In this document: positions 1-21,834 of the stretch, piece by piece
How positions within the stretch are numbered: the first letter of the stretch is position 1
Layout: every line of letters starts with the position of its first letter
Virus record (IMG/VR): IMGVR_UViG_3300032287_000313
Location: 1 to 21,834 of that record
Origin: a virus
Reading direction: 5' to 3' (one strand)
Length of the DNA stretch: 21,834 nucleotides
The notes under the pieces: model-generated
Told to the model about the DNA's origin: nothing
The model's database searches: none
The model's input: only the letters and a program-made list of their open reading frames with translations
Made by a program: the position numbers and the translations under genes

Positions 1-444
1 AGCATTCCTAGTGGACCGGCAAATTTTGGGACCGGCGATTTTACGATTGAAGGGTGGGTTAACTTTACTAGCGCTGGCGGCGGATACCCGCAATTTCTTT
101 CTGCTGGTGGGGCTGCGTTTCCGCAGTTTGCGTTTACCTCAAACACTCAAATATATTTTTATGACGGTACGACCACTTACGCAGGAAATTTTACATTTAC
201 ATTTGGAACTTGGTACTACGTTGCGTGGACCCGTGGCTCTGGCGTGCTAAAAATATACGTCAACGGGACTCAATTGCTGTCTACTTCCTACACTGGGGCG
301 ATTAATTTAAACACGGCTTTTGTTGGCGCGTATAGCAATGGACTTTCAAACGGATTCTTAAACGGCTACATCCAAGACCTACGCATCACCAAAGGCTACG
401 CCCGTACCATCACAACGCCAACAGCCGCGTTCCCAACGAGGTAA
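1..444 (+). CDS. LamG-domain tail fibre protein, C-terminal part (5' end outside window)
   Basis: The reading frame is open from the first base and ends at TAA 442-444, giving 147 residues of a longer protein. The visible part reads as a concanavalin A-like (LamG/laminin G) jelly roll: GTGDFTIEGWVNF, then FGTWYYVAWTRGSGVLKIYV with NGTQL, and the typical closing strand GYIQDLRITKGYAR. In phages this fold sits at the tip of tail fibres and is thought to bind surface glycans, so this is probably a receptor-binding protein. The next gene is a tail-fibre chaperone-like protein two bases downstream, the usual fibre-chaperone order. The N-terminus is missing, so I cannot see whether it carries the same virion-attachment module as the two propeller fibres at 9646 and 11275. 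An internal ATG at 11 is in another frame and is not used. Confidence 0.85.
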   Translation, partial: SIPSGPANFGTGDFTIEGWVNFTSAGGGYPQFLSAGGAAFPQFAFTSNTQIYFYDGTTTYAGNFTFTFGTWYYVAWTRGSGVLKIYVNGTQLLSTSYTGAINLNTAFVGAYSNGLSNGFLNGYIQDLRITKGYARTITTPTAAFPTR

Positions 445-446
445 CC

Positions 447-872
447 ATGCAGCTTGCTAACTCAGAACTTATCATCAAAGACCACACAGAGTGGTTTCCC
501 AATACATCTTTTGGTGACCGGGGTCCAAGCCTTGACTGGATTGTTGAACAGGGCTACTACGTCATCTCAGTATGGAAACCCTACGACTACAACACCGAAA
601 AACTTGTTTCAACCACTCCTCATCTGTATGACGGGATGTGCTGTCTAGTTAATGTTGAACCTCTAACGGCTGAAGAACTTCAGTCACGGATTGACACCCA
701 ATGGAGTGCAATTCGCAGCGCCCGTAACGAGATGCTCAAAGACACTGACTGGACGCAGTTATCGGACTCTCCGGTTGACAAAACCGCATGGTCGGTGTAC
801 CGTCAGGCATTGCGCGATATCACAACTCAGCCTGACCCGTTTAACATCGCATGGCCGAAGCAAAATGGCTAA
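447..872 (+). CDS. Tail-fibre assembly chaperone-like protein (Phage_tail_APC type)
   Basis: A 141-residue protein starting two bases after the LamG fibre stop. The C-terminal half (about 80-139) has the pattern of the phage tail assembly chaperone family: a Trp/Arg-rich helix (QWSAIRSARNEML), then DTDWTQLSDSPVD, the AWSVYRQALRDI core and a final P-x-x-x-A-W-P. The N-terminal half (FPNTSFGDRGPSLDW, YYVISVWKPYD) resembles the beta part of fibre-assembly proteins. Such proteins help the preceding fibre fold or trimerise and may stay at its tip. The position directly behind a fibre supports this. The last codons overlap the start of the next gene by eight bases. Function is inferred from motif and context. 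Confidence 0.75.
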   Translation: MQLANSELIIKDHTEWFPNTSFGDRGPSLDWIVEQGYYVISVWKPYDYNTEKLVSTTPHLYDGMCCLVNVEPLTAEELQSRIDTQWSAIRSARNEMLKDTDWTQLSDSPVDKTAWSVYRQALRDITTQPDPFNIAWPKQNG

Positions 873-1119
873 ATCACCTGCATGGCAAAGAGCAGAAGGC
901 AAGGACCCCAAGGGGGGCCTGAACGCGAAGGGACGCGCGTCCGCCAAATCACAGGGGATGAATTTAAAACCCCCCGCACCGAAACCAAAAACGAAAGAAG
1001 ACGCCGGGAGAAGGAAGAGCTTCTGTGCGAGATCGGCTGGCCAAGCGAAGATGTTTCCTTCTGCCGCGAAGGACCCCGAAAGCCGTTTGAATAAGGCGAG
1101 ACGGAAATGGGCATGTTGA
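865..1119 (+). CDS. DUF6321-like small basic Cys-containing protein
   Basis: An 84-residue, Lys/Arg-rich protein beginning MAKSPAWQRAEGKDPKGGLN and ending SRLNKARRKWAC. The start is ATG 865, overlapping the preceding stop; a longer open frame exists upstream in the same phase but lies inside the chaperone gene. I recognise the pattern PAWQR-EGK-P-GGLN-KGRAS, then a middle RRKSFCAR with a small-residue loop, then DPESRxNKxxRKWxC at the end, as a conserved family of phage proteins (DUF6321 as I recall). Conserved Cys (residues 54 and 84) hint at a metal or disulphide, but no function is known to me. It overlaps the endonuclease VII-like gene by 13 bases if that gene starts at 1107, so the two are probably translationally coupled. 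Confidence 0.75.
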   Translation: MAKSPAWQRAEGKDPKGGLNAKGRASAKSQGMNLKPPAPKPKTKEDAGRRKSFCARSAGQAKMFPSAAKDPESRLNKARRKWAC

Positions 1120-1514
1120 CTTGTACCCGATGTAAAGTTGAAAAACCCGCAACGCCAGAAGCGTTCCCATTGCATAACGGAAAAAAGAACGGCCTAGATA
1201 GTTGGTGCCGTGCGTGTCGGGCAATCTATAGAAGTGAAAATTGTCGTGGTCAACATAGGGATGTTATTTCCAACGAAGATTTGATTAGCTTAAAAACTAC
1301 CACAACACAATGCGTAATTTGTGGTAGCGAAGAAAAACTTGTTGTAGATCACGACCACGCAACTGGTAAAATTCGTGGAATGCTGTGCAACCACTGCAAC
1401 CGTGGTTTGGGTCATTTTCGGGATGATCCGTTGTTGCTTGAATTTGCAGCACAGTACTTACTCGCAAGCGCAGAATCGCCCGAGTGGGACAAGTATTTAA
1501 CGGTTAACGGGTGA
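1107..1514 (+). CDS. Recombination endonuclease VII-like nuclease (copy 1)
   Basis: A 135-residue HNH/His-Me finger nuclease of the T4 endonuclease VII type. Two Cys pairs near the N-terminus (CTRC at 6-9, CRAC at 34-37) form a small zinc-finger-like segment. The nuclease core follows: CVIC (69-72), DHDH (81-84) and GMLCNHCNRGLGHF with Cys 94 and 97 and Asn 98, matching the zinc ligands, the Asp-His catalytic region and the catalytic Asn of endonuclease VII. That enzyme resolves branched DNA before packaging. ATG 1113 is an alternative start; 1107 is preferred because AAGGCGAG lies just upstream. A second, divergent copy lies at 13130. It ends in a TGATG overlap with the next gene. Confidence 0.88.
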   Translation: MGMLTCTRCKVEKPATPEAFPLHNGKKNGLDSWCRACRAIYRSENCRGQHRDVISNEDLISLKTTTTQCVICGSEEKLVVDHDHATGKIRGMLCNHCNRGLGHFRDDPLLLEFAAQYLLASAESPEWDKYLTVNG

Positions 1515-1756
1515 TGGAGATGGAACACACTATCTGGAACGCAGTTCTTTCGGTGGGTATCAGCATTGTTGGGTTCTTCCTCAAGAGCATGTATGACGAG
1601 ACAAAACGCCTTCAAGTACTGATCAACAAGACCCGCGAAGAAGTTGCTAAAGAGTACGTAACCAAGACACAATTGGACGCAGACATCAATCGCATCTTTG
1701 ATCGGCTTGACCGGCTTGAAGCTAAGATCGACCGGCTGGTAGAGAAGCATGCCTAG
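1514..1756 (+). CDS. Small membrane-anchored coiled-coil protein
   Basis: An 80-residue protein with one hydrophobic segment near the N-terminus (about 6-23, IWNAVLSVGISIVGFFL) and a long charged helix (24-80) with heptad-like spacing, RIFDRLDRLEAKIDRLVEK. I chose ATG 1514, which overlaps the preceding TGA as TGATG; an in-frame GTG three bases upstream is possible. Proteins of this shape are common in phage lysis and tail regions (spanin- or holin-accessory-like), but no specific family is recognised. It follows an endonuclease VII-like gene, exactly as the membrane/coiled-coil gene at 13557 follows the second one. It overlaps the next gene by eight bases. Confidence 0.75.
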   Translation: MEMEHTIWNAVLSVGISIVGFFLKSMYDETKRLQVLINKTREEVAKEYVTKTQLDADINRIFDRLDRLEAKIDRLVEKHA

Positions 1757-2093
1757 TACGTCAAAGAAGCAACACAATTTTATGGAGGCTGTAGCCCACA
1801 GCCCCAGTTTTGCCAAGAAAGCTGGCGTCCCTCAGTCCGTGGGCAAGGACTTCGCAGCGGCTGATAAGGGTCGTAAATTTTCAAAAGGTGGTGAGATGGC
1901 TGAGTCAAAGAAAATGGTCGGTAAAGAAGTGGCTTTCATGAAAAAGAAAGGTGCTCCTGCCGCTATGGTCAAGCATGAGAAAGCTGAGATGATGGGCATG
2001 AAGAAGGGCGGGGCTGCTTCTTCACGCGCGGACGGGATTGCCCAGAAAGGCAAGACCAAAGGCAAACTACTCAAAAAAGGCGGAGCCTGCTAA
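1749..2093 (+). CDS. Basic DUF3008-like protein with C-terminal RADG module
   Basis: A 114-residue, very Lys-rich protein. The N-terminus (MPSTSKKQHNFMEAVAHSPS, then KKAGVPQSVGKDF) matches a recurring small phage family close to DUF3008. The middle contains SKKMVGKEVAFMKKKGAPAA. The C-terminus carries SSRADGIAQKGKTKGK followed by LLKKGGAC. The RADG stretch is shared with the next two genes. The hydrophobic-x-x-Gly-Gly motif occurs three times here (FSKGG 44-48, MKKGG 84-88, LKKGG 108-112). The charge suggests nucleic-acid or capsid-interior contact, but this is inference. ATG 1749 overlaps the previous stop. Confidence 0.8.
   Translation: MPSTSKKQHNFMEAVAHSPSFAKKAGVPQSVGKDFAAADKGRKFSKGGEMAESKKMVGKEVAFMKKKGAPAAMVKHEKAEMMGMKKGGAASSRADGIAQKGKTKGKLLKKGGAC
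2019..2066 (+). repeat. RADG C-terminal module, copy 1
   Basis: Codes for SSRADGIAQKGKTKGK near the C-terminus of the 1749 protein. Close relatives follow at 2501-2548 and 2782-2829. Confidence 0.8.
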
Positions 2094-2095
2094 TC

Positions 2096-2557
2096 ATGGC
2101 TAAGAAAGAAGTCGTCAGCAAAGCTGAGCTTGAAGCATCTGAGTACACCAATCTTAGGGATTACCTGAACGCCAAACGCGGACTTACCCGTAAAGGCGGA
2201 GAAGCCCCAGATTACAAAGCTGGGCGCACACCTGCGGCCCCGACTACTAGCGAGCCAAAAGAATATACTAAGGCTTCGGATGGCATGCAGTCCCCCGACA
2301 TGGCTGCGGCGTTGCGCAAAGGGTATGCGGACGTAGGACCCCAAACCGACAAACCAAAAGCAGAAATGCCTTTTGCAGAAAGGTACTTGGGACGCGCTAG
2401 TAAAGAAGATCGTATGGCTATGCGCGAGCGAGCGCCCAAGTTTATTCAGAATGCACTTGACGCGGTTGGGCTTAAAAAGGGCGGTTCTGTTTCCTCGGCT
2501 TCTTCGCGTGCAGATGGGTGTGCGCAACGCGGCAAAACTAAAGGAAAGGTAGTTTAA
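2096..2557 (+). CDS. Conserved small basic protein with C-terminal RADG module
   Basis: A 153-residue protein of unknown function, starting two bases after the previous stop (junction TAATCATG). The N-terminal part is helical and charged (SKAELEASEYTNLRDYLNAK); the middle is loop-like (residues 35-85, Pro/Asp/Lys-rich); a second helical part covers about 90-125 (PFAERYLGR, EDRMAMRERAPKFIQNAL). The C-terminus is VGLKKGG, a short Ser linker, then SSRADGCAQRGKTKGKVV, almost identical to the tails of both neighbours although the rest is unrelated. No catalytic motif is seen. It may be a virion cargo or assembly protein, judging only from the structural gene context. Confidence 0.75.
   Translation: MAKKEVVSKAELEASEYTNLRDYLNAKRGLTRKGGEAPDYKAGRTPAAPTTSEPKEYTKASDGMQSPDMAAALRKGYADVGPQTDKPKAEMPFAERYLGRASKEDRMAMRERAPKFIQNALDAVGLKKGGSVSSASSRADGCAQRGKTKGKVV
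2501..2548 (+). repeat. RADG C-terminal module, copy 2
   Basis: Codes for SSRADGCAQRGKTKGK at the C-terminus of the 2096 protein. Its first 23 bases (2501-2523) are identical to 2782-2804. Confidence 0.85.
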
Positions 2558-2559
2558 TC

Positions 2560-2838
2560 ATGAAAGGTATCGACATTCTTGATCCTTTGCATATTACTAG
2601 ATCATTGGCGTCTTCCGGGGCAATGGGGCTTGTGCCTAAAGCGCTATCAGATAGCTTTGAAAAAGAAAAACAGGAGAAGGAAAAAGCTGCGCAAGCCAAT
2701 ATGATGTCCGGCTCGCCCGGTATGGCCCCCGGCATGAAGCGTGGCGGCGCAGTTAAAAAGATGGCTAAAGGCGGCTCGGCATCTTCGCGTGCAGATGGGT
2801 GTGCTGCCAAGGGCAAGACCAAGGGTCGGTTTGTATGA
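2560..2838 (+). CDS. Small protein with C-terminal RADG module
   Basis: A 92-residue protein: a moderately hydrophobic N-terminus (GIDILDPLHITRSLASSGAM), a Lys/Glu helix (FEKEKQEKEKAAQANMM), a Gly/Pro/Met linker, then MKRGG and MAKGG motifs and the ending SSRADGCAAKGKTKGRFV. The C-terminal module matches that of the two genes upstream; 23 bases of it are identical in DNA to those in the preceding gene. The start is two bases after the previous stop (TAATCATG). The stop overlaps the next start as ATGA. Function unknown. Confidence 0.75.
   Translation: MKGIDILDPLHITRSLASSGAMGLVPKALSDSFEKEKQEKEKAAQANMMSGSPGMAPGMKRGGAVKKMAKGGSASSRADGCAAKGKTKGRFV
2782..2829 (+). repeat. RADG C-terminal module, copy 3
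   Basis: Codes for SSRADGCAAKGKTKGR at the C-terminus of the 2560 protein. Shares 23 identical bases with copy 2, more than the surrounding genes share, which suggests a recent duplication or conversion of the module alone. Confidence 0.85.
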
Positions 2839-3068
2839 GAGCCAGTCGCGGCATGGGGGACATTAACCCCAAGAAGATGCCGGGTGCAAAGGTCAAGGCG
2901 CGCCGCGACGACACGGATTTTACTGAGTACAAGAAGGGCGGACCCGTTGGCTTGTACGCCAACATCAATGCCAAGCGTAAGCGTGGGGCTAAGATGCGTA
3001 AACCCGGAGATCCGGGAGCACCGACTGCTCAAGCGTTTATTGACTCGGCTAAAACCGCGAGGAAGTGA
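2835..3068 (+). CDS. Conserved small basic phage protein (GLYANINAKRKRG family)
   Basis: A 77-residue protein rich in Lys and Arg. It starts MRASRGMGDINPKKMPGAK, has a YKKGG motif at 32-36, then GLYANINAKRKRGAKMRKPG and ends APTAQAFIDSAKTARK. The GLYANI-AKRKRG-KMRKPG-GAPTA core is a pattern I know from several uncultured aquatic phages, with no assigned function. I chose ATG 2835, which overlaps the previous stop as ATGA; the longer frame from 2799 would run back into that gene. It ends in an ATGA overlap with the Gln-rich gene. A role inside the virion is plausible from context only. Confidence 0.75.
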   Translation: MRASRGMGDINPKKMPGAKVKARRDDTDFTEYKKGGPVGLYANINAKRKRGAKMRKPGDPGAPTAQAFIDSAKTARK

Positions 3069-3886
3069 TGGCAGGCGGATCTGGAATTGGGAGTTCAGCA
3101 AACCAAGCCGTACAAGGCGCTGCGGCTAACGGGCTGTTTAGTGGCAATAGGGCGCCGCAAGATGATTCTGGGGGATATGGCTCCACTCAAGGGAGTGGCA
3201 TGCTTAAGGGTATAGGCGGCATCTTTGGTGTTGGGCCACCGCAACCATCGCAAACCAATCCCACACCGCAGTTTCAGAACCCCTATGGTGCGCCGACCAT
3301 ATACAACCCATATTCCCCAGCGGATCAGCGCCAGTTTGGGTTCCAGATCCCGTATCAGTTGCAAATGAACCAACAGCGACAGATGCAACAACAGCAACCC
3401 CAACGACCGGCTTTCATGGATAACCCAGAGTTTCAAGGGTATCAAAAGCAAAGCGAAGATCTGAATAGGCAGATGAATGACTACGTGAAGCAAGCGCCCA
3501 TGTATAAGCAGTTGCAGGACCTACAGGGCAAGATGCAGGGCTTCCAGAAGCAGTATGAACCACAGGGACAAGCAGCTATGCGCGCTGCATTGGACGACAG
3601 CGGCATGGGTCGCGGCGGTCAACAGCAGTTTAATCCATACCAACGACAGCAGTTTAACCCGTACCAAATGTACGGCGGATTAGGTGGCCTGTTTGGTATG
3701 CAGAACGCATACGCTCAACAACCGCAGCAAAGTACGCAAGCGCAAATAAATGCAGCAAACCAACAGTTCCTTCAACGGGGGCAGGCAATCTCTAACCCAG
3801 CGCCGTCTACAACGGGTGTTACTAATTCACGGCAACCCGCACAGCAAGATTGGACATCCCAATCTTGGTCGTCAGACGGCTACTAA
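3068..3886 (+). CDS. Gln/Asn/Pro/Tyr-rich low-complexity protein
   Basis: A 272-residue protein dominated by Gln, Gly, Pro, Asn and Tyr. NPY motifs recur (QNPYG, YNPYS, then FNPYQ twice at close range), along with poly-Gln stretches. A more helical section lies at about 120-180 (YQKQSEDLNRQMNDYVKQAP, LQDLQGKMQGFQKQY). No enzyme motif or signal peptide is seen. The composition is that of a flexible, prion-like or assembly-scaffold protein, unlike its basic neighbours. I take ATG 3068 (ATGA overlap) over the GTG at 3065. It stands between the small basic proteins and the first adaptor gene, so a virion or assembly role is likely but unproven. Confidence 0.75.
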   Translation: MAGGSGIGSSANQAVQGAAANGLFSGNRAPQDDSGGYGSTQGSGMLKGIGGIFGVGPPQPSQTNPTPQFQNPYGAPTIYNPYSPADQRQFGFQIPYQLQMNQQRQMQQQQPQRPAFMDNPEFQGYQKQSEDLNRQMNDYVKQAPMYKQLQDLQGKMQGFQKQYEPQGQAAMRAALDDSGMGRGGQQQFNPYQRQQFNPYQMYGGLGGLFGMQNAYAQQPQQSTQAQINAANQQFLQRGQAISNPAPSTTGVTNSRQPAQQDWTSQSWSSDGY

Positions 3887-3888
3887 GA

Positions 3889-4821
3889 ATGGCAAATACT
3901 TCCGGCCAAACTACATTTAACCTTGACCTGACGGAACTGGTCGAGGAAGCCTTTGAGCGTGCTGGCTCGGAGTTGCGCTCTGGGTATGATCTTCGTACGG
4001 CTAGGCGGTCGCTCAACCTCATGTTTGCCGACTGGGCAAACCGGGGCATTAACATGTGGACGTTTGAGCAGGGCACGATCACCCTAGTACCGGGGCAGAA
4101 CACGTACCCGCTTCCCAACGACACAGTGGATTTGCTTGAGCATGTAATCCGCACGAACGCTAACAGCGGCGCTAACCAATCCGACCTAACGATCACTCGC
4201 ATCAGCGTATCGACGTACGCCACGCTGCCAAACAAACTGGCGCAAGGTCGGCCTATTCAAGTGTGGGTTCAGCGCTATAATGGACAAACAACGCCAGTTT
4301 CAGCTACGCTGAGCACAACAATTAGTAGCACGGACACGACTATTACGGTTAGTTCTGTGGACAACTTGCCTGCTGCGGGGTTTGTTAAGATTGACTCGGA
4401 AGTTATTAACTACGGCTATATAACTGGCAACACGCTGTATAACTGTTTCCGTGCGCAGCAGAACACAACGGCGGCGGGACATACGGCAGGCGCTACAGTT
4501 TATTGGCAACAGACCCCGGCTGTTACGGTCTGGCCCACACCAGATACTTCGACCCCATACCAACTTGTTTATTGGCGTATGCGGCGCACGCAGGATGCTG
4601 GCGGCGGTGTGAATGTTATGGATGTGCCGTTTAGGTTTATTCCGTGTATGGCGGCGGGGCTTGCGTATTACGTGGCATTAAAAGTTCCCAACGGCATGCA
4701 GCGCCTTGATGTGTTGAAGATGCAGTACGACGAAGCTTGGGAAATGGCTGCGCAAGAAGATCGTGAAACGGCGGCGCTTCGTTTGGTGCCGCGTCAGATG
4801 TTTATCGGGTATGGTCCGTAA
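3889..4821 (+). CDS. Head-tail/tail connector (adaptor-like) structural protein with inserted beta module
   Basis: A 310-residue protein. The N-terminal helical part (LTELVEEAFERAG, YDLRTARRSLNLMFADWANR) followed by LVPGQNTYPLPNDTVDLLEH has the layout of podovirus connector/adaptor proteins (compare T7 gp11, P22 gp4 and the SU10-type adaptor). The C-terminal part (TVWPTPDTSTPYQLVYW, DVPFRFIPCMAAGLAYYVAL, AAQEDRETAALRLVPRQM) completes that fold. Between them, at about residues 137-206, lies a Thr/Ser-rich beta segment (TTITVSSVDNLPAAGFVKI, then SEVINYGYITGNTLYNCFRA) that looks like a separate inserted domain. I start at ATG 3889 because the upstream 13 codons lie inside the previous gene. Attachment below the portal is inferred. 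Confidence 0.75.
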   Translation: MANTSGQTTFNLDLTELVEEAFERAGSELRSGYDLRTARRSLNLMFADWANRGINMWTFEQGTITLVPGQNTYPLPNDTVDLLEHVIRTNANSGANQSDLTITRISVSTYATLPNKLAQGRPIQVWVQRYNGQTTPVSATLSTTISSTDTTITVSSVDNLPAAGFVKIDSEVINYGYITGNTLYNCFRAQQNTTAAGHTAGATVYWQQTPAVTVWPTPDTSTPYQLVYWRMRRTQDAGGGVNVMDVPFRFIPCMAAGLAYYVALKVPNGMQRLDVLKMQYDEAWEMAAQEDRETAALRLVPRQMFIGYGP

Positions 4822-5211
4822 ATGGGCAATAGGTTTGCATCGGGTAAGAACTCGATTGCTGAATGTGATCGGTGTGGGTTTAGGTTTAAGCTGAGCATTC
4901 TTAGAAAAGAAGTCGTCAAGACCAAGACCTACAACTTGCTGGTTTGCCCAAATTGCTGGGACCCCGACCAGCCGCAATTGCAGTTGGGGATGTATCCGGT
5001 AGATGACCCGCAGGGGGTGCGCGATCCGCGCAGAGATAACAGCTACGAAGTGTCCGGGCTTCTTGCTGATGGTTACTCCGGCGGCGGCAGTCGAGTGTTT
5101 CAGTGGGGATGGAATCCGGTTGGTGGGGCAAGTTTTTTTGATACGGCGTTGACCCCAAATAACTTGGCTTTACGGGTGCAATTGGGTACAGTAACGGTTG
5201 TGACGACATAG
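4822..5211 (+). CDS. Zinc-ribbon conserved phage protein
   Basis: A 129-residue protein starting directly after the previous stop. Cys 15 and 18 (CDRCGFRFK) and Cys 42 and 45 (CPNCWDPDQPQLQLG) form a clear four-Cys zinc ribbon. It is followed by MYPVDDPQGVRDPRRD and a less conserved C-terminus with FQWGWNPVGG. The family is common next to connector genes of aquatic podoviruses. Function is unknown; a structural or connector-assembly role is suggested by the flanking adaptors. The C-terminal 50 residues are Gly- and Val-rich and could form beta structure. Confidence 0.8.
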   Translation: MGNRFASGKNSIAECDRCGFRFKLSILRKEVVKTKTYNLLVCPNCWDPDQPQLQLGMYPVDDPQGVRDPRRDNSYEVSGLLADGYSGGGSRVFQWGWNPVGGASFFDTALTPNNLALRVQLGTVTVVTT

Positions 5212-5219
5212 GAATCATC

Positions 5220-5384
5220 ATGGACAAGAAGATGGTAAAGGCGATTGCGGACACAGAAGTCCGCGCGCACGAAAAGCGGCTACACAAAGGCGTCAAGAAA
5301 TTGAAGGCCGGCGGTCCCACTACGGATGACCGCATGAAGTACGGCAAAAATTTGTCCCGCGCCATGAACCAAGGTAGCAAATAA
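5220..5384 (+). CDS. Small basic conserved protein (54 residues)
   Basis: A short gene starting at ATG 5220: MDKKMVKAIADTEVRAHEKR, then LHKGVKKLKAGGPTTDDRMK and a short tail ending QGSK. AGGA in TAGGAATCATC ahead of the ATG can act as ribosome-binding site, and the stop overlaps the next start as TAATG, so it fits the operon precisely. The pattern (AIADxEVRAHExR, then KxGGPTxxDRMKxG) is one I recall from related phage genomes. It carries LKAGG at 28-32, another case of the hydrophobic-x-x-Gly-Gly motif. Function unknown. Confidence 0.75.
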   Translation: MDKKMVKAIADTEVRAHEKRLHKGVKKLKAGGPTTDDRMKYGKNLSRAMNQGSK

Positions 5385-5650
5385 TGGCTAAGTTCAGCAT
5401 GAAACAAGGCGGCAAAGAGGTCGGCCCAGCTTCAGTTTACGCAGAACCGCACACTATGGACGGCAAGGCCGGTGTAGATCTGGGCAATAGCGGGTATGGT
5501 GCGGGCAATCGGATTAAACCAGAAGACTTGGCGCTGAGTGTGGGCGAGTTCCGTTCTAAGCCATACGCCGAGGTTAAGGCGACCGGAATTAAAACCCGTG
5601 GTAATGGTTGTGCTACTAAAGGCACGATGGCTCGGGGACCGATGGCGTGA
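5384..5650 (+). CDS. Conserved small protein with GNGCATKG C-terminus
   Basis: An 88-residue protein starting MAKFSMKQGGKEVGPASVYA and ending KTRGNGCATKG then TMARGPMA. The C-terminal R-x-N-G-C-A-x-K-G (residues 72-80) resembles the R-A-D-G-C-A-x-x-G module of the genes at 1749, 2096 and 2560. MKQGG at 6-10 is another hydrophobic-x-x-Gly-Gly motif. The middle (PHTMDGKAGVDLGNSGYGAG, LALSVGEFRSKPY) has no recognised fold. Both ends overlap neighbours (TAATG upstream, GTGA downstream). Function unknown; it lies between two adaptor-type genes. Confidence 0.75.
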   Translation: MAKFSMKQGGKEVGPASVYAEPHTMDGKAGVDLGNSGYGAGNRIKPEDLALSVGEFRSKPYAEVKATGIKTRGNGCATKGTMARGPMA

Positions 5651-6297
5651 ACTACGCTGAACTTGTAACTGCGGTTTCCGACTATGCGGAGAATACGTTC
5701 CCAACTGTGAACATGAATACGTTCATTGAGCAGGCGGAACAGCGCATTTACAACACAGTTCAATTCCCTTCGCTGCGTAGAAACGTGACCGGGACAACAA
5801 GCCCATCGAATAAGTACCTTGCTTGCCCAGATGATTTCTTATCTTCGTACTCTATGGCGGTTATTGACGCGACGGGCAACTATTCGTACTTGCTGAACAA
5901 AGACGTTAACTTCATCCGCGAAGCGTACCCACAGCCCACAGACACGGCACTGCCCAAGTACTACGCGCTGTTTGGCCCGCGGTCGAGCGACATAAACGAA
6001 CTGACATTTATACTTGGCCCAACTCCAGACGCCATATACACAATGGAGTTGCATTACTTCTTTTATCCACCGTCTATTGTCACGGCGGGGGCTAGCTGGC
6101 TGGGCGATAATTTTGATACGGTGCTGTTGTACGGGACTCTTGTTGAAGCCTACACGTTCATGAAAGGTGAGCAGGATATGATGGCACTATACGACGGTAA
6201 GTACAAAGAAGCGATTGGTCTTGCGAAACGGTTGGGTGATGGGTTGGAACGGCAAGATGCGTATCGTTCTGGTCAATACAGACAGCCGGTGACCTGA
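5647..6297 (+). CDS. Phage adaptor protein (SU10 adaptor / T7 gp11-like)
   Basis: A 216-residue protein with the recognisable adaptor layout: an N-terminal helix with INxAEQRIY-type motif (FIEQAEQRIYNTVQFPSLRR), a central beta part (KYLACPDDFLSS, the YSYLLNKDVNFIREAYPQP stretch, LPKYYALFGP), LGPTPDAIYTMELHYFFYPP and a C-terminal helical part (TVLLYGTLVEAYTFMKGEQD, YKEAIGLAKRLGDGL). In SU10- and T7-like virions this ring joins the portal to the nozzle. The start is GTG 5647 with GTGA overlapping the previous stop; no ATG fits. The Pro-Thr-Pro-Asp strand also occurs in the 3889 protein (WPTPD), which supports both being connector components. Confidence 0.85.
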   Translation: MNYAELVTAVSDYAENTFPTVNMNTFIEQAEQRIYNTVQFPSLRRNVTGTTSPSNKYLACPDDFLSSYSMAVIDATGNYSYLLNKDVNFIREAYPQPTDTALPKYYALFGPRSSDINELTFILGPTPDAIYTMELHYFFYPPSIVTAGASWLGDNFDTVLLYGTLVEAYTFMKGEQDMMALYDGKYKEAIGLAKRLGDGLERQDAYRSGQYRQPVT

Positions 6298-6734
6298 TGC
6301 CATTTACGGGAAATTGGACCACTAACACGTTTAAGACTGGGCTTCCTAGTGGGACATTTAATTTTAGCTCCGGCACTTCGCAGGTCTTCAAGATTGCGCT
6401 GTATACAAACGCCGCTACGTTAGATGCGACCACCACGGGATACACTTCAACAGGCGAGGTTTCTGCCTCGGGGTATACCGCTGGGGGGCAAATCCTTGTT
6501 GTTAGTCAAGTCCCTACTGTGGGTAATACCGGCACGGTATCGTACTGGTCATTTAGTAACGCCGTCTGGTCTACTGCGGTTACTGCGCGGGGAGCTTTGA
6601 TTTATCTGGACGACGGCGCTTCTAACCCGGCTATCTGCGTACTGGATTTTGGTGCAGATAAGACTTCGGCCAACACTTTTACAGTACAATTCCCGGCGGC
6701 TACCAACACTTCGGCAATTATCAGGATTGCATAA
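6297..6734 (+). CDS. Virion/tail structural protein, beta-rich
   Basis: A 145-residue, Thr/Ser/Ala-rich protein with almost no charged helices. The pattern FKIALYTNAATLDATTTGY, STGEVSASGYTAGGQIL, then a Trp-rich stretch (YWSFSNAVWSTAVTARGAL, with IYLDD) and a final short beta strand is a common small virion protein in aquatic phages. It starts with a TGATG overlap behind the adaptor and lies before other fibre-type genes. No catalytic residue is visible. It is probably a tail or head decoration protein; the exact location is unknown. Confidence 0.7.
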   Translation: MPFTGNWTTNTFKTGLPSGTFNFSSGTSQVFKIALYTNAATLDATTTGYTSTGEVSASGYTAGGQILVVSQVPTVGNTGTVSYWSFSNAVWSTAVTARGALIYLDDGASNPAICVLDFGADKTSANTFTVQFPAATNTSAIIRIA

Positions 6735-6736
6735 CC

Positions 6737-7252
6737 GTGGAAAAATTGCTGGCATCAGGCGAGTTTAGCGTTCTTTGTTATGACGAAGACGGAAACTTGA
6801 AGTGGGAAGAGAAGAACCACAACCTAGTAGTAAACGTGGGTCTTCAGTACATGGCTGGGACTGCGCTGACTAACGGCGCTCAAATTACATCTTGGTATAT
6901 TGGGCTTGTGACGGGGCCGGGATCTGGCGTCACGTATTCTGCCAACGACACAATGTCAAGCCACGCCGGGTGGACAGAGTTTACAAACTACAGCCAAGCG
7001 ACCCGTAGAGCAGCGACTTTTACTGCCGCTAGCGCGGCTAACCCTTCGGTTGTGACCAACGCAACTTCTGCGGCTGTGTTTACTATTAGTGCTAGCGGGA
7101 CTATTGCCGGGGCTTTTTTGGTTGATGCCAACATAAAGGGTGGCACGGCGGGGACTTTGTTTTCAGCGTCGAACTTTACGGGCGGAAATCGCGGGGTTAC
7201 TTTGAACGATACCGTAAACGTCACCTACACATTTAGCTTAACGGCGGCTTAA
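6737..7252 (+). CDS. Virion structural protein (beta-rich)
   Basis: A 171-residue protein with a GTG start (6737) two bases after the previous stop; a good in-frame ATG occurs only after the conserved N-terminus. The beginning (SGEFSVLCYDEDGNLKWEE, NHNLVVNVGLQYMAG) is well conserved in my recollection of phage virion proteins; the end has IAGAFLVDANIKGGTAGTLF and DTVNVTYTFSLTAA, typical for a beta sandwich. Ser/Thr/Ala-rich middle. The family appears among tail or fibre genes of podoviruses. Function beyond a structural role is not known. Confidence 0.7.
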   Translation: MEKLLASGEFSVLCYDEDGNLKWEEKNHNLVVNVGLQYMAGTALTNGAQITSWYIGLVTGPGSGVTYSANDTMSSHAGWTEFTNYSQATRRAATFTAASAANPSVVTNATSAAVFTISASGTIAGAFLVDANIKGGTAGTLFSASNFTGGNRGVTLNDTVNVTYTFSLTAA

Positions 7253-7254
7253 TC

Positions 7255-8487
7255 ATGGCATTTGTTGTTGCTGATCGGGTAAAGGAAACCACCACTACGG
7301 CTGGCACAGGGGCAGTAACTTTGGCTGGGGCGGTTGCGGGGTTTCAGTCTTTCGCTGTCGGCATTGGTAACAGCAATACGACCTACTACACGATTGCCAG
7401 CCAGACTGCGACTGAATGGGAAGTTGGCTACGGGACTCTTAACGCTTCCAGCACAGTTTTAACCCGGACAACGGTGCTCGCATCAAGCAATAACGGTTCA
7501 TTAGTTTCATTTTCGGCGGGAACAAAAGAAGTATTTGTCACCCAACCAGCTACTCGGACGCTCGTTCAAGCCAATGGCGGCGCTTCTACTAACGGGGTTT
7601 TATTTTATACCGGCTCTGGTGTTGCCACAGCAACAAGTGCGCTTACGTTTGATGGTACTAATTTTGCAACAACGGGGAGCGCTACAGCGGGCAGTGTTAC
7701 AACAGCGGGGACAGTTACAGCGACGGGCACGGCGACAGCAGCAAGTCTAATTCCCACAAGCAGCACTGCGCCTACCAACGGCATGTACTTACCTGCCGCC
7801 AACACGGTAGGGTTTGCTACTAACAGTGCTGGCGTTGTGTACATCAACGCTTCCGGCAACTTGCTGGTTGGTACGGCGACCAACGGAAAACGGCTAACTG
7901 TTTCTGATTCTATAGAATCCACTGCAACATTTATACGAACAGACAATACTGTAGGCAATGAAGGCTTAATTGACTTCCAGATGCAAAATAGCAGCAATGC
8001 TGCTGTTGTATACGCGCAAATTGGTTCGTCTATTAACGCCAATACTGCGGGGGCTGTTAACGGCAGTTTTGTTATTAACACCGCCAATGCTTCGGTAGTT
8101 ACTGAAAAAGTCCGCGTTGACAACGCCGGTAACGTGCAAGTGCAAGCTGGCGCGGTTATGTCTTATTCCCCAACTCCGCTTGCAGTTACTGGCGCTATTA
8201 ACCCACTAACCAACGCAAATCTTCAAACGCAAATTCTTAGTTGCACGGGCACCGCCCCCTACACATTAACAATGCCGCTAGGGACCACGCTTGATACGTT
8301 AGCAGACTGGTCAACTACAAACATAGCGTACGACTTTATTGTTATCAACGGCACCGCTGGTACGGTCACTGTGGCAGTAAATACTGGCGTCACAAACGTG
8401 GGAACACTTACGGTCCTAACAGGTATTTCCGCCCGATTCCGTATCCGCAGAACTGCTGCAAGTACATACATTTTGTATCGGATTTAA
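7255..8487 (+). CDS. Tail fibre protein (trimeric beta fibre type)
   Basis: A 410-residue protein. Its N-terminal 100 residues (VADRVKETTTTAGTGAVTLA, then FAVGIGNSNTTYYTI, WEVGYGTL, LTRTTVLASSNNGSLVSFSA with GTKEVFVT) form a module widely used to begin phage fibres. The middle is repetitive Thr/Ala/Gly sequence with short beta repeats (TTGSATAGSVTTAGTVTATG), followed by a knob-like part around 200-300 (INASGNLLVGTATNGKRLTV, VRVDNAGNVQV). The C-terminal about 60 residues (YDFIVINGTAGTVTVAV, ARFRIRRTAASTYILYRI) form a terminal domain also known from other fibres. No S74 peptidase motif was seen. The start is in a TAATCATG junction. Confidence 0.8.
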   Translation: MAFVVADRVKETTTTAGTGAVTLAGAVAGFQSFAVGIGNSNTTYYTIASQTATEWEVGYGTLNASSTVLTRTTVLASSNNGSLVSFSAGTKEVFVTQPATRTLVQANGGASTNGVLFYTGSGVATATSALTFDGTNFATTGSATAGSVTTAGTVTATGTATAASLIPTSSTAPTNGMYLPAANTVGFATNSAGVVYINASGNLLVGTATNGKRLTVSDSIESTATFIRTDNTVGNEGLIDFQMQNSSNAAVVYAQIGSSINANTAGAVNGSFVINTANASVVTEKVRVDNAGNVQVQAGAVMSYSPTPLAVTGAINPLTNANLQTQILSCTGTAPYTLTMPLGTTLDTLADWSTTNIAYDFIVINGTAGTVTVAVNTGVTNVGTLTVLTGISARFRIRRTAASTYILYRI

Positions 8488-8490
8488 AGA

Positions 8491-8664
8491 ATGCTTTACG
8501 GCGACGGCCCATATAGCGCACAACCTTACGCAACTTCAAACCCCACGACTTATTCGTTAACGGTGGTTGAAGCTGGGGTTGTGTCGGACGCAGATCAAAG
8601 TCCGATCTGGGTGGAAATCTCTACTGTCCAAGATCCGGTGTGGACGGACATTCCGACAAACTAA
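8491..8664 (+). CDS. Short fibre-associated protein (57 residues)
   Basis: A short gene three bases after the fibre stop: it begins MLYGDGPYSAQPYATSNPTT, continues YSLTVVEAGVVSDADQSPIW, and ends with two short Trp repeats, WVEISTVQDP and VWTDIPTN. The N-terminus (YGxGPYSAQPYA) resembles the start of larger phage proteins that follow fibre genes, so this may be a shortened member. The position between two fibre-type genes supports a real gene; the downstream AAGGA-containing gap provides the ribosome-binding site for the next gene. Function unknown. Confidence 0.6.
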   Translation: MLYGDGPYSAQPYATSNPTTYSLTVVEAGVVSDADQSPIWVEISTVQDPVWTDIPTN

Positions 8665-8673
8665 AGGACTGCG

Positions 8674-9246
8674 ATGACAACTTCATATACTCCGCTTCTT
8701 GGGCTTGCCCTCCCCGTTCAGGGGGAGTTGTCGGGTACTTGGGGCGACACAGTCAATAACTTCATAACAAACTATGTAGACGCTGCTGTCGCTGGGGCGC
8801 TGACGGTTACGGGCGATACCACACTTACAAAGACTACTAATCAAAGTCTTGGGGCAAACTCTTCGCAGTATGCGATCATTATCGCTTCTCCCGCATCGGG
8901 CAACATCATTATCACGGCCCCAGCAGCGAGCAAGACTTACGTAATCATCAATACATCTTCGGCGTACACAGTCACGTTCAGGGGTGCTGGCCCAACAGCA
9001 GGCGTAACCATCCCAATATTAGGAAAATCTATACTTGCGTGGGATGGGGCTGATTTTGTGAACGTTGGTGGCGGTATTGGCACTTCAACAAACAATCAGG
9101 TGCTGTATAACAACAATGGTGGGACCGCAGGCATTTCGCCGGGAACGGCAGGTAACGTACTAGTTTCAGACGGTACTACTTGGACATCTGCAACAGGAAC
9201 AAACCAAGCCAAGGCCACAATGATCACTTTTATTTTTGGAACGTAA
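8674..9246 (+). CDS. Tail fibre/virion protein with LPVQGELSGTWGDTVN module
   Basis: A 190-residue protein. The N-terminal LLGLALPVQGELSGTWGDTV with VNNFITNYVDAAVAG is a module often found at the start of phage fibre proteins of marine phages. A beta region follows (TTLTKTTNQSL, YAIIIASPASGNIIITAPAA, SKTYVIINTSSAYTVTFRG). The end contains a NNQVLYNNNGGTAG motif and GNVLVSDGTTW, as in short fibre repeats. ATG 8674 has AAGGA upstream. Probably a side or short tail fibre; receptor role not shown. Confidence 0.75.
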   Translation: MTTSYTPLLGLALPVQGELSGTWGDTVNNFITNYVDAAVAGALTVTGDTTLTKTTNQSLGANSSQYAIIIASPASGNIIITAPAASKTYVIINTSSAYTVTFRGAGPTAGVTIPILGKSILAWDGADFVNVGGGIGTSTNNQVLYNNNGGTAGISPGTAGNVLVSDGTTWTSATGTNQAKATMITFIFGT

Positions 9247-9249
9247 GCT

Positions 9250-9645
9250 ATGTCAAATCCAAATTTATTGGCCGCAACGACGGCATCCGGCACTACAACG
9301 TATTTCACGCCCACTGGGACAACAGCGGTTGTGTTGGTCCGTAACACGGCAGCATCTGGGCAGGTCTTTAAGATCAATCAGATCGTTGCAGCTAACGTCA
9401 ACGGATCTACGGCAATTAATGCCACGGTAAGTATCTACACCAACGGCGCTGTAGCTCAAGGTTCTGCGCCAGCAGGAGGTACTGCCTACCCCATCGCTTC
9501 GGCTATTTCAGTCCCATCAAACGCATCTTTAATTGTGGTAGACAAGACCACTCAGATATATCTGCAAGAAGGCACATCAATCTCTGTGACATCTAGTACC
9601 GCAAACGGTATTACATTTAGCGTCAGTTATGAAGTGATTTCATAA
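9250..9645 (+). CDS. Small beta-rich virion protein
   Basis: A 131-residue protein without charged helices: TTYFTPTGTTAVVLVRNTAA, VFKINQIVAANVNGSTAINA, then VSIYTNGA and IVVDKTTQIYLQEGTSISVT. The alternating pattern suggests an all-beta sandwich such as a capsid decoration or fibre-base protein. The family is recognised only as a frequently annotated structural or hypothetical protein near fibres. It starts three bases behind one fibre gene and its stop abuts the start of the propeller fibre at 9646, so co-expression with fibres is clear. Confidence 0.7.
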   Translation: MSNPNLLAATTASGTTTYFTPTGTTAVVLVRNTAASGQVFKINQIVAANVNGSTAINATVSIYTNGAVAQGSAPAGGTAYPIASAISVPSNASLIVVDKTTQIYLQEGTSISVTSSTANGITFSVSYEVIS

Positions 9646-11010
9646 ATGTCCATGCGCTACAAAGGGGCGGTAATATCAGCAACCCCGCCGAGCACATCGT
9701 TAGCACGGGCTACCGGATCTTGGACGCTAGTTCAACAAATGCAGGCGCAAGCTGCGGGTACTTGGCCCACCCAAATTGGCGGCACTTACTGGATGGGGAC
9801 GCTTAGTGGTGGATCTATTGGGGCTATAACCGTAGATCCTCTTGGCAACTCTTATACTTGCGGTTCAGTCTCAACCAACTTTTTAATAGCCAAATACAAT
9901 AGCTTTGGCGCTATTCAATGGCAAAGAAGTTTAGGGGGTTTGGACGGTAATTCAAATACCGGTCTTGCTGTTGCAACAGACTCTTCTGGCAACGTGTACG
10001 TTTGTGGTCAAGCATACTCTAACGTAACAGGCAGTCCACGCAGTTCGTACCTTGAGTTAGCCAAGTACGATACGTACGGAGTTATTCAATGGCAAAAGAG
10101 TTTAGGAACGGGGCTTATCACTGTTGCGGCAGGAACTTCTATAGCAGTAGATTTGTCGGGTAATATATATGTTTCTGGATTTGCATCCCCAATCTCTTCG
10201 AGTACGTTTTATTTTCAAATAGCTAAATATGACAATTCTGGCGTTATTCAATGGCAAAGAAGATTAAGTTCTGGGAGCACTATACCCAGCATGGGCACAG
10301 CCGTAGATGTTTACGGTAATGTGTATTTTTGTGGGGACTACGGTGATGGGGAGACGTATTCCGGGTTTTTAATAGCTAAGTACAATACTTATGGGTCTAT
10401 TCAGTGGCAAAGACAAATCGAGAATTTAAGCAGTCCTTTTACTGGCGGTTCTGGTATCGCAGTAGATTTATCTAGCAACGTTTATATTGGGGGCAACTTA
10501 CTTAGTAGTGGAAACGGCGTTCCTGCACTAATTAAGTACGATACTTCAGGCACGTTGCAGTGGCGAAGAATTTTAGATGATGGCAGTTTTGGCGGTGGGG
10601 GCATTAGTGTTGCAGTAGATCCTTCTGGGAATGCGTATGTTGGTGCCCTTTTAGCAACAAAGAGTGTAATAGCAAAATACGACCCGTCCGGTACGATCCA
10701 GTGGCAAAGAAGCTTGAGTTCTGGTGCCGGTGCTGCTATAGCAGTAGACTACTCTTCTAATGTCTATGTTACGACACGTTCCGGTTCCGGCATTTTGGTT
10801 GCAAAACTTCCAACTGACGGTTCGTTAACAGGTACGTACACGGTTGGCGGTACGGCAATTACTTACGCAGTCACATCGTACACTGCCGCGTCTAGCTCTG
10901 CCGCTAGTGCAGTAGCTGGTAATAGCGACACTGTTTCAACTCTTGCTGATGCGACCTCATCGCTTACGGACGCCACTACATCCTTAACTTCTGCCGTTAC
11001 TACACTATGA
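9646..11010 (+). CDS. Seven-bladed beta-propeller tail fibre / receptor-binding protein A
   Basis: A 454-residue protein. Residues 1-41 (MSMRYKGAVIS, G24-x-WTL-x-Q30, GTWP 38-41) match the start of the protein at 11275 without gaps and probably attach to the virion. Residues 49-402 hold seven copies of a 45-55 residue unit ending AVDxSGNVYVCG, a variable loop, (I/L)AKYxxxGxIQWQRSL, as in beta-propeller (SBBP-type) repeats. The seventh unit lacks its IQWQRSL strand, and the first strand (YWMGTLSGG) precedes the first full unit, so the ring may be closed by a Velcro strand. The C-terminal about 50 residues are Ser/Thr/Ala-rich, the last 22 with Leu at every seventh position (433, 440, 447, 454). 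Receptor binding is inferred. ATGA overlap with the next gene. Confidence 0.8.
   Translation: MSMRYKGAVISATPPSTSLARATGSWTLVQQMQAQAAGTWPTQIGGTYWMGTLSGGSIGAITVDPLGNSYTCGSVSTNFLIAKYNSFGAIQWQRSLGGLDGNSNTGLAVATDSSGNVYVCGQAYSNVTGSPRSSYLELAKYDTYGVIQWQKSLGTGLITVAAGTSIAVDLSGNIYVSGFASPISSSTFYFQIAKYDNSGVIQWQRRLSSGSTIPSMGTAVDVYGNVYFCGDYGDGETYSGFLIAKYNTYGSIQWQRQIENLSSPFTGGSGIAVDLSSNVYIGGNLLSSGNGVPALIKYDTSGTLQWRRILDDGSFGGGGISVAVDPSGNAYVGALLATKSVIAKYDPSGTIQWQRSLSSGAGAAIAVDYSSNVYVTTRSGSGILVAKLPTDGSLTGTYTVGGTAITYAVTSYTAASSSAASAVAGNSDTVSTLADATSSLTDATTSLTSAVTTL
9790..10851 (+). repeat. Seven propeller-blade repeats in fibre A
   Basis: Seven imperfect units of roughly 140-170 bases, each ending in a sequence close to ATTCAATGGCAAAGAAG (for instance near 9913, 10083, 10248, 10399 and 10698). 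The units are more alike at the blade-end strand and the AVDxSGN strand than in the loops between. The same DNA motif occurs in the paralogue at 11416-12447, giving many short homologous tracts for recombination between or within the two genes. Confidence 0.8.
10942..11007 (+). repeat. Seven-residue repeats at the C-terminus of fibre A
   Basis: Three 21-base units LADATSS, LTDATTS, LTSAVTT closed by a final Leu, with Leu at residues 433, 440, 447 and 454. The pattern is a shorter version of the C-terminal repeat of the fibre at 11275. Confidence 0.8.
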
Positions 11011-11282
11011 GTTCATACATCAAACTATCGACGCTTGAGTTCCCACGCCACATTGGGGACATTGAGATTGACCCTGTTGGGATGGATGACTATGCGCATG
11101 TTGAGTGGGTAGACCAACCTGAGTACGACCCAAAGACCCAGCGGTGCGTGGCAGGACCGCCGCAGCAGACTGACGGCACTTGGTACTGGACATGGGAAGT
11201 TCGTGACGCTACACCAGAAGAGATTGCGTTTGCTAATCGCCCGTTTGACCCAAGAAACCCATTTGGCTTAAACAATGTCTAA
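11007..11282 (+). CDS. Short tail-fibre chaperone-like protein
   Basis: A 91-residue protein between the two propeller fibres, overlapping both (ATGA upstream, eight bases downstream). The sequence IKLSTLEFPRHIGDIEIDPV, VEWVDQPEYDPKTQRC, TDGTWYWTWEVRDATPEEIA resembles the N-terminal half of tail-fibre assembly proteins, comparable with residues 10-75 of the protein at 447. It lacks the DWTxL and YRQALRD half of that family, so it is a one-domain version. The end (FDPRNPFGLNNV) is unlike the 447 protein. A chaperone role for fibre A (or both fibres) is inferred from position and partial resemblance. Confidence 0.6.
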   Translation: MSSYIKLSTLEFPRHIGDIEIDPVGMDDYAHVEWVDQPEYDPKTQRCVAGPPQQTDGTWYWTWEVRDATPEEIAFANRPFDPRNPFGLNNV

Positions 11283-12609
11283 ACGCTACCCCGGTGGGTT
11301 GATCACTAAGACCCCCGTAGTCCCCACAACGTCTGCCGCCCCCGGCATTTGGACACTTGATCAAACGATAGCGTATATCAAGGCTGGGACATGGCCGTTA
11401 CCAAATAACGTCTATTGGATTGGGCGCTTAATTGATTCTTTTGGGGCAAAATGTAATTCCGTTGCGCTAGATTCTAATAACAATGTTTATCTTTGTGGGT
11501 ATACAATCCCAAGTTCTGGTGGCGCTACTGATTTTCAATTAGCTAAATACAACACTGTTGGCGCGATTCAATGGCAATTAAGGCTAGAGGGGAGTAGTTC
11601 GACGGACACAGGCAATTCTATTGCTATAGATTCTTCTAACAACATTTATGTTTGTGGGGTTTCCAATGACAGCGGGACCTCGGACGCCCAAATAGCCAAG
11701 TACGATGCAACCGGCGCGCTTGGGTGGCAGAGGAAAATAACTAATGGTTCTAATCTATCTATTGCGGTAGATGCGTCTGGGGGTGTATATGTCTGCGGCT
11801 ATAACGTAAGTTTTGAAATAATTAAATACAACGGTTCTGGGGCTATTCAGTGGCAAAGAAGTTTAAGCGGAGGGATAAGTAGTTTTGGTTATTCAGTTGC
11901 TGCGGATTCTTCTGGGAATGTCTATGTATTGGGTACTTCCGACGTAAGTGGTAATTTTGACTTTCAAATAGCTAAATACAATACGTCTGGAATTATCCAA
12001 TGGAAAAGACAGTTAAACAGCGCTGCACTTGATATACCGGGAACAATAGCCGTAGATTCTTCTGGTAACTCCTATATTTGTGGGGCTGCGGGTTCTTCTA
12101 TTCAAATAGCTAAATACAACACTTCTGGAGCTATTCAATGGCAAAGATCTTTAACTGGCGGAACTAATAATAAAGGATTTGGGGTCGCGGTAGACGCTTC
12201 AAGCAATGTCTATGTTTGTGGTAATTCGGATATCTCAGGTACTGGGGATGCCATAATCGCCAAATACAACACTTCTGGAACCATTCAGTGGCAAAGAAGT
12301 TTGGGCAGCGCTGGCACGGATTCTGCGCAATCTATTGCGGTGGATACTCTGGGGAATGTTTACATTTGTGGCAACAGCACAAACAGCTTTTTATTCGCCA
12401 GACTTCCCGGCGACGGTTCGTTGACTGGCACATACACGGTTGGCGGTTCTTCGTTTACTTACGCTGCTTCTTCACTTGCAGATTCTTCCACTTCGCTTAC
12501 TGACTCGGCATCCACGCTTACTGACGCTGCTACTTTGCTTATCGACTCTACCTCGTCGCTCAGCAACACAACTACAACATTTACTTCTTCAGTTACAACA
12601 ATCCCATAA
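11275..12609 (+). CDS. Seven-bladed beta-propeller tail fibre / receptor-binding protein B
   Basis: A 444-residue paralogue of the 9646 protein. N-terminal module 1-41 (MSKRYPGGLITKTP, G24-IWTLDQ30, GTWP 38-41). Residues 48-391 contain seven blade units of the form SIAVDSSGNVYVCG, loop, IAKYNTSGxIQWQRSL; the seventh ends in LFARLPGDGSLTGTYTVGG like the last unit of fibre A. The C-terminus is an exact seven-residue repeat: F394, L401, L408, L415, L422, L429, F436, I443 separated by Ser/Thr/Asp/Ala-rich hexads. The blades differ from those of fibre A mostly in the loops, where receptor specificity would lie. Tandem position implies duplication followed by divergence. No separate chaperone gene follows. 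Confidence 0.8.
   Translation: MSKRYPGGLITKTPVVPTTSAAPGIWTLDQTIAYIKAGTWPLPNNVYWIGRLIDSFGAKCNSVALDSNNNVYLCGYTIPSSGGATDFQLAKYNTVGAIQWQLRLEGSSSTDTGNSIAIDSSNNIYVCGVSNDSGTSDAQIAKYDATGALGWQRKITNGSNLSIAVDASGGVYVCGYNVSFEIIKYNGSGAIQWQRSLSGGISSFGYSVAADSSGNVYVLGTSDVSGNFDFQIAKYNTSGIIQWKRQLNSAALDIPGTIAVDSSGNSYICGAAGSSIQIAKYNTSGAIQWQRSLTGGTNNKGFGVAVDASSNVYVCGNSDISGTGDAIIAKYNTSGTIQWQRSLGSAGTDSAQSIAVDTLGNVYICGNSTNSFLFARLPGDGSLTGTYTVGGSSFTYAASSLADSSTSLTDSASTLTDAATLLIDSTSSLSNTTTTFTSSVTTIP
11416..12447 (+). repeat. Seven propeller-blade repeats in fibre B
   Basis: Seven units of about 130-170 bases, parallel to those of fibre A. Blade-end DNA such as CTATTCAATGGCAAAGA near 12131 and GCTATTCAGTGGCAAAGAAG near 11842 is almost the same between units and between the two genes. 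Confidence 0.8.
12454..12603 (+). repeat. Seven-residue repeats at the C-terminus of fibre B
   Basis: Seven consecutive 21-base units (FTYAASS, LADSSTS, LTDSAST, LTDAATL, LIDSTSS, LSNTTTT, FTSSVTT) closed by Ile, with one hydrophobic residue exactly every seven positions and mostly Ser, Thr, Ala and Asp between. Fibre A has a shorter version. It may trimerise the fibre or form a thin stalk. Confidence 0.85.
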
Positions 12610-12619
12610 AAGATAAACT

Positions 12620-12796
12620 ATGACAAAAAATTGGATTCAGAACGCAATCAAGAAACCCGGCGCTCTTCGTGCTGAACTTGGCGCCAAGGCTGGTAAGCCC
12701 ATTCCTGAAAAGAAACTTGCGGCTGCGGCAAAAAAGCCAGGGAAGCTCGGGCAACGCGCACGGTTAGCCATGATGCTCAAAGGTTTGAAAAAGTAA
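12620..12796 (+). CDS. Small basic conserved protein (KPGALRAELG family)
   Basis: A 58-residue protein starting at ATG 12620, MTKNWIQNAIKKPGALRAEL, with two related halves: KKPGALRAELG and KKPGKLGQRARLA, joined by a Lys/Ala stretch, and ending MMLKGLKK. This pattern is familiar from many phage genomes without known function. It is strongly basic and may bind nucleic acid or pack in the virion. It starts 10 bases behind fibre B and is followed by the largest gap in the window (67 bases). Confidence 0.75.
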   Translation: MTKNWIQNAIKKPGALRAELGAKAGKPIPEKKLAAAAKKPGKLGQRARLAMMLKGLKK

Positions 12797-12863
12797 CTTC
12801 CCTGTCTTACAGAAACGCTAAAATTGCGACGGGCACCCGCCCACCTAACCCCCGGAGATTTCC

Positions 12864-13094
12864 ATGAAAGACTTGATCATTGATGCGATTGACGGTTCCG
12901 AGCCGGTTGATGCGCTGAACGCTCTGTTCTCTGTTGCTTTTGCTGTTGCTATTGAGAGCGGCATCAACGAATTCACGCTTAGCTCGCTCTTTGCTGCACA
13001 TGTCGAAGCACAGTTTGAAGTTGCCGCAAATGCAGTTGCAGAAGACGACGCTGAAGAAGAAGCTGAAGAAATCGACGAACAGACCGAAGACTAA
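12864..13094 (+). CDS. Small acidic protein of unknown function
   Basis: A 76-residue protein with a hydrophobic/Ala-rich helical body (IIDAIDGSEPVDALNALFSV, FAVAIESGINEFTLSSLFAA) and a very acidic tail from about residue 60 (EDDAEEEAEEIDEQTED). It has no recognised family. Unlike most genes here it stands alone: 67 bases upstream with a clear GGAG ribosome-binding site (12854-12857) and a perfect hairpin downstream. Acidic small phage proteins may mimic DNA or bind host factors, but nothing here proves this. Its isolation suggests separate dosage. Confidence 0.7.
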   Translation: MKDLIIDAIDGSEPVDALNALFSVAFAVAIESGINEFTLSSLFAAHVEAQFEVAANAVAEDDAEEEAEEIDEQTED

Positions 13095-13101
13095 GGTCAG
13101 G

Positions 13102-13122
13102 CCCCGGTGCGACCCACCGGGG
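13102..13122 (+). promoter_or_regulatory. Perfect hairpin ahead of the second endonuclease VII-like gene
   Basis: CCCCGGTG (13102-13109), loop CGACC, and CACCGGGG (13115-13122) form a perfect 8-bp GC-rich stem. It lies between the acidic gene stop (13092-13094) and ATG 13130. No U-tract follows, so it is not a standard intrinsic terminator. The only purine-rich stretch before the start, GGGG, is inside the 3' arm, so the stem could hide the ribosome-binding site, protect the 3' end of the upstream message, or weakly terminate. Confidence 0.6.
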
Positions 13123-13129
13123 TATTCCA

Positions 13130-13570
13130 ATGCTGTTCTGCGCCGTCTGCCGTGGGGAATTTCTACGAGAAGACCTGATCGTTCACGGTCGCAAGGACTA
13201 TTTTCTCTGTAGCGCGTGTAAGTCAGACGTAAATCGTCTTTCTCGGTTCGGGCTGTCCCCATCAGATTATGACTTCCTGTTGAAACTTCAGGGGTATAAT
13301 TGCGCTATCTGTAACAACCCCCTCAAGCTCAAGCAGTACAAGTTTGCGGTCGATCATTGTCACGACTCGGATGATGTACGTGGGATCTTGTGTGTACGAT
13401 GTAACACGGCGCTAGGTAGCTTTGACGATGACCCGGACATGATCTTGCGAGCCGCAGAATACTTGAACAACCCACCAGCTTTGGGTAAAGTCAAACGACA
13501 TGATGGTCGTAAAAAAGTTTCGTTTCTGCGGAGCGAGTACATAAGGATGCACGGCGATGGAGATAGCTGA
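13130..13570 (+). CDS. Recombination endonuclease VII-like nuclease (copy 2)
   Basis: A 146-residue His-Me finger nuclease of the endonuclease VII type. The N-terminal zinc-finger-like Cys pairs are CAVC (4-7) and CSAC (27-30). The core is CAIC (58-61), VDHCHDSDDVRGILC with Asp 75, His 76 and His 78, then CVRCN (88-92) containing the last Cys pair and the catalytic Asn 92, followed by ALGSFDDDP. This is the family layout, with DHCH in place of the DHDH of copy 1. Copy 2 differs strongly in its termini and ends GKVKRHDGRKKVSFLRSEYI, a basic tail that copy 1 lacks. It likely resolves branched DNA or nicks host DNA. It overlaps the next gene and may be controlled by the hairpin before it. Confidence 0.85.
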   Translation: MLFCAVCRGEFLREDLIVHGRKDYFLCSACKSDVNRLSRFGLSPSDYDFLLKLQGYNCAICNNPLKLKQYKFAVDHCHDSDDVRGILCVRCNTALGSFDDDPDMILRAAEYLNNPPALGKVKRHDGRKKVSFLRSEYIRMHGDGDS

Positions 13571-13715
13571 ACTCTTTCTGAAAGCGTGGCCGGTGCTGCT
13601 CGGTATTGTGACGCTCATCATTGTGCTCTCTAAGCTTGACTTGCGCGTAGCAGTCCTTGAGGAAAAAGTCAAGTCCGCGTTTGAGATCATCAACAAGATG
13701 AGGGATAAGCAATGA
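13557..13715 (+). CDS. Small membrane protein with coiled-coil tail (52 residues)
   Basis: Starts at ATG 13557, overlapping the endonuclease VII-like gene by 14 bases. MEIAELFLKA is followed by a membrane segment (about 10-25, AWPVLLGIVTLIIVL) and a charged helix, SKLDLRVAVLEEKVKSAFEI, ending INKMRDKQ. Its stop overlaps the next start as ATGA. Position ahead of another membrane protein, the endolysin and the holin suggests it belongs to lysis (holin/antiholin or spanin-like). No family is recognised. It resembles in shape the protein at 1514, which also follows an endonuclease VII-like gene. Confidence 0.7.
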   Translation: MEIAELFLKAWPVLLGIVTLIIVLSKLDLRVAVLEEKVKSAFEIINKMRDKQ

Positions 13716-14023
13716 GCGAAAAACTTGAGGCTAAAAGCCAGTTAATAGAAAAGACTGCGTTTGCGGTTCTGCCGATTTTGTTCACGTGTGTGGTCTATCT
13801 AATGTCGGCGCTCGATAAACTAACACATGAGGTTACTGTGCTCAACGCTAAAATTTCCCTCGTTGTCACATCTGACAACAAGCAAGCCGTGAACTCCGGT
13901 GCGGAACTCGCAAGAGAAAAATTGCGTCAAGAACTTGAGAAAGAAATTCAGCGCAACCGTGACATGATTCATGACAACCAGAAACACATCAGCATCATCG
14001 AAGATCGCATGGCGAGGAAATAA
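13712..14023 (+). CDS. Small membrane protein with coiled-coil, lysis module
   Basis: A 103-residue protein with one membrane segment at about 16-34 (AFAVLPILFTCVVYLMSAL) and a long C-terminal charged helix (about 60-103, LAREKLRQELEKEIQRNRDM). It begins with ATGA overlap and ends with a TAATG overlap ahead of the endolysin. The shape (N-terminal anchor, periplasmic or cytoplasmic coiled coil) suits an inner spanin or a holin-accessory protein. There is no lipoprotein signal for an outer spanin in the following sequence. The assignment to lysis rests on position. Confidence 0.75.
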   Translation: MSEKLEAKSQLIEKTAFAVLPILFTCVVYLMSALDKLTHEVTVLNAKISLVVTSDNKQAVNSGAELAREKLRQELEKEIQRNRDMIHDNQKHISIIEDRMARK

Positions 14024-14538
14024 TGGCTGACTTCAACGCCGCCTTTGAACAAATGATCCGCGACGAAGGCGGTTACGTTCTCCACACTGTTCCGGGTGAC
14101 ACCGGAGGGATGACATATGCTGGAATTGCACGAAACAAAAACCCCCAGTGGGGCGGCTGGAACCTCATTGACCACAAAGAAATCAACAATCCGCTCCTTA
14201 CTGGAATGGTACGTGGATTCTATAAAGCTGAGTTTTGGGATCGTTTACGAGGGGATGAAATTGCGAACCAAACTGTTGCGGAATCGGTTTTCAACTTCGG
14301 CGTAAACACTGGGATGGGCGTTGCAGTCAAGCTGGCGCAGTTAATTGTTGGTGCTACGCCAGACGGTGCGGTTGGCCCTGTTACATTGCAGAAGTTCAAC
14401 AATGCTGAACCCGAGGCGTTCAAAAAATCCTACGCGCTAGCCAAGATCACCCGCTACGCCGACATCTGCAATAAAAACCGCACCCAATCTAAATTCTTAT
14501 TGGGTTGGATCAATCGCACTCTGAAAGGGCTGAAGTAA
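14023..14538 (+). CDS. GH108 family endolysin (muramidase) with peptidoglycan-binding domain
   Basis: A 171-residue enzyme. The N-terminus has the GH108 motif EGGYV with Glu 15 as the expected catalytic acid, and DTGGMTYAGIA (26-36). FYKAEFWDRLRGDEI (66-80) and VFNFGVNTG (89-97) are further family signatures. DGAVGPVTLQKFN (114-126) and the ending RYADICNKN, SKFLLGWINR correspond to the C-terminal peptidoglycan-binding half (PG_binding_3 type). The enzyme cleaves the glycan strands of the cell wall. There is no signal peptide, so it needs the holin to exit. It starts in a TAATG overlap and is followed directly by the holin (TAATG). Confidence 0.93.
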   Translation: MADFNAAFEQMIRDEGGYVLHTVPGDTGGMTYAGIARNKNPQWGGWNLIDHKEINNPLLTGMVRGFYKAEFWDRLRGDEIANQTVAESVFNFGVNTGMGVAVKLAQLIVGATPDGAVGPVTLQKFNNAEPEAFKKSYALAKITRYADICNKNRTQSKFLLGWINRTLKGLK

Positions 14539-14975
14539 TGGATCTGATTGGTATTGGGTCAATCATTGAAGGCGTTGGCAAAGTTGCGGATTCGCTCATC
14601 ACGACGGACAAAGAACGCATGGAGATGGCGTTGGAAGAGCGCAAGCTCGACCTTGAGGAAAAGCGCATTGACCAGACTACAGACCTCGCGCAAGTGGATG
14701 TCAATAAGATTGAAGCCGGTTCATCTAGCCTATTTGTCGCTGGCTGGCGTCCTGCTGTGGGCTGGGTTGGGGTTGCAGGTCTGGCTTACCAATTTCTTGG
14801 CTACCCGCTGATGCAATGGGGTTGGGCTTTTGGTCAAGGCTATGACATAATCCCCAAAGGGCTGGCTCCGCCACCGGACCTTGACGTTGAGCAACTCATG
14901 ACACTGCTGGCTGGGCTATTGGGGTTCGGCGGGATGCGCTCATTTGAGAAGCATAAGGGTGTAGCGAGCAAGTAA
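14538..14975 (+). CDS. Holin of the 3-TM type (GTA_holin_3TM-like)
   Basis: A 145-residue protein. A charged N-terminal half (DKERMEMALEERKLDLEEKR) is followed by VDVNKIEAGSSSLFVAGWRP and AVGWVGVAGLAYQFLGYPLM. The sequence up to LMTLLAGLLGFGGMRSFEKH, with GVASK at the end, matches the gene-transfer-agent/phage holin family with three membrane segments at about 66-84, 85-99 and 118-133. It would permeabilise the inner membrane for the endolysin. The start at ATG 14538 (TAATG overlap) is preferred over the longer frame from 14505, which lies inside the endolysin gene. It overlaps the next start by one base (TAATG). Confidence 0.9.
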   Translation: MDLIGIGSIIEGVGKVADSLITTDKERMEMALEERKLDLEEKRIDQTTDLAQVDVNKIEAGSSSLFVAGWRPAVGWVGVAGLAYQFLGYPLMQWGWAFGQGYDIIPKGLAPPPDLDVEQLMTLLAGLLGFGGMRSFEKHKGVASK

Positions 14976-17143
14976 TGCCACTCAAAAAGTTGATGTTCAA
15001 ACCCGGGGTCAACCGCGAAAACACGCGGTACACCAACGAAGGGGGTTACTACGAGTCGGACAAAATTCGGTTTCGCCAAGGTACGCCCGAGAAAATCGGC
15101 GGGTGGGCACGCATTTCAGCTAACACATTTCTTGGAACCTGCCGGTCTTTGTGGACTTGGATCACGCTTGGGTTTCAAAAGCTGACAGGGGTCGGAACCA
15201 ACCTCAAGTTTTATATTGAGAACTCGGGGGCGTACTACGACATTACGCCGATCCGCACTACGAGTACGCTGGTCAACAAGCTCTCAACCACCAATACCAG
15301 CAACGTAATTACTGTTGTAGATACGGCTGGCGGCTTTGTTAACAACGACTACGTTACGCTTTATGGTTCTGCTGGGAACATAGCCGTTGGAGGAATAACC
15401 ATAACCCCCGGTACGCAGTACCAGATTGCATACATAGACGCCACGACATACACCATCACCGCTTCAAGTAGTGCGACTTCAGCCGTTATAAACGGCGGCG
15501 GTACGGTCTACGCTGTATACCAACTTAATGTTGGCGAAGCTGTTGCAAATCCAATTTCTGGTTGGGGTTCAGGTACATGGGGTACACCGCCAACTTATGA
15601 TCCACCATCGCTTATTGGCACTTGGGGGTACGGTTCGCAAACCACTACGTCGCTACGGCTGTGGAACCAACAAAACGTATTTCAAGAAAGGCTGCTTTAC
15701 GGCACACGTGGGGGGCCGCTTTATTGGTGGACGCCAGACAATGGCTATACCGCAAGCCCAGTAACAATAAGTTTTGCCAGCCCCGCCGTAGTAACTTCTC
15801 CCGTGGCGTTGGAGGAAAACACACCACTCACACTAACAACTGCCGGGTATTTACCCCCACCGCTTGTGCCGGGGGTTACGTATTACGTAAAAAATTCTAC
15901 AGGCACTACCTTTAATCTTGCCGCTACCGCTGGCGGTGCTGCTATAAACACTACGGCCATAGGTACGGGGCAACAAGCAATTTCTGCGCGTGGCATTTTG
16001 TTGTCTAGTTTGTACGGGGCTGCAAGCGTACCGCTGTATCAGAACTGGTTTCTTGTATCGGACATTAACGAGTACACAATTTGTTTTGGTACAAACCTTC
16101 CCGGCGAAACTTTCTTAAACCCTATGGCCGTGCGTTGGTCCGCGTCGGGGTCTGTCACAGATTGGTATCCTGATCCGGCCACAAATGATGCTGGGTTTAT
16201 CACTTTATCGCACGGTTCAGAGATTGTAACTGCCGTACAAAGCCGACAAGAGATTGTGGTTTTCACAGACTCTTCGCTTTACTCCATGCAGTACGTCAAT
16301 TTGCCAGATGTTTGGCGGTTCCAATTGCTGGGGGATAACGTCTCCATCATAGGGCCAAACGCAGCAGTTGTTGCTTCGGGCGCTTTGTACTGGATGGGTG
16401 TAGACAAGTTTTATCGGTACGACGGGCGTATAAGTACGCTGCGCTGCGATCTGCGGCAGTTTATTTTTGAAAGCATCAACAAGGCCCAAGCAGACCAAAT
16501 ATTCTGTAGCACTAACGAGGGCTTTAACGAAGTCTGGTGGTTCTATTGTGTTGGCACATCTTCAGTAATTACTAACTATGTTGTTTACAATTACGTCGAA
16601 GATGTCTGGTACTACGGCACAATGGGGCGCACCGCTTGGTTAGATAGTGGATTGGATGACTATCCGATCGCCACAACATATTTAAATAATATCGTGCAAC
16701 ATGAAACTGGGGTTGACGATAACGCGACTAGTACTCCTGCCGCTATTGAAGCGTACATCCTGTCGTCTGAATTTGACATCGATGACGGCGACCGCTTTGG
16801 GTTTGTTTGGCGCGTAGTCCCCGATATTACTTTCCGAGGCTCAACAAATGGTACTAGTCCCACAGTCACTATGACGCTGTTACCCATGCAGAATTCCGGA
16901 TCTGGGTATACAAACCCGCCTTCCGTTGGTGGACAGTCTTACGCGACCGTGGTAAATCCTAGCGACCAAACAATTACGGCTGGCGGCAAGTCGTATTCGA
17001 TTGAGCAGTTTACTGGACAGATCTATACTCGGGTACGGGGACGGCAAATGGCGTTTTCTGTTTGGTCAAACCAACTTGGGACAACGTGGCAGCTTGGTGC
17101 GCCGCGTATGGATATTCGCCAAGACGGCAGAAGAGGATCATGA
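14975..17143 (+). CDS. Large tail nozzle / tail hub protein (T7 gp12, P22 gp10-like role)
   Basis: A 722-residue protein. Its start (FKPGVNRENTRYTNEGGYYE, KIRFRQGTPEKIGGWARIS, CRSLWTWITLGFQKLTGVGT with NLKFYI and YYDITPIR) and the long C-terminal part (WFLVSDINEYTICFG, PMAVRWSASGSVTDW, EIVVFTDSSLYSM, LYWMGVDKFYRYDGR, then NEVWWFYC, VWRVVPDITFRG, YTRVRGRQMAFSVWSNQLG) are typical of the propeller-like nozzle proteins of podoviruses. Two Thr/Gly-rich beta stretches (about 108-187 and 262-337) look inserted into the propeller. It lies immediately after the holin (TAATG overlap) and before a jelly-roll virion protein. It should cap the DNA channel at the tail end. I infer the role from the sequence pattern and size. 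Confidence 0.8.
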   Translation: MPLKKLMFKPGVNRENTRYTNEGGYYESDKIRFRQGTPEKIGGWARISANTFLGTCRSLWTWITLGFQKLTGVGTNLKFYIENSGAYYDITPIRTTSTLVNKLSTTNTSNVITVVDTAGGFVNNDYVTLYGSAGNIAVGGITITPGTQYQIAYIDATTYTITASSSATSAVINGGGTVYAVYQLNVGEAVANPISGWGSGTWGTPPTYDPPSLIGTWGYGSQTTTSLRLWNQQNVFQERLLYGTRGGPLYWWTPDNGYTASPVTISFASPAVVTSPVALEENTPLTLTTAGYLPPPLVPGVTYYVKNSTGTTFNLAATAGGAAINTTAIGTGQQAISARGILLSSLYGAASVPLYQNWFLVSDINEYTICFGTNLPGETFLNPMAVRWSASGSVTDWYPDPATNDAGFITLSHGSEIVTAVQSRQEIVVFTDSSLYSMQYVNLPDVWRFQLLGDNVSIIGPNAAVVASGALYWMGVDKFYRYDGRISTLRCDLRQFIFESINKAQADQIFCSTNEGFNEVWWFYCVGTSSVITNYVVYNYVEDVWYYGTMGRTAWLDSGLDDYPIATTYLNNIVQHETGVDDNATSTPAAIEAYILSSEFDIDDGDRFGFVWRVVPDITFRGSTNGTSPTVTMTLLPMQNSGSGYTNPPSVGGQSYATVVNPSDQTITAGGKSYSIEQFTGQIYTRVRGRQMAFSVWSNQLGTTWQLGAPRMDIRQDGRRGS

Positions 17144-17790
17144 GTTACCTTGTTACAGTAAATAACACGTTTACGCGCTTCGTTGCTCCGCGTTTACCTA
17201 ACGCTACGCAAGAGTATGACCCGAGCTATCTTGACCAGCTTAACAACATCCTGCGATTATATTTTAACCAGATCGACAATCTGACTGAGCAACTACAAAC
17301 AACAACTCAAGCACCCGCAGTTGGTGTTGCGTATCTTGCAGTCTCAGACTCAATTAGCCACACCGTCACGGCTAACACAGCAAATGCCATGACGTTTGAT
17401 ACTGTGGACTACTCTAATAACTGCTCTTTAGTTTCAACTAGCCAGTTTAAAGTTGCTGCCGCAGGAATTTACAATTTACAGTTTAGTACGCAGTTTCAAA
17501 ATGCGGACACGCAACTCCACGATGTAAGCATCTGGCTGCGTAAAAATGGCACAAATATCGTGGGTTCAACTGGGCTTGTGTCCGTCCCTAACGAGCACGG
17601 CGGAATATTTGGACACACAATTGTTGGATGGAACTTTTTTGTTTCTCTGGCAGTGAATGACTACGTTGAAATTTACTGGTCTACGACCAACGCCGCAGTT
17701 ACTATTCAGGCATACGCAGCGGGAGTATCCCCCACCCGCCCAACTACAGCGTCGAACGTGGCGACCCTAACTTTTGTATCGGCGATTTAA
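17140..17790 (+). CDS. C1q/TNF-like jelly-roll virion protein
   Basis: A 216-residue protein. The N-terminal part (MSYLVTVNNTFTRFVAPRLP) is followed by a helical linker (LDQLNNILRLYFNQIDNL, a trimer-coiled-coil candidate), and from about residue 70 a C1q/TNF-like jelly roll: DTVDYSNNCSLVSTSQFKVA, AGIYNLQFSTQFQNADTQLH, DVSIWLRKNGTNI, GHTIVGWNFFVSLAVNDYVE, IYWSTTNAAV. Trimeric jelly rolls of this type commonly sit at fibre tips or on the capsid. I start at ATG 17140 (ATGA with the previous stop), not at the upstream in-frame ATG 17062 inside the nozzle gene. Confidence 0.8.
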   Translation: MSYLVTVNNTFTRFVAPRLPNATQEYDPSYLDQLNNILRLYFNQIDNLTEQLQTTTQAPAVGVAYLAVSDSISHTVTANTANAMTFDTVDYSNNCSLVSTSQFKVAAAGIYNLQFSTQFQNADTQLHDVSIWLRKNGTNIVGSTGLVSVPNEHGGIFGHTIVGWNFFVSLAVNDYVEIYWSTTNAAVTIQAYAAGVSPTRPTTASNVATLTFVSAI

Positions 17791-17794
17791 AACT

Positions 17795-18949
17795 ATGAGC
17801 CTACATAATCTTGCCCAGAACATGGCCGCGCACGGTCGCAATGGCGACTCGATGCTCATGCACGTAACGCCTGATGAGGTCAACGGACTTCAGAGTTTAG
17901 CAATGGCAAACGGCGGGTCGCTCAGCATCAACCCACACACGGGTCTGCCGGAAGCCAATTTCTTTAGTGATATTTGGAAAAAAGTTAAACCGTTTGCACC
18001 GATGCTTGCTGGGCTGGCGCTTGGCCCCGCTGGATTTGCAATGATGAGCCCGGCTATGGCAGGTCTTACAGTCGGTGGTGTTGGCGCGCTTGCTACTGGC
18101 AGCTTGCAGAAAGGTTTGACGGCGGGTCTTGGCGCTTATGGCGGCGCGGGGCTTGGCAGTTCGCTTGCTGGTGCTGGGGCGGATGCTGCTGCGCAAACAG
18201 AGGCGGCAAAACAAATGGCGTCTGTTACAGCCGCCACACCCCCCGCAGATTTTGCAGCCGCCGCACAAAACGCCGCCACCGCTGGGAAAACCGCAAGCGA
18301 TGCATACATGTCGCAAGGCGCACTGTCTAAACTGGGTGGTGGACTTTCAGAGTTGTACAACAACCCTATGAAAACATTGTCTTCTATGGGCGACGGCAGT
18401 GCCACGATGGGCGGACTCAAAGCGGCTGCGGTACTAGCGCCCCCCTTACTGCAATCAATGTCTTCCGGTAGCGCTGTCCCACAGGCTTCTCAGCAACCGG
18501 GGATGATTCGCCCTGCGGTTCTGACGCGCACTCAAATACCTGAGTCTGAACAACCCCGTAATGGTTCTGCGGAGCGGCGTTGGTTTAACGATCAGTGGAC
18601 TTATCCTGAACCGTACAAGGCGGCAACTGGTGGAGTAGTTGCATTTAACGAAGGCGGGCTTGGTTCTTTGGGCGGGTACTCTGATGGTGGGCGCTTACTT
18701 CGCGGCCCCGGAGATGGCGTTAGCGACTCGATTCCAGCTACAATTGGGGATCGTCAACCCGCGCGGCTAGCCGATGGGGAGTTTGTAGTACCCGCCCGCA
18801 TCGTGTCTGAGATTGGTAATGGTTCGACCGAAGCCGGGGCACGTAAACTGTATGCCATGATGGATCGTGTGCAGAAAGTGCGCAGTAAAACTATGGGTAA
18901 AGATCGAGTTGCCGCTAACACTAAAGCTGAAAAACTTTTGCCTGCATGA
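17795..18949 (+). CDS. Internal virion / ejection-type protein with Gly/Ala-rich centre
   Basis: A 384-residue protein. The N-terminus (MSLHNLAQNMAAHGRNGDSM, MLMHVTPDEVNGLQSLAMA, then GGSLSINPHTGLPEANF) is a conserved start for proteins in this position of aquatic phages. Residues 65-150 are Gly/Ala-rich hydrophobic segments (MLAGLALGPAGFAMMSPAMA, LTVGGVGALATGSLQKGLTA), possibly membrane-inserting upon DNA delivery. The C-terminus contains YSDGG, GPGDGVSDSIPATIGDRQPA, RLADGEFVVPARIVSEIGNG and ARKLYAMMDRVQK, a widely recurring C-terminal element. The role as an ejected pore or tape-like protein is inferred. I use ATG 17795; a longer frame from 17774 overlaps the previous gene. ATGA overlap with the next gene. 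Confidence 0.7.
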   Translation: MSLHNLAQNMAAHGRNGDSMLMHVTPDEVNGLQSLAMANGGSLSINPHTGLPEANFFSDIWKKVKPFAPMLAGLALGPAGFAMMSPAMAGLTVGGVGALATGSLQKGLTAGLGAYGGAGLGSSLAGAGADAAAQTEAAKQMASVTAATPPADFAAAAQNAATAGKTASDAYMSQGALSKLGGGLSELYNNPMKTLSSMGDGSATMGGLKAAAVLAPPLLQSMSSGSAVPQASQQPGMIRPAVLTRTQIPESEQPRNGSAERRWFNDQWTYPEPYKAATGGVVAFNEGGLGSLGGYSDGGRLLRGPGDGVSDSIPATIGDRQPARLADGEFVVPARIVSEIGNGSTEAGARKLYAMMDRVQKVRSKTMGKDRVAANTKAEKLLPA

Positions 18950-19353
18950 AAGTTGAGCACGTACCGATTGAGTGGGTTAACAGAGTCTGGCCGCAGGTAG
19001 AAGGGTTTATTGAGTCTGCGCTTGCACATTCTGACGGAGACTACACAGTAGATCAGGCGCGAACTTTGGTTACGATTGGGCAGTGGTTATTAGTCGTTGC
19101 TACCGAAGAAGGTGCAATTAAAGGGGCGGCGACCATATCTCTCTTTAATCGCCCAAGTGATCGGGTTGCTTTTGTTACCGCGATTGGTGGGAAATTGATT
19201 AGTACCCCCGATACGTTTAATGACCTGAAGGTGATCGCTGCATCCTTTGGGGCTACGACAATTGAAGGCGCAGCGCGTAAATCCATAGCGCGTCTTTGGC
19301 GCAAACTATATAACTTTCAAGAAAAGTACACTATTGTCGGGGTGAAATTGTGA
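18946..19353 (+). CDS. GNAT-like acetyltransferase-fold protein
   Basis: A 135-residue protein of the type KVEHVPIEWVNRVWPQVEGF (with IESALAH), DYTVDQARTLVTIGQWLLVV, then IKGAATISLFNRPSDRVAFV, TAIGGKLISTPDTFNDLKVI, ATTIEGAARKSIARLWRKL and a last strand YTIVGVKL. The order of strands and helices fits a small GNAT domain, but the R/Q-x-x-G-x-G/A acetyl-CoA loop is not obvious, with GGKLISTPDTF in that place. It lies between two ejection-type genes, overlapping both (ATGA and GTGA), which is conserved in related phages as I remember. It may modify a virion protein or be a structural remnant of the fold. Confidence 0.65.
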   Translation: MKVEHVPIEWVNRVWPQVEGFIESALAHSDGDYTVDQARTLVTIGQWLLVVATEEGAIKGAATISLFNRPSDRVAFVTAIGGKLISTPDTFNDLKVIAASFGATTIEGAARKSIARLWRKLYNFQEKYTIVGVKL

Positions 19354-20879
19354 GCTACTCGCGTCGAGAACTATACGCACTAGGTGAGCCTCTTGGCGAG
19401 TCGGTAACTGTTCGTAAGAACGGCCATACTGTTTATGGTGGGGGCGGTAGTGGTGGTAGTAGTGGGCCATCCTCACAGTCTGTTACGCAGACCAGTATTC
19501 CAGAATATGCGCGCCCCTATGTCGAGCGGATGTTGGGCCAAGCGCAGGCTGTTATGGAGCAGCCCTATCAAACATATTCTGGTCAGCGTATTGCCGGGTT
19601 TGATCCGCTCCAACAGATGGCGTATCAAGGTGCGTCTCAGATGGGGATGCCCGGGCGTGCAGGGCAGTCGATGGAGGATATGTACGGCTTTGCGCAACGG
19701 GCCGGCAACACGCAATATAACCCGTCGCGTTACAGAAACCAATTTGGGGCTGATCAAATCCAGAATCCGCAGAGCGAAGCCGCGCAGTTTCAAGGTCCGG
19801 GTAATGTTACTGCCGAACGGGTTGTTGCGCCTCAGTTACGCGACTTGCAGATGCAGGCGGCAGGTAATGTAGGTACTCGATCATTTACGCAACCGGGCGC
19901 TCAACAGCAGTTCATGGACCCGTACATGCAGAACGTGGTCGATATCCAGACCCGTGAAGCGCAGCGCATGGCGGACCGTGCGGGGGTACAAAGAAAAGGG
20001 ATGCGGGCGCAACAGGGCACTTATGGTGGGTCTGCGGCAGCGTTGGAGAATGCGGAAGCCAACCGTAATCTGGCTACACAGCTTGGTGACATTCAAGCAA
20101 AAGGTTCGCAGGCTGCATACCAATCCGGCATGGGACAGTTCAATACGGAAGCGCAGAATCGTCTTCAAGCAGATCTTGCTAACCAGCAGGTTCAACAGCA
20201 AACGGGCGTTCAGAATCTTGGTGCGGGATTACAGACTCAGGGGCTTGGCGCACAACTTGGAATGACGGCGCAGCAGTTGAATCAAGCGGCAGGTTTACAG
20301 GCGGGACTTGCTAATCAACAGATGGGGTACAACACTGCGCTTCAAAACGCGCAATTGCGCCAGCAAGCCGCGATGCAGAACCCCCAGTTAGCCTTGCAAG
20401 CCGCAGGTATGCGCGCGCAGTACGGTCAAGCTGCCAACCAACTGAATGAACAATCACGCCAGTATGGCGCTGGGCTTGGCTTGCAAGGTTTGCAAGCTGG
20501 TATGCAGGGCATGGGGCAATACGGTAACTTGGGCAACCAGTACACTAACCAGCAGCAAGGGATTTATAACTTCCAAAACCAGATGGGCGGGCAACAGCAG
20601 CGCCTGAACCAAGACATGCTTGGTCAACAGTACCAAGACTTCCTCAATCAACAACGCTATCCAATGCAGCAGATTGGGTTCATGTCAGACATTTTGCGCG
20701 GCACACCAACGAACTCGACGCAAACAATGTATCAGGCAGCACCTCCGCTTTCTTCACAATTGGCAGGCTTTGGAACGGCGGCATACGGTGCGTCTAAACT
20801 AATGGGTGGGGCCAAGGGCGGGGAAGTTAAGCGGGTTCCTTCTGGGCTTTCTGCGCTAGCAATTTCAAAAATCGGGTAA
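19350..20879 (+). CDS. Gln-rich helical internal virion / ejection protein
   Basis: A 509-residue protein starting with GTG 19350 (GTGA overlap). The first 45 residues end in a Gly/Ser linker (YGGGGSGGSSGPSSQS). Then come IPEYARPYVERMLGQAQAVM, YQTYSGQRIAGFDPLQQMAY, MDPYMQNVVDIQTREAQRMA, a conserved start of internal virion proteins in aquatic podoviruses. From about 200 to 430 the sequence is a long Gln/Ala/Leu/Asn-rich helical array (GAGLQTQGLGAQLGMTAQQL, LANQQMGYNTALQNAQLRQQ), suited to an extended helical bundle. The end is SQLAGFGTAAYGASKLMGGA with KGGEV. A core or DNA-ejection role is inferred. Confidence 0.75.
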   Translation: MSYSRRELYALGEPLGESVTVRKNGHTVYGGGGSGGSSGPSSQSVTQTSIPEYARPYVERMLGQAQAVMEQPYQTYSGQRIAGFDPLQQMAYQGASQMGMPGRAGQSMEDMYGFAQRAGNTQYNPSRYRNQFGADQIQNPQSEAAQFQGPGNVTAERVVAPQLRDLQMQAAGNVGTRSFTQPGAQQQFMDPYMQNVVDIQTREAQRMADRAGVQRKGMRAQQGTYGGSAAALENAEANRNLATQLGDIQAKGSQAAYQSGMGQFNTEAQNRLQADLANQQVQQQTGVQNLGAGLQTQGLGAQLGMTAQQLNQAAGLQAGLANQQMGYNTALQNAQLRQQAAMQNPQLALQAAGMRAQYGQAANQLNEQSRQYGAGLGLQGLQAGMQGMGQYGNLGNQYTNQQQGIYNFQNQMGGQQQRLNQDMLGQQYQDFLNQQRYPMQQIGFMSDILRGTPTNSTQTMYQAAPPLSSQLAGFGTAAYGASKLMGGAKGGEVKRVPSGLSALAISKIG

Positions 20880-20888
20880 GGTATCGGT

Positions 20889-21834
20889 ATGTTGCCTAAC
20901 ATTGCAAAACTTCAGCCAATGCTTGAGCGGATGACGGGTCCGCAGTTGCAGCAGTTTGCTGCTATGCACCATGACGATGCTGTCGCGGTTGGCCTTGCCA
21001 TGCAGATTGATAAGTCTCGCAAAAAAGAAGTAGCGCGGCTCCAAGGTTTGATGACCGGGCAGAAGCAGCCCACCGTTGTTGATCAAGCTATTCAGGCGCT
21101 TAGCAATCAACAACCGCCAATGCAAGCGAGTCCGCAAGGCGGAGCGCCAATGCCCCCACCCGGAGGGCCACAAGGCCAGATGCCACCGCAGGGTATGCCC
21201 CCACAAGGTCCCCCGGGAATGCAGATGCCCCCGCAGGCTCCGCCTGCCCCACAAGGCGTGGCCGCTTTGCCTGCACCTAACATGGAGGGTATGGCTGATG
21301 GTGGGATTGCTGGGTATGCTGACGAGGACGAGGCTGTTGGCTATGCCGATGGTGGTGTTGTGCATATGGCCGGTGGTGGCGATGCTGAAGATGCCGCGAT
21401 CCGTGCGCAGGGTAGATCTCTTGGCTTAGCCGACGCCCAGATCGATGAATTTATCGCAAGAAGAAAAGCGCAAGCACCGCAAAGAGAGCTTCCTTTTACT
21501 CCGGCGACAACTAGCGGGATTGGTGTGCCGCAAATTAGGCCACAGAATCTTGGCGAAGCGATGCCGATGCCAACGCCAGTACCGAACCCTCGGATGACCG
21601 GAGAAACGCCGGCAGTTGGGCCGAATGACCCCAATAACTTTTTAAGAGGAGTGGTTACTGGCGCTAATAGTCGGGTATTTGAACAGCCCGGTATGGCCGA
21701 GTTTGTTTCCGATCTTGGTTCAGGGCGTATTCGTCCTTCTGCGGAAAGACCCGGCGCTGTCATCCCAATGACGCCCAATCAAGGAGCGCTGCAAGCAGAA
21801 GAAGCTAGAGCCGGATTAGCTGCACTAGCCGCAC
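20889..21834 (+). CDS. Large internal virion/ejection-type protein, N-terminal part (runs off window)
   Basis: Open from ATG 20889 to the window end (315 codons, no stop), after a 9-base gap; AAGG sits seven bases before the start. N-terminal helix (MLPNIAKLQPMLERMTGPQL, MHHDDAVAVGLAMQID, RKKEVARLQGLMTG), then a Pro/Gln/Gly-rich segment (about 75-125, PQGQMPPQGMPPQGPPGMQM) that is probably disordered, then GMADGGIAGYADEDEAVGYA with DGGVVHMAGGG, then QGRSLGLADAQIDEFIARRK. The ADGG-x-x-x-Y/M element is familiar from big internal virion proteins of aquatic phages. An enzymatic domain such as a transglycosylase could follow downstream, but is not visible here. Confidence 0.7.
   Translation, partial: MLPNIAKLQPMLERMTGPQLQQFAAMHHDDAVAVGLAMQIDKSRKKEVARLQGLMTGQKQPTVVDQAIQALSNQQPPMQASPQGGAPMPPPGGPQGQMPPQGMPPQGPPGMQMPPQAPPAPQGVAALPAPNMEGMADGGIAGYADEDEAVGYADGGVVHMAGGGDAEDAAIRAQGRSLGLADAQIDEFIARRKAQAPQRELPFTPATTSGIGVPQIRPQNLGEAMPMPTPVPNPRMTGETPAVGPNDPNNFLRGVVTGANSRVFEQPGMAEFVSDLGSGRIRPSAERPGAVIPMTPNQGALQAEEARAGLAALAA

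Follow-up and report, generated by a model that had tools for sequence, protein, structure and literature searches.

A short, basic peptide closes three consecutive and otherwise unrelated proteins in a 21,834-nucleotide stretch of DNA from an uncultivated virus (IMG/VR record IMGVR_UViG_3300032287_000313; hereafter the window), and recurs, mostly at C-termini, in proteins of very different kinds encoded by related phages. The observation is thereby larger than first noted, having grown from three copies in the window to 322 matches on up to ~100 families of protein bodies, and the conservation of this tag is at the level of the protein. We place a probability of about 0.5 on its being a short linear C-terminal docking tag, by which a single head-assembly partner would recruit the bearers to the particle.

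The tagged genes of the window

The original prediction that three successive genes of the window end in a common module is confirmed by their ORFs and by matches to a profile (A2) built from 24 diverse copies of the tag (E-values from 1.5e-14 to 3.1e-19). The SSRADG core first described is real, whereas the true start of the module lies further upstream and includes the preceding KKGG. The features considered here are:

865..1119, + strand: DUF6321 protein, untagged, Cys-ending (PF19846, E=1.6e-17)
1749..2093, + strand: tagged protein 1, 114 aa (ORF); N-terminal SKKQHNFM...SVGKDF domain, tag and Cys-ending tail
1992..2069, + strand: tag copy 1 (KKGG...SSRADGIAQKGKTKGK; profile A2, E=1.5e-14)
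2070..2093, + strand: tail after tag copy 1, 7-8 extra residues with a C-terminal Cys (LKKGGAC)
2096..2557, + strand: tagged protein 2, 153 aa (ORF); body without database match
2468..2554, + strand: tag copy 2 (KKGGSVSSASSRADGCAQRGKTKGKVV; profile A2, E=3.1e-19)
2560..2838, + strand: tagged protein 3, 92 aa (ORF); body without database match
2755..2835, + strand: tag copy 3 (AKGGSASSRADGCAAKGKTKGRFV; profile A2, E=4.5e-15)
2835..3068, + strand: small GLYANI-module protein, next gene of the cassette, its start overlapping the stop of tagged protein 3
3850..4821, + strand: SU10-type head-tail adaptor, closing the tagged-gene island on its right (PF24175, E=1.6e-9; phrog_12985)
5384..5650, + strand: protein ending KTRGNGCATKGTMARGPMA, a separate orthologous family whose C-terminus is possibly tag-related

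The C-terminal ends of the three ORFs are SSRADGIAQKGKTKGKLLKKGGAC (1749-2093), SSRADGCAQRGKTKGKVV (2096-2557) and SSRADGCAAKGKTKGRFV (2560-2838), and the 23 identical bases reported for copies 2 and 3 are indeed present as the 23-mer TCTTCGCGTGCAGATGGGTGTGC at 2501-2523 and 2782-2804. The claim that the bodies do not align also holds: BLASTP gave no match at E<10, and HHalign returned a probability of at most 1.2% for all pairs, with profiles for proteins 2 and 3 that are shallow and could miss very remote homology. Homology of the three proteins over their full length was rejected on these comparisons of the bodies. None of them matches a Pfam family. The N-terminus of protein 1 matches phrog_16759 together with the virion structural protein families phrog_22033 and phrog_25121, and aligns at 74% over 43 aa with PHIKZ165.1 of phiKZ, which sits near the annotated phiKZ head proteins 163 and 164. 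AlphaFold predicts a helical body for protein 1 (block-mean pLDDT 73-86 over the first 40 residues) with a disordered tag of pLDDT <50, while its model of protein 2 is of low confidence. Gene position and family names suggest that the tagged proteins are located in the virion.

Among the neighboring genes, the GLYANI protein (2835..3068) matches phrog_16028, phrog_22379 and phrog_11180, with tblastn matches in cyanophages and pelagiphages. In 72 loci the family of the 5384 protein, encoded behind the adaptor, ends almost invariably in IKIRGTGAATKGVMARGPMA; the string RGNGCATKG that had been singled out near its end is present, but its kinship with the tag is weak (HHalign probability of 16% over 10 columns), and this terminus may be distantly related to the tag. 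Elsewhere in the window, two proteins 12 kb apart (1107-1514, just before the tagged genes, and 13130-13570) contain CxxC...DHDH/DHCH motifs and resemble recombination endonuclease VII/HNH enzymes. The frames at 9646-11010 and 11275-12609 encode paralogues in which 'AKYNTSGAIQWQRSL...VDSSGNVYVCG' units recur, and the pair probably forms beta-propeller-like tail or spike proteins.

Distribution and genomic setting of the tag

A search with protein 2 recovered at least 510 viral contigs and, beyond the closest ~19, the likeness is mostly limited to the C-terminal part. We assembled 161 related viral loci (the best 80 of these at least 510 contigs, 80 loci chosen by their major capsid protein (MCP) alone, and Planktothrix phage Pag-Yong1) and searched them along with the window. 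The tag profile produced 322 matches of at least 15 bits, on many kinds of bodies, as against 0 in 37,099 reversed frames. Frequent internal placement, which would speak against a tag, was not found: 223 of the 322 end no more than one residue from the C-terminus and a further 88 within 30 residues of it, leaving only 11 further inside. All save one (321/322) lie on the same strand as the MCP and adaptor, and exactly four residues follow 142 of the 159 tags in the best 80 of the at least 510 contigs.

Outside this set the tag is rare. Cellular genomes (257 Gb) contributed only four confirmed matches, of which L167, the one looked at more closely, proved to be a phage region whose genes follow the same order. 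The plasmids and solved structures searched contained no tag. It is also nearly absent from named phages, with a diverged copy ending UMO75986.1 of Pag-Yong1 (OL906435), whose gene is flanked by those for the MCP and the portal-adaptor. The records OL906435, OQ594354 and PP438419 are each exactly 65,014 bases long and have an identical tag peptide despite different reported cyanobacterial hosts, and their host assignment may need checking. What looked like a tag in DUF6321 of pelagiphage HTVC115P was rejected, as the alignment ran through a stop and no tag is present. The tag is missing from ten further records whose MCPs are homologous, cultured phages among them, save for a single marginal match, broken by an internal stop, in Caulobacter phage RW; the tag-less MCP relatives include HTVC023P, HTVC027P, CRP-901/902, DSL-LC04 and an Alcaligenes phage, and the cultured tag-less phages of the same MCP family are at 57-64% identity. 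The existence of such relatives implies that the tag is accessory to the capsid itself.

The tagged genes occupy a constant position in the structural operon, which runs through TerL, portal, GroES-like, scaffold-like, MCP (phrog_371) and decoration protein genes to DUF6321 and the tagged genes, and onward to the GLYANI gene, the SU10-type adaptor, a zinc-ribbon gene and the tail genes. In the MCP-chosen panel, 34 of the 35 loci that reach the adaptor have 1-5 tags between the MCP and the SU10-like adaptor, the only others belonging to a variant form in one small gene that directly follows the adaptor. This core variant, ADGIxKKGKTKG, lies near the N-terminus of the small protein, so that a C-terminal position of the core is not obligatory for all bearers. 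Each of 13 records of 50-79 kb has a single cluster of tags, confined to the MCP-adaptor region. The MCP falls outside the window, where the tagged genes precede the adaptor as in other loci. The tag-bearing phages form a clade of 50-67 kb tailed phages that are probably podoviruses.

Conservation of the peptide and modularity of its bearers

The tag, about 17-30 residues long, has the consensus (K/A)KGGxVxSAS(K/S)RADG(C/I)AQRGKT(K/R)GRMV, and 180 C-terminal copies are summarized by [MYF](K/A)KGG(K/S)V-SSAS-(K/S)-R-A-D-G-(C/I)-A-Q-R-G-K-T-(K/R)-G-(R/K)-(M/I/F)-(V/C/I). It is strongly basic and Gly-rich, and in these 180 copies the columns R-16, D-14, G-13, A-11, G-8, K-7, T-6 and G-4 are near-invariant, with the Asp kept in 168 and the Thr in 171. 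Nearly all synonymous codons occur at the fixed residues across loci; this comparison used tags picked by a regular expression, in which some residues are fixed by construction, and the profile-based logo (n=180) agrees. Given that synonymous codons vary where the residues do not, selection must act on the tag peptide and not on the DNA. Codon identity is 0.48 within a locus versus 0.435 between loci, and the tags of one genome are more alike than shuffled tags (0.713 versus 0.668, p=0.002), a likeness that could stem from occasional gene conversion.

The cysteine following RADG had been proposed to bind metal or to link proteins. This did not bear out: the site is Cys in 105 of the 180 tags, Ile in 65 and another residue in 10, and the choice between Cys and Ile is random within genomes. 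A residue so freely replaced by Ile is not a working part of the tag, and we rejected both metal-binding and cross-linking for it. A separate, truly C-terminal Cys is found in 63 of 82 proteins with a near-C-terminal tag, compared to 2% of the ORFs in 16 related phages, and is likewise enriched in the family of the 1749 protein and in DUF6321; this Cys could serve for cross-linking or attachment.

Single-linkage clustering sorts the tagged bodies into 99-103 families, about 75 of them singletons. This count is an upper bound, given the shortness, low complexity and fast evolution of the bodies and the chaining seen in the largest cluster (97-101 members). Charge-hydropathy marks 87% of the tagged bodies as disorder-like, compared to 22% of conserved proteins from the same phages, and their median net charge is +4 as against -2 in the controls. 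Searches of the bodies with Pfam, PHROGs, NCBIfam and PADLOC detected no known domain or defence function beyond DUF6321.

DUF6321 provides the best natural experiment on the tag. Its orthologues lack the tag in 109 of 111 cases, and 105 of these 109 end at a native C-terminal Cys; the tag is hence not part of the DUF6321 domain, in keeping with the absence of any Pfam match in the tagged proteins of the window. In the remaining two (L143 and L151) the tag comes after the normal end (LRAWNC|ADGGYVKSADGIVQKGKTKGKMC), and having been appended past the native C-terminus it represents a natural add-on. Together with the unrelated bodies and the C-terminal position, this bears out the idea of a C-terminal tag added to different proteins. 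DUF6321 also caps the C-terminus of larger phage protein families. The SKKQH domain found at the N-terminus of protein 1 also occurs in other combinations: in L115 (frame at 2404) a single ORF joins SKKQH, GLYANI and DUF6321 through KGG, and in L152 (frame at 8399) SKKQH and DUF6321 are joined likewise, both without a tag, whereas in the window the three modules are separate genes. Such swaps indicate that the tag is one of several exchangeable KGG-linked beads.

Possible roles of the tag

The suggestion of capsid loading or a common partner made in the original prediction is plausible, and consistent with the fixed MCP-adaptor locus. Under the preferred docking reading, each phage would make 1-5 small, mostly disordered late proteins ending in one basic unfolded peptide, which would be recognized during head assembly by one partner, namely the prohead interior, the scaffold or the portal/adaptor vertex. 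Any protein bearing the tag would thus be brought to the particle, where it would most likely be an internal and possibly ejected virion protein, and the phage could swap bodies freely while retaining the loading signal. The destination is probably the prohead interior or the portal vertex. A partner specific to each genome would give just the within-genome likeness of tags described above. Comparison of gene content in 9 tag-bearing and 7 tag-less whole records revealed no clean partner gene; a 252 aa tail-fibre-like family (8/9 versus 0/7) and families of 258 aa and 1614 aa (7/9 versus 0/7 each) are confounded with clade. More tentatively, a peptide of ~17 residues at the C-terminus may suffice to load any protein into the head, in which case the MCP-adaptor island would be a hypervariable stock of accessory proteins destined for injection, such as factors for host take-over or counter-defence, whose bodies are exchanged under a constant tag with no need of a prohead protease.

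Among other explanations, a tail that binds nucleic acid and anchors the proteins to the packaged genome or to phage RNA would account for the basic, Gly-rich and disordered character of the tag with its KGG and RGK strings, for the slight positive charge of the bodies and for the basic nature of adjacent small genes. We nevertheless regard it as unlikely, in that the specificity of the motif goes far beyond charge, with R, D, G, A, G, K, T and G near-fixed, and non-specific binding would hardly preserve the exact spacing from the C-terminus. We are also doubtful that the tag docks an assembly factor or a host or non-structural phage protein, such that the bearers act in the cell and not in the virion. 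While the lack of recognizable domains in the bodies, of any match to a proven virion protein over its length, and of the tag in MCP-family relatives that manage without it would all fit this scenario, the tagged genes invariably lie within the structural operon, on its strand and flanked by MCP and adaptor, and the N-terminal domain of one family is common to virion structural protein families.

Explanations at the level of nucleic acid fare worse. The 23 bases identical in copies 2 and 3 and the slightly higher codon identity within a locus might be taken as signs of a coding-DNA element spreading by a recombination hot spot or gene conversion without any common function, but fixed residues combined with free synonymous codons point to long-term purifying selection on the protein; this codon variation disfavours a recent DNA duplication or mobile coding element and makes the scenario very improbable. 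An RNA-level signal such as the ribosome-binding site of the next gene could explain the abundance of purines in the last codons and the start that follows only a few bases later, yet the conservation begins ~30 codons before any such site and is manifest in the amino acids and not in the nucleotides, by which this explanation is excluded to near certainty.

Several known systems invite comparison with the proposed docking tag. The internal proteins IPI, IPII and IPIII of T4 have an N-terminal capsid-targeting sequence (CTS) that is removed by the gp21 prohead protease (PMC9026906). Both the CTS and the tag are short terminal peptides common to proteins with divergent bodies, several small proteins of this kind occur per phage, and the packaged set of T4 internal proteins differs between related phages just as the tagged set varies, the latter being known from genes only. 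The CTS is N-terminal, in contrast to the tag, and Peptidase_S77/S78 was not detected at E<=1 in 10 records of tag phages, in a search that could miss a protease of unrecognised type. On these two grounds the tag may at most work like the T4 CTS and would not be a member of that system. The heads of crassviruses and of P22/T7 store several accessory cargo (ejection) proteins; as far as the accessible portion of that account goes, these are large and mostly folded, with no common terminal peptide noted (PMC10172136). The DUF6321 and GLYANI modules of cyanophages and pelagiphages resemble the tag in being small modules of the same cassette with KGG linkers, though DUF6321 differs in sequence, is an ~80-aa domain ending in Cys, and can itself receive the tag at its end.

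The cargo-loading peptide of encapsulins is C-terminal and disordered, and is found on non-homologous proteins that accompany an HK97-like shell. The tag shares with it the C-terminal placement on non-homologous proteins. The shell of the tag phages is however a phage capsid, with the phrog_371 MCP beside TerL, portal and scaffold-like genes, and not an encapsulin nanocompartment; binding of the tag to the shell is putative, and relatives with the same MCP family are tag-free.

A terminal signal common to unrelated phage proteins was already known from T4 (PMC9026906). The literature searched, which lay mostly outside subscription journals, contained no mention of the tag peptide strings, DUF6321 or Pag-Yong1; as far as could be checked, the tag sequence, its C-terminal placement, the many bodies and the apparent lack of a prohead protease are new. 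If the tag loads virions, it would mark dozens of unannotatable phage proteins as cargo by sequence alone, direct the search for injected proteins to a new hypervariable island, and provide a short C-terminal handle by which proteins could be packaged into phage heads. Should the partner be a different one, a single peptide on many unrelated proteins still means one shared receptor to find, which would make many 'hypothetical' phage genes experimentally tractable.
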